From IMG/VR virus record IMGVR_UViG_3300010413_000157, positions 1-43,273 of that record: a stretch of DNA of 43,273 bases; one strand, given 5' to 3'. The stretch comes from a virus. How positions within the stretch are numbered: position 1 is the first letter of the stretch; every line of letters starts with the position of its first letter. Below the pieces are notes generated by a model that saw only the letters and a list, made by a program, of their open reading frames with translations, was not told the DNA's origin and did not search any database. Positions 1-43,273 of this stretch are shown here, piece by piece. A program made the position numbers and the translations under genes.

Positions 1-144
1 CTTGGCGCACAGGAGCTGGCCAGCAACATCGGGCAGGCCAACCTCTCCTCTGCCCTGCAGACACAGCAACTGGCCGGACAATTGGGAACCTCTCAGGCGC
101 AGCTCGGTATGGAGGCACAGCAGCTCGCCAGCACCCTCGGCCTG
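1..144. repeat. Left copy of 144-bp terminal direct repeat
   Basis: Bases 1-144 are identical to bases 43130-43273. The two copies join one gene in the same reading frame across the ends. This is what a circularly permuted genome, or an assembly overlap of a circular contig, looks like. It does not prove that the virion DNA has a 144-bp physical terminal repeat, because the repeat lies inside a coding sequence rather than between operons. Confidence 0.95.
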
Positions 145-696
145 TCCAACGCGGACATGCAGATGCGGGCTCAGGAGCTGGCCTCGCAGGTCGGCTCCCA
201 GAATGCCAGCCTCGTCATGCAGGCGCAGCAGATGGCGCTCACAGGGCGTCAGGAGGAGGCCGCAGCCATGCTGGAGGCAGCCGGACTGTCTCGTGACCTC
301 ATCACGCAGTCCGGTACGCTATCCACCGATCAGATGCAGAACCAGCTCGCTGCCCTGTCTATGGCACCGCAGATGGCGCAGATGGGCATGCTGCCGTACC
401 AGAACATGATGGACGTGGGCAACATCCTGCAGGGACAGACTCAGGGAGACATCAATTCCGCCCTTCAGGCATACCTGTTCAATCAGCAGGCACCGTGGGC
501 ATCACTGAACAACTACTCAGGCATCCTCGGTGGTGTATCGACCCCGTACAACAGCACTTCAACAACCGACACCGGCAGCAACCCGTTAGCGAACGCCTTG
601 GGCACCGGGGCATCAACCTATGGCCTGTACAGCATGGGATTGATGAACCCGTCCTTCGCTATCGGCCTGCCGATCCTGTCATACCTCATGTCATAA
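1..696 (+). CDS. Internal/ejection virion protein, C-terminal part (gene crosses the contig ends)
   Basis: This is the 3' part of the gene that begins at 41972. Joined through the 144-bp overlap it encodes 617 residues and ends at 694-696. The part here is rich in Gln, Ala, Met and Leu, with repeated LGxxxxQLGxQELAS-like heptad/hendecad units over about the first 90 residues (1-270), typical of long amphipathic helices. The C-terminus becomes Gly/Ser/Thr-rich and ends in a hydrophobic stretch around 610-690. It lies directly upstream of two further internal-protein genes, as ejection proteins do in P22- and T7-like phages. The ejection role is inferred from position and composition, since no catalytic motif is visible. 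Confidence 0.75.
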   Translation, partial: LGAQELASNIGQANLSSALQTQQLAGQLGTSQAQLGMEAQQLASTLGLSNADMQMRAQELASQVGSQNASLVMQAQQMALTGRQEEAAAMLEAAGLSRDLITQSGTLSTDQMQNQLAALSMAPQMAQMGMLPYQNMMDVGNILQGQTQGDINSALQAYLFNQQAPWASLNNYSGILGGVSTPYNSTSTTDTGSNPLANALGTGASTYGLYSMGLMNPSFAIGLPILSYLMS

Positions 697-706
697 GGAG
701 CCCGTC

Positions 707-1618
707 ATGGCCTACGACTTCCTCAACCCGATGCTGGGACTGGACCTCACGGAGGAGCAGAAGAAGCTCATGCTGGCTCGCGCTCTCCTTTCCGGGGGGG
801 CGGCCACCGTTGGTGCAGCTAACCAGCCGGGAATGCAGCCTTACGGGGCTGGCATGCAGGCCCTCATGGGCTCGCTGGACCAGCAACAACAGTTCGCCCT
901 TATGGCACAGATGCAGGGGCTACAGCGCAAGAACATCGAGTCCCAGATGGAATACCGTAAGGGGCAGTCCGAGATGGCTGGCAAGGAATACGAACTCAGC
1001 GTCGACAGGGAGGAGCGCCTCGCCAAGGGACAGGAGCAGGGTATCGGCATTCAGGAGCGCCAGCTCAGTCTGCAGGAGCGCCGGGCCAAACTGGAGGCGG
1101 ATGAGTATGCACGCAAACGCCGGATGATCGAGGAGCGTCAGGCGGCTGCAGAAGGGATTACCAAAGACCTGCCGGAGGGCCCTGAAGGACAACAGGAGCT
1201 TGTCAAACGACTGGCCCGATTCAATGCCCTGTATGGGTCAGGCAGCGTCTCCTACCCCTCTCAGAATCCGCTGGCTGGCATGTTCGGACAGTTCGGACAG
1301 CAGCAACAACCACAGCCTACGGCACCTGAACCTCCCAAGCCAACCGTCCGTGGAGCTGGCAGCCTGAGCGAGGGGATGCAGATACAGCAGACCGAGGACG
1401 TGGCCAAGAAAGCGGCCAAGAACGCCCGCCAGAAGTCGACAGAGGCCTATCTGTTCGTGCAGCAGGAGCTGAGCCCGGCTTATGGTGGGGTGGGCAGCAA
1501 GGAGCAGGCCCAGAACCTCATCCAGCGCACCGAGGAGCTGTGGGAGTATATCCCGGAGGGCATGCGTCCACGGGCCATCCAGATCGTTAAACGGTTGAAG
1601 GACGAGTACGGACTATGA
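707..1618 (+). CDS. Predicted internal/ejection virion protein, coiled coil
   Basis: The protein has 303 residues. The ATG at 707 follows TAAGGAG, which overlaps the stop of the upstream gene. An N-terminal 'ALLSGGAATVGAANQPG' segment is hydrophobic and glycine-rich. Residues about 60-160 are a highly charged Gln/Glu/Arg coiled coil, followed by a Pro/Gln-rich linker (about 185-215) and a helical C-terminus. The stop overlaps the start of the giant gene by four bases (ATGA), so the two are probably translationally coupled. No enzyme motif is seen. By position it is the middle of three internal or ejection proteins. An alternative is a tail-tube or scaffolding component. Confidence 0.65.
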   Translation: MAYDFLNPMLGLDLTEEQKKLMLARALLSGGAATVGAANQPGMQPYGAGMQALMGSLDQQQQFALMAQMQGLQRKNIESQMEYRKGQSEMAGKEYELSVDREERLAKGQEQGIGIQERQLSLQERRAKLEADEYARKRRMIEERQAAAEGITKDLPEGPEGQQELVKRLARFNALYGSGSVSYPSQNPLAGMFGQFGQQQQPQPTAPEPPKPTVRGAGSLSEGMQIQQTEDVAKKAAKNARQKSTEAYLFVQQELSPAYGGVGSKEQAQNLIQRTEELWEYIPEGMRPRAIQIVKRLKDEYGL

Positions 1619-4600
1619 CATTCAACGCCTTCAAGCTCGAATACCGGAAGCTGCGCCCTGACGCTGACGATGAAGAGGTCCAGCAGGCCTACGCGGCCCA
1701 TGGTATCGACATCGGTGAAGCGTTTGGTCGTGGCGTTATGGGAGGCATGTACAACACCCTCGGGGGCTTCGGCACCGTGGGTGAGATGCTTGGCTTGCCA
1801 ACCGCTGACTGGGCTGAGAAGCAGTACAAGAAGGGCGAAGAGTATGCCCTGCCACCCGAGCTGCAGGGGTACATCTGGGACAAGCCGGAGCTGGCCCTTG
1901 ACCCTCGCTGGCTGGCGGCAACCACAGGTCAGGTTTTCCCGACCATGGTTCCCAGCATGGGAGCGGGTGCCCTGACCGCCAAGGGAGCCTCTCTCATCCC
2001 TCGCCTTGCCCCCTACGCACGCGCCCTTGGCGCGGGTGTCGGTGGCGTTATGGGCGGTGCTCAGGAGGCCGCTGGTGCCTACAGGGAGACCGGCAACCTG
2101 CCGCAGGCCCTGACCTATGGCGCGGCATCATCCGTACTGAACGCTCTACCCATGTTCAAGTTCATGGACAAGGGGCCGCTTGCCGGGCGCGTACTCTCCG
2201 GTGCGGCATGGGAAGCGGCAACCGAGTACGCGGAGGAACCGACTCAGGCTCTCATCGAGGGCCGTGACGTATCGCAGGCCATGAAACAGGGCCTCAACGT
2301 CATCCCCGGGTCGTTCATGTCCGCCCTTATGTTGGGGGCTCCCACAGCAGCAATGGCGCAGCATCAGAATGCGCGACAGGACGCTGAAGCCGCTGTTGCT
2401 GCTGCCCCAACCCTACAGGAGGCCCTGACCGTCTGGACCGCCATGAGCGAAGGTGAGAGCCTCATCGATAGCGCCAAGAAACGCTTCGGTACAACCGCCA
2501 TGCCGAGCAGCGCCGGGTACATCCTGCCCGATGGTTCCATGCTCGACTTCTCCGGCCAGTCAGAGGGCAGCGGTAGCCCTATGCGTTCCTATGACCACCG
2601 GGACATTGTCCTGTCGACCCCCGACACGTTCATCGATACCGTTGCCAAGGGAAGCGACCCCACTGAGGCCATGTTCGAGTGGATGGGGCGCACCGGAGCA
2701 ATCCGCTGGACCCCGGAGGTCTGGGGGGCTGAAACCGTTGGCATGCCTACCGCTGACCAGATCACCACTCTGTTGATGGCAGCGCAGGCCAACCGCGGCG
2801 GCATCACACTGGAGTACGTCGACCCGCAGTCCCTCGAGACCGTGGACACCCACACCTTCCGTGAGGCCAGCCGCATCGACATAGAACGGTTCTTCCGGCA
2901 TGCCGACAACATGAAGAAGGTCGGCAAGTTCAAGAGTTATTACCTGCACGGTACGCCTCCCGGTGAGCAGTGGTTCCGTACCCGTGGCAAGGCGGTAACC
3001 GGGGCTCCCCCGGGTCGCCGGGCTGTGGCAGATGTGCAGCCCTTCGTTGACTCACTGAAGGCACCGCTGCGCAACCCGGCCAACCGTGGCACCCAAACCG
3101 TCAACTGGTACGGGGAAGCCGGTGAGATGATCCGCAAGCTAACCCGTGGTAACCCGGAGCTGATGGAGGATGTCACCCGGCTTGTGGCCTTGCTCTCACC
3201 GCAGAATGAAATCAGCGACAACTGGCGCGAGATGGTGGAGACCGCCTACGAGATTGCGCAGGGACGCCTGACCAAGACGCACCTGAAGATGCTCCCATCA
3301 GACTTCCGTCGACTGCTGGCCGTGAAGGACTTCAACAAGTCACAGAAGTGGATCGGCAACAAGGTGGAAAACTTCTACCGCAACATCCACGATGCCGCCT
3401 TCGGTCGCAATGACTACCCGGATGCCGTCACGCTCGACCTGTGGATGGCCAAGATGATGGGCTACAAGGGTGACCGCTTCACCGACCTGCAGTACCAGTT
3501 CGCCGCCAACGCCCTGCGCGAGGCCGTACTCCAGCACAATCTGGAGACCGGGGAGAAGCTCACCCCGGCACAGGCTCAGGCCATGATCTGGTCAGACATG
3601 CGTCGACCGGCTATCGGTGCCAAGCAGGCCATGAGCTTTGCCGAGGAGGCATCCCGTGGGATGCAGAACGTCACCTTCGAGGTGGTGCCAAGCACCGCAT
3701 TCGAGGACGGCAGGCGTCTGACCGGGGCCACCCCAGAGGTAAAGCTCGGCTTCACCCGCGCAGCCCTGTCTATCCTGCTGGATGATAAGGGGAACGACCG
3801 GCTGGCCGCTGCCATCGGCATCCCGCTCTACTACGAGCGCATGGGGACCGGTGGGTACGATGGGGCCATAACGCCGAACGTTATCAACGGGGTGCAGGCC
3901 ATGCGCCTGAATTCCCACTACGACACCTCCTACGTCCACGCCTATGCCCGGGCCCTGCAGTACCTGTTCCGTCAGGATGCGGTGCAGTGGTTCCGTGCCG
4001 ACCCGACCCTGAACATCGACAACCCGGGTGTGGCCGCTGGCGTATCCATCACGTTCAATGCCGCGCTTGATGTGCAGTCCGAGGACCTCTTCTTCGCTGC
4101 CCTTCGCGAGCACATGGGACAGGATGCCGGGTACACCAAACTGGACAACAACGAGATTGCCGTCAGCAATTATGGTGACACCGATAACCACGACTTCCTG
4201 CAACTTCTGGATGATTTTGTTGACAAATACAAGTCAGACCTGAATATCTCAGACGAGATAGTTCACTTTGGCGCTGAAGGGGAGTACATCACCCATGACT
4301 GGACCCAAGACCCGCAAGGGCAAGCCCTCCGGGCGGAGCTTGAAACATATCAAGGCCGCTCCCCCGGATCACCCAATCTACTCCGGCAGCTCGATTCTTG
4401 GCGAGAGGCGTTTGATGCCATTGCAGCGAGGGCCGAAGGAGAAGTAGCAGCCAACCCCATCATCGCACCCCTTGCCGCTGAGCGAATCGACGCGCAGGGG
4501 ATGGTGGGGGAAGTCGGCAAGCTCGTCAGGATACAGTCAGCAGCCAAGGAGGCTGAGAGATTCCTAGGTGGCTTCACTGATATCCAAGGCGATCTGCTGG

Positions 4601-7600
4601 CAAAAGTTAATCTCGATCCATTCCTCGTCACAGATATCGACATTGCCGTATACGCACCCAAGATGGCCAAGCTGCCCGATTACCCCGACATCCCAATACG
4701 GGTCGCGGATGCGGACGAGGCCCGGGCTATCACCACCATCCTAAAAACAGCGCGGACAATTGCCCCGCTGGACGGGGCCCTTGCAAACGTCGACCACATC
4801 GGCATCATGCAGACCCCAGAAAATAAGGGCGGCATCACGGTGGCGCAGTTCGTCCCCGCACAACACGGCTACAATAGCACCCTGCTGTTCAACGACAATA
4901 TGCTGCAGGCGCTCTACTCCCCGACCCTGTCACCTGTTGTGCGCCAAGCAATGGTATCTGCCGTTATGCACGAGCTTGGCCACGCCATCGATACCAATAC
5001 AACCGGTGACACCTCTTCACACCTATACCAGAGCCCGCCATTCTATATCGAGCCGGTTTCCACCCAGCTCATCCCCGACCCGACCACGGATCTTGGGGCC
5101 CGGGTTGTCTATGACAAGCGGAGCACGGGCAAGATCATGGCTGAGCTGCTTGATGTTTTCCAGAGCAAGAGGGCGCGGGCCAACGGCTTGTTCGAGTTCC
5201 TTGTCTATCCGCTCATCGACATCCCACACGTTGCCCTGCGCGGAGAGAAGATCCCGATCATTCCAGACTTGCTGGAAATCACCATCACCCCCAAAACTGT
5301 GGATGACCCCTTAGCCTATTCGGCTGTGTCACAGGTTGTCGGGTTCGAGCTTAACCGCATTCAGGGGGAGCTGTTCGCGCAACTCCACACCCTGTTCTAT
5401 ACCAATCCCATACTGATGCAGAGCGAGCTGCCTCTGTCCTACGCATTCATGGAGAAGATTTATGACCTCGAAACCCAAGCAAAAGGGCCTGATCAACTTG
5501 ATCGCGGCATACGAGAAGCGATTCGAGCATCCAGTCCCAAACAGCGCACTAAGGGCTTTGAAAGGGCCAACTGGCAAACCATTGGCCCAGACGCTGGAGG
5601 AGGCTATAAAGTCTGGGCAGCCAGTGCCTCAGTGGGCGCAGGCGAAGGAGCCGAGCCTTTATATACCAAGCCACAGGCCCCTGTTCAAAGACCCCCGTTC
5701 GTAGAGGCATCCGCCCAAGGGGTAGCCCCTGCGCAACTGGCTGAACTGGCCAAACGCGGCAAGCAGACTCAGGACGCTGCTGTGCGTCTGGCCCATGTGC
5801 TGGGCATCAACCAGAAGGAGTTGGATGAATTCCAGCGCCGGACCATCGGCATGACCCGCAACTCCGAGGAGTTGGCTCAGGCAGCCGAGCTGTTCGAGAT
5901 GCAGTGGGAGGCTGCCAAGCGGCAGTTCTCCGCGATGGCACAGAAGGTAGAGTCAGGCAACATGTCCGACAACGACTGGGTCTCAGCCGAGGAGCTGTTC
6001 GACAACCTGAACGCATCACAAGCCCAGTTCTTTGGAGTCCGTGGTGAGACCGGTCGCGCCCTGTCAATCTTCAACCGCATCAAGGACACCACACGGCTTG
6101 CAGACGCTGTGCAGATGATTCTGGACGGGCATGGTGGTCGCGACATGCTGGAGGCCAAGATAAAGCTGCTGGCCTCACTGGAGAAGTCTGGCGAGGGCTT
6201 GCGTGCAGTTCGGTCTGAGATGGCGGTCACACGCGCCGATCAACTCCTCGAGTGGTACATCAACTCACTGGTCTCCGGTATCCCGACACATGTGGTCAAT
6301 GTGACCTCCAACCTGCTGGTCTCCCTACTGGAAGACTTCACCCGTTTCGTCGCCGCCGGGATAGGAATGTTCCATGGCGGTGACAAGGTATCGATGGAGG
6401 AGGCAGTGATGCACGCTGCCGCCACCATCCCCGGGGCTGTAGCTGGCTTCAAGGCACTTGCCGGGGCCGTCGCTGACGAGAACCACCCGCTGCAGTTCCT
6501 TGGCAAGATTGACCAGCCGCGCCGCCATGCCATCCCGGGGCTGGCGGGAAAGATCATACGCCTGCCGACCAGATTCCTTGGAGCAGAAGACGCCTTCTTC
6601 AAGACCATGGCCATGACCAAGGAGCTGTATGCTCTGGCTGTTCGCCAGTCTCGCAGCACCGGAGAGAGTGTGCAGGACATCATCGATAACCCACCGCAGG
6701 AGCTTATGGATAAGGCGTGGGACGAGGGTATGCAGCGCACCTTTACCTCACGTCCCGGAGACATCGCCAGAGCCTTGTTGAGCCTAAGACGCAAGCACAA
6801 GCTCATCAATATCATCTTCCCGTTCGTCACCACACCGGCCAACATCGTCACACACGCACTTGCCTACAGCCCGGCTGGGCTTCTGTTCAAGCAGGTACGA
6901 GCAGACCTCAAGGCTGGTGGCGCTAAACGTGACGTCGCTCTGGCGCGTATGGCCACCGGCTCCAGTATAGGTGCCGCTGTGATGGGTTTGGCTGCCATGG
7001 GTCTCATCACCGGGGCTCCACCCGATGACCCCAACAAGCGCAGGCTCTGGTACGCCACTGGCATGCAGCCGTATTCCATCAAAGTGGGCAACACGTGGTA
7101 CAGCTACTCACGACTGGAACCGGTGGGCATGTTGTTCGGGGTTTCCGCTGATGCGTGGCAACTGGCCGACCGCATCGGTGTGGATGAGGCCGACAAGATC
7201 GCCACCATGGTCATTGGCTCTGCTTTCCACAACCTGCTGTCCAAGACCTACCTGCGCGGTCTATCAGACTTGGTCAACGCCATGACCGACCCTGAGCAGT
7301 ATGGGGAGCGGTGGGTCAAGAGCATGGTGACAGGCGTGGCCACCCCGGTATTCCTGTCCTACACCGCAAAGGCAACCGACCCCTATCTGCGCGAGGCCGA
7401 GACTATTCTGGATGCCATCAAGGCCCGCGTACCGGGCCTGAGCCAGACTCTGGAGCCGCGTCTCGATGTCTTCGGTCGCGAGCGCATCAACGAGGGCCAC
7501 CCTGTCTATCGCTTCTTCTCCCCGGCCTATGTCAAGGAGCACACCAAAGACCCGGTGGCCAGTGAGCTGCTGCGTCTGGAGGTGTCCATGCCGGAGGTGG

Positions 7601-7872
7601 GCAAGCAGGTTCGCGGGGTAGACCTGACCACGGTGCAGCGCAACGAGATGAAGCGCCTGCTGGGAGGGGCCAGCTATAACGCTGTTAACCGCGTCATCCA
7701 GTCACCAGCCTACCGGAACATGCCGGATCCTGTACGGGCTTGGGTGCTGGATAAGGTTGTCACCGGGGTGCGCCGCTATGGGCGGCTGTATTGGGAAGCC
7801 AGTCACCCGGAGGTGATGGCTGAGGCAAAACGCATGAAGCAGGAAGACCTAATGAACAGGGGGGGCCCGTGA
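1615..7872 (+). CDS. Giant polyvalent internal/ejected protein with zinc metallopeptidase motif
   Basis: The protein has 2085 residues, by far the largest here. The start ATG overlaps the upstream stop. Several regions can be told apart. Residues about 25-260 are Gly/Ala-rich and membrane-active in look. Around 300-320 lies 'AGYILPDGSMLDFSG', a phrase common in large phage proteins. Residues about 495-640 carry ALLSPQ and VTLDLW (V605-W610) with a conserved Lys/Tyr spacing, like a phage family related to helix-hairpin-helix glycosylases. Residues about 880-1360 contain H1119-E-L-G-H1123 with a possible third zinc ligand E1252 in GELFAQ, a zincin metallopeptidase pattern. The C-terminal 600 residues match in style the conserved end of giant polyvalent phage proteins ('SGIPTHVVNVTSN', then hydrophobic helices). 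It is probably ejected with the DNA, analogous to T7 gp16. Domain assignments are by eye. Confidence 0.85.
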   Translation: MTFNAFKLEYRKLRPDADDEEVQQAYAAHGIDIGEAFGRGVMGGMYNTLGGFGTVGEMLGLPTADWAEKQYKKGEEYALPPELQGYIWDKPELALDPRWLAATTGQVFPTMVPSMGAGALTAKGASLIPRLAPYARALGAGVGGVMGGAQEAAGAYRETGNLPQALTYGAASSVLNALPMFKFMDKGPLAGRVLSGAAWEAATEYAEEPTQALIEGRDVSQAMKQGLNVIPGSFMSALMLGAPTAAMAQHQNARQDAEAAVAAAPTLQEALTVWTAMSEGESLIDSAKKRFGTTAMPSSAGYILPDGSMLDFSGQSEGSGSPMRSYDHRDIVLSTPDTFIDTVAKGSDPTEAMFEWMGRTGAIRWTPEVWGAETVGMPTADQITTLLMAAQANRGGITLEYVDPQSLETVDTHTFREASRIDIERFFRHADNMKKVGKFKSYYLHGTPPGEQWFRTRGKAVTGAPPGRRAVADVQPFVDSLKAPLRNPANRGTQTVNWYGEAGEMIRKLTRGNPELMEDVTRLVALLSPQNEISDNWREMVETAYEIAQGRLTKTHLKMLPSDFRRLLAVKDFNKSQKWIGNKVENFYRNIHDAAFGRNDYPDAVTLDLWMAKMMGYKGDRFTDLQYQFAANALREAVLQHNLETGEKLTPAQAQAMIWSDMRRPAIGAKQAMSFAEEASRGMQNVTFEVVPSTAFEDGRRLTGATPEVKLGFTRAALSILLDDKGNDRLAAAIGIPLYYERMGTGGYDGAITPNVINGVQAMRLNSHYDTSYVHAYARALQYLFRQDAVQWFRADPTLNIDNPGVAAGVSITFNAALDVQSEDLFFAALREHMGQDAGYTKLDNNEIAVSNYGDTDNHDFLQLLDDFVDKYKSDLNISDEIVHFGAEGEYITHDWTQDPQGQALRAELETYQGRSPGSPNLLRQLDSWREAFDAIAARAEGEVAANPIIAPLAAERIDAQGMVGEVGKLVRIQSAAKEAERFLGGFTDIQGDLLAKVNLDPFLVTDIDIAVYAPKMAKLPDYPDIPIRVADADEARAITTILKTARTIAPLDGALANVDHIGIMQTPENKGGITVAQFVPAQHGYNSTLLFNDNMLQALYSPTLSPVVRQAMVSAVMHELGHAIDTNTTGDTSSHLYQSPPFYIEPVSTQLIPDPTTDLGARVVYDKRSTGKIMAELLDVFQSKRARANGLFEFLVYPLIDIPHVALRGEKIPIIPDLLEITITPKTVDDPLAYSAVSQVVGFELNRIQGELFAQLHTLFYTNPILMQSELPLSYAFMEKIYDLETQAKGPDQLDRGIREAIRASSPKQRTKGFERANWQTIGPDAGGGYKVWAASASVGAGEGAEPLYTKPQAPVQRPPFVEASAQGVAPAQLAELAKRGKQTQDAAVRLAHVLGINQKELDEFQRRTIGMTRNSEELAQAAELFEMQWEAAKRQFSAMAQKVESGNMSDNDWVSAEELFDNLNASQAQFFGVRGETGRALSIFNRIKDTTRLADAVQMILDGHGGRDMLEAKIKLLASLEKSGEGLRAVRSEMAVTRADQLLEWYINSLVSGIPTHVVNVTSNLLVSLLEDFTRFVAAGIGMFHGGDKVSMEEAVMHAAATIPGAVAGFKALAGAVADENHPLQFLGKIDQPRRHAIPGLAGKIIRLPTRFLGAEDAFFKTMAMTKELYALAVRQSRSTGESVQDIIDNPPQELMDKAWDEGMQRTFTSRPGDIARALLSLRRKHKLINIIFPFVTTPANIVTHALAYSPAGLLFKQVRADLKAGGAKRDVALARMATGSSIGAAVMGLAAMGLITGAPPDDPNKRRLWYATGMQPYSIKVGNTWYSYSRLEPVGMLFGVSADAWQLADRIGVDEADKIATMVIGSAFHNLLSKTYLRGLSDLVNAMTDPEQYGERWVKSMVTGVATPVFLSYTAKATDPYLREAETILDAIKARVPGLSQTLEPRLDVFGRERINEGHPVYRFFSPAYVKEHTKDPVASELLRLEVSMPEVGKQVRGVDLTTVQRNEMKRLLGGASYNAVNRVIQSPAYRNMPDPVRAWVLDKVVTGVRRYGRLYWEASHPEVMAEAKRMKQEDLMNRGGP
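5462..5704 (+). CDS. Possible small gene nested out of frame inside the giant gene
   Basis: An 80-residue frame starts at ATG 5462, preceded by GGAGAAG at good spacing. Its product (starting MTSKPKQKG, with 'RFEHPVPNSALRALKG' and 'LEEAIKSGQPVPQW') looks like a normal globular protein. It resembles short late-region phage proteins with an HPVP...AL...AI.SG.P pattern. The overlapping giant-protein segment is by contrast low-complexity and odd (GAGEGAEPLY). It may be a real overlapping gene or a remnant of a gene imported with the metallopeptidase segment. Function is unknown. Confidence 0.35.
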   Translation: MTSKPKQKGLINLIAAYEKRFEHPVPNSALRALKGPTGKPLAQTLEEAIKSGQPVPQWAQAKEPSLYIPSHRPLFKDPRS

Positions 7873-8228
7873 TGCAAGTATCGGATGACATGAAGCTCCT
7901 CGGCTTTGCCGGGGCCTTGATGATGACCCTGTTCACTTGGGTCTTCCACACCATCACCATCATTGAACAGCACGCATGGACCGCTGAGCAGCAGGCTGAA
8001 TATCGGGCGAACATCCAGACCCAGATCGACAATCTCAAGGGCGAAGTGGACCGCCTCAGAAAGAAGTGTGATGCCCTTCATGTGGAGGGTTTCACGCCAG
8101 CAAGTGGAGGTATCTATGAAACACGTCATTACTCGATTCGGTTCGACACCTATGGGGACTTTCGGAAGTTTCTCGACGAACGGGATGCACCATTGCTATA
8201 CAGTCGAACGACCGTGGTTAGACAATAA
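7872..8228 (+). CDS. Membrane-anchored coiled-coil protein, possible inner-membrane spanin
   Basis: The ATG at 7872 overlaps the giant gene's TGA (TGATG); a GTG three bases earlier is less likely. The product has 118 residues. It has one transmembrane helix near residues 9-29 and then a charged coiled coil (about 33-68, 'IDNLKGEVDRLRKKC'), the layout of Rz-type i-spanins or of lysis-cassette anchors. From about residue 80 its reading frame overlaps the next gene by 113 bp, and this tail probably carries little of its own structure. It is followed by a DUF5675 gene and a holin, so a lysis role is likely. No Rz1-like lipoprotein is visible in another frame. Confidence 0.6.
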   Translation: MQVSDDMKLLGFAGALMMTLFTWVFHTITIIEQHAWTAEQQAEYRANIQTQIDNLKGEVDRLRKKCDALHVEGFTPASGGIYETRHYSIRFDTYGDFRKFLDERDAPLLYSRTTVVRQ

Positions 8229-8577
8229 GCCCCGGGTATCCTGCATCCCTCCCGGCCTCTACGTTGTAGAGCGCCACGACTCTCCCAGACACCCTGACTC
8301 CTTTGCGCTGGTCAACCACGCCCTCGGTGTCTACCACTACGCCGACCCGCGAGCCATTCGCACCGCCATCCTCATCCACATTGCCAATCGCATGCAGGAG
8401 CTGATGGGCTGCATCGGCCCCGGTGACAGGCTCGGCTGTGTTCACAATGAGTGGGCAGTGATGAACTCCCGCTCAACCATGAACACCCTGCGGGGCATCA
8501 TCATGCCAGACGACACCATCGAGATCGTCTGGGCTCACAACGGAGGCAGGGAAGCTTACACATCCATGGGAGACTGA
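8116..8577 (+). CDS. DUF5675 family protein, lysis-cassette position
   Basis: I chose the ATG at 8116 because GTGGAGG precedes it and because the family begins near this point. The same frame is open further upstream, but that part looks random. The 153-residue product has the DUF5675 pattern: 'CYTVERPWLDNKPRVSCIP', then HYAD, then 'ILIHIANRMQELMGCI' and a C-terminal strand-rich segment with conserved His and Cys. DUF5675 proteins occur in many phages and their activity is not established. The gene lies between a spanin-like anchor and a holin, with no other endolysin candidate in the genome, so an envelope or cell-wall role is plausible but unproven. It overlaps the previous gene by 113 bp. 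Confidence 0.75.
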   Translation: MKHVITRFGSTPMGTFGSFSTNGMHHCYTVERPWLDNKPRVSCIPPGLYVVERHDSPRHPDSFALVNHALGVYHYADPRAIRTAILIHIANRMQELMGCIGPGDRLGCVHNEWAVMNSRSTMNTLRGIIMPDDTIEIVWAHNGGREAYTSMGD

Positions 8578-8578
8578 C

Positions 8579-8968
8579 ATGGGATTCTTTGACTGGTTTA
8601 CCTCCGGGCCCAAGGCTGCGGAGAAGGTACTGGACGCTGGCATCAAGGGACTCGATGCGCTGGTCTTCACAGATGAGGAGCGGGCTGAGCTGAACAAGCA
8701 GCTTGGTGTCCAGTGGATAGAACTGCAGAAGGTGCTCGGGGCGGAGAGTTCAATCAGGAGCGTGACCCGGCGCGTCATCGCCTTTGCTGTGGTCTTCTCC
8801 TTCATTGGTCTGGTATTGGGGGCTGCTGCTGTCTATCCGCTCTCGCCTGAGTATGCCGCCTTCCTCCTCGGCGTGGCCGAGGGGAAGTTCGGTTGGCTGG
8901 TGGTTGCGGTTGGTGGCTTCTACTTCGGACCCTACATGCTGGGACGCATGAACGGCGCGACTAAATAG
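8579..8968 (+). CDS. Holin, three-transmembrane type
   Basis: The protein has 129 residues and starts two bases after the DUF5675 stop. The N-terminal amphipathic part (GIKGLDALVFTDEERAEL) and the Arg-rich turn before the membrane segments (SVTRRVIAF) are typical of the GTA/3TM holin family. Hydrophobic helices lie near residues 64-85, 90-105 and 105-123. It should form the inner-membrane lesion that times lysis. It is the last late gene and meets the minus-strand early operon tail to tail, with only eight bases between the two stop codons and no strong terminator. Confidence 0.8.
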   Translation: MGFFDWFTSGPKAAEKVLDAGIKGLDALVFTDEERAELNKQLGVQWIELQKVLGAESSIRSVTRRVIAFAVVFSFIGLVLGAAAVYPLSPEYAAFLLGVAEGKFGWLVVAVGGFYFGPYMLGRMNGATK

Positions 8969-8976
8969 CGTAAGAC

Positions 8977-9318
8977 CTACTCGAACAGGTAGCGGCTGTC
9001 GAACTGCATCTGGAACCCGAATGCGTCATAGGATGGCTCATCGGCCCCCGCAAGGCAGGAGTGGTGGTGAGCGCTGGCCATGAGGGCAAAACCCTTGTGG
9101 CGGTACACAGGGAGCTTCACAGCCTGATTCCCGACATAGTCATTCGGGTCTTGGCAGAAGAAAATCCCATTGGCCGTGCTCGCCTTCTCAACACCCCACT
9201 CAAGGATCGGATAACCAAACCATTCATCGGCGCTGGCCTTCTGGACGGTCAGGGTACAGGCCACCGGCATCACGATGATCATAAATGCCAGCAGCAGCAA
9301 CATCTTCTCAAATCTCAT
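8977..9318 (-). CDS. Small secreted or membrane-anchored protein of unknown function
   Basis: The true start is the ATG ending at 9318, preceded on the minus strand by GAGGAG; the frame is open upstream but without coding character. The 113-residue product begins MRFEKM with a hydrophobic core 'LLLLAFMIIVMPVACTL', a signal peptide or anchor, possibly a lipoprotein signal at VACT. The mature part has two further Cys and a His-rich AHHHSC segment. It is the promoter-distal gene of the early operon and overlaps the radical SAM gene by 11 bp. An envelope role such as superinfection exclusion is possible, but nothing in the sequence proves it. Confidence 0.65.
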   Translation of the reverse strand: MRFEKMLLLLAFMIIVMPVACTLTVQKASADEWFGYPILEWGVEKASTANGIFFCQDPNDYVGNQAVKLPVYRHKGFALMASAHHHSCLAGADEPSYDAFGFQMQFDSRYLFE

Positions 9319-9874
9319 GTCTCCACTCCTCATAGTTCGCGTGGAATTCCCCATCCTGAAGCTCCAGCAGGTCTTCACCAATAGGCACCGGACACTCACC
9401 CTCCAATAGCATTGGCCCCATCTCAACCCTAGTCCAACGGTCGGGGATAATCGGGATGACCCTCTCCTTGATACCCGTATCCACGTACAGTCGATAGCTC
9501 TCCTTGCGCCCCCGGATGGCTGTCTGGAAATTGAAGAACCGGCTGATGTCGTTATCATTGGCCGGGGCGTGCAGGCCCAGTGTGATGCCGTCGAACAGGT
9601 CCAGATTCTCAATGAGCCATGGCGAGGCCAAAGAGGTGTTCAGGTAAACCTTCTGCTCGACGCTCTGCATCCTGAGTTGGTGGACCAGCCAGAACAGCTT
9701 CTTGGGATACAGGAGCGGCTCGCCCCCGGTAATGATGACCTTTTCGTACCACGCCAAATCAGCCACCTTGGTGGCCTTCACATCCTTCATGGTGGAGTGA
9801 TGGTGGTTGCAGCAGTCCTTGCATTCCCTGTGACAGTGGTAGGTGATAACCAGTCTTGCCTTCTTGTTCCCCAC
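9308..9874 (-). CDS. Orphan radical SAM enzyme
   Basis: A 188-residue protein starting at GTG (9872-9874), preceded by GAGGAGGAG at good spacing. This start places the cluster motif C14-x3-C18-x2-C21 near the N-terminus, as usual for the family. The SAM-binding 'ITGGEPLLYP' follows at about residue 50. The protein is short for a radical SAM enzyme, so only a partial TIM barrel and no auxiliary cluster domain are expected. An extra Cys22 and CNHHH follow the motif. Its fold class resembles QueE or activase-type enzymes, but no other queuosine or ribonucleotide reductase gene is present. The substrate is unknown. Confidence 0.85.
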   Translation of the reverse strand: MGNKKARLVITYHCHRECKDCCNHHHSTMKDVKATKVADLAWYEKVIITGGEPLLYPKKLFWLVHQLRMQSVEQKVYLNTSLASPWLIENLDLFDGITLGLHAPANDNDISRFFNFQTAIRGRKESYRLYVDTGIKERVIPIIPDRWTRVEMGPMLLEGECPVPIGEDLLELQDGEFHANYEEWRHEI

Positions 9875-9887
9875 GTCATGCTCCTCC

Positions 9888-10178
9888 TCATTTCTGCACT
9901 GTGTCTGTTCTCTTATAGCCCTCGAAAGATGGGAACCGTCCACCCCCAAGAGTCGTCGTAAAACGCTGAAGCTCCTCCTCTGATGACCATACACAATCAA
10001 GTCTCTCCCGATAGATGTAGCATAGTGAGCCCTCATTGAACTCAAGCACCCTCAGCTCGCGTGATTTGACAATAGCCTCCCTGCAGGTCACATCCTGATC
10101 GCGTATAAAGATAACAGCGACTGACGCGAACGTGACTGCAAGGAGCACTAGGTAGGCAAAGGCCAGCTTGGCCAGCAT
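9888..10178 (-). CDS. Small single-pass membrane protein, unknown
   Basis: The start ATG at 10178 overlaps the upstream stop (TGATG). The 96-residue product has one N-terminal transmembrane helix ('AFAYLVLLAVTFASVAVIFI', about residues 6-26). About 70 polar residues follow, with three Cys near 30, 53 and 62 that could form disulfides outside the cytoplasm. It ends 13 bases before the radical SAM start. Family not recognised. Confidence 0.6.
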   Translation of the reverse strand: MLAKLAFAYLVLLAVTFASVAVIFIRDQDVTCREAIVKSRELRVLEFNEGSLCYIYRERLDCVWSSEEELQRFTTTLGGGRFPSFEGYKRTDTVQK

Positions 10179-10498
10179 CACTTCAGTCCGAAGTATTCAG
10201 GATGGTCCAGTGACTGAAGCAACTCCTCTTTGGTGAATTGGTCCGGGTACTCCTTCAGCAACTCATCCGGGATGTCGATACCCACCAGCATGTTGGCCAG
10301 CTTCGCGCTCACCATGGCCTTGGTCATCGCGTAAAAGCTGCGGATAACCAAGGGGTCGCCACCAATGACCTGACGCTGCAGGCACTGAGGTGAACCCGGG
10401 TGACAGTCTGCGAACTGGCACTCGTGACACAGTTTCTCGAACGGGTGGATGCCGTCAACATCCTTACGCCGGATTGTAAGCCCTTTGTGTCCACTCAT
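10178..10498 (-). CDS. Cysteine-cluster protein, possible metal binding
   Basis: The ATG at 10498 has GAGGAGG upstream; upstream in-frame codons belong to the end of the neighbouring gene. The product has 106 residues. Residues about 25-40 contain CHECQFADCHPGSPQC, four Cys and two His in a compact array that suggests a zinc or iron-sulfur site. The C-terminal half is helical. The start lies inside the preceding gene (35-bp overlap) and the end is coupled to the following membrane-protein gene. It sits two genes upstream of the radical SAM enzyme. Family not recognised. Confidence 0.6.
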   Translation of the reverse strand: MSGHKGLTIRRKDVDGIHPFEKLCHECQFADCHPGSPQCLQRQVIGGDPLVIRSFYAMTKAMVSAKLANMLVGIDIPDELLKEYPDQFTKEELLQSLDHPEYFGLK

Positions 10499-10778
10499 GT
10501 TGCACCTCCTCGACCGTCTGGTCGGTCTCTTTGATCTTGCCAAGGTGTTCGGTGACGTGGATAGCGGTCACCACGGCCTCGATAAGCTCAAGGTCATCTG
10601 CATCAATAGGCTCCAACCGCGAGTCGTGCTTGGGGATAGCGGTCAGCTTGGTGCCGTCCATCTTAGCGATGTGCAGCGCATTGCCACAGGCACCAAGCCG
10701 TATACGGAAATGACCGTGGTCGTCGACGCGAACCACATTACGGCTACTGTTTTCACGGTACACAACCTTTGCGGTCAT
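10464..10778 (-). CDS. Hypothetical early protein
   Basis: The ATG at 10778 has a very strong AGGAGGTAAT ribosome site. The 104-residue product has a strand-rich N-terminal half (MTAKVVYRENSSRNVVRVDD) and an acidic helical C-terminus. A short 39-bp gap separates it from the SSB-like gene and contains a perfect TATAAT on the minus strand without a convincing -35 box. No family is recognised. Confidence 0.6.
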   Translation of the reverse strand: MTAKVVYRENSSRNVVRVDDHGHFRIRLGACGNALHIAKMDGTKLTAIPKHDSRLEPIDADDLELIEAVVTAIHVTEHLGKIKETDQTVEEVQHEWTQRAYNPA

Positions 10779-10817
10779 ATTACCTCCTATCTTGGTTGAG
10801 ATTATAGCGTAGTACAG

Positions 10818-11174
10818 TTAGAACGGGATGTCATCATCGAAGTCGTCAAAGTTTCCCTGACCCTGACCTTGTGGCTGCTGCCCACCCTGTTGCTGCTGAT
10901 TATCACGGTACTGACTGCGCGGCTGACCACCACCACGCCCGGTGTTCTGCTGCTGCCGGTCATCATCAAATACGCTGACCATCACCATGTCACCCCGCTT
11001 CCGGGGACTCAGGAGCCGCTGCTTAATGAGTATCCCGGCCAGATTGACGGTAGGGTCCAGCAGGACATACTCGCCATCGCTACTATTCATGATGACGCCA
11101 ATCTTGACGTACTCACCTTTCTTCTCTCCCTGCTTCTCGTACTCTCCCACCTTTGCTACTAATCGTCGTGCCAT
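10818..11174 (-). CDS. SSB-like single-stranded DNA-binding protein
   Basis: The ATG at 11174 overlaps the upstream TGA. The product has 118 residues. Residues 1-75 form a short strand-rich domain ('VKIGVIMNSSDGEYVLLDP'), shorter than the usual OB fold of bacterial SSB. A Gln/Gly-rich flexible linker follows (about 80-105), and the protein ends in DDFDDDIPF, the acidic tip through which bacterial SSB recruits repair and replication proteins. It likely coats phage ssDNA and recruits host partners. It sits in the recombination operon. The SSB assignment rests mainly on the linker and tip. Confidence 0.8.
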   Translation of the reverse strand: MARRLVAKVGEYEKQGEKKGEYVKIGVIMNSSDGEYVLLDPTVNLAGILIKQRLLSPRKRGDMVMVSVFDDDRQQQNTGRGGGQPRSQYRDNQQQQGGQQPQGQGQGNFDDFDDDIPF

Positions 11175-11482
11175 CACAGTTCCTCTCTCAGTTTTAACAG
11201 CTTGGCTGTCATGTCGGTTGCTGACTGCTTGCCACCGTGTTTATCCGGGTGGCACAGCATCAGCAGCTTGGTCACTTCATCCTTGGTGAAATTGGTCTGC
11301 TGTTGTGGCTGCAGCGTCCCGTATCGCAGGAACGCCTCGCCGCCCTTGGCGTTAATACGCCTAACCAGTTCGTCCATCTCATTCCTTAATGTCTGGAGCT
11401 GTCTATTGGTGTACATGAGAGAAGATTCCGCCGCTCTCCGCCTTCTCACCTCGGCCAAGTACTTTGACTCGCGTACAAACAT
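11174..11482 (-). CDS. Phage J-domain-like protein
   Basis: The ATG at 11482 overlaps the upstream stop. The product has 102 residues. The N-terminal half is an Arg/Glu-rich coiled coil. Residues about 66-102 contain 'LLMLCHPDKHGG' with the H78-P-D80 tripeptide followed by a Lys-rich helix, the signature loop and helix III of J-domains that stimulate DnaK ATPase. Helix I is not obvious and the HPD is close to the C-terminus, so this is a minimal or divergent J-domain. It is coupled to the SSB-like gene. A role in remodelling replication or assembly complexes through host DnaK is inferred. Confidence 0.65.
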   Translation of the reverse strand: MFVRESKYLAEVRRRRAAESSLMYTNRQLQTLRNEMDELVRRINAKGGEAFLRYGTLQPQQQTNFTKDEVTKLLMLCHPDKHGGKQSATDMTAKLLKLREEL

Positions 11483-11811
11483 CACACCACCTCCACCTCT
11501 GTGCCATATAGCGCGTGGAACAGCTTGGCCTTCAGCCTGAAGATGGCGAAGGTTGCCCCGCCCTTGTAGCCTTTAACGTCGACTACATGACGCTGCCCCT
11601 TATCATCTAGGTATTCGAAGTCGGGCCAAAAACCACACACCTTCTCCCCATTCACCATGAGGTCATACTTTGGGTGAACACGCAGCTCCTTGATCTCACC
11701 GGCTCGTTCCATGAGCCTGAGCTGCATGTAGTAGTTCGCCTCCTTCAGCGAGTCGAACCGCAGGCCATCCACCTCGGCCTTCTCAGCATTTAGCTTGTTC
11801 CTCCTCCTCAT
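11482..11811 (-). CDS. DUF1064 family nuclease-like protein
   Basis: The product has 109 residues. It shows the DUF1064 pattern: 'EVDGLRFDSLKEANYY', then LMERAGEIKELRVHPKYDL, WPDFEY, VVDVKG and the C-terminal 'FRLKAKLFHALYG'. The E near residue 24, D of PDFEY and DVKG fit a PD-(D/E)XK-type active site, consistent with a small Holliday-junction or structure-specific nuclease. The start overlaps the upstream stop by ATGA. It is part of the recombination block. Confidence 0.8.
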   Translation of the reverse strand: MRRRNKLNAEKAEVDGLRFDSLKEANYYMQLRLMERAGEIKELRVHPKYDLMVNGEKVCGFWPDFEYLDDKGQRHVVDVKGYKGGATFAIFRLKAKLFHALYGTEVEVV

Positions 11812-12197
11812 TGGCGGGTGCGCTCTTGTTCGTTCAGCACCCTCTTGATCTCCTCCGCAAACTGGTCGAAGTCGATGTTCAACGGCAGCAGCTCCCTGAC
11901 CCGTTCACAGAAAAAGGCGCTCGCCACAGAGATACCCAACCCGATACCAGCATCCATGTCAGACATTGCCTCTGGCTTGCCCCTTACCTTGTATACCTCC
12001 AGAGCCTCTTCACGCATGGCCATCATGTTCTCGGCCATCTCAGAAGCCAGAACGCTTACAGCCATGTTGCCAGCGAAGTGAAGCCGGTACAGGATGCGCG
12101 GGAACAACTCATCACCCACCTGTGCGTACAGCTCCTGCATCCCGTGGAGGCTCTCCGGTGGGATGTGTACAACATACTCTTCAGTTTCGTCGCTCAT
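11808..12197 (-). CDS. Hypothetical helical early protein
   Basis: The protein has 129 residues and is mostly helical, Met- and Glu-rich, with an acidic N-terminus (MSDETEEYVV). No recognisable motif. The start overlaps the upstream nuclease-like gene by four bases and the end overlaps DUF1064 by four, so translation is probably coupled through the block. Confidence 0.65.
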   Translation of the reverse strand: MSDETEEYVVHIPPESLHGMQELYAQVGDELFPRILYRLHFAGNMAVSVLASEMAENMMAMREEALEVYKVRGKPEAMSDMDAGIGLGISVASAFFCERVRELLPLNIDFDQFAEEIKRVLNEQERTRQ

Positions 12198-12628
12198 TTT
12201 GTTCTCCAGATGCGTAGTTTTTCGGTAGGGATATGAAGCATTGGCTCCTCATCCTGCGTGTCACCACGGTCATAGCGACCACCGGGTCTGACCTCCTCGA
12301 ATGGATCGCGCCTCAGATTCACCCACGTTGAGCAGTCGGAAAAGTCGACAACCAACACAGGCTCCAGCTTCAGTTTGGTGGCAACGACAACAAGGTCACC
12401 AGCCTTGCGCTTGCCGATGAAGTAGGTCGGGTACTCATCTTTGGGCGTGGTGCGGGACTTGATCTCCACAATGCTCAGCATCCTGCCGTCCTTGTGCATG
12501 ACGATGTAGTCAGCGACTGATAGCACCGGCAGTGACAGGTAGTCGACCCAGAACCGCTTTGAAAAAGCCTTGATTACCTCGCTTTCCCTAGCCCTGTCAT
12601 CCGCGTTCTCATAGATGGCCCTAGACAC
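12194..12628 (-). CDS. PD-(D/E)XK-like nuclease
   Basis: The 144-residue product is taken from a GTG that immediately follows the previous stop (TGAGTG); no clear Shine-Dalgarno is seen, so the start is uncertain. A strand with 'VADYIVM' is followed by 'SIVEIKSRTTPKDEYPTY' and 'KRKAGDLV', the D...ExK arrangement of the PD-(D/E)XK nuclease fold. Together with the annealing protein it may provide the end-processing part of a phage recombination pathway. Alternatives are a restriction-like or resolvase function. Confidence 0.65.
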   Translation of the reverse strand: MSRAIYENADDRARESEVIKAFSKRFWVDYLSLPVLSVADYIVMHKDGRMLSIVEIKSRTTPKDEYPTYFIGKRKAGDLVVVATKLKLEPVLVVDFSDCSTWVNLRRDPFEEVRPGGRYDRGDTQDEEPMLHIPTEKLRIWRTK

Positions 12629-12925
12629 TCAATGGACACTCAATGGCTTCTTGGTTGGATTCCATTCACACAACTCTTCAATCTCCTCCCAAGAGCCATT
12701 CTCCTGCTTCCTGATTGGCTCAAGGTTGCGCCCAAGAATGAGCCATCCTCTGGGCACTCCAAAAGCCGCTGGAGCGTCAGGCCTTCCGTCAATGGATATT
12801 AGGTATTCAGATACGTCTCCGAGGAACTCATACGGCCCCACGCCAATCACGGTGCATTCCTTGCCCGCTACAGTCAGCGCACCAACGATCCGGGCCCGGT
12901 CACCAACCTTGAACATATATGCCAT
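12629..12925 (-). CDS. Hypothetical protein with a KOW/SH3-like N-terminus
   Basis: The protein has 98 residues. The ATG at 12925 is preceded by TTAGGAGGTGATGT, an excellent ribosome site. The N-terminal 'FKVGDRARIVG' followed by an alternating strand pattern resembles small beta-barrel (KOW/SH3-like) domains. The C-terminus is acidic and helical. Function unknown. Confidence 0.6.
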   Translation of the reverse strand: MAYMFKVGDRARIVGALTVAGKECTVIGVGPYEFLGDVSEYLISIDGRPDAPAAFGVPRGWLILGRNLEPIRKQENGSWEEIEELCEWNPTKKPLSVH

Positions 12926-12928
12926 ACA

Positions 12929-13429
12929 TCACCTCCTAACTTGTAGAGTTTTCCCCTTCTTACCAAGATGCGCTCCGGAGACCTTCTTGCCATCACGCAG
13001 GGCCTTCGTGATCTCGTTCTTCTTCGGCTTGATAACGGTGTCCACCTCGACGTACTCATCCGGAAGCTCGGCCTCGTCGTCGATGATTAGCGGGGCCGGG
13101 GTGTCCTTGGTGGAGATGGTGAAGTAGGGGCACTTGATCTGGGTCACCTTGGTGACGAGCATCGCCTCAAGCAGCGCCTTCCTCATGTTCTCTTGCTGGG
13201 TCTGCAGAGCCTTCTTCCTGCCCTGCAACCGCTTAATCATCTCGTCGAGGACAGCCACGTCGAGATCCACCTCCTCCGCTGCCTGAAAGACCGCGATGGC
13301 CTTGGGCTCGAACGACGCACCGGCCACCGCCTCCAGCGTGTCCTTGATGGCGTCCGCAGGCAGGTCGTCCTTCTCCATCATCCTACGGACATCCATCAGC
13401 TCCTTGGTCTCTTTGTACAGCTTACTCAT
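12929..13429 (-). CDS. Siphovirus Gp157-like protein
   Basis: The 166-residue product matches the Gp157 family: an N-terminal helix pair with an early acidic segment, a central coiled coil ('IKRLQGRKKALQTQQENM'), then 'PYFTISTKDTPAPLIIDD' and a C-terminal 'KPKKNEITKALRDGKKVSGA'. Family members sit beside phage single-strand annealing and SSB proteins, as here, where the start overlaps the annealing-protein gene by 8 bp. A recombination-accessory role is likely; the mechanism is not known. Confidence 0.85.
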   Translation of the reverse strand: MSKLYKETKELMDVRRMMEKDDLPADAIKDTLEAVAGASFEPKAIAVFQAAEEVDLDVAVLDEMIKRLQGRKKALQTQQENMRKALLEAMLVTKVTQIKCPYFTISTKDTPAPLIIDDEAELPDEYVEVDTVIKPKKNEITKALRDGKKVSGAHLGKKGKTLQVRR

Positions 13430-14168
13430 TGACCGCCTCCTCCTCCGACTCCACCGGACGCTCCAGCTCGGCCTTGCGCGTATCCTTGGCGCGGGTCAGA
13501 CGCAGCAGGGCATTGTTGTCGTTACGCAGCTTTACCTTGCGCACCGCAGACTTGAACACCTCCTCCAGCATCGTGAGGTTGACCGCCTGCTCGACCATGC
13601 TGACGTTCTTCTCCAGCCACTCACGGTACTCCTTGGCCTTCTTCTCGCGCTCGGCAATCTGGTCCTCGGCGCGGGCGATCTCGGACTCCTCCTTCAGGGA
13701 CTCGAGGTAGTGGATGTCATCGAACTCACCCATGAAGACGTCAGCCGCGAAGCCCAGCATGGACAGGCATTTCTTCAGCGCATCGGTCAGGGACTTCTTG
13801 GAGGCCTCCTGCTCGGTCTGGATGCCGTATTTGTTACGGTAGACGTAGGGAGTGTGCCCAAAGTGGGTCACCTCCCCACGGTCTGGGCCATTCTTGTACC
13901 AGAGCTTCAGCTTCAGGGTATGAACCATGGCGCGAATCTCGTGGCCCTCCTCGGTTACCTCGAGCAGACCACCGGAGTCGAAGCGTTCCTCCTCGATGTC
14001 ATAGCCCCAGCCGATACCGATGGGACCAAACTGCTCGGTGGCCAGCCTGACCAAGTAGGTGGCATTGATGGATGTGCCAGAGAAGCCTCCGGCCCCCGAG
14101 TATTCCTTGGTGTAGCGTGGGTCGGTCTTCTGAACCTCATCCCATAGCGCAAGGTTGTGGTTGCTCAT
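13422..14168 (-). CDS. Rad52-superfamily-like single-strand annealing protein
   Basis: The product has 248 residues. The ATG at 14168 follows GGAGTAATCC. Residues 1-150 form the conserved part: 'ALWDEVQKTDPRYTKEY', 'INATYLVRLATEQFGPIG', strands with 'VTHFGHTPYV' and 'KKSLTDALKKCLSMLGFAADV'. This is the pattern of a widespread phage family in the annealing-protein position, related to Rad52/Sak-type proteins. Residues about 155-220 are a charged coiled coil and the tail is acidic. It would anneal ssDNA during replication-linked recombination with the SSB-like protein and nucleases downstream. The exact subfamily cannot be fixed by eye. Confidence 0.75.
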   Translation of the reverse strand: MSNHNLALWDEVQKTDPRYTKEYSGAGGFSGTSINATYLVRLATEQFGPIGIGWGYDIEEERFDSGGLLEVTEEGHEIRAMVHTLKLKLWYKNGPDRGEVTHFGHTPYVYRNKYGIQTEQEASKKSLTDALKKCLSMLGFAADVFMGEFDDIHYLESLKEESEIARAEDQIAEREKKAKEYREWLEKNVSMVEQAVNLTMLEEVFKSAVRKVKLRNDNNALLRLTRAKDTRKAELERPVESEEEAVNE

Positions 14169-14171
14169 GGA

Positions 14172-14543
14172 TTACTCCTCGTATTGGATGTGAAACCAGA
14201 ATTGCTTGTTATATTCGACGATGGTGTGGATGAGTTCAGAGGCTTCTGGGTACAGTGTATAAAACCGGTTGTCGAAGCCCATTCCATCCCAATCAAGCTT
14301 GGCTTCAAAATACCCACGTTTCGGGTGATTGCTTATCCTGACGAAAATGGTCTTCGCATTCGCCGGGATCGCGAAGTTGTCGTGGAGTTTGTTGCGGCAT
14401 ACCACGGGCTGGTCCTCGTAAGCAGCAGCCTTGGATGCACACTCCGACTTACCGACAAGGTCTCGAGCGCTCCTCAAGCGGAACACTCGAAACCACTTAT
14501 CTGTGTATTCCCAGCACTGCACTTCAATCTCATGTTTATCCAT
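14172..14543 (-). CDS. Hypothetical early protein
   Basis: The ATG at 14543 overlaps the upstream stop (TGATG). The 123-residue product is a strand-rich protein with many aromatics (for example 'CWEYTDKWFRVFRL' and 'NKQFWFHIQY'). No family recognised. It directly precedes the annealing-protein gene. Confidence 0.6.
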   Translation of the reverse strand: MDKHEIEVQCWEYTDKWFRVFRLRSARDLVGKSECASKAAAYEDQPVVCRNKLHDNFAIPANAKTIFVRISNHPKRGYFEAKLDWDGMGFDNRFYTLYPEASELIHTIVEYNKQFWFHIQYEE

Positions 14544-14764
14544 CAGTCTGCCCCCCAGAATTTGAATATCCACCTCACCCTGCCGTCATCCAGCTTGCGC
14601 TTGTAAGCAACATGGCCCTGATAGGGCTCTTGTGGGTAAAGTTCAGCCAGTTGATCGCAACGCTTCATCACGGCGCTCTCAGGGCCTGAGACACTAATCT
14701 CACCACCAGTCCCCACCCTCTTGTGCTCCTCGGTAACCGGGAGCGGTCTGAATGTGTTAGCCAT
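14543..14764 (-). CDS. Small hypothetical early protein
   Basis: The product has 73 residues. It begins MANTFRPLPVTEEHKR and ends 'RVRWIFKFWGAD'. No motif is recognised. Its start overlaps the stop of the first gene of the operon and its stop overlaps the next start, so it belongs to the coupled early cluster. Confidence 0.6.
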   Translation of the reverse strand: MANTFRPLPVTEEHKRVGTGGEISVSGPESAVMKRCDQLAELYPQEPYQGHVAYKRKLDDGRVRWIFKFWGAD

Positions 14765-14961
14765 TACGCACCTTCCTCAGTGGTAAACTCGTACTTGAGG
14801 CCCGCCCCGTTGCTCTTGGGTAGGTCTCGGTTATACCTGTCGCACATGTCGCGTGCCTCGGTGATACTCAGGCCACGCTGGATGACAGTCTTGCGTCCAA
14901 TGTGCGGCACCCACTTCTTCCCCTCCTTTCGCCACCACGTCCTCTTAAAGACCATATACAT
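14764..14961 (-). CDS. Small hypothetical protein, first gene of the early operon
   Basis: I chose the ATG at 14961, preceded by GAGGGGAG; a longer frame would need a non-standard start inside the promoter leader. The 65-residue product ('MYMVFKRTWW...GKKWVPHIGRK', then 'ITEARDMCDRYN') resembles short basic proteins often found at the head of phage early operons. The start lies about 35 bases downstream of the predicted transcription start. Confidence 0.7.
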   Translation of the reverse strand: MYMVFKRTWWRKEGKKWVPHIGRKTVIQRGLSITEARDMCDRYNRDLPKSNGAGLKYEFTTEEGA

Positions 14962-15002
14962 TGCGGTTCTCCCCTCACGCTTCCTGATCAATTAGTGATT
15001 CC

Positions 15003-15030
15003 ATTCTAGTACAATCGTACTAGTTGTCAA
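15003..15030 (-). promoter_or_regulatory. Early leftward promoter with embedded palindromic operator
   Basis: On the minus strand TTGACA (15030-15025) and TAGAAT (15008-15003) are separated by 16 bases, a strong sigma70 promoter for the operon 14961-8977. The spacer holds the palindrome CTAGTAC-AATC-GTACTAG (15006-15023, plus-strand reading), 7-bp arms with a 4-base centre, overlapping the -10 box. A repressor bound there would block polymerase. The neighbouring HTH protein (15160-15405) is the obvious candidate. Confidence 0.8.
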
Positions 15031-15070
15031 CATCCTTTCCGGAGATTCTATTGCCAATTTTATTACAGGC

Positions 15071-15094
15071 AAAAAAAACCCCGCTCTGGCGGGG
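15071..15094 (-). terminator. Rho-independent terminator of the HTH regulator gene
   Basis: CCCCGC-TCTG-GCGGGG-type hairpin (15079-15094), followed on the minus strand by eight T (15078-15071). It lies 66 bases past the regulator stop and isolates it from the early promoter. Confidence 0.9.
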
Positions 15095-15159
15095 ATGGGG
15101 GTGGGGGAGAGGACAGAGCGGGGGAAGGGCGCGGTGCGGACGCCCGGTGCTGCTGGTTA

Positions 15160-15405
15160 TTATACTGGGTAGATTTTAATCTTGCCGGTCTCGATCTTGT
15201 GCAGGGTATCCCAGACACGCTGCACCCTGACAATGCCGGGGTCGGGGGTGTATCCACTGGCTACGTGGGCCAGATAACTATACGAGACATCGGAGAGCCG
15301 GGCAATCTGGGGCCAGATACCCTTGTGCTTCTCCAGTCCTTTGCGAACTGCAGCGAGCACGTTCGGATGGTAGCAAGGTGGTGTCTTAACTGGTTTTTTT
15401 GCCAT
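15160..15405 (-). CDS. Small HTH transcriptional regulator, Cro/CI-like
   Basis: The product has 81 residues with ATG at 15405. The segment 'GLEKHKGIWPQIARLSDVSYSYLAHVASGYTPDP' is split here as 'IWPQIARLSDVSYSYLAHVA' plus SGYTPDPG. It is a helix-turn-helix of the small phage Cro/CI type, with recognition helix around SYSYLAHVA. No dimerisation or autocleavage domain is present. It is transcribed alone and ends at its own terminator. It probably binds the promoter-embedded palindromes described for this window. With no integrase seen, it is more likely an early-to-late switch than a lysogeny repressor. Confidence 0.8.
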   Translation of the reverse strand: MAKKPVKTPPCYHPNVLAAVRKGLEKHKGIWPQIARLSDVSYSYLAHVASGYTPDPGIVRVQRVWDTLHKIETGKIKIYPV

Positions 15406-15526
15406 GGATTACTCTCGGTTAAATTTGAGCGGTCGGCGGCTCACTTTCACGGCGGCTTAACCACATCAGCGCTAAAGGGTCAGCTCCGGTTCCGGCTACT
15501 TGTTGTTGCCGCGTCACGCATAAATC

Positions 15527-15554
15527 ATAATAGCGACATATCAGGAAGATGCAA
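15527..15554 (-). promoter_or_regulatory. Candidate promoter for the HTH regulator
   Basis: Minus-strand TTGCAT (15554-15549), 16-base spacer, TATTAT (15532-15527). The -10 box is good and the -35 box poor. It lies about 120 bases upstream of the regulator start with no other candidate nearby. Confidence 0.35.
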
Positions 15555-15564
15555 CCTTGATGGC

Positions 15565-15604
15565 AAAAGAAAACCCCGGTAGTTGCAAAGCAACGAACCC
15601 GGGG
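15565..15604 (-). terminator. Hairpin terminator reading leftward
   Basis: Outer stem CCCCGG (15574-15579) with CCGGGG (15599-15604), inner stem GTTGC-AAA-GCAAC (15582-15594). On the minus strand it is followed by TTTTCTTTT (15573-15565). It would end a leftward transcript made from the 15605-16000 region, which implies a small gene or RNA there. Confidence 0.65.
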
Positions 15605-15612
15605 CTATTCTC

Positions 15613-15647
15613 ATGCCTTGTGATGACGAGTCACTGGGGAAAGGCAT
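15613..15647. repeat. Inverted repeat next to the iteron array
   Basis: ATGCCTT (15613-15619) and AAGGCAT (15641-15647) are perfect inverted arms around 21 bases that themselves contain TGATGAC and GAGTCA. It could form a cruciform or bind a dimeric protein beside the direct repeats. Confidence 0.55.
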
Positions 15648-15653
15648 AATCCT

Positions 15654-15710
15654 ACAGATGACATCAGATGACATCAGATGACATCAGAGGACATCAGATG
15701 ACATCAGAGG
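15654..15710. repeat. Five 10-bp direct repeats, candidate origin iterons
   Basis: Five contiguous copies of ACATCAGATG or ACATCAGAGG (15661-15710), preceded by a partial copy ACAGATG (15654-15660). The 10-bp period places each copy on the same face of the helix, and GATG-A-CATC across units is a small palindrome. Together with the downstream AT-rich tract (16022-16080) and adjacent replication genes, this is the best origin candidate. Protein-binding regulatory sites are an alternative. Confidence 0.7.
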
Positions 15711-15754
15711 ATATGCCAACCAGTCTACCCGGTTTCCCACCTCTGTCAAGTTCA

Positions 15755-15964
15755 TCACAGTGCATTAAGGTTAATTACCGTCCGTGTGGGCACCGATGGC
15801 GCACGTGACGAAACGCCCGACCATGGGATTCCAGCAATACGGGCAAAAGGCCAGAACGAACAGGGTACGGCCTGCTGGAGCGCACCTCTTGGTGTGATAA
15901 GAGTGACCCTGCTGTGTGATGCGTCCCGACCTCGTCCCATGAGCTGACGCGCATAGAGTTTCAA
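15755..15964 (-). CDS. Doubtful small ORF or small-RNA region in the control region
   Basis: A 69-residue frame can start at TTG (15964) with AAGGAG six bases upstream and ends at 15755, about 150 bases before the leftward terminator at 15565-15604. The product (MKLYARQLMGRGRD...) is basic and Arg/Ser/Pro-rich without a known pattern, so coding status is uncertain. The terminator suggests that some leftward transcript exists here; it could equally be a noncoding RNA. Confidence 0.25.
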   Translation of the reverse strand: MKLYARQLMGRGRDASHSRVTLITPRGALQQAVPCSFWPFARIAGIPWSGVSSRAPSVPTRTVINLNAL

Positions 15965-16021
15965 CTTCGGCTCCTTGCCGGGGATATGGAACTCTGTGCC
16001 TACAAACCCACCTGAACCCTG

Positions 16022-16080
16022 AGCTAACTAAGTAAAAGATCAGTATTAATTAGAGATATATAAGTAATGAAAAAGACAGA
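16022..16080. other. AT-rich tract in the control region
   Basis: About 60 bases much richer in A and T than the rest of the genome (for example AGTATTAATTAGAGATATAT). It lies between the 10-bp repeats and the rightward promoter. Such tracts serve as DNA-unwinding elements at origins or as promoter UP elements. The remaining bases of 15406-16156 show nothing else I can support. Confidence 0.5.
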
Positions 16081-16095
16081 TTCCCCTCAAACATG

Positions 16096-16124
16096 TTGAC
16101 AGCTTCTCGATAGCAAACTATCCT
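16096..16124 (+). promoter_or_regulatory. Rightward promoter of the middle operon with palindrome
   Basis: TTGACA (16096-16101), 17-base spacer, TATCCT (16119-16124), 33 bases before the first gene's start. GATAG-CAAA-CTATC (16109-16122) is an inverted repeat in the spacer overlapping the -10 box, placed like the operators at 15006-15023 and 23035-23048. Confidence 0.75.
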
Positions 16125-16156
16125 GATTGAGACATCTAACCGGAGAGGACATAAAG

Positions 16157-16987
16157 ATGGCGAGATCGAAGAACCAAGAGCTGCTGGTAGACATGGTGAG
16201 GAAGAACCGCATAGCCCAGCCCTTCAACGCTGAGGACGTGGTCAAGGTGATAACCACCCTCAATATGCAGGTCAACAAGAAGCTCAACTCTATCAACGTC
16301 AGACGCAACCGTCTGGCGCTCTATGTTGTACCCAACCCAATCAAACCCAGCGAGCCCATAAAGCAGGAACCACCCGTACAGGAGTCGCTTGCCTTACACG
16401 AGAAGATCGAGGGCACCGCTGAGAACTGGGAGACTGGCAAACTAGGACAGGACGAGGAGTTCGTGAAGGTTGCCGAGCCCCTGAAGGATACTATCCATCC
16501 ATTTGATGCCCTGCTGGACCACATTGCCGACAAGATGTGCAACCGGCTTGAGGCCTTCATGTCAGATGCGGAGCACCGTTTAGGTGAGCTGCTTGCCAAG
16601 CACATGGCCAAGCCGATGGAGAAGGAAGCACTCCCTATCAAAGTCGAGTCCCCTGAACACCACATCATCGAGCCAAAACCGGAGCAGAAGGAGCCCAAGA
16701 AGAAGGTGCTCATCTGTGGTCTGCTGGCTGGACAAAGGGCACTTATACGCAACGAGTTCGGGGACGCCTTCGACCTGCGGTTCGTGAAGTCATCGTTCAC
16801 CAACCTTACCGAGAAGGCAGCACACGCCGACCAGATCATCGGCCTGACCAACTTCATGAACCACTCACAGGACGCCACCCTTAGCAAGGCACCAACCCCA
16901 TACATCCGTATCACAGGCGGCATGACGGCACTGAGACAGACGCTTACCAACATGGCAGGAGAGAAAGATGCACGAGTACACCATTGA
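16157..16987 (+). CDS. Two-domain protein, unknown; first gene of the rightward operon
   Basis: The product has 276 residues. The ATG at 16157 follows GGAGAGGAC; an upstream TTG in frame is less likely. The N-terminal 60 residues are basic and helical (MARSKNQELLVDMVRKNRIAQPF), consistent with a small DNA-binding domain. A Glu/Pro-rich central part follows. Residues about 195-270 look like a Rossmann-type fold: 'KKVLICGLLAGQR', 'HADQIIGLTNFMNHS' and 'YIRITGGMTALRQTL', resembling DUF2325-like domains. Its position next to the putative origin suggests a replication or regulatory role, but this is inference. Confidence 0.7.
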   Translation: MARSKNQELLVDMVRKNRIAQPFNAEDVVKVITTLNMQVNKKLNSINVRRNRLALYVVPNPIKPSEPIKQEPPVQESLALHEKIEGTAENWETGKLGQDEEFVKVAEPLKDTIHPFDALLDHIADKMCNRLEAFMSDAEHRLGELLAKHMAKPMEKEALPIKVESPEHHIIEPKPEQKEPKKKVLICGLLAGQRALIRNEFGDAFDLRFVKSSFTNLTEKAAHADQIIGLTNFMNHSQDATLSKAPTPYIRITGGMTALRQTLTNMAGEKDARVHH

Positions 16988-17372
16988 GGAGCTGCTGGAG
17001 GCGGAAATCGCCTTCATGGGCGGTAACTGGGAGGAGAGCGATGAGGCCCCGGAGGATTCACCCATCCCCGGGTGCATCTATCTTGGCGAGAAGCCCTACA
17101 TCGACTGCAGCGACCTGTTCTTCTGGGGCATGGCGGAGGGTGAGGACATCGAGCTTGAGGCATTTAACCAAGCGGTCGACGACTGCAACGGTAACCTGCC
17201 CGTGGGCTCCCTGCTCTACTGTGCCCGTCAACGTGAGATGCGTCCACAGGGCGCATACTACAGCTACTTCCCGGAGGAGCTGTGGGAGCTGTTCGATGCC
17301 TGCGGTCCCGAGCGTGAGGTCGGTTTTGGCAACCCGTATGCACCGGGTGATTACCTTGCATGCACTGAATAA
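16968..17372 (+). CDS. Hypothetical acidic protein
   Basis: The product has 134 residues. The ATG at 16968 lies 20 bp before the upstream stop, with GGAGAG ahead. It is strongly acidic ('GGNWEESDEAPEDSPIPG' near residue 18) and aromatic, with several Cys. No family recognised. Acidic early proteins may mimic DNA or bind host factors, but nothing specific is seen. Confidence 0.65.
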   Translation: MHEYTIEELLEAEIAFMGGNWEESDEAPEDSPIPGCIYLGEKPYIDCSDLFFWGMAEGEDIELEAFNQAVDDCNGNLPVGSLLYCARQREMRPQGAYYSYFPEELWELFDACGPEREVGFGNPYAPGDYLACTE

Positions 17373-17393
17373 GGCGGCTATCTTAATCAGACC

Positions 17394-17894
17394 ATGAACC
17401 AAGACGACATGTTCCAGAAACCGGAGGTAGACAGGGAGCTGCATCCGGCCCCCAAACGCCCAGAGGCACCCGCCTTCGTCAAGTGGTACACCCTGTATCC
17501 CCTGAAGAAGAGCCGTGGTTCTGCACTCAAGGCGTGGGAGAAGCTGACCAAGGGGATGACACCAGAGGAGGAGGAGTCCTTCTCGCTGGAGCTTCGCAAC
17601 GCCACCAAGGCGCAGATTAAGCGCTATCAGGAGCTGAAGTCAGCGGGTGAGTTTGTCCCACCATGGAAGCACCCGGCCACGTGGCTGAACGGCATGTGCT
17701 GGGAGGATGAGCTGACTCCTGTGGGCTCTCTGTTTGGTGCTCCCAATACGGGAACATGCAGCGTGGAGGGATGTAATGAGCCCTGTCATGGGCCGCGATT
17801 CAGGATGTGTGCATGGCACTTCACCATGCGAGCCGAGAGCAAGAGAGGACTCACGGTGACAGGCAATGACATTCTCGAGAGGTGCAAGAAGTGA
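17394..17894 (+). CDS. Replisome-organiser or helicase-loader-like protein
   Basis: The protein has 166 residues. Residues about 27-110 have the pattern 'FVKWYTLYPLKKSRGSALKA', then a long helical stretch and 'PPWKHPATWLNG', which recurs in the C-terminal part of phage replication organisers (gpO-like proteins). The C-terminus adds CSVEGCNEPC...C..H, a probable zinc site. The usual large N-terminal winged-helix domain is missing, so this may act with the preceding two genes. It would load the host helicase at the phage origin. The ribosome site is weak. Confidence 0.6.
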   Translation: MNQDDMFQKPEVDRELHPAPKRPEAPAFVKWYTLYPLKKSRGSALKAWEKLTKGMTPEEEESFSLELRNATKAQIKRYQELKSAGEFVPPWKHPATWLNGMCWEDELTPVGSLFGAPNTGTCSVEGCNEPCHGPRFRMCAWHFTMRAESKRGLTVTGNDILERCKK

Positions 17895-18070
17895 AATCCG
17901 CAACAATGCTATCCAACTGGGCAGCCTTTGTGTGGCTGTGGCGCAATGATCCAGAGGCCCGGTGGTACTGGCTGTATGTGTTTATCACGATCCAGCCCGG
18001 AGACACCAAAACGATCCAAAGGTGCGTCGTCGACAATCTTTACACTTTCGGGCTGACACGTCATGGTTGA
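17891..18070 (+). CDS. Small hydrophobic protein
   Basis: A GTG at 17891 overlaps the previous TGA (GTGA) with AGAGG upstream. The 59-residue product is Trp- and Phe-rich ('LSNWAAFVWLWRNDPEARWY') and may be membrane-associated. Its last eight bases overlap the next gene's start, which supports translational coupling. Family not recognised. Confidence 0.5.
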   Translation: MKSATMLSNWAAFVWLWRNDPEARWYWLYVFITIQPGDTKTIQRCVVDNLYTFGLTRHG

Positions 18071-18560
18071 GCGCCAGAAATTCTATCTCCACGCCCCGCA
18101 GGACATCATCGAGATGAGCGCCAAGCTGTCCCAGTACACCGACCTGCATCTGGGGTACGAGGTGACGGTGCAGCGCATCGAGGAGAAGCGCAGGCTCAAG
18201 CAGAACAAGCTGGCCTTCAAGTGGTACAAGGTTCGCTCAGATCTTACCGGGCTTACCCCGGAGGAGGAGCACAGTTACTGCAAGCTGAAGTACGGGGTGC
18301 CTGTCTTGGTAGATAACGACGATGATTTTGCGGCCTTCTACATGAAAGTCCTTCAGCCCCACACCTTCGTCGACCAGATGGAGATTATCAGGTACGTTCC
18401 AGTCACAAGTCTGATGAGCGTCAAACAATTCGCTGAATACCTGACCGATGTTGACAACGCGAGCGCCTCGGTCGGTATTGCACTGCCTCACCCGGAGGAT
18501 ATTTATTACGAGGCAATTTATGGCGCTCGTCGCATAACCACCGAGGAGAAAACACCATGA
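18063..18560 (+). CDS. NinB-like recombination protein
   Basis: The protein has 165 residues. The core 'VTVQRIEEKRRLKQNKLAFK', a Cys-containing 'HSYCKLKYGVPVL' and the late 'TSLMSVKQFAEYLTDVD' follow the arrangement of lambda NinB (RSLDQN and SRMRVGEFAELLE positions), and the end 'PEDIYYEAIYG' is typical of a broad phage family. NinB-type proteins bind ssDNA and act in recombination. The place in the operon matches a nin region. Confidence 0.65.
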   Translation: MVERQKFYLHAPQDIIEMSAKLSQYTDLHLGYEVTVQRIEEKRRLKQNKLAFKWYKVRSDLTGLTPEEEHSYCKLKYGVPVLVDNDDDFAAFYMKVLQPHTFVDQMEIIRYVPVTSLMSVKQFAEYLTDVDNASASVGIALPHPEDIYYEAIYGARRITTEEKTP

Positions 18561-18676
18561 CTGTAATTATTGATTTTCTGATCGGCTTCGCCTTCGGTAT
18601 GGCTGTGTGCTTCATGTTTCCAGAGGTACGCAACCTGCCGCAGATCATCAAGGACAAGTTCAACAAAAAGGGCTAA
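18557..18676 (+). CDS. Tiny single-pass membrane protein upstream of the SPFH gene
   Basis: The product has 39 residues, MTVIIDFLIG followed by 'FAFGMAVCFMFPEVRN' and a basic tail ending NKKG. One transmembrane helix covers about residues 4-22. The ATG overlaps the previous stop (ATGA) and the stop lies 26 bases before the SPFH start, so the two are co-expressed. It may be a partner or regulator of the SPFH protein. Confidence 0.6.
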   Translation: MTVIIDFLIGFAFGMAVCFMFPEVRNLPQIIKDKFNKKG

Positions 18677-18702
18677 CCAGCCCCCCAACCACGGAGTAAA
18701 CC

Positions 18703-19689
18703 ATGACCGTAAAGCAAATGATTCAGGCCGGTTCAGCCGGTGTTCTTGGCGCTATTGTCCTTCTTTATGCCATCGCCGGTATCAGCAATATCGATCCCGG
18801 CGAGGTCGGCATCCTAGTCAAGATGCTGGGCTCTGACCGCGGCATGCAGAAGGAGACGCTCTCTACCGGTATGCACTGGATCGATCCATTCACCTACGAT
18901 GTGGTCGTCTATGACGCCCGCTCTCGCCAGTTCCAAGAGGGCCTGCAGGACATCCCTTCCCAGACCAAGGACGGCCAACCCATCCTTGTTGACCTGTCCC
19001 TAGAGCTGAGCCTTGTCCCAAGCAAGGTGCCGGACCTGCACGAAAAGGTGGGTAGGGGATACTTTCAACAGGTTGTCTATCCCGATATACGCTCCGCTGT
19101 ACGCAATACCACCACCACCCAGCTCAGTGATGAGATTTACACTGGTCAGGGCCGCGCCACGGTGCAGGAAAACATCCAGAAGATCATGGAAGCCAAGCTG
19201 TCCGAGTTCGGCATCAATATCAAGGTTAACCTGCGTGATGTCGACTTCACCAACCAGCAGTTCGTCAAGACTCTGGAGCTAAAGGCGGAGGCAGCCCAGA
19301 AGGTCATCATCGAGAAGCGTAACGCTGAGGCAGCCGAGCAGACCGCTATCAAAAACGCGAACCTAGCCGAGGGTGACAAGCAGAAGCGCATCAAGGCCGC
19401 TGAGGCTGACCGTGAGGAGCGTCGACTCAAGGGTGAGGGTGACCGCCTCGAGAAGGAGGAGACCGCCAAGGGTATCCTTGCCATCGCCAAGGCTGAAGCG
19501 GAGGGCACCAAACTGCGCCGTGAGGCACTGGCTGGTAAGGGTGGCGCGGAGCTGGTCTCCATCGAGTGGGCCAAGAATCTGGGACCCAACGTCAAGGTCT
19601 ACGGTGTGCCCACTGGCTCCCCGGGAACCACTAACCTCATGGACCTAAATGGTCTGGTGGGTGGCGCATTCAAGGGTGTAGCCCAGTGA
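18703..19689 (+). CDS. SPFH/Band 7 (prohibitin-stomatin-like) membrane protein
   Basis: The protein has 328 residues. An N-terminal transmembrane helix ('AGVLGAIVLLYAIAGI', about 11-28) leads into 'NIDPGEVGILVKMLG', the standard entry to the SPFH domain. 'LSTGMHWIDPF', 'QTKDGQPILVDLSLEL' and 'YPDIRSAVRNTTT' follow, and residues about 195-290 are an Ala/Glu/Lys coiled coil with AEAAEQ-type repeats, then a Gly-rich tail. Host relatives are prohibitins, HflK/HflC and stomatin, which form ring-shaped membrane cages and control FtsH or lipid domains. A phage copy is unusual and is full length. It probably forms an inner-membrane assembly; its target is unknown. The ATG follows CGGAGTAAACC. Confidence 0.9.
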   Translation: MTVKQMIQAGSAGVLGAIVLLYAIAGISNIDPGEVGILVKMLGSDRGMQKETLSTGMHWIDPFTYDVVVYDARSRQFQEGLQDIPSQTKDGQPILVDLSLELSLVPSKVPDLHEKVGRGYFQQVVYPDIRSAVRNTTTTQLSDEIYTGQGRATVQENIQKIMEAKLSEFGINIKVNLRDVDFTNQQFVKTLELKAEAAQKVIIEKRNAEAAEQTAIKNANLAEGDKQKRIKAAEADREERRLKGEGDRLEKEETAKGILAIAKAEAEGTKLRREALAGKGGAELVSIEWAKNLGPNVKVYGVPTGSPGTTNLMDLNGLVGGAFKGVAQ

Positions 19690-19847
19690 TGCGCTATGTG
19701 GTGGGTGCCATTGTCCTCATCTTGGCGATGATGGTGCTCGCTCCCGCAATCATGACGCTGGCCAAGAAGCTCAAGGACTACTACGCCTTGCAGTTCAAGG
19801 TGGAGGAGCCCGAGGAGAGAGAGGAGGACGATGAGTCGAAGGGATGA
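19689..19847 (+). CDS. Tiny single-pass membrane protein downstream of the SPFH gene
   Basis: The product has 52 residues. The ATG overlaps the SPFH stop (TGATG). One transmembrane helix (MRYVVGAIVLILAMMVLAP, about 4-22) is followed by a basic turn and a strongly acidic cytoplasmic tail (EEPEEREEDDESKG). Start/stop coupling to the SPFH gene suggests a dedicated partner. No family recognised. Confidence 0.6.
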   Translation: MRYVVGAIVLILAMMVLAPAIMTLAKKLKDYYALQFKVEEPEEREEDDESKG

Positions 19848-20106
19848 GCAGCGCTACATGGACTTCGTGGCTGGGCTGCCATGTTGTCTGTGTAGGAAGC
19901 GACCGGTCGAGCTGCACCACCCACGCTTTGGCGAGGGAGCACAACAGCGGGCTGGTAACTTCCTCGTCATCCCCTTGTGCCCAGACTGTCATCGCGGACC
20001 CCTCGGGGTCCATGGTGACAAGACCATGCTCAGGGTCAACAAGACCACCGAGCTGGAGCTGATTAACCAAACCACAGGCCGATACGTGGCCCGGTTCACT
20101 ATGTAG
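19831..20106 (+). CDS. HNH-type nuclease, Ref/DUF968-like
   Basis: The protein has 91 residues. Residues 16-60 contain 'LPCCLCRKRPVELHHPRFG' and 'VIPLCPDCHRGPLGVHG': paired Cys, the HH of the HNH signature and a second Cys pair for structural zinc. It resembles phage Ref (RecA-dependent nuclease) and NinG-like HNH proteins common in nin regions. The ATG follows GAGGAGGACG and lies 17 bp before the upstream stop. Confidence 0.75.
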   Translation: MSRRDEQRYMDFVAGLPCCLCRKRPVELHHPRFGEGAQQRAGNFLVIPLCPDCHRGPLGVHGDKTMLRVNKTTELELINQTTGRYVARFTM

Positions 20107-20115
20107 GGGTAACCG

Positions 20116-20577
20116 ATGAACATGACAAAAGAGCAGGCAGACCTTGCCCGCAAGGAGACCATCAACTACATCGACTTCTACCCGGAGGAGATGGCGGGCA
20201 AGCTGGTGGCCCGATTCGTCGAGGAGATGAAGGCCATGCCTGATGTCTGGCAGAAGCTCTCCGAGGCGCAGCAGGAGGAGGTGCTCAGTCGCACCCGCAT
20301 GTTTGCCGAGGACTGGACCATCCAGATGGTTGAGGTAACCGTGGCAGACGAGCGTCCCCAGCTACACGCCATTCTCGATCAGGTGGTGGTGAAGGATGGT
20401 ATCAAGGCCGTGCTTACCATGCCCAAGCAGAGCGAGGACCGCCACGAGCTGATGGATGCACAGGGCAAGGATGTGCTCATCGTCATCATCGACTCCAAGG
20501 CATACACCGGAGGGACCGGCAAGGTGAAGGCGGAGAAGGACCAGAAAGACCTGAGTCTGGCGGAGCCCGGTGACTGA
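20116..20577 (+). CDS. Hypothetical protein
   Basis: The product has 153 residues. The N-terminal half is helical ('FYPEEMAGKLVARFVEEM') and the C-terminal half is strand-rich ('LHAILDQVVVKDGIKAVL', then VLIVIIDSKAY). It ends in a charged tail. I do not recognise the family. The stop overlaps the start of the sugar-gene cluster. Confidence 0.65.
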   Translation: MNMTKEQADLARKETINYIDFYPEEMAGKLVARFVEEMKAMPDVWQKLSEAQQEEVLSRTRMFAEDWTIQMVEVTVADERPQLHAILDQVVVKDGIKAVLTMPKQSEDRHELMDAQGKDVLIVIIDSKAYTGGTGKVKAEKDQKDLSLAEPGD

Positions 20578-20966
20578 TGGGCAAGGTCACCAAGCCGTGG
20601 GGCGGCTATGAAGTCCTGATGCACGGGCCAAAATACTGGATCAAGGTGCTGACGGTAGCCCCGGGGTGCATGCTCTCTCTGCAGAAACACCAGCATCGCC
20701 ATGAGGCGTGGACGGTGGTAATGGGTGAGGGCATCGCTGAGATTCACGACTGGCCAAAGACACTGAAGAACGGGGACAAGCGATACATCATGCCCGGTGA
20801 CAGGGTGGACATCCCGTGTGGTGCCAAGCACCGCCTGTCCAACCCGACCGATAAATACCTTATCGTTTGTGAGGTTGCCATTGGTGATGACGTGAGGGAG
20901 GACGACATCATCCGTTATGCCGACGAGTACGGCAGGAAGGTGGAGAGTGAGGACAGTAGCAGTTAG
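20577..20966 (+). CDS. Phosphomannose isomerase-type cupin
   Basis: The protein has 129 residues. 'VTKPWGGYEVL' near the N-terminus, 'LSLQKHQHRHEAWTVVMGEG' and 'PGDRVDIPCGAKHRLSNP' are the marks of the cupin domain of type II mannose-6-phosphate isomerase/GDP-mannose pyrophosphorylase (metal-binding His-x-His...Glu). Here the isomerase domain stands alone without the guanylyltransferase. It would interconvert fructose-6-P and mannose-6-P or a related hexose phosphate. It is followed by nucleotidyltransferase and phosphomannomutase genes. Confidence 0.8.
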   Translation: MGKVTKPWGGYEVLMHGPKYWIKVLTVAPGCMLSLQKHQHRHEAWTVVMGEGIAEIHDWPKTLKNGDKRYIMPGDRVDIPCGAKHRLSNPTDKYLIVCEVAIGDDVREDDIIRYADEYGRKVESEDSSS

Positions 20967-21384
20967 TGGCGGCTTTGACCCGGTTCACGTGGGTCATGTC
21001 CGCATGTTTAAAGAGGCCCGCAAGCTGGGTGACCGGCTGGTGGTCTTCCTGAACTCCGACGAGTGGCTCGAGCGCAAGAAGGGCTACTGCTTCATGAAGT
21101 ACGCGGAGCGGGCGGAGATCATCCGCGCCTTTCGTGCTGTCGACCACGTCATCAAGGCCAATGACGACGATGATACCGTCATCCAAGACCTTGCCGAGTG
21201 GACGCCGTCGGTATTCGTCAACTCCGGTGACCGGCCCATCAATACCCTGCCAGAGGCATCCATATGCCACGAGCTGAACATCGCGCTTATCTACCTTGAT
21301 GTTGGGGCTGCACACGCACACAGCAGCGACATCATCAAGGAGGCATGCACAAAGATGAGGGGGCCACATGTCAGGCCATCATGA
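20947..21384 (+). CDS. Nucleotidyltransferase, cytidylyltransferase/HldE-C type
   Basis: The protein has 145 residues. The GTG at 20947 is preceded by GGAAGG and places the motif at the N-terminus: SGGFDPVHVGH, with the H14-x-G-H17 catalytic signature, then 'DRLVVFLNSDEWLERKKG'. This is the compact fold of glycerol-3-phosphate cytidylyltransferases and of the HldE C-terminal domain, which load CMP or AMP onto a sugar or polyol phosphate. It overlaps the cupin gene by 20 bp and the mutase gene by 17 bp. The substrate cannot be told from sequence. Confidence 0.85.
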   Translation: MRTVAVSGGFDPVHVGHVRMFKEARKLGDRLVVFLNSDEWLERKKGYCFMKYAERAEIIRAFRAVDHVIKANDDDDTVIQDLAEWTPSVFVNSGDRPINTLPEASICHELNIALIYLDVGAAHAHSSDIIKEACTKMRGPHVRPS

Positions 21385-22096
21385 GCTGCTCCTGTTCGAT
21401 GTGGACGGCACCATCACCAAGAGCGCCATGCCCATCGCCAACTCCATGGCTGAGGCGCTGGCTGGACAGCCTCACACCCTCGGCTTCATCACCGGGACCG
21501 ACCACGGTGCGCTGATACACATGCTTGACCTGCTGCTGGAAATCCGGCCAACAGTGTTTCTCCTGCCCGAGATGGGCTCTGCCTGCTATCAAGGTCAGAA
21601 CATGGTGTACGATGCCGTGCCACCCATGAACCCGGATACCTTCGATATACTCCGGGCCGCCTTCACTGCTGAGCTATACAAAATCGGGCTCCCATCTGTG
21701 GCACCAGACGTGTTCCTTAAGCGCAGGGCGCAGATGACCGTCTCCATTATCGGCAGGAGCGCACCGCTTGAGATGAAGGAGAGGGTCGACCCCAACTGTG
21801 CCATCCGTCACAAGCTCTGCCATGCCGTGGCTGACACGCTGTATAAGATGGGCAGGCCCCGCGTCTACTTCACCATGGGCGGGACCAGCAGCATCGACAT
21901 CATGGAGACCTCGTGGGACAAGCGTGACGGGGTGCTGCGCTTCCTCAACTTCATGGGCTTCGAACCAAAGGACGCGCTGTACTTTGGTGACCGCCTGAAG
22001 CCGGGCGGAAACGACTGGCCGGTCACACACACCGGGGTGGAGTACATCCAAGTGGAAGGCCCACTGGAGACGTATCAGAGGATCAGGAGGGGATAA
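21368..22096 (+). CDS. HAD-family phosphomannomutase-like protein
   Basis: The protein has 242 residues. The HAD nucleophile motif is D11-V-D13-G-T-I-T and the late acidic loop is 'YFGDRLKPGGNDWPV' (about 205-219), as in the eukaryotic-type phosphomannomutase family (PMM/COF-like HAD). A cap segment lies between. It would convert mannose-6-P to mannose-1-P, following the cupin step. Such PMM genes are rare in phages. The ATG at 21368 follows GAGGGGG. Confidence 0.8.
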   Translation: MSGHHELLLFDVDGTITKSAMPIANSMAEALAGQPHTLGFITGTDHGALIHMLDLLLEIRPTVFLLPEMGSACYQGQNMVYDAVPPMNPDTFDILRAAFTAELYKIGLPSVAPDVFLKRRAQMTVSIIGRSAPLEMKERVDPNCAIRHKLCHAVADTLYKMGRPRVYFTMGGTSSIDIMETSWDKRDGVLRFLNFMGFEPKDALYFGDRLKPGGNDWPVTHTGVEYIQVEGPLETYQRIRRG

Positions 22097-22452
22097 TGAT
22101 AGACCGCGTGGATGTGCTGTTGTGGCGCTGGGCACAGGCCACGCACACAGAGATAGCTGGCATGGGATACCCGAGCAAGACTATTGAGTACCGCATACAG
22201 CGAGAGGGAACCCTTATCAGGGGCACGCCACAATCGACCACCCCCAGCTTCAGGATTGACCACGAGGTGATGGAGGTCGACCGTGCCGTCAAGGAGATGA
22301 GGCTGCGGTGGCGAGAGGTGGTAAGGGCTCGCTACTTGGCAGGGATGGGTGACAAGCAGGGTGCGGAGTATCTGAAGTTGAGCCCGGGAACATTCCGGCG
22401 CGACCTTGACCTCGCCCATGCTTGGCTTGGTGGGCGACTTGGTATCCCATAG
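22096..22452 (+). CDS. Antitermination Q-like late regulator
   Basis: The product has 118 residues. The ATG overlaps the previous TAA and has AGGAGGGG upstream. The C-terminal half ('VDRAVKEMRLRWREVVRARY', then 'GDKQGAEYLKLSPGTFRRDL') is a sigma-region-4-like helix-turn-helix as found in phage Q, ArpU and related late regulators. It lies at the end of the nin-like region just before a candidate late promoter and terminator, exactly where Q acts in lambdoid phages. Confidence 0.65.
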   Translation: MIDRVDVLLWRWAQATHTEIAGMGYPSKTIEYRIQREGTLIRGTPQSTTPSFRIDHEVMEVDRAVKEMRLRWREVVRARYLAGMGDKQGAEYLKLSPGTFRRDLDLAHAWLGGRLGIP

Positions 22453-22464
22453 TAGGAGATGACC

Positions 22465-22497
22465 ATGACTAACAGAGGGGAAATACCACAACCATGA
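22465..22497 (+). CDS. Possible 10-residue leader peptide
   Basis: An ATG at 22465 with AGGAG six bases upstream opens MTNRGEIPQP and stops in a TGA that overlaps the next ATG (22494). It may simply couple translation of the following gene, whose own ribosome site is rather distant. Confidence 0.25.
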   Translation: MTNRGEIPQP

Positions 22498-22724
22498 AGA
22501 TATCAAGAATTTACGGCCAGATATCCAGTCTGGAGTGTAGCGAGAGGGACGCCTATCACAAAGCCTGCCCCTATGGTGTGAGGAACCAGCACAGCAATGG
22601 TGGGTGCATCAACACCGACTGTCACGCTTGGGTGGCGCTGGAGAGTGAGCCCGGGACGGGATACTGCATCAGGCTTGAGGCAGAGGTGGAGCTGGCGAGG
22701 CGTGAGGCGAAAATCCCTTGGTAG
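22494..22724 (+). CDS. Small Cys-rich hypothetical protein
   Basis: The product has 76 residues. Cys are spread through 'SSLECSERDAYHKACPYG' and 'GGCINTDCHAW', suggesting a metal site. It is the last gene before the middle-operon terminator. Family not recognised. Confidence 0.55.
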   Translation: MKISRIYGQISSLECSERDAYHKACPYGVRNQHSNGGCINTDCHAWVALESEPGTGYCIRLEAEVELARREAKIPW

Positions 22725-22725
22725 C

Positions 22726-22754
22726 TTGACGGCCTGTTAAAAATAATCTAAATG
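22726..22754 (+). promoter_or_regulatory. Candidate late (pR'-like) promoter
   Basis: TTGACG (22726-22731), 17-base spacer, TAAATG (22749-22754). The -35 box is strong and the -10 box weak, as in Q-controlled promoters where polymerase pauses. A terminator stands about 50 bases past the expected start, so transcription would need antitermination. Confidence 0.4.
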
Positions 22755-22808
22755 TATTAACCAGACTGCGATAGTTATCTCAGTCGTTCATGGCACAACT
22801 GGACATTA

Positions 22809-22830
22809 CCCCTCCTTTGAGGGGTTTTTT
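22809..22830 (+). terminator. Rho-independent terminator, end of middle operon
   Basis: CCCCTC-CTTT-GAGGGG hairpin (22809-22824) followed by six T (22825-22830). It ends rightward transcription before the late genes; the Q-like protein may override it. Confidence 0.9.
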
Positions 22831-23005
22831 ATGCCGCCCGCTCCAGTACGAACAGCTCATCCTCAAGCTGAATGATTTCCACATCCACCCCAAACTGACG
22901 GACGAGCTTAGCCAGCGCACACGCTTGCTCAAGCGAAGTGCAGGTGGCCGGGTAGGTCTTCTCTTGTGCGCGAATGCTCACAACCTTCTCATTCGTGATA
23001 GTCAT
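22829..23005 (-). CDS. Small minus-strand protein between middle and late operons
   Basis: The product has 58 residues, MTITNEKVVS to LFVLERAA. The ATG ending at 23005 has a strong AGGAGG six bases away on the minus strand, and its own promoter lies just upstream (23030-23057). It is compact alpha/beta with an acidic C-terminal half ('GVDVEIIQLEDELFVLE'). Its stop lies inside the opposing terminator. It may be a regulator of the late switch. No family recognised, but coding signals are good. Confidence 0.7.
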   Translation of the reverse strand: MTITNEKVVSIRAQEKTYPATCTSLEQACALAKLVRQFGVDVEIIQLEDELFVLERAA

Positions 23006-23029
23006 ATCTGACCTCCTCCTTTTGCCGGG

Positions 23030-23057
23030 AGTATAGTATGTCGATACTTTTTATCAA
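23030..23057 (-). promoter_or_regulatory. Leftward promoter with palindrome, for the 58-residue protein
   Basis: Minus-strand TTGATA (23057-23052), 16-base spacer, TATACT (23035-23030). AGTAT-GTCG-ATACT (23035-23048) is an inverted repeat inside the spacer that also covers the start codon of the rightward gene at 23038. In its TAGTAY-N4-RTACT form it resembles the operator at 15006-15023. Confidence 0.7.
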
Positions 23058-23391
23058 GGTAGTAATTTTTACCGGCGCGTCCCTGTACCTAATGGGTATC
23101 ATGTGGATGCTCTATCTGGCGGTGATGAACCTCATGGAGCATCGGGACCGGCTCACGCTGCCCGCCAAGCTCTTTGCATACCCCATCGCTGCGGCGGGTG
23201 TGGTGGCAGACGCGCTGTTCAACATCACCTTCGGCACGGTCATATTCGTGGAGCCACCCCATTACAAGCGGCTCCTGTTTACACAGAGATGTCAGTACCA
23301 CCTCAAAGAGGATGGCTACCGTGGGAAGGTCGCACGGTTCTGGTGTAGACACTTCCTCGACCCATTCGACCCAACAGGGAGGCACTGCTAA
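23038..23391 (+). CDS. Membrane protein, first late gene
   Basis: The product has 117 residues. The ATG at 23038 follows GGGAG. Two to three hydrophobic segments are seen ('VVIFTGASLYLMGIMWML' and 'FAYPIAAAGVVADALFNI'), then a charged C-terminus with several Cys. Unknown function. Its start lies within the palindrome of the divergent promoter, so a repressor there could affect both directions. Confidence 0.65.
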   Translation: MSILFIKVVIFTGASLYLMGIMWMLYLAVMNLMEHRDRLTLPAKLFAYPIAAAGVVADALFNITFGTVIFVEPPHYKRLLFTQRCQYHLKEDGYRGKVARFWCRHFLDPFDPTGRHC

Positions 23392-23576
23392 TGCCAAGCG
23401 AATCAGGTAAACAACACCGCTTCATGGGCTTATGCAGCACTGATGAGGGACGCGCCAAGGCCAAGGGTAAATGCCCGCCAAAGTCACTGGCTCAGGAATA
23501 CCTCGCCGCCGACAAGGGCCGCCACTTCAGCAAGAAGAAGGCGACCAAGCGCAAGGGAAAGAGGAAGCACTCATGA
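23391..23576 (+). CDS. Small basic protein
   Basis: The product has 61 residues with the start overlapping the previous TAA. The N-terminus 'SGKQHRFMGLCSTDEGRAKAK' recalls small phage proteins of the GKQxRFMG type. The C-terminus is a run of Lys/Arg (KKKATKRKGKRKHS), so nucleic-acid binding is likely. Role unknown. Confidence 0.6.
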   Translation: MPSESGKQHRFMGLCSTDEGRAKAKGKCPPKSLAQEYLAADKGRHFSKKKATKRKGKRKHS

Positions 23577-23800
23577 CTGTCGTGGCTCGCTTTATTGACG
23601 GGCCCATGGACGGTGAGAGAGTAGTGATGCCACGCACCCTGACCCGCTACAGCGTACCGGTGCTGCCCAGTGGCTCGATTAATGAACTCCACTATAACTC
23701 TACCCATCATGCGCCTGTGCGTTATCGGGTAGCGGTGTACGAACTGTGGGATAATTGGCCGGTACGGTACAAGTTCTCACACTACGAGGAGCATGCTTAA
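23573..23800 (+). CDS. Small hypothetical protein
   Basis: The product has 75 residues; the ATG overlaps the previous stop (ATGA). It is strand-rich: 'VVARFIDGPMDGERVVMP' is the typical start of a small phage family, and the end is 'YRVAVYELWDNWPVRYKF'. Function unknown. Confidence 0.6.
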   Translation: MTVVARFIDGPMDGERVVMPRTLTRYSVPVLPSGSINELHYNSTHHAPVRYRVAVYELWDNWPVRYKFSHYEEHA

Positions 23801-23946
23801 TGGCACGCAAAAACAGGCAGCGCTTTGCCAAGGGCAAGCCACACAAGACACCCAAGCCGGAGCTTCCGGTACAGAAGAACGGCATGGTGCAGACAGACTG
23901 TCGTCGTCGCGCCATCGAGGAACAGGGGATAAAGAAATGGTCCTGA
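23800..23946 (+). CDS. Tiny basic protein
   Basis: The product has 48 residues, starting at the ATG that overlaps the previous TAA. It is Lys/Arg/Pro-rich at the N-terminus (MARKNRQRFAKGKPHKTPKP) with one Cys-Arg-Arg-Arg segment. No family recognised. Confidence 0.5.
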   Translation: MARKNRQRFAKGKPHKTPKPELPVQKNGMVQTDCRRRAIEEQGIKKWS

Positions 23947-24077
23947 GTGTCAGACTGCTCATGGGCAGGCCGATCATCCACTACTGTATGTCCACCCATG
24001 GCCGTGACCACATCAAGGCAGCCTCCACCATCATCTACTTCGTGACCGGTGAGCGGTGTCTGGGAGTACCGATGTGA
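23937..24077 (+). CDS. Tiny hypothetical protein
   Basis: The product has 46 residues. The ATG at 23937 has AGGGGATAAAGAA upstream and overlaps the previous gene by 10 bp. It contains 'GRPIIHYCMSTHGRDHIKAA'. Part of the coupled small-gene cluster; function unknown. Confidence 0.5.
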   Translation: MVLSVRLLMGRPIIHYCMSTHGRDHIKAASTIIYFVTGERCLGVPM

Positions 24078-24337
24078 GACTGGTCTGGGATGTGTACATC
24101 AAGGAAGAAAACGGGGACGGCACCATCCACTCCGGATTGACGTACAGCAAGGCCTGCTACGTGGTTGATGAGTGGCGATTCCTGTTCGACAAGTACCGCA
24201 ACATGAAGGCCCCTACCAACAGGGGCACATACGATGCTATCCGGCGTATTGAGAGACGCTGTATCGGTATCAGCATGAAGCCGCGCATCGAGTGGTTCAA
24301 AGGCACAAATTACGCACCAACAGCGCGGTTATTCTAG
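24074..24337 (+). CDS. Small hypothetical protein
   Basis: The product has 87 residues from the GTG at 24074, which overlaps the previous TGA and has GGGAG upstream. It begins 'VRLVWDVYIKEENGDGTIH' and ends in an aromatic, basic segment. Family not recognised. Confidence 0.55.
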   Translation: MRLVWDVYIKEENGDGTIHSGLTYSKACYVVDEWRFLFDKYRNMKAPTNRGTYDAIRRIERRCIGISMKPRIEWFKGTNYAPTARLF

Positions 24338-24385
24338 GTATAAACTACTCAAGGGGTTAGATGGTAAGTCACATCTGTAACGCTT

Positions 24386-24676
24386 ATGGCTAAAGCAGTG
24401 AAACATGAATACTCCGCGAACATGCGCAGAGCGATGTATGACAGCCTGTTGCAAGCCGCGAAGAACAAGAACATGACCCTCACCCAGTATTGCACCCAGT
24501 GGTGGGAGGAGGACTGGAGAGCAGCTCTCCGGGCCTTTGCCATGTTCCTGCCCCGCGAATCCAAGATTGAGGGTGAAATCACTCACAGGAGCCTCGTAGA
24601 TGTCCTCGCAAGCATTGAGAAGAGCGCAGCAGAGGATTTTGAGGTGGAGAGCGGACCCAGTACAGTACGTCACTGA
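24386..24676 (+). CDS. terS: Probable terminase small subunit
   Basis: The product has 96 residues. The N-terminal helical part ('NMRRAMYDSLLQAAKNKNMT', then 'LTQYCTQWWEEDW') fits a DNA-binding TerS-like protein, though short. The gene ends inside the large-terminase gene, overlapping it by 77 bp in another frame. The assignment rests mainly on position directly before terL; sequence alone does not prove it. Confidence 0.5.
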   Translation: MAKAVKHEYSANMRRAMYDSLLQAAKNKNMTLTQYCTQWWEEDWRAALRAFAMFLPRESKIEGEITHRSLVDVLASIEKSAAEDFEVESGPSTVRH

Positions 24677-26015
24677 CGTATTCGGGGCCACCCCAGAGAA
24701 GTGGCAGGCTGAAGCCCTAACGGCTCTGGCAACCAAGGACAAGGTCTCTGTCCGCTCAGGTCACGGTGTCGGCAAGTCCACGCTGGATAGCTGGACCATC
24801 TTCTGGTTCATGACCTGTTACTTCCCGTGCAAGATACCCTGCACAGCACCAACCCTTCACCAGCTCAAGGACATCCTGTGGGCTGAACTCGCCAAGTGGC
24901 ACAAGCGCATGCCAGACGAGCTGCGCTCCCAATTCCGCATTAAGTCCAGTGACCAAGACATGCGCGTGGTCAATGTCCACGCTCCCGAGTCCAGCTTTGC
25001 TGTCGGTCGAGCGGGTCGTAAGGACAACCCAGAGGCGCTGCAGGGCTTCCACGAGGACAACCTGCTGTTCATCATCGATGAGGCCTCGGGTATCGATGAA
25101 ATCGTCTTCGAGGTGGCTCAGGGTGCCCTGTCCACCGAACACTCCAAGGTCTTGATGACCGCCAACCCGACACGGACCTCGGGCTACTTCTTCGACTCAC
25201 ATCACAAGATGCGCCACCGCTGGCACACCATGAAGGTGAGCTGCAAGGACTCTACCCGTGTATCCCCGACCTACATCAAGGACGTAGAGGAGAAGTATGG
25301 CCTCGATTCCAATGTCTACCGGGTGCGTGTGCTGGGTGAGTTCCCCCAGTCAGAGGACGATGTGGTTATCCCACTGGAGCTGTGCGAGGCCGCTGTCACA
25401 CGCGATGTGCAGCTCATAGACACCTACATGCCGGTCTGGGGTCTGGATGTGGCCCGCTTCGGTGATGATGACTCCGCCCTGTGTAAGCGACACGCCAACC
25501 ACATCATCGAGCCCCCCAAGGTCTGGCACCAGCGCGACACCATGGAGGTGTCTGGCCTTATCCTCAAGGAGTACGAGGAGACCGATGCCGCCCTGCTGCC
25601 CGGCTCCATCATGGTCGACGTTATCGGGATTGGCGCAGGTGTGGTGGACAGGCTCAAGGAGCTGGGCCTCCCTGTCAGAGCTGTCAACGTCGGCGAGTCA
25701 GCTACCGGTAACAACTACGCCCGGCTACGAGACGAGCTGTGGTGGCGAGGCCGGGACTGGTTCGATGATAAGCAATGCCGCATCCCGGACGATGGCCGAC
25801 TCATAGGCGAGCTGTCCACGGTCAAGTACAAGGTCACATCCAGCGGAAAGATACAGGTCGAGAGCAAGGATGACATGAAGAAGCGCGGCCTGAAGTCCCC
25901 TGACGTGGCTGACAGCTTCATTCTCACCTTCGCTGGCCTCGACCGCAGGGGCAATGCACATAAAGCCGAGCGGTACGTCCCACGCCGCCGTAAGCGCAAC
26001 TGGTACACGAGGTAG
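24600..26015 (+). CDS. terL: Terminase large subunit
   Basis: The protein has 471 residues. The ATG at 24600 follows AGGAGCCTCGTAG. 'DPVQYVTDVFGATPEKWQAE' (about 19-38) is the usual TerL start. Walker A is G54-H-G-V-G-K-S-T61 and Walker B is LLFIID160 with catalytic E161. The C-terminal nuclease shows D283 in 'WGLDVARFGDDDSALC', 'SIMVDVIGIGAG' near 340 and 'SPDVADSF' near 446. It packages DNA into the prohead through the portal. Confidence 0.95.
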   Translation: MSSQALRRAQQRILRWRADPVQYVTDVFGATPEKWQAEALTALATKDKVSVRSGHGVGKSTLDSWTIFWFMTCYFPCKIPCTAPTLHQLKDILWAELAKWHKRMPDELRSQFRIKSSDQDMRVVNVHAPESSFAVGRAGRKDNPEALQGFHEDNLLFIIDEASGIDEIVFEVAQGALSTEHSKVLMTANPTRTSGYFFDSHHKMRHRWHTMKVSCKDSTRVSPTYIKDVEEKYGLDSNVYRVRVLGEFPQSEDDVVIPLELCEAAVTRDVQLIDTYMPVWGLDVARFGDDDSALCKRHANHIIEPPKVWHQRDTMEVSGLILKEYEETDAALLPGSIMVDVIGIGAGVVDRLKELGLPVRAVNVGESATGNNYARLRDELWWRGRDWFDDKQCRIPDDGRLIGELSTVKYKVTSSGKIQVESKDDMKKRGLKSPDVADSFILTFAGLDRRGNAHKAERYVPRRRKRNWYTR

Positions 26016-26019
26016 CCGC

Positions 26020-27927
26020 ATGGCCAACGACAAAGACCTGCTGGATACAATCCGCAAACAACACAAAGACGGCACTTCCCACTGGAGGAAGTGGCGCAAG
26101 GAAGCCCGTGAATGCTACGAGATGGTAGCCGGGCACCAGATGTCAGACGAGGAAGCGGCCATGCTCGAGGAGGAGCTGCGCACCGCCGTCATGTTCAACC
26201 GCATCGACCCCATGGTCTCCTCCGTGGTCGGGCATCAAATCAACAACCGGCACGAGGTACGCTACCTGCCCCGTACACTGGGGGATGCTGGCGTCTCAGA
26301 GGTGTACACAGGCGCATCCCAATGGGCTGATGATGAGTGTGACGGTGAGGATGAGGTAACAGACGCCTTCTGGGACTTGGTTGTGACCGGTATCGGTGTG
26401 ACCGAGACCCGCATGGACTACGAGGACGACATCGAGGGCAAGTTGATCACTGCCGAGCGCTTCAGTCCGCTCGAGCTGATCATCGACCCGTCTGCCAAGA
26501 AGCGCAACGCCGCTGATGCCCGCTGGCTGATACGCGAGCGCTGGTTCCCCCGGGAAGAGGCTGAGGCACGCTGGCCACAGGTGAAGAAATTCGACCCGGC
26601 TGATTCGGAGATGTGGACCGAGGACACGCTCGGTGATGACCCACATGACGCCCAGAACGCATGGAAGTACGAGAATGATACCAGCCAGTGGTACAGGGAG
26701 AACGCCGATGAGGATGATGAGATTCTGGTCATCCAGTACCAGTACTACAAGCTGGTGCCGATGTATGCCGTAGGCGACCCTGACTCCGGCAAGATTATCC
26801 AGCTCACCCAGAGCAAGTTTGACCGCCTCAAGAGTGCCCTCGAGGAGCGCGGTATCCGCTACGTCAAGCGCATGCAGAGAGAGTATTGGCAGGCTTGGGT
26901 GGTTGGCCCCGAGGTCGTCGAGAATATGAAGGGGCCGTGCCATCACAGCTTCACCCTGCGCCCGATGACCGGCAAGCGCGACGTGAAGAACGACATCTGG
27001 TACGGCATTGTCCGACCCATGATTGACCCCCAGCGCTGGTCCAACAGCTTCTTCAGCGAGATTCTGGACATCCTCAAGTCCAACCGAACTGGTGGGGCAT
27101 TCGTGGAAGAGGGTGCCCTGCTCGACCCGCGCAAGGCCGAGGATCAGTGGAACGAGGCCAACCCGCTCATCCTCGTGACCGAGGGGGCTATCGCCAAGGG
27201 CATGATCATGGAGCGCAACCCCATCCAGTACCCGGTCGGTCTGGACAGGCTGATGCAGTTCTCCGTGAGCGCCATCCCAGAGGTGACGGGTATCAACATG
27301 GAACTAATGGGCATGGTAGACCGTAACCAGCCCGGTGTGCTCGAGGCCCAGCGCAAGCGTGCAGGCATGACCATCCTCGCCACCCTGTTCGATGCCCTGC
27401 GCAGGCACATGAAGGAGCGTGGCCGGGTCGTGCTCTACTTCATCGACGAGTACCTCACCGATGGCCGTCTGGTGCGTATCGTGGGCGGTGACGGGCTTGA
27501 ACAGTATGTCCCCCTGCGCAAGGAGGAGGGCGTCAAGAAGTACGACATCGTGGTCGCTGAGAGCCCCGTGAGCACCAACCAGAAGGAAGAGACCTTCGCA
27601 GTCATGATGCAGCTCCTGCCGGTCATTGGGCAGATTCTATCCAAGGGTGGACAACTGCCGCCCGACGTCCTCGACTTCCTGCCACTGCCAACCACGCTGA
27701 CCCAGAAGTGGAAGGAGATGATGAAGCCTGATCCGCAACAGCAGCAGTTCCAACAGGAGATGCAACAACTTTCCAAGAAGAAGGAGGAGGCTGCCGTCAA
27801 GAAGGATGAGAGTGTGGCTCTGCTCAACATGGTCAAGGCCATGGTTGAGAAGATTGACGCCCAGAATGAACAGAACCTCAAGCGATTTGAGGCATTGAGT
27901 AAGGCCCTTGAGCGGGCCTCCAAGTGA
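26020..27927 (+). CDS. Portal protein, P22 gp1-like
   Basis: The product has 635 residues. The ATG at 26020 comes five bases after the terL stop; the frame is open earlier but that part overlaps terL. 'FNRIDPMVSSVVGHQINNR' early, the DEVTDAFWDLVVTG segment and 'LELIIDPSAKKRNAADARW' are typical of P22-type portals. The C-terminal 60 residues form a Gln/Lys-rich coiled coil, the likely barrel helix. Forms the dodecameric DNA channel. Confidence 0.9.
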   Translation: MANDKDLLDTIRKQHKDGTSHWRKWRKEARECYEMVAGHQMSDEEAAMLEEELRTAVMFNRIDPMVSSVVGHQINNRHEVRYLPRTLGDAGVSEVYTGASQWADDECDGEDEVTDAFWDLVVTGIGVTETRMDYEDDIEGKLITAERFSPLELIIDPSAKKRNAADARWLIRERWFPREEAEARWPQVKKFDPADSEMWTEDTLGDDPHDAQNAWKYENDTSQWYRENADEDDEILVIQYQYYKLVPMYAVGDPDSGKIIQLTQSKFDRLKSALEERGIRYVKRMQREYWQAWVVGPEVVENMKGPCHHSFTLRPMTGKRDVKNDIWYGIVRPMIDPQRWSNSFFSEILDILKSNRTGGAFVEEGALLDPRKAEDQWNEANPLILVTEGAIAKGMIMERNPIQYPVGLDRLMQFSVSAIPEVTGINMELMGMVDRNQPGVLEAQRKRAGMTILATLFDALRRHMKERGRVVLYFIDEYLTDGRLVRIVGGDGLEQYVPLRKEEGVKKYDIVVAESPVSTNQKEETFAVMMQLLPVIGQILSKGGQLPPDVLDFLPLPTTLTQKWKEMMKPDPQQQQFQQEMQQLSKKKEEAAVKKDESVALLNMVKAMVEKIDAQNEQNLKRFEALSKALERASK

Positions 27928-27937
27928 GGAGTGAGTA

Positions 27938-28969
27938 ATGGCTGATGAAGCGAATGACATCTTTAGCGAGCCCGGTTCTACTGTTGTGGATGATGAGGCC
28001 GCCTATGCTGCCGCTATGGCTATGTCTGGTACGGAATCCACCCCGCCGCCTGACGATGGAGGAGATGGCGGAACAGCAGCGGCCAAACAAGAAGAAGCTG
28101 CGGAGACAGCAACGCAACAAGAGGGTAAAGCAGCGGCGGAGGGCGAAGAGAAACCCCCCAAAGGATATGTCCGACATGAAGCCCTGAGTGAGGCCCGACA
28201 TATCAATAGCGAGCTGCGAGATGCCTTGCTGGCAACGCAGAGCAAGCTCGCACAGGTTGAGAGTCTGCGCGAGGAGCTGCGCGAGTGGAAGGCCAGCCAG
28301 AACAAGCAGAGCGATGCTGAGCGTGCCGCCGCCGAGCAGGAGGCCTACGATAACGACCCTGTCGGCTTCATGAAGTCCAAGACCGATGCTATGGAGGCCG
28401 AGCTTCGGAAGCTGCGCGACGAAGGCAAGCTCACCGAGGAGCAGCAGCAACAGGCACTCGAGCAGCAGCGCCAGATGGCAGCCCTGACCATGCAGATCGC
28501 CACGCAGGTTAATGAGTTCAAGCAGACCACCCCGGACTATGAGGATGCCTTCAACTTCCTGTTCGAGGCACGCCTGAAGGAGTACGCCGCTCTCGGGATA
28601 ACCAATCCGGCACAGGTCAACCAGACGTTCTCTCAGGAGTCCTACGCGCTGGCTCAGGCAGCCATGGCCAACAAACGCAACCCGGGCGAGGCCGTCTATG
28701 CCCTCGCACAGGCCCGTGGATACGTCAAAAAGGACACAACAGCGGCTACTGACGAGGCAACACAGTCCGGCAAGAACGACACCTTGACCCAGCAGCTCGA
28801 TAAGCTGGAAAACGGTCAGAAGGCAGCTCAGACGCTCTCAGGAGGAGGGGCCCGCAACAAGGGTGAGGTCACGCTGTCCGACATTGAGCAGATGTCAGAA
28901 GCTGAGGAAGACGCCTTCTTCGAGGCTATGGCCCGGGCAGAAGGCGGCGGATCCATCTTCGACGAGTAG
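27938..28969 (+). CDS. Scaffolding protein
   Basis: The product has 343 residues, highly acidic and helical, with Gln/Glu/Ala-rich coiled coil around 80-190 and no Cys. It lies between portal and capsid, as scaffolds do. The N-terminus 'ANDIFSEPGSTVVDDE' and C-terminus 'FEAMARAEGGGSIFDE' are disordered and acidic. It would guide procapsid assembly and leave before packaging. Confidence 0.85.
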   Translation: MADEANDIFSEPGSTVVDDEAAYAAAMAMSGTESTPPPDDGGDGGTAAAKQEEAAETATQQEGKAAAEGEEKPPKGYVRHEALSEARHINSELRDALLATQSKLAQVESLREELREWKASQNKQSDAERAAAEQEAYDNDPVGFMKSKTDAMEAELRKLRDEGKLTEEQQQQALEQQRQMAALTMQIATQVNEFKQTTPDYEDAFNFLFEARLKEYAALGITNPAQVNQTFSQESYALAQAAMANKRNPGEAVYALAQARGYVKKDTTAATDEATQSGKNDTLTQQLDKLENGQKAAQTLSGGGARNKGEVTLSDIEQMSEAEEDAFFEAMARAEGGGSIFDE

Positions 28970-29056
28970 CACCAGAGCAGTACCTGCGGAGCCATCCGGT
29001 AAATGGCACAGACTATTGCGGCAAGGGGCCGGTAAACCCACCCATCGCGTCGGAGG

Positions 29057-29098
29057 ACGGTAAGCTCGAGTCGCCAGCTTCACAAGGCGTAAAACCGT
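29057..29098 (+). promoter_or_regulatory. Structured 5' leader of the capsid gene, candidate pseudoknot
   Basis: Within the 165-base gap between scaffold and capsid genes, ACGGT (29057-29061) can pair with ACCGT (29094-29098). Inside it, AAGCT (29062-29066) pairs with AGCTT (29076-29080), and the loop CGCC (29072-29075) can pair with GGCG (29086-29089), giving an H-type pseudoknot. The capsid ribosome site AGGAGACACTACC follows 25 bases later. It could stabilise the mRNA or set capsid output. Confidence 0.45.
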
Positions 29099-29134
29099 GG
29101 AGATACCCAATGACCCAACTTAGGAGACACTACC

Positions 29135-30214
29135 ATGGCTGACACAGTCTATGGCGTGAACGCTCCCGAGGCGGTCAAACTGTGGTCTCGCAAGCTAATG
29201 CGTGAGGCACTGAAACAGACTTGGGCATCCCGCTTTATGGGTAAGGACTCAAATAGTCTGTGTCAGGTGCTTGACGACACCAGCAAGGGCCCCGGTGACC
29301 GCATTCGTGTGACTTTACGCATGCAACTCAGCGGTGACGGTGTACAGGGTGATGCCACCCTCGAGGGCAACGAAGAAAAGCTCGTTACCCACACCGATAA
29401 CCTTTTCATTGATCAGCTCCGTCATGCTGTCCGCTCCGGCGGTAAGATGACCGAGCAGCGCATCCCGTTCTCTGTTCGTGAAGAAGCCCGCATGGGTCTT
29501 CAGGACTGGTGGGCTGACCGCTTCGACACTTGGTTTATGTACCAGCTTGCTGGCTACTCCGATGAAACGGATACCCGTTACACCGGTAACCAAGCCGCCT
29601 TGGCACCAACCACCAACCACATCATGTTCCCGAACGGGCACACCACCGAGGCGTCTCTGACTGCCACCGCTTCTGCCATCTTCAGCCTCGGGCTGATTGA
29701 CGCTGTAGCTCTGAAAGCTCGCACACTGAGCCCGATGATCCGCAAGGTCAACGCTGGCAAGGCAGGCATGAAGTACGTCATGTTCATCACCCCGGAGCAG
29801 CACTATGACCTCCGTCGTAACACCAACACCCTACAGTGGGGCGACATCCAGAAGGCGGCCATGCAAGGCGGCCAAATCTCTGGTAACCCGATCTTCACTG
29901 GTGCGCTTGGTGAGTACAACGGTGTCGTACTGCACGAGGCCTTCCGCCTCCCGGTACTGGACTCTACCGGTGGTTCCAAGATCGGGCGTGCTGTGCTCGC
30001 TGGGGCACAGGCTGCGGCGCTGGCCTTTGGCCGCGGCTTCTCTCGTAACCGCATGGAGTGGACTGAAGAGCTGTTTGATTACAAGAACAGTCTCGGTGTC
30101 GAGGCAGGCTGTATCGCTGGCCTGAAAAAAGCCCAGTTCAACAGCGCAGACTACGGCACCATCGTGGTCTCCACTGCCCACTCCACTGACGCAGTCAATG
30201 CGTCTGGCCGCTAA
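29135..30214 (+). CDS. Major capsid protein, N4-gp56/DUF4043-like
   Basis: The product has 359 residues. 'WSRKLMREALKQTWASRFMG' near the N-terminus, 'KGPGDRIRVTLRMQLSGDGV', the extended middle 'EEARMGLQDWWADRFD' and 'YVMFITPEQHYDLR' follow the N4-gp56-type capsid family, an HK97-fold group used by many podoviruses. The codon use is less GC-biased here than in neighbours, as is common for highly expressed capsid genes. A structured leader precedes it. Confidence 0.9.
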   Translation: MADTVYGVNAPEAVKLWSRKLMREALKQTWASRFMGKDSNSLCQVLDDTSKGPGDRIRVTLRMQLSGDGVQGDATLEGNEEKLVTHTDNLFIDQLRHAVRSGGKMTEQRIPFSVREEARMGLQDWWADRFDTWFMYQLAGYSDETDTRYTGNQAALAPTTNHIMFPNGHTTEASLTATASAIFSLGLIDAVALKARTLSPMIRKVNAGKAGMKYVMFITPEQHYDLRRNTNTLQWGDIQKAAMQGGQISGNPIFTGALGEYNGVVLHEAFRLPVLDSTGGSKIGRAVLAGAQAAALAFGRGFSRNRMEWTEELFDYKNSLGVEAGCIAGLKKAQFNSADYGTIVVSTAHSTDAVNASGR

Positions 30215-30228
30215 TTAGGAGGTGCGAC

Positions 30229-30663
30229 ATGGGTAACAAAGTCAATAGCCCTCTGCAGGCCAAGGGTGGTCACATTGGTGTTCAGGCTGTGGTTGCGAAC
30301 TACACCCTCAACGAGACGGCATCCGGCTCTACTACCATCGTGGTAGCGAGCATTCCGGGTGGCGGTCAAATCGTTGGCGGTTCTGTTCGCATCAACCACG
30401 CCGCCCTGAACGCCGGGGCCAACGCTGGTGCGGTTCGCATGTACGCCACCATCGGAGGTAACGAGATCGGGAACATTATCCCGACCTCTACCATCTCCTA
30501 TGTGGTCAACATGCCAGCCACCGGCAATCTGGCAGTGCTTGGTGAACGCCTCACCAGTTCTGCTAACCTTGTGGTTGAGCTTCACGACTGCGCCGGTACT
30601 GGTACTGCCAGCACCGTGTTCACCGTGATCGCTCAGTACCTTGCGGAGAAAGAACCCGACTAA
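30229..30663 (+). CDS. Head decoration or minor capsid protein
   Basis: The product has 144 residues, all beta-rich and small-residue-rich ('GSTTIVVASIPGGGQIVGGS' and 'GNLAVLGERLTSSANLVVEL'). Directly after the capsid gene with AGGAGGTGCGAC upstream. Position and composition fit a capsid-stabilising or decoration protein; family not certain. A terminator follows. Confidence 0.65.
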   Translation: MGNKVNSPLQAKGGHIGVQAVVANYTLNETASGSTTIVVASIPGGGQIVGGSVRINHAALNAGANAGAVRMYATIGGNEIGNIIPTSTISYVVNMPATGNLAVLGERLTSSANLVVELHDCAGTGTASTVFTVIAQYLAEKEPD

Positions 30664-30673
30664 TCGGGAACCC

Positions 30674-30702
30674 GGGCGGGCCTTCGGGCCCGCCCTTCTC
30701 TT
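30674..30702 (+). terminator. Terminator after the capsid genes
   Basis: GGGCGGGCC-TTCG-GGCCCGCCC, a perfect 9-bp stem with a stable UUCG loop (30674-30695), followed by TTCTCTT. The T tract is short, so it may attenuate rather than stop transcription, raising capsid mRNA over the downstream block. Confidence 0.75.
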
Positions 30703-30720
30703 ACATCTGAGAGGAGATCC

Positions 30721-32154
30721 ATGGCTAAAACGCTGGCTGAGAACTACGCCGATGTGCAAAAGCTGCACGTGGAGGCGACCGAGAAGAACGCGACCGATGC
30801 GTACCCGCTAATCTTCAATAGCTACGCTCAATTGCTGAACATGGCCCCGGAAGAACCAGCCCTGCTGTTCTCCATGGGCTCCATCTGTAAACAAATGGGC
30901 TGGAACGGCATGGCCATCAACATGCTCAAGCTGTCCGTCCAGTCAAGACCTACACCAGAGGCGTGGTGCAATCTTGGCACCGCATATCGTGCCGAGTACA
31001 TGATGGAGGAGGCCAAGGAGGCGTGGCTCAAGGCTCTCGAGCTGCGACCCGACTGCGCCGACTACTACGTCAACCTCTCCACCCTGTACATTAACGAGGG
31101 CAATCCGGCACCCGGCCTTGAGTATTCACAGAAGGCCATCGAGCTGGAACCGAACAACGCCAAGGCTCACTGGAACCGCTCTCTCATGCTGCTGGAGTCT
31201 GGCCGCTGGGAGGAGGGCTTCAACGCCTACGAGGCCGGTCTGATGACCTTCGACCGAGCCCCGCGCAACTTCGACAAGGACGGCAAGACACCCGAGTGGG
31301 AAGGTCAGGATTTGCGCGACAAGGTTGTCGTGGTCTACGGGGAGCAAGGCATCGGGGATGAGATCATGTTCGCCTCTGCACTACCCGACCTCATCGATAC
31401 CGGGGCCAAGGTCATCTACGAGTGTCACCCCCGGCTGGAGGGTGTGATGAGGCGCTCCTTCCCCGAGCTGCTGGCCATCTACCCGACCCGCAAGAAGAAC
31501 ACCATCGACTGGACCGAGAAACACCAGATTGACTACAAGGTGGCCATTGGTTCACTGTTCTACCACTTCAGGAGCAACGGGGTATTCCCGCGCAAGCCCT
31601 ATCTCATTCCTGACCCGGAGAAGGTGGCCGAGTACCGTGAATGGCTCAGGCTCTCCGGTCCCGGACCCTACATCGGCATGGGCTACGCCGGGGGCTCGAA
31701 GAAGACCAACACCAAGGCCCGCTCGCTGCAGTTAAACCCGCTCAGGCCGATTCTGGAGCAGCCTGCGACCTTCATCTCCCTGCAGTACACCCCGGAGGCC
31801 GATGACAAGTTCAAGCGGTTCAAGGATGACTCAGGCATCACCGTCCACCACTGGCCAGAGGTCGTCCGCAACTACGACTACGACGAGACCATCGCCCTCA
31901 TTGCCGCTCTCGACCTTGTCGTCATCGTCAACACCTCGGTGGTACATGTCTGTGGGGCCATCGGTAAAGACTGTTTCACCCTCACCCCGGATAGTTGCGC
32001 ATGGCGATACGCTCAGGGAGCCAATCACATGGTGATGTATGGCGACTGGGTCACCCAGATCAGAGAGGGTGGTAGTATTGAGCAAGCGATAGGAGAGGCT
32101 GCTGATGCCGTTTTCAGCTTCATCCACGAGTATCGACTGAGGGTCGCATCATGA
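30721..32154 (+). CDS. TPR-glycosyltransferase fusion (GT9-like)
   Basis: The product has 477 residues. Residues about 20-170 are tetratricopeptide-type helical repeats (for example 'AWCNLGTAYRAEYMMEEAKE'). The second part starts 'VVVVYGEQGIGDEIMFASAL' (about 201) and ends 'VIVNTSVVHVCGAIGKDCF', typical of heptosyltransferase-like GT-B proteins fused to TPRs. TPRs usually dock a protein substrate. First gene of a glycosyltransferase block; the stop overlaps the next start. Confidence 0.8.
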   Translation: MAKTLAENYADVQKLHVEATEKNATDAYPLIFNSYAQLLNMAPEEPALLFSMGSICKQMGWNGMAINMLKLSVQSRPTPEAWCNLGTAYRAEYMMEEAKEAWLKALELRPDCADYYVNLSTLYINEGNPAPGLEYSQKAIELEPNNAKAHWNRSLMLLESGRWEEGFNAYEAGLMTFDRAPRNFDKDGKTPEWEGQDLRDKVVVVYGEQGIGDEIMFASALPDLIDTGAKVIYECHPRLEGVMRRSFPELLAIYPTRKKNTIDWTEKHQIDYKVAIGSLFYHFRSNGVFPRKPYLIPDPEKVAEYREWLRLSGPGPYIGMGYAGGSKKTNTKARSLQLNPLRPILEQPATFISLQYTPEADDKFKRFKDDSGITVHHWPEVVRNYDYDETIALIAALDLVVIVNTSVVHVCGAIGKDCFTLTPDSCAWRYAQGANHMVMYGDWVTQIREGGSIEQAIGEAADAVFSFIHEYRLRVAS

Positions 32155-32774
32155 AGGCCATCATCGTGGGACACGGCCCCTCCATGCTGACCGAGAAGAT
32201 GGGACACCTCATCGACGAGTTCGACAAGGTGATACGCCTCAAACGCTGTCAGGGCACGCTACAGGAGCCTGAATACTATGGCACCAAAACCGACATCGTT
32301 GGTGGCTCGCTTACTATCGCCTCTCATCTCAGAGGGATTGGGGGCGCTCAGGAATACTGGGTCTTCCTCGATTCTCGCCACGCTGACGTCTCGCGTGAGA
32401 CTCTCGCCTCGGTTCCGTTCCTCTTTCGAGGATGCGAGGTCGTCATGGACAAAGAGCTGTGCGACTACTGGGACAAGAAATACCGTGAGCTGAGGGACAA
32501 GATGGGCGGGCCCGGCCATGCCCATACCAGCCAAGGATTCAAGGCCATCATCTATGCCTGCCACTACCTCTCCCCGGAGGAGCTGGTGCTGGTGGGCTTT
32601 GACAACGTGATGACCGGACGTTTCACGTGGAGCATCACCCGAGGCCCGGAGTGGCAGCACTACCCTGACCATCGGTGGGACGTGGAGCACGCCCTGCTGA
32701 ACCAAGTACAGGAGGAGTACCCGGACACAAAACTCGGCTGGCTCCTCCCTGACCCCCAAGTGGAGGAAGCATGA
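32151..32774 (+). CDS. Sialyltransferase-like (GT29-like) glycosyltransferase
   Basis: The product has 207 residues. The N-terminus 'KAIIVGHGPSML' followed by 'IDEFDKVIRLKRCQG' matches the sialyl-motif L style of GT29 proteins (G-x-G-P-S...ID..D.V.R.N). 'HTSQGFKAIIYACHYLSP' and 'ELVLVGFDN' resemble the later S motif. The acceptor is unknown and no sialic-acid synthesis gene is present, so the donor may differ. Coupled to both neighbours by ATGA overlaps. Confidence 0.65.
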   Translation: MKAIIVGHGPSMLTEKMGHLIDEFDKVIRLKRCQGTLQEPEYYGTKTDIVGGSLTIASHLRGIGGAQEYWVFLDSRHADVSRETLASVPFLFRGCEVVMDKELCDYWDKKYRELRDKMGGPGHAHTSQGFKAIIYACHYLSPEELVLVGFDNVMTGRFTWSITRGPEWQHYPDHRWDVEHALLNQVQEEYPDTKLGWLLPDPQVEEA

Positions 32775-34048
32775 CCGATAAGCAACCGATACGCATCGTC
32801 ACCTCGATGGACAAACACATCTTCCACGAGTACGGCAAGAAAATGATTCTGAGCACCCTTGAGCACTGGCCCGGTGAACTATGGGTCTTCTATCCCGGAG
32901 CCAAGCAGAAGCCGAACATCAAGCACAAACGCCTGAAGCTGGTGAACCTGTCCACGGTGCCCGGATTTGATGAATTCATGGCCAAGACCTCAGCCTTCCC
33001 CATCATGCAGGGGCTAATTGATGGTCATTACAACTACCGATTGAACGCCCATACATTCAGCATCAAGCCCTTTGCCCAATTCGCCGCCATGGAGGGATTC
33101 GATGGCCTGCTGTTCTGGCTGGACGCGGACACCTTCACGGTGGAGGACATCTCCGAGCACTGGCTGCGCGGACTGTTTCAGGGTCAATTCATGGTCTATC
33201 AGGGGCGACCGGAGTGGCACTGCTGCGCCTCCTTCACGGGATGGGACGCACGCCACCCACATAACATCCCCTTCTGGACCGAGTACGCCAAGATGCTGAT
33301 GTCCGGCAAGTTCCTCGCCCTGCAGGAGTGGCACGACAGCTTCTGGCTGGATGCCCTGCGCGAGGGGATGGGTATCAGCGCCCGCAACATCGCAGAAGAC
33401 CTGCCTGTAGGTGGTGGCCCGGCCAACGTGTTTGACATCGTCTTCAACGGCAAGGCGCATCACTACAAGGGCAAGAAGAAGGAAGGCCCTCAGCGTTACG
33501 CACAGCTCATTGAGCTGGTACGCAAGGTCCAACCAGAGGTGGTCATCGAGGTGGGCACATGGAACGGTGGCAGGGCGCTGGAGATGGCTCAGGTGGCCCC
33601 GGGTCTTCGCTACTACGGCTTCGACCTGTTCGAGCAGGCCACGGCGCAGACCGACGAGGAGGAGAAGAACGTCAAGCCCCACTACACGCACCAGCAGGTG
33701 CAGGAGATGCTCATCAAGGCCGGTGTGGCTGCCTCCCTGATGCCGGGCAATACCAAGGAGACCATGCCCCTGTTCCGCAAGCTCAACAAGAACGTGAAGG
33801 CGGACCTCATCTATATCGACGGTGGCCATGCGGTGGAGACCATCCGCTCCGACTACGAGAATGCCAAGCAGATGATCAAGCCCGGTGGCCTCATCGTGTT
33901 CGATGACTACTATGTCGACATGCCCGAGGAAGACCTCGAGAAGTGGGGTGCCAACAAAGTGCTGGAGCGGGAGGAGTACGAGCTGCTCCCCATCATCGAC
34001 CCGGTAAAAGGCGGAGGCGGCACCCAGCTTGCCGTGGTCCGGTGCTGA
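32771..34048 (+). CDS. Glycosyltransferase-methyltransferase fusion
   Basis: The product has 425 residues. The N-terminal half contains 'DGLLFWLDADTFTVED' with a D118-x-D120 metal/nucleotide-sugar motif, a GT-A fold. From about residue 240 a class I SAM methyltransferase follows: 'VVIEVGTWNGGRALEMAQ' (motif I near 257), 'ADLIYIDGGHAVETIRSDYE' and 'IKPGGLIVFDDYY', like the Methyltransf_24 group. A single chain could add a sugar and then O-methylate it. An unusual domain pair in a virion-gene region. Confidence 0.8.
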   Translation: MTDKQPIRIVTSMDKHIFHEYGKKMILSTLEHWPGELWVFYPGAKQKPNIKHKRLKLVNLSTVPGFDEFMAKTSAFPIMQGLIDGHYNYRLNAHTFSIKPFAQFAAMEGFDGLLFWLDADTFTVEDISEHWLRGLFQGQFMVYQGRPEWHCCASFTGWDARHPHNIPFWTEYAKMLMSGKFLALQEWHDSFWLDALREGMGISARNIAEDLPVGGGPANVFDIVFNGKAHHYKGKKKEGPQRYAQLIELVRKVQPEVVIEVGTWNGGRALEMAQVAPGLRYYGFDLFEQATAQTDEEEKNVKPHYTHQQVQEMLIKAGVAASLMPGNTKETMPLFRKLNKNVKADLIYIDGGHAVETIRSDYENAKQMIKPGGLIVFDDYYVDMPEEDLEKWGANKVLEREEYELLPIIDPVKGGGGTQLAVVRC

Positions 34049-34563
34049 TAAGCGACCGATACCGCCAGCTAAACGCCGAGCTGCACAAGGAGCTTGGCAT
34101 CTATGGATCGTCCGGTGGTGGCTGGGTCAAGGCCATCAAGCACATCGCCGGGCGCTACGAGACGGAGGACGTCCTCGACTATGGCTGTGGAAAGGGAACG
34201 CTGGCGGCACAAATGCCGTACCCGATCAAGGAATACGACCCAGCCGTAGAGGGCAAGGAAGCCCTACCCGAACCTGCGGACATCGTGGTATGCACCGACG
34301 TGCTGGAACACATCGAGCCGGAGTGTCTGGCCGAGGTGCTCGACCATATCCGCGACCTGACCAAGATACGGGCCTTCATCACCATCGCCATACGCAAGGC
34401 CAAGAAGAAACTACCGGACGGGCGTAATGCCCACCTCATTATCAAGCCCGCCGACTGGTGGCTCCTCAAGCTGACAAAACGCTTCAAGGTAGTCCACTGG
34501 GATGTGGACAACAAGAAGGGCGAGATCGTCGCCGTAGTCAAGCCTGTGAGGAGGATCCAATGA
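34042..34563 (+). CDS. Class I SAM-dependent methyltransferase
   Basis: The product has 173 residues from the GTG at 34042 (7-bp overlap with the previous stop). 'DVLDYGCGKGTLA' is motif I, with 'ADIVVCTDVLEHIEPE' as the motif II/III region of Methyltransf_23-type enzymes. Start choice is uncertain as the ribosome site is weak. It lies inside the glycosyltransferase block, so a sugar or protein acceptor is more likely than DNA. Confidence 0.8.
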   Translation: MLISDRYRQLNAELHKELGIYGSSGGGWVKAIKHIAGRYETEDVLDYGCGKGTLAAQMPYPIKEYDPAVEGKEALPEPADIVVCTDVLEHIEPECLAEVLDHIRDLTKIRAFITIAIRKAKKKLPDGRNAHLIIKPADWWLLKLTKRFKVVHWDVDNKKGEIVAVVKPVRRIQ

Positions 34564-35270
34564 CGCCGCTTAAGGTATTTATCGGTTTCGACCAAGTCGA
34601 GTCTGTCGCGTGGCACGTGATGGCACACAGCATCATGAGCCGGGCATCGGTGCCGGTGAGTATTATCCCGGTGAACCTGAACAACCTGCGGGGCCTGTAT
34701 CGTCGTTCCCGCGACCCGCGCCAGAGCAACGAGTTCAGCTTTTCGCGCTTCTTGGTTCCCTATCTGAGCGGCTACGAGGGCCTTTCTGTCTTCTTCGACT
34801 GTGACCAGATGGTGACCCGCGACATCAAGGAGTTATTCGACTTGGCGGACCCAAACAAGGCCGTACAGGTGGTGAAGCATGACTACATCCCGTCAACCAC
34901 AGAGAAGTACCTTGGCTCGGTACAGTATCAGTACCCACGCAAGAACTGGAGTTCGGTTGTTCTGTGGAACTGTGGCCATCCCCGCAACCGCGTACTGGGA
35001 CCAGACGCTGTCAATGACTGGGAGCCATCGGTTCTGCACCAGTTTAAGTGGCTGGAGGATCATGAAATCGGAGAGTTGCCGGTAGAGTGGAACTGGCTGG
35101 TGGGAGAGTATCCGCTGGGCTACAAGGGCGTAGACAAGCGTGATGTAAAGAATTGGCACTGGACTATTGGTGGGCCGTACTTCGATGAGTACAGCCACGT
35201 GGACGGCTCTGACCTGTGGTTCGAGGAGTACGCCCTGATGAAGCACTGCACGCAACGCAGCTCCCGTTAG
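34560..35270 (+). CDS. Glycosyltransferase, GT-A (GT8-like)
   Basis: The product has 236 residues; the ATG overlaps the previous TGA. 'LKVFIGFDQVESVAWHVMA' opens the protein, 'SNEFSFSRFLVPYLSGYEG' precedes the D80-C-D82 motif in 'SVFFDCDQMVTRD', the layout of GT8-like enzymes found in many phages. It ends the block, just before a terminator. Confidence 0.8.
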   Translation: MTPLKVFIGFDQVESVAWHVMAHSIMSRASVPVSIIPVNLNNLRGLYRRSRDPRQSNEFSFSRFLVPYLSGYEGLSVFFDCDQMVTRDIKELFDLADPNKAVQVVKHDYIPSTTEKYLGSVQYQYPRKNWSSVVLWNCGHPRNRVLGPDAVNDWEPSVLHQFKWLEDHEIGELPVEWNWLVGEYPLGYKGVDKRDVKNWHWTIGGPYFDEYSHVDGSDLWFEEYALMKHCTQRSSR

Positions 35271-35304
35271 CCCCCCACTAATCAAGCTCAGAAATAGTAA
35301 CAAA

Positions 35305-35336
35305 AGGCTGCCCCGGTTGGGGGGTGGCCTTTTTTT
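35305..35336 (+). terminator. Terminator closing the glycosyltransferase block
   Basis: Hairpin AGGC-CCCC-GGTT-GGGG-GCCT (35305-35330, with internal mismatches) followed by T (35330-35336). The minus strand also has a short T run past the stem. Tail genes follow within 20 bases, so they must be reached by read-through or antitermination. Confidence 0.85.
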
Positions 35337-35352
35337 GTATCTGGAGAACGGC

Positions 35353-35967
35353 ATGCCCACAGCAACCTTCAGCACTATCATCAACCGGGTACTGGATGAC
35401 CTGTTCCGGGATGACCTCACCGCACAGGCTACCACGGCGCTCCAGACGGCTATCCGTCAATATGAGAGCTATCCGTGGTGGCCGAAGGAAGAACGCGCCT
35501 ACACGACCACGGTGGACGGGCAGGAATACTACGCCCTGCCGCTCGACTTCCAGAAGATTGACACCCTGCGCATCAATGTGGGCTCCGCCGAGTATCCACT
35601 ATACCAGCGCACATGGGAGCAAATCGATCTCTGGCAGGACAGCACCTCAGCGTACACCGGGAGGCCATCGGATTTCTGTATCTTCGATGAGCAGCTCCGT
35701 CTGTACCCCATCCCGGACGGGGCCTACACCATGACCATGGGTTACAGTGCCCGCCTTGCCGATCTGGCTGCCGGTGACAACAACGCATGGACCAACCACG
35801 CCGAGGAGCTGGTGCGACGTTGTGCCGAGGCCGACATCGCCTATTCCATCCTGCGTGACGTGGAGGCGTATCAGGTATTCCGGGGCATGGAGTCAAAGGC
35901 AAAGGCCGCCGTCATCCGCGAGCACACTATGCGCGTGATGCGGGGCAAGGGAAGGAAGCGTCGATGA
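35353..35967 (+). CDS. Head-tail adaptor (P22 gp4-like)
   Basis: The product has 204 residues. The ATG at 35353 follows GGAGAACGGC; the open frame upstream lies in the terminator. 'FSTIINRVLDDLFRDD', 'AIRQYESYPWWPKEER', then 'YYALPLDFQKIDTLRI' and a late helical Arg-rich end match P22 gp4-type adaptors that bind below the portal. Confidence 0.75.
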   Translation: MPTATFSTIINRVLDDLFRDDLTAQATTALQTAIRQYESYPWWPKEERAYTTTVDGQEYYALPLDFQKIDTLRINVGSAEYPLYQRTWEQIDLWQDSTSAYTGRPSDFCIFDEQLRLYPIPDGAYTMTMGYSARLADLAAGDNNAWTNHAEELVRRCAEADIAYSILRDVEAYQVFRGMESKAKAAVIREHTMRVMRGKGRKRR

Positions 35968-36323
35968 GCTTCAAGATCTACTATGACAACGGCTCGGTCT
36001 ACGAGGGGGGTGGACTGGATGGTGCCAAGCAGGCCCCCAAGTTTGGTATTCAGGTCATCGCACAGGAAACGGACGGGGTCGGCACCGAGCTGCTGCACTA
36101 CTTCGATTACTACCTATATTTCAAGAATCTTGAAAAATGGATAGGGGTCTACGGCATCGTCCCACTAGTCGACCAAGTGGTTCACTGTGTGGATGACATC
36201 GGCGCTGTGGGTGTTGGCCGCATGATGCACTTCAATGATTTCGGGCGCATCCTCAAGCGGGCACAGGACGAGGCTGACCCGCGTAAGAGCGCCAAGCACA
36301 AGGGTGAGGAGCCCCTCGGCTAA
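35964..36323 (+). CDS. Hypothetical structural-region protein
   Basis: The product has 119 residues, coupled to the adaptor gene by ATGA. 'FKIYYDNGSVYEGGGLDGA' resembles small phage proteins with a beta-hairpin start, and the end is a charged helix. A virion role is inferred from position. Confidence 0.55.
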   Translation: MSFKIYYDNGSVYEGGGLDGAKQAPKFGIQVIAQETDGVGTELLHYFDYYLYFKNLEKWIGVYGIVPLVDQVVHCVDDIGAVGVGRMMHFNDFGRILKRAQDEADPRKSAKHKGEEPLG

Positions 36324-37975
36324 TGTCAGCACCCGTCTTTGGTGTCTGGGGATGGCGCTTTGCGAACAACACCGAAACCTCACCGTCCGCCACATCCTCG
36401 CCCTCATGGGTAAATGAGTGGGACACCACAGCCACACTGGGCTTCGTCACTAACGCAGCCTCTGGCACCTACAGGCTTCGTCTGGTGGTCTACAACGAGG
36501 CCGGTGGCAAGTCCGGGGCTCTGGCACCAATCGTACAGACCAATGTCAACGGCGGCGGCTGGAACACAGCGGGCGCATCCATTATTGGTCAGGTATACGG
36601 TGAAGGGGCCATCTACATGGGCTTCACGGCTCGGGACAATGTGCCAGAGTCATCCACCCTTACAACCTTCCTTGCCAGCGGAGCAATCACCGCCACCTAC
36701 TCCCCGGTGAATGGATTCGCCAGCGGAGACTCGGCCAAGTTACCAGCCGTGGGCCTGTCGCCCGGCACTTATTCAGAATATGACGTCGCCTTCGATATCC
36801 GTGACGGCTATGCCACGGCGGGGGATACGGTACAGATAAGGCTGGTACAGGGTGACAGCACCCTGTTCGATGTCATGTCCACGGCCACCTTCGTGGTCGC
36901 CGCCGGAGCCCCGGGAGAGGTCACCACCACACCGTCAGCCGGTCGACTCATCACCAAGGGCGGTACACCGCTTACCACCCTGTTCCAGAACCTGCACCCG
37001 ACCACGGGCTTGCTGCAAATCAGGGGAGGAACACCAAGCACACAGACCATCAACAACACGGCCCCGACTGCTGGCCGGGTCACCATTACAGGCGGCACAC
37101 CTGACACAATCGCCATCCTGCAGCGTGACACAGCACCGCTCTCCGGTCGGGTAACCATTACCGGCGGGACACCAAGCCAAGCGGTCATAAATACCCTCAC
37201 GGTGCTCTCAGGCCGCCTGACGACCACTGGCGGCACCCCGGTTACTGAGGCCCTGACCGGGGCAGAAGAGACCGCACCGCAGACCGGACGGATCACCATC
37301 ACCGGTTATGCGCCGACTCAGGAGGTTATCAACTTACTGGCTCCCTCCACCGGCAAGCTGGTGATAAAAGGCCAGACTCCGGTCACGTCCACCGGCACAG
37401 ACGTCGTCACAGCGCCCTCTACTGGCCGCGTGACTATTACCGGTGGAACGCCAGCCACCGAGGTTATCAACGACCTAGCGCCATCTCAGGGGCTTATGAC
37501 AGCGTCTGGATATGCCCCCACCCAGCAGGTCATCAACACCCTCAAGGCGCTGGCTGGACGCATCACCATAACCGGAGGCACACCGACCACCGAGGCTGTT
37601 ACCGCTGCCGTCACCACGCAGCCACAGACGGGCCGTGCCACCTTCAAGGGCTATGCCCCAACCACTTCCCTGATTGTCACCACGCGCCCGACTTCTGGCC
37701 GTGTCGTCTTCAGCGGATATGCCCCGACCACCAAGGTAGCTGTCCCCGTCGACACCTATCCGCAGACCGGGGCACTAACCATGGCAGGGAATATACCGGT
37801 TACCAGTATCGGTATCTGGCCACCAAAGTCTGACAACGGTGGCGTATGGACGGACAAATCCGCCTCATCGGATAGCTGGGCATCCAAGTCAGATGCTGGT
37901 GGGGTCTGGACGGACAAAGCAGACTCTTCGGATAGCTGGACGAAAAAGAGCGACAGCTCAACACCTTGGACATAA
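36323..37975 (+). CDS. Repetitive tail or surface protein
   Basis: The product has 550 residues. Residues 1-200 form a beta-sandwich-like head ('GVWGWRFANNTETSPSATSS', then receptor-like strands). Residues 205-495 are 13 tandem units of about 22 residues built on [S/T]GRxTITGGTP. The C-terminus has a different repeat, GGVWTDKS.SSDSW, with regularly spaced Trp. No signal or enzyme motif. Probably a rod-like extension on the tail or head. The repeats are of the small beta-type known in several phage structural proteins. Confidence 0.7.
   Translation: MSAPVFGVWGWRFANNTETSPSATSSPSWVNEWDTTATLGFVTNAASGTYRLRLVVYNEAGGKSGALAPIVQTNVNGGGWNTAGASIIGQVYGEGAIYMGFTARDNVPESSTLTTFLASGAITATYSPVNGFASGDSAKLPAVGLSPGTYSEYDVAFDIRDGYATAGDTVQIRLVQGDSTLFDVMSTATFVVAAGAPGEVTTTPSAGRLITKGGTPLTTLFQNLHPTTGLLQIRGGTPSTQTINNTAPTAGRVTITGGTPDTIAILQRDTAPLSGRVTITGGTPSQAVINTLTVLSGRLTTTGGTPVTEALTGAEETAPQTGRITITGYAPTQEVINLLAPSTGKLVIKGQTPVTSTGTDVVTAPSTGRVTITGGTPATEVINDLAPSQGLMTASGYAPTQQVINTLKALAGRITITGGTPTTEAVTAAVTTQPQTGRATFKGYAPTTSLIVTTRPTSGRVVFSGYAPTTKVAVPVDTYPQTGALTMAGNIPVTSIGIWPPKSDNGGVWTDKSASSDSWASKSDAGGVWTDKADSSDSWTKKSDSSTPWT
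36935..37808. repeat. 13 tandem protein-coding repeats of about 67 bp
   Basis: Degenerate units encoding [S/A/T]GRxTITGGTPxTxxINxLAP. Conserved Gly-Arg and Gly-x-x-Pro spacing but clearly diverged codons, so these are old repeats under selection rather than a recent slippage expansion. Confidence 0.8.
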
Positions 37976-37987
37976 GAGGACATCATC

Positions 37988-38446
37988 ATGGCAAGCGGCA
38001 AGTTCTTTCTCTACACAACCGCTATCCGCAATATCCTTGCTGGGCATATTGATCTGGATGGCGCAAACATCTACGCGATTCCGCTGCACAGGGGCTACAC
38101 CCCGAGCACGGCATCAGACTCGGCTGTTGCACAGGTACTAGGCTTCCAGAGCACCGCCTCCGGGACCATCGTCAATCAGATCGCGCTGAGCGGCCTGAAC
38201 GTGACGGGATCCGGTGCGGTGGCGGTGAAGTTCGATGCCAATGACATCGCTGGATTCTCCAGTGACGGCGACACCTTCGACTGCAAGTACATCGCTCTCT
38301 GGGCGTCTGCATCCGCTGCTGGCGTGGACAACCTGCTGATCGGCTTCTACGACACCAATGTGGGCGTAACCACTGGTGTCGAGGGCACTCAGGTGAATGT
38401 CACGTGGCCTGCTGGCGGCATCTTCAAGGTCGACGGTAACCAGTAA
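37988..38446 (+). CDS. Beta-rich structural protein
   Basis: The product has 152 residues. 'MASGKFFLYTTAIRNILAGH' opens, followed by 'YTPSTASDSAVAQVLGFQST' and strands with regular Gly/Ser. A small tail or decoration protein by composition. Family not recognised. Confidence 0.6.
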   Translation: MASGKFFLYTTAIRNILAGHIDLDGANIYAIPLHRGYTPSTASDSAVAQVLGFQSTASGTIVNQIALSGLNVTGSGAVAVKFDANDIAGFSSDGDTFDCKYIALWASASAAGVDNLLIGFYDTNVGVTTGVEGTQVNVTWPAGGIFKVDGNQ

Positions 38447-38457
38447 GGAGAACTGAC

Positions 38458-39639
38458 ATGGCTCTCGAATCCGCTGATTACATCAGCCAGCTCGTCTTCA
38501 CCAACCCCGCCGGGGGTGACCAGCGAACCACGGCTGATGACCAGATTCGCCTGACCAAGAAGGCGGTCAAGCAGACCTTTCCTAATCTCAATTCAGAGGT
38601 CTCGGCCACTGCTGGGGAGTTCAACCAGCTCGTGGGACTGACGCAGAACATCCAGTCATCTCTGGATGACCTGTCAGCCGGGTATCGCAGCGCCATTGCC
38701 GTCACCTCGGCCAACCTCGATGCCAAGATTGACGCGGTCTCTGCCCAGCTCTCCACGACCTCCGCCAGCCTCGACCTGAAGATCGAGACGCTCTCATCCA
38801 CCCTTCAGGCCGCCATCGATGCTGGTGGGGGTAGCGCAGCGGCGGCTGTGGCTGCACTCTCTGCCACACTGCAGGCTGAGATTGATACCGTATCCGCGGG
38901 GCTGGCCACTGAGATCACCAACCGGCAGACAACATCTGCCAATCTGGATGCCAAAATCGAGGCACTCTCGTCTAATCTGGATACTAAGATTGAGACACTC
39001 ACCACGGCCCTGAGCACCACCTCTGGCAATCTCGACACCAAGATTGAGAGCCTCTCAGCCACGTTGGAGGACGCTATCAGTGCGGTGGGGGTCAGCCTGA
39101 GTACCACCTCCGCCAATCTGGACACCAAGATTGAGTCCCTGTCAGCTACGCTGGACACCAAGATCGAGACCCTGTCAGCGACACTTAATACCCCGCATCG
39201 TGCGCTGCTTAGAAAATCAACCGTGCAGTTGCCAACTGGGACCACTAGTGGGCCGATCTATTTTGGTGAGGTTGTGTATGACACCGATGGTTTTGCTGAC
39301 ACTTCAACCAACAGCGACAGATTGACGGTAGTCGTGGGTGGGGTATATGAGGCATTCGCCTGTGTCCTTTTGACTGTAGACACTGGCGATTATGCGACAG
39401 TTACCCTATCAAAAAATGGCGAGCCCTTAACTGGCAACAATTACGGGGGTGCCGCTTTTAGAGTCCAGCGAGTACCGGGAGCTGCGTCCGGGCTTAATTA
39501 CGTGAATATCAGACACGCGCCAGTGACTTGTGTGGCTGGTGACTACTTCGCCTTGAACTATTCATTTTTCGCAACCGCTGCACATTCCATGACCATTGGG
39601 ATAACCAGCTCGTGGATGTCAATCATGAGGGTTATTTGA
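38458..39639 (+). CDS. Tail fibre with coiled-coil shaft and distinct tip domain
   Basis: The product has 393 residues. Residues 1-75 are the likely virion-attachment part. Residues about 80-245 are heptad-like repeats 'TTSANLDAKIEALSSNLDTK', a trimeric coiled coil. From about 247 a beta-rich C-terminal tip begins ('STVQLPTGTTSGPIYFGEV', later 'GITSSWMSIMRVI'), like C1q/TNF-type receptor-binding domains. The tip DNA (39196-39636) is lower in GC with different codon use, suggesting horizontal exchange of host specificity. No chaperone gene follows. Confidence 0.75.
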   Translation: MALESADYISQLVFTNPAGGDQRTTADDQIRLTKKAVKQTFPNLNSEVSATAGEFNQLVGLTQNIQSSLDDLSAGYRSAIAVTSANLDAKIDAVSAQLSTTSASLDLKIETLSSTLQAAIDAGGGSAAAAVAALSATLQAEIDTVSAGLATEITNRQTTSANLDAKIEALSSNLDTKIETLTTALSTTSGNLDTKIESLSATLEDAISAVGVSLSTTSANLDTKIESLSATLDTKIETLSATLNTPHRALLRKSTVQLPTGTTSGPIYFGEVVYDTDGFADTSTNSDRLTVVVGGVYEAFACVLLTVDTGDYATVTLSKNGEPLTGNNYGGAAFRVQRVPGAASGLNYVNIRHAPVTCVAGDYFALNYSFFATAAHSMTIGITSSWMSIMRVI

Positions 39640-41195
39640 TGCCCATCATCCACTACGAAAATCTCGAGCAGCTCGGCGTTATCAAGGACGTGGAGCCACA
39701 TGAGCTGCCCCAGAATGCGTGGAGCGACGGCCAGAACGTCCGCTTCGAGGATGGTGCTGTGGAGAAGTTCACGGGGCACGAGGAGGTCTATATCACGGCC
39801 ACCGCAGCCCCCTACTTCGCCATGCAGATCAACACAGCCTCCACCCGGTTCTGGCACTACGCCGGGCTCACCGACATCTATGCCACGGACGGGGTGAACG
39901 ACAACCCCATCACCCCGGCAGGCTCTACCGGCACCCTCAACGCCACGGCTGACATCAACTGGACCGGTGGCGCTCTGGGTGGTGGCGTCTACATCCTTAA
40001 CAATGGAGTGGACGAGCCTTTCCAGTGGGCCGGTACAGGCGTTACGGACGTCTACGAGGCTCTGGCCAACTGGCCAGCCGGAATGGTTGCGAGGGTCATC
40101 AGGCCCTTCAAGCAGTTCCTCGTGGCCGCTGATATTGATGAGGGATCAGGCCGCAATGGCACCCTACTGCGCTGGTCTCATCCGGCTACCCCGGGTAGTG
40201 TCCCCAGTAGCTGGGACTACACCGACCGGACCAAGGACGCGGGCCGCGTGCAAATCAGCCAGACCCCTGACTACATCATCGAGATGGCCCCCATGCGCGA
40301 CTTGATGATGATTTACAAGGAGAACAACATCTGGTCGATGCAGTACATCGGGGGCAATGCCAAGTTCAGCTTCCGCAAGGTCTTCGGGGAGATCGGCATC
40401 CTCTCCCGTCGCTGCGCACAGTCCTTCCGTGGTCAGCATGTGGTGCTCACCGCCGATGACCTCATCCTACACAACGGCAACGAGGCCTCCTCCATCATCG
40501 ATGGGCGCTGGCGCAACTGGTTGGTGAACAACATCGACGGCACCAACTTCGCCCGCTCCTTTGTCACCATCAACCACCGAGACTCCGAGGTCTGGGCCTG
40601 CATCCCTCAGAGCGGCTACAGCTTCCCCAATGTGGCACTGGTGTGGAACTGGCAGAGCAATACCGTCACGGCGCGAGAGCTTCCGCTGGGCACGTCCCAC
40701 ATCGCGTGGGGCATTATTGATACCGGTGGAGACCTGACGTTCGACGGAGATGTAGGCACATTCGACGCATCAGAAGGCACGTTCGACGAACAAGTGGACT
40801 CAGGCGCTCTGCGCGAGATGCTCATGCTGGATACCACCCGCAATCTGTTCTACCGGGCCAACAGCACCGAGCAGTTCAACGGCTCGCCCATGACCGCCTA
40901 CGTGGAGCGCAAGGCTCTGCCACTGGGCAGGCAGGACATACGGACGGGAGCCATCCGCCCTGACGTGTCCAAGCAGAAATACATCACCGAGCTGTGGCCG
41001 GTCATCGAGGGCCGTGACCACATCGGGGACACCGTTAGCTGGTCTGGTCCGTACAACTACACAATCGGGACCACACGGAAAATCAATACCCGAGTCGTCG
41101 GCCCGGTTATAGACATCAAGTTCCAGAGCAACACCAACATCACGTGGAAGCTGATCTCTTTCGGGGTCAACGTCCGGCTAGGTAGCTACCGATGA
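39639..41195 (+). CDS. Tail hub/DNA-stabilisation protein, P22 gp10-like
   Basis: The product has 518 residues; the ATG overlaps the fibre stop (TGATG). Repeated strand units suit a beta-propeller: 'WSDGQNVRFEDGAVEKFTGH', 'RFWHYAGLTDIYATDG', 'RVIRPFKQFLVAADID', 'DLMMIYKENNIWSMQYIGG'. The opening and size match P22 gp10-type packaged-DNA stabilisation/tail hub proteins that plug the portal-adaptor channel. Confidence 0.7.
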   Translation: MPIIHYENLEQLGVIKDVEPHELPQNAWSDGQNVRFEDGAVEKFTGHEEVYITATAAPYFAMQINTASTRFWHYAGLTDIYATDGVNDNPITPAGSTGTLNATADINWTGGALGGGVYILNNGVDEPFQWAGTGVTDVYEALANWPAGMVARVIRPFKQFLVAADIDEGSGRNGTLLRWSHPATPGSVPSSWDYTDRTKDAGRVQISQTPDYIIEMAPMRDLMMIYKENNIWSMQYIGGNAKFSFRKVFGEIGILSRRCAQSFRGQHVVLTADDLILHNGNEASSIIDGRWRNWLVNNIDGTNFARSFVTINHRDSEVWACIPQSGYSFPNVALVWNWQSNTVTARELPLGTSHIAWGIIDTGGDLTFDGDVGTFDASEGTFDEQVDSGALREMLMLDTTRNLFYRANSTEQFNGSPMTAYVERKALPLGRQDIRTGAIRPDVSKQKYITELWPVIEGRDHIGDTVSWSGPYNYTIGTTRKINTRVVGPVIDIKFQSNTNITWKLISFGVNVRLGSYR

Positions 41196-41575
41196 GTGAC
41201 GAACGCAAGTATGTCGCCACGGAACCGCCCTTCAGCCCCGACGAGCTGGCCGTCTATCTTGGCGAGGAACTGCGCCGGGTTGAGGCAGCCATCAACGCCC
41301 TCGGTGAGCGCCATGACATCCAGTACGTGGACGCCACGGCCAACCTCTCAGCAGCCGAGGTCATCATGGTGGACACCTCTGCAGGTGCCGTAACCATTAC
41401 CCTGCCGGGTGCCTCGGCTTCCATGGGTATGCGCTATCGCATCACGAACACCAAGGGCAACAGTGTCATCGTTCGGTCGACCGAGACTATCAACGGGGCG
41501 GGCTCATCCACGCTCTCCCTGCAGTACCAGCAGGCCTTCTTCATCACTGACGGCATCGAGTGGTTCCAGACATGA
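41192..41575 (+). CDS. Small tail protein
   Basis: The product has 127 residues, coupled by ATGA. After a helical N-terminus ('EELRRVEAAINALGERH') a beta repeat 'NLSAAEVIMVDTSAGAVTIT', 'YRITNTKGNSVIVRSTE' fits short tail-spike- or needle-like caps seen in podoviruses. Precise role unknown. Confidence 0.6.
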   Translation: MSDERKYVATEPPFSPDELAVYLGEELRRVEAAINALGERHDIQYVDATANLSAAEVIMVDTSAGAVTITLPGASASMGMRYRITNTKGNSVIVRSTETINGAGSSTLSLQYQQAFFITDGIEWFQT

Positions 41576-41979
41576 CGCTCATCCCGTGGCCATCTGACAA
41601 GGTGGGCAGCATCTGGGAGCGGGTCATGCCGGTTCTGGAGAAAGCCATCAGCTTCAACACCGGCTACCTGCCGGAGGACGTGCTCTATGCCATCGAGAGC
41701 CAGCGCATGCAGCTCTTTGTGGTGGCAGACGACGACGGTCTACGCGGGGCCATTGTCACAGAGATTCACGTCTATCCGCGCAGCAAGAGCCTGTTCGTCC
41801 TCTTCCTTGGCGGAACCAGACTCAGCGAATGGCCCATGGATGCCCTCTGGCGCTGGGCGCGTCTGATGGGCTGTGACGAGGCCATGGCTATCGGGCGCAG
41901 GGGAATGGACAAAATGTTCCCCGAGGCCAAGACGAACTTCAAGTATTACCAGCTCTCATTAGGAGGCGACTATGTCTAA
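41572..41979 (+). CDS. GNAT-fold-like structural-region protein (T7 gp13-like position)
   Basis: The product has 135 residues; the ATG overlaps the previous stop. 'LFVVADDDGLRGAIVTEIH', 'KSLFVLFLGGTRLSEWPMDA' and the final 'FKYYQLSLGGDYV' resemble acetyltransferase-fold proteins that lie next to internal-protein genes in podoviruses. No clear acetyl-CoA loop, so probably a structural or assembly use of the fold. Confidence 0.55.
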   Translation: MTLIPWPSDKVGSIWERVMPVLEKAISFNTGYLPEDVLYAIESQRMQLFVVADDDGLRGAIVTEIHVYPRSKSLFVLFLGGTRLSEWPMDALWRWARLMGCDEAMAIGRRGMDKMFPEAKTNFKYYQLSLGGDYV

Positions 41980-43273
41980 GGGCGGAGGTGGTGAAACCAC
42001 TACGGTCCAGCAGGCTGACCCGTGGGCCGGGATTCAGCCATACCTGACCGACATCTACCGTAGGGCCCAGCAACAGTCCTACAACATACCGTCCTACTAC
42101 CCGGGGACGACAAACGCACCGCTCAATCCCATGCAGCTTGCTGGGATGGGCGGTCTGCTCGGCTATTCCGGCTATACCAGCCCGTACAGTCAGGCCGGGA
42201 TGCCAACCTATGGCTATCAGAATGTGAGTGGATCGCAAAATTATCCATCCACGATCCAATCCACACCGATCAAGCCGGGTGGCGGTGCCGATTATTTCGG
42301 CAACCTGTTTGGTGGGTCATCAGGCGGTGTGTTCGATGCCCTCAACAGATCTGTCATGGGTTACTTGAGCACCTCAGCAGGCCAAAACACTGGCTCACCA
42401 TCGGTAACCGGTGGGACTACCGAGGGAGGCACCACCCAGCCGTACACCATCAATCCATACAGCTACGGCACCTCGCTGCCGGGGCTCATCAATAACGCAC
42501 AGGGCGCATGGTATGGGGCCATCAACCCGCAGGCCTCACCGGCACAACAGATCGGGGCCGCTCTCACCCCGGAGACCTATCAGGCTATCTCCAGCGCCAT
42601 GAGCGGCATGGGCATCTCCCAGCCCGTCTACGCGCCGGAGGTAGGCGTGAACCCATATGCCCCACAGGTGAACCAGAACGTCTATACCCCGCAGATCGGC
42701 TTCAATCCGTCGACCCCGTACATGAACCAACAGGTCACCACGCCGCAAATCGGGACAACCAATGTGCCGGTCCCCATGGACTTCTACGGCCAGATGATGA
42801 GCGGACAGGTCAACCCGGACATCTACACCCCACTGGCAGAAGCAGCCACCCAGCGCATGATCGACCCCTTCCTGCAGCAGGTGCTTCCCGCCATCCGTGA
42901 CGAAGGCATCATGACCGGAGCCTATGGCGGCTCACGTCAGGACTTGGCCACCATCGGGGCGACCGACACCCTGCAGCAGAATATCGCGGACATGCTGACC
43001 AACATGTACGGTGGTGCCTACACCGCAGCGTCCCAGCAACAGACCGAGGGTGCCCGCCTTGCCACCGAGGCAGGACTGGGTATCGGCCAACTTGGCAGCA
43101 CCCAGAACATTGAGCAGGCCCGGCTTGGTCTTGGCGCACAGGAGCTGGCCAGCAACATCGGGCAGGCCAACCTCTCCTCTGCCCTGCAGACACAGCAACT
43201 GGCCGGACAATTGGGAACCTCTCAGGCGCAGCTCGGTATGGAGGCACAGCAGCTCGCCAGCACCCTCGGCCTG
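41972..43273 (+). CDS. Internal/ejection virion protein, N-terminal part (continues at 1-696)
   Basis: The ATG at 41972 has TTAGGAGGCGACT upstream and overlaps the previous gene by 8 bp. The frame stays open for 434 codons to the end and continues in frame from base 145, so the joined product has 617 residues. It starts 'MSKGGGGETTTVQQADPWAG', then is Gly/Pro/Tyr/Gln-rich and probably disordered to about 290. From about 300 it is helical: 'QRMIDPFLQQVLPAIRDEG', then 'GAYGGSRQDLATIGATDTLQ' and long Gln/Ala-rich helices into the terminal repeat. First of three predicted internal or ejection proteins. Confidence 0.8.
   Translation, partial: MSKGGGGETTTVQQADPWAGIQPYLTDIYRRAQQQSYNIPSYYPGTTNAPLNPMQLAGMGGLLGYSGYTSPYSQAGMPTYGYQNVSGSQNYPSTIQSTPIKPGGGADYFGNLFGGSSGGVFDALNRSVMGYLSTSAGQNTGSPSVTGGTTEGGTTQPYTINPYSYGTSLPGLINNAQGAWYGAINPQASPAQQIGAALTPETYQAISSAMSGMGISQPVYAPEVGVNPYAPQVNQNVYTPQIGFNPSTPYMNQQVTTPQIGTTNVPVPMDFYGQMMSGQVNPDIYTPLAEAATQRMIDPFLQQVLPAIRDEGIMTGAYGGSRQDLATIGATDTLQQNIADMLTNMYGGAYTAASQQQTEGARLATEAGLGIGQLGSTQNIEQARLGLGAQELASNIGQANLSSALQTQQLAGQLGTSQAQLGMEAQQLASTLGL
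43130..43273. repeat. Right copy of 144-bp terminal direct repeat
   Basis: Identical to bases 1-144; see the left copy. Allows the contig to be closed into a circle of 43,129 bp with one uninterrupted gene over the junction. Confidence 0.95.

Follow-up and report, generated by a model that had tools for sequence, protein, structure and literature searches.

To our knowledge, there are few systems in which glycosylation of phage virions has been demonstrated. In the mycobacteriophage Che8 and its relatives, capsid and tail tube proteins are described as carrying covalent glycans (Freeman 2023, as cited in PMC11256854 and PMC12619734), and in Maravista, a siphovirus related to Che8, the glycosyltransferase (GT) genes are described as lying near the 3' end of the genome. 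The locus analysed here resembles these systems in that its GTs are phage-encoded, but covalent glycans are reported there, whereas the modification of virion proteins is proposed here from genes, and the cassette has a fixed place between the capsid and cement genes and the adaptor gene. The window, that is, the whole stretch of 43,273 nucleotides of viral DNA that was analysed (IMG/VR record IMGVR_UViG_3300010413_000157), showed no DNA-level homology to catalogued phages. Its enzyme block comprises five ORFs at positions 30721-35270 of the plus strand, preceded by the genes for the major capsid protein (MCP) and the cement protein and followed by the head-tail adaptor gene (Table 1). We consider it probable that this block is a virion-glycosylation cassette, whose enzymes modify the proteins of the phage's own particle. 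A literature search on virion and capsid glycosylation and on phage TPR glycosyltransferases returned no report of a capsid-linked cassette with a TPR-GT, and no experimental study of a cassette-bearing relative was found in the literature.

Table 1. Features of the enzyme block and its flanks (positions in the window)
Feature	Position	Strand	Basis or remark
Major capsid protein (MCP), Phage_capsid_3	29135-30214	+	PF13252 E 7e-69; phrog_334 E 1e-82
Capsid cement (decoration)-like protein, candidate acceptor	30229-30663	+	Predicted structure and Foldseek
Terminator-like hairpin	30674-30695	+	Separates capsid/cement genes from cassette; folding z -4.8
TPR domain (aa 5-175) fused to GT-B glycosyltransferase (aa 200-477), TPR-GT	30721-32154	+	TPR_8 E 2e-14; predicted structure
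GT29-like (sialyltransferase-like) protein	32151-32774	+	PF00777 matches across family; sialylmotifs
GT-A domain (aa 1-228, DAD motif) fused to SAM methyltransferase (aa 229-425, Methyltransf_24/CmcI-like)	32771-34048	+	Methyltransf_24 E 9e-15
SAM methyltransferase, core gene, GTG start	34042-34563	+	Methyltransf_23 E 7e-8; phrog_24759
GT8-like GT-A glycosyltransferase, core gene	34560-35270	+	phrog_28018 E 1e-48
Terminator-like hairpin	35302-35333	+	3' of cassette; folding z -3.8
Head-tail adaptor, SU10-adaptor family	35353-35967	+	PF24175 E 3e-21; fixed downstream neighbour

The initial annotation had described five coupled genes between two terminators, and this layout was confirmed, as three of the four ORF junctions are ATGA overlaps, the remaining one is a 7-nt overlap, and two strong hairpins bracket the block. 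These are the top two hairpins of the 25-43 kb region by paired bases and GC pairs, and none of 200 shuffles matched the folding score of either; the T tail of the upstream one is weak (TTCTCTTACA). Among relatives, a hairpin before the cassette recurs at 43 of 83 loci (3.3 expected), and one after the cassette is rare (4 of 58 at the same place). Because the sole match in a sigma-70-like promoter search of 25-43 kb lies outside the block, at 42.3 kb on the minus strand, transcription of the block probably relies on read-through. The terminator after the cement gene would keep the enzymes less abundant than MCP and cement.

The first enzyme of the block had been labelled TPR-GT9-like. Its TPR part is clear, but no GT9 family model appeared among the Pfam or NCBIfam results, although some viral structural neighbours carry a GT9 annotation, and the GT-B fold is nearest to SPINDLY and OGT. 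These two, which are protein O-glycosyltransferases, were the best and second-best PDB matches in a Foldseek search (E 5e-13 and 3e-10) with the predicted structure (pLDDT 94.7), and like it they join an N-terminal TPR superhelix to a GT-B catalytic domain. The phage enzyme differs from these GT41 proteins in its low global TM-scores to them (0.3-0.42), in a TPR part of only about 175 aa, and in Pfam results: the Glyco_transf_41 model (PF13844) gave no match at E 0.1, whereas the neighbouring bacterial GT41 proteins do match it. It is plausible that the TPRs hold a protein acceptor, in analogy to OGT, SPINDLY and Maf-1; TPR acceptor domains have been described in Maf proteins (PMC13317340).

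In the other four enzymes, too, the family signatures are genuine and conserved. The GT29-like protein of the window matches PF00777 weakly by itself (E 0.003; 17.4 bits, under the 23-bit cutoff), but all nine members of its family match (best 8e-7), and a comparison with the ST3Gal1 profile gave a match at E 0.01. Following the usual definitions of sialylmotifs L, S and VS (H-x4-E), we assigned L-, S- and VS-like patterns (VGHGPS..G..ID..D.VIR.K..P..YG..T, S.G..A...L.L.GFDN and H-x4-E), the last of which, H174-x4-E179, is invariant in the family. No CMP-sialic acid donor pathway was recognised in the window. The fusion of a GT-A domain to a methyltransferase is real: the DAD motif is invariant in 40 sequences, and the methyltransferase domain also matches RMNT_CmcI, a sugar O-methyltransferase family (E 3e-6). 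The label of the lone methyltransferase is supported by its Pfam match (Table 1). In the GT8-like enzyme, the GT-A part of the assignment held, as the DxD motif (DCD; D81 and D83) is invariant in 121 homologues, but the match to PF01501 stays below the cutoff (E 0.0016; 18.5 bits vs 24.3).

Dozens of distantly related, mostly uncultured phages share the cassette and its location. The core of the inherited cassette consists of the TPR-GT, methyltransferase and GT8-like genes, in this order in most relatives, and its fixed upstream neighbour is the MCP gene, found within 3.5 kb upstream in 53 of the 59 viral loci that were recovered with the TPR-GT as bait and extend far enough upstream. These upstream capsid genes come from two MCP families, Phage_capsid_3 and SU10_MCP, and the SU10_MCP phages carry the cassette at the same site despite their unrelated capsid family. 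A comparison proposed earlier, namely whether relatives exist without exactly this block, was run on the MCP-adaptor site of 65 MCP-anchored phages: 37 have the cassette, 27 lack it, and one has fibre-like genes; fibre-like ORFs occupy the cassette site in two contigs. Phages of one further type (L029) have TPR-GT and GT8 genes with no recognised capsid gene nearby. The proposal of late, virion-linked glycosylation is supported by the capsid linkage across two MCP families and by the likeness of the TPR-GT to protein O-glycosyltransferases. Against it, genes that act on the host can also occur in virion operons.

The enzymes were inherited with the capsid genes over a long time. Presence of the cassette on the MCP tree required 6 state changes (21 in shuffles), enzyme divergence tracks MCP divergence, and the cassette matches the virion genes in GC and GC3, because of which we rejected a recent foreign import (moron). 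Values of dN/dS, taken from pairs with unsaturated dS, are mostly 0.04-0.3, showing purifying selection on the cassette enzymes. That the GTs glycosylate modified bases of phage DNA is exceedingly improbable: phage GTs that hypermodify DNA do exist (Pyle 2024, as cited in PMC12619734), but no base-hydroxylating or hydroxymethylase gene was seen among the window proteins scanned, genes for enzymes that act on replicating DNA should be early ones and not lie behind capsid genes, and the SPINDLY-like architecture of the TPR-GT suggests protein acceptors. It is very improbable, too, that the core methyltransferase acts directly on the capsid protein and that glycosylation is a separate accessory function. 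Roseobacter phage CRP-9, in which a member of the lone-methyltransferase family stands directly behind the coat gene without a neighbouring GT, fits such a division; however, in most relatives the methyltransferase is flanked by the TPR-GT and GT8-like genes, and Caulobacter jumbo phages again have the GT8-methyltransferase pair.

The initial annotation had further supposed that sugar genes of the middle operon feed the block, and this was not supported, since they are almost absent from cassette-bearing relatives. Among 23 records searched, 18 of them with a TPR-GT, the nucleotidyltransferase was found in one and the phosphomannomutase-like protein in none. As these genes do not follow the cassette in its inheritance, we rejected them as a general link to donor supply, and the donor sugars would be mainly host-derived. 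The same genes bear on the idea that, late in infection, the enzymes alter glycans of the host surface (LPS or capsule), so that progeny avoid re-adsorbing to debris and infected cells. Such sugar-nucleotide-type genes elsewhere in the window speak for it, as do the combination of GTs and sugar methyltransferases typical of O-antigen modification and the RMNT_CmcI match of the fusion. Nevertheless, we regard it as unlikely, because the nucleotidyltransferase and phosphomannomutase-like genes do not travel with the cassette, the TPR-fused GT resembles protein glycosyltransferases, and the capsid-side site is kept across two MCP families. Moreover, genes of serotype-converting phages usually come as membrane-bound gtr clusters.

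Within the virion-glycosylation reading, we infer a virion-protein acceptor (capsid, cement or fibre), most likely capsid or cement, carrying a glycan that would be capped and methylated. The product of the gene after the MCP has an all-beta AlphaFold model (pLDDT 74.5), and its top Foldseek matches are the Ralstonia phage GP4 capsid chain J (E 4e-4), the Pam1 capsid chain H and the KHP40 cement protein. Enrichment in Ser/Thr was rejected as an acceptor signal, as cassette-bearing and cassette-free phages are alike in the first ORF after the MCP (p 0.15) and similar in the MCP tails. The cement family is present in 35 of 37 phages with the cassette and 7 of 27 without it, with just two well-supported independent pairs. 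The window MCP bears a C-terminal tail restricted to the GT29-bearing clade, and the correspondence of tail and GT29 is perfect within one clade only; each of the two correlations reflects no more than one or two independent events.

The TPR-GT, with its OGT- and SPINDLY-like build, would act during late expression, gripping a phage structural protein by its TPR arm and adding the first sugar, and the GT8-like GT-A enzyme would lengthen the glycan. In the clade of the window phage, the GT-A/methyltransferase fusion, together with the GT29-like enzyme, would carry out further extension and capping, for which the GT29-like enzyme may use a CMP-activated acid sugar. The methyltransferase would act on glycan or protein. 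The benefit would be a glycan coat that changes adsorption, stability or recognition. More tentatively, and with some doubt on our part, the cassette may be a dedicated viral system of the OGT/SPINDLY kind for protein glycosylation, which a large uncultured group of podoviruses inherits along with the capsid and which phages with an unrelated capsid family carry at the identical site. It would build a methylated, possibly acid-sugar-capped glycan coat on the capsid itself, either on the cement protein or, in this clade, on the lineage-specific C-terminal tail of the MCP. If the virion-glycosylation reading is right, a whole group of environmental podoviruses together with SU10-type phages would sugar-coat their particles by a compact cassette centred on the TPR-GT, a phage counterpart of OGT/SPINDLY. 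The chemistry of phage particles would become predictable from sequence, and the role of capsid sugars in stability, particle adhesion and adsorption would become testable, for which the natural presence and absence of the block at one site offers a ready-made comparison.

Among sequenced phages, the podovirus ctDrO704 (MW202512, Manatee Spring) has, between its capsid and adaptor genes, syntenic genes for a TPR-GT (37%), a methyltransferase (45%) and a GT8-like enzyme (48%), with an HNH endonuclease where the window phage has the GT29-like and fusion genes; its annotation is automatic only. In Tetraselmis viridis virus S20, a cluster of sialyltransferase, GT and methyltransferase genes separates the head genes from those for head closure, and its methyltransferase is homologous to that of the window, but S20 is a siphovirus with a different capsid set, and no homologous TPR-GT or GT8 was detected in it. 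This arrangement, like the place of the methyltransferase behind the coat gene in CRP-9, speaks for virion glycosylation. In bacteria, the nearest TPR-GT relatives adjoin flagellin, FliD and pilin genes, some of them also near GT8-like and methyltransferase genes. This neighbourhood is in keeping with the virion-glycosylation reading. It also favours the view that host proteins serving as receptors, for example flagellin or type IV pilin, are modified by the phage enzymes instead of virion proteins, which we consider quite unlikely: the late capsid-adaptor position, the replacement by fibre-like ORFs in two contigs and the stable inheritance with the MCP fit virion proteins better. Compared with the bacterial flagellin and pilin glycosylation islands, the homologous TPR-GT of the phage adjoins capsid genes, and its acceptors would be virion proteins.

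Glycosylation of the virion is in our judgement the best explanation of the five-gene cassette, and a fairly probable one. The chief argument that the substrate belongs to the particle is recurrence beside unlike capsid genes. With the TPR-GT (a TPR domain fused to a GT-B glycosyltransferase) as bait, a major capsid protein (MCP) gene was found ≤3.5 kb upstream in 53 of the 59 viral loci whose upstream flank was long enough to judge, and these MCPs were of Phage_capsid_3 (45) or SU10_MCP (8) type. In Tetraselmis viridis virus S20, which is a siphovirus and has a capsid of a different type, a sialyltransferase/glycosyltransferase/methyltransferase cluster occupies the interval from head to head closure, and Roseobacter phage CRP-9 has a methyltransferase of the cassette's family directly 3' of its coat gene. 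Some phage contigs (L029, L030, L034, L039-L041) have TPR-GT, GT1-like and GT8-like genes with no capsid gene recognised nearby; in L030 a Mtd_N-type tail-fibre gene lies 3' of them. The virus record (43,273 bases) probably represents a complete genome, either circularised (then ~43,129 bases) or terminally redundant, since its ends are identical and an open frame spans their junction. GC and GC3 of the block are in line with those of the portal and tail genes.

Features of the window and of compared loci
Feature	Position	Strand	Details
Terminal repeat	1-144; 43130-43273		144 bases, identical
Radical SAM protein	9308-10045	-	PF04055 E 3e-5, HxsC-like 3e-6
Sugar-activation-like set	20577-22096		mannose-6-phosphate-isomerase-like cupin, RfaE-II-like nucleotidyltransferase, phosphomannomutase-like HAD protein
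Small sigma-70 region-4/ECF-like protein	22096-22452
5' neighbours of block			terminase, portal, scaffold-like, MCP (Phage_capsid_3), cement-like genes
MCP C-terminal extension	30130-30214		also in loci L011, L012, L013, L015, L090, L098, L103, L164
Flanking hairpins	30674-30695; 35302-35333		fold z -4.8 and -3.8 vs shuffles
Five-gene block	30721-35270	+	three ATGA overlaps and one 7-nt overlap at four junctions
3' neighbour of block			SU10-type adaptor
550-residue repeat protein	36323-37975		Thr/Gly-rich, TxGRxTITGGTPxT-type units; no family match
Fibre-like ORFs in place of cassette	L191:8517-10146; L189:7347-8982		Gly/Ser-rich; MCP-adaptor site of these two contigs

The cassette recurs in syntenic form in the catalogued podovirus MW202512; in the catalogued phages Mae-JY35, KLEP18-1 and RHph_Y1_10 the site holds other small ORFs and no TPR-GT, methyltransferase or GT8-like gene. 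Among 65 distinct MCPs with a visible MCP-adaptor site (viral contigs fetched as best matches to the window's MCP, and thus biased to close relatives, plus the window and catalogued relatives), the cassette followed in 37, the adaptor came soon after the MCP in 27, and fibre-like ORFs occurred in one; virion-surface genes may tend to accumulate at this position. Presence or absence of the cassette takes 6 changes on the MCP tree vs 21 in shuffles, which marks it as old and stably inherited; at least two changes are forced by well-supported branches. Its core is the TPR-GT, methyltransferase and GT8-like genes. GT29 and the GT-A/methyltransferase fusion are confined to one clade of the MCP tree, and other cassettes add radical SAM/SPASM, FkbM-type or other methyltransferase, or GDP-mannose dehydratase-like genes. 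The window's own radical SAM gene lies outside the block, whereas other phages of the group have radical SAM/SPASM genes within the cassette.

The TPR-GT model (pLDDT 94.7) places TPR helices at residues ~5-175, followed by the GT-B domain, and a search of solved structures returned SPINDLY first and OGT second, both of which are TPR protein O-glycosyltransferases. Global TM-scores were low and family-model searches matched neither GT41 nor GT9; the enzyme would therefore work like SPINDLY and OGT, a likeness that TM-scores and family models do not extend to membership of their family. The second protein is GT29-like (family match in 9/9 relatives) and keeps sialylmotif patterns including H-x4-E, the third joins a GT-A domain with invariant DAD to a methyltransferase domain, a stand-alone methyltransferase comes fourth, and the fifth is GT8-like with invariant DxD. 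dN/dS, for pairs with unsaturated dS, was mostly 0.04-0.3 (up to 0.55 in one pair), indicating that these enzymes are maintained. Bacterial TPR-GT relatives form arrays, which in some cases also contain GT8-like and methyltransferase genes. Flagellin, FliD or pilin, typical acceptors in bacterial protein glycosylation, are encoded ≤8 kb from several of them; this neighbourhood, counted without a background rate for neighbours, lends support to protein acceptors but is no test of them. The phage cassette itself, with capsid genes, turned up on two MAG contigs assigned to Thiotrichaceae and Nitrospiraceae (L237, L239), which are possibly host hints or MAG contamination.

The nearest candidate acceptor is the cement-like protein, whose model resembles the cement proteins of GP4, Pam1 and KHP40. 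Another candidate is a C-terminal extension of the MCP; mycobacteriophage glycans sit on capsid and tail-tube C-termini according to PMC12619734 (citing Freeman 2023). Every MCP of the GT29-bearing clade has a VSTAHSxxAxxASGR-type extension, several residues longer than other MCPs; found only there, it represents a single evolutionary event. Ser/Thr content, taken as an acceptor signal, did not differ, and both candidates thus stay leads. The repeat protein is possibly a fibre or a glycan acceptor.

Of 83 cassette loci, 43 had a terminator-like hairpin between the capsid/cement genes and the cassette, where simple shuffles predict 3.3; such hairpins occurred in 4/27 cassette-free phages, in a comparison where shuffles preserved base composition only, kinship was ignored and cassette-free stretches were shorter. 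The natural reading is that the 5' hairpin would act as an attenuator, keeping MCP and cement abundant and the enzymes scarcer; a terminator 3' of the cassette was uncommon (4/58). Between 25 and 43 kb only one sigma-70-like promoter was predicted, below shuffle level; the small sigma-like protein might act on late promoters. The initial annotation had the cassette fed by the middle-operon sugar genes, which is not supported: although 18 of the 23 records searched (some of them fragments) have the TPR-GT, the nucleotidyltransferase was present in one and the phosphomannomutase-like protein in none. Judging by gene content, the cassette is as a general rule independent of these genes and needs no supply from them, but they might help donor supply in the window's phage.

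Neither a TPR-GT cassette tied to capsid genes nor its spread seems to have been described in the searchable literature. Virion glycosylation as such is already known from mycobacteriophages.
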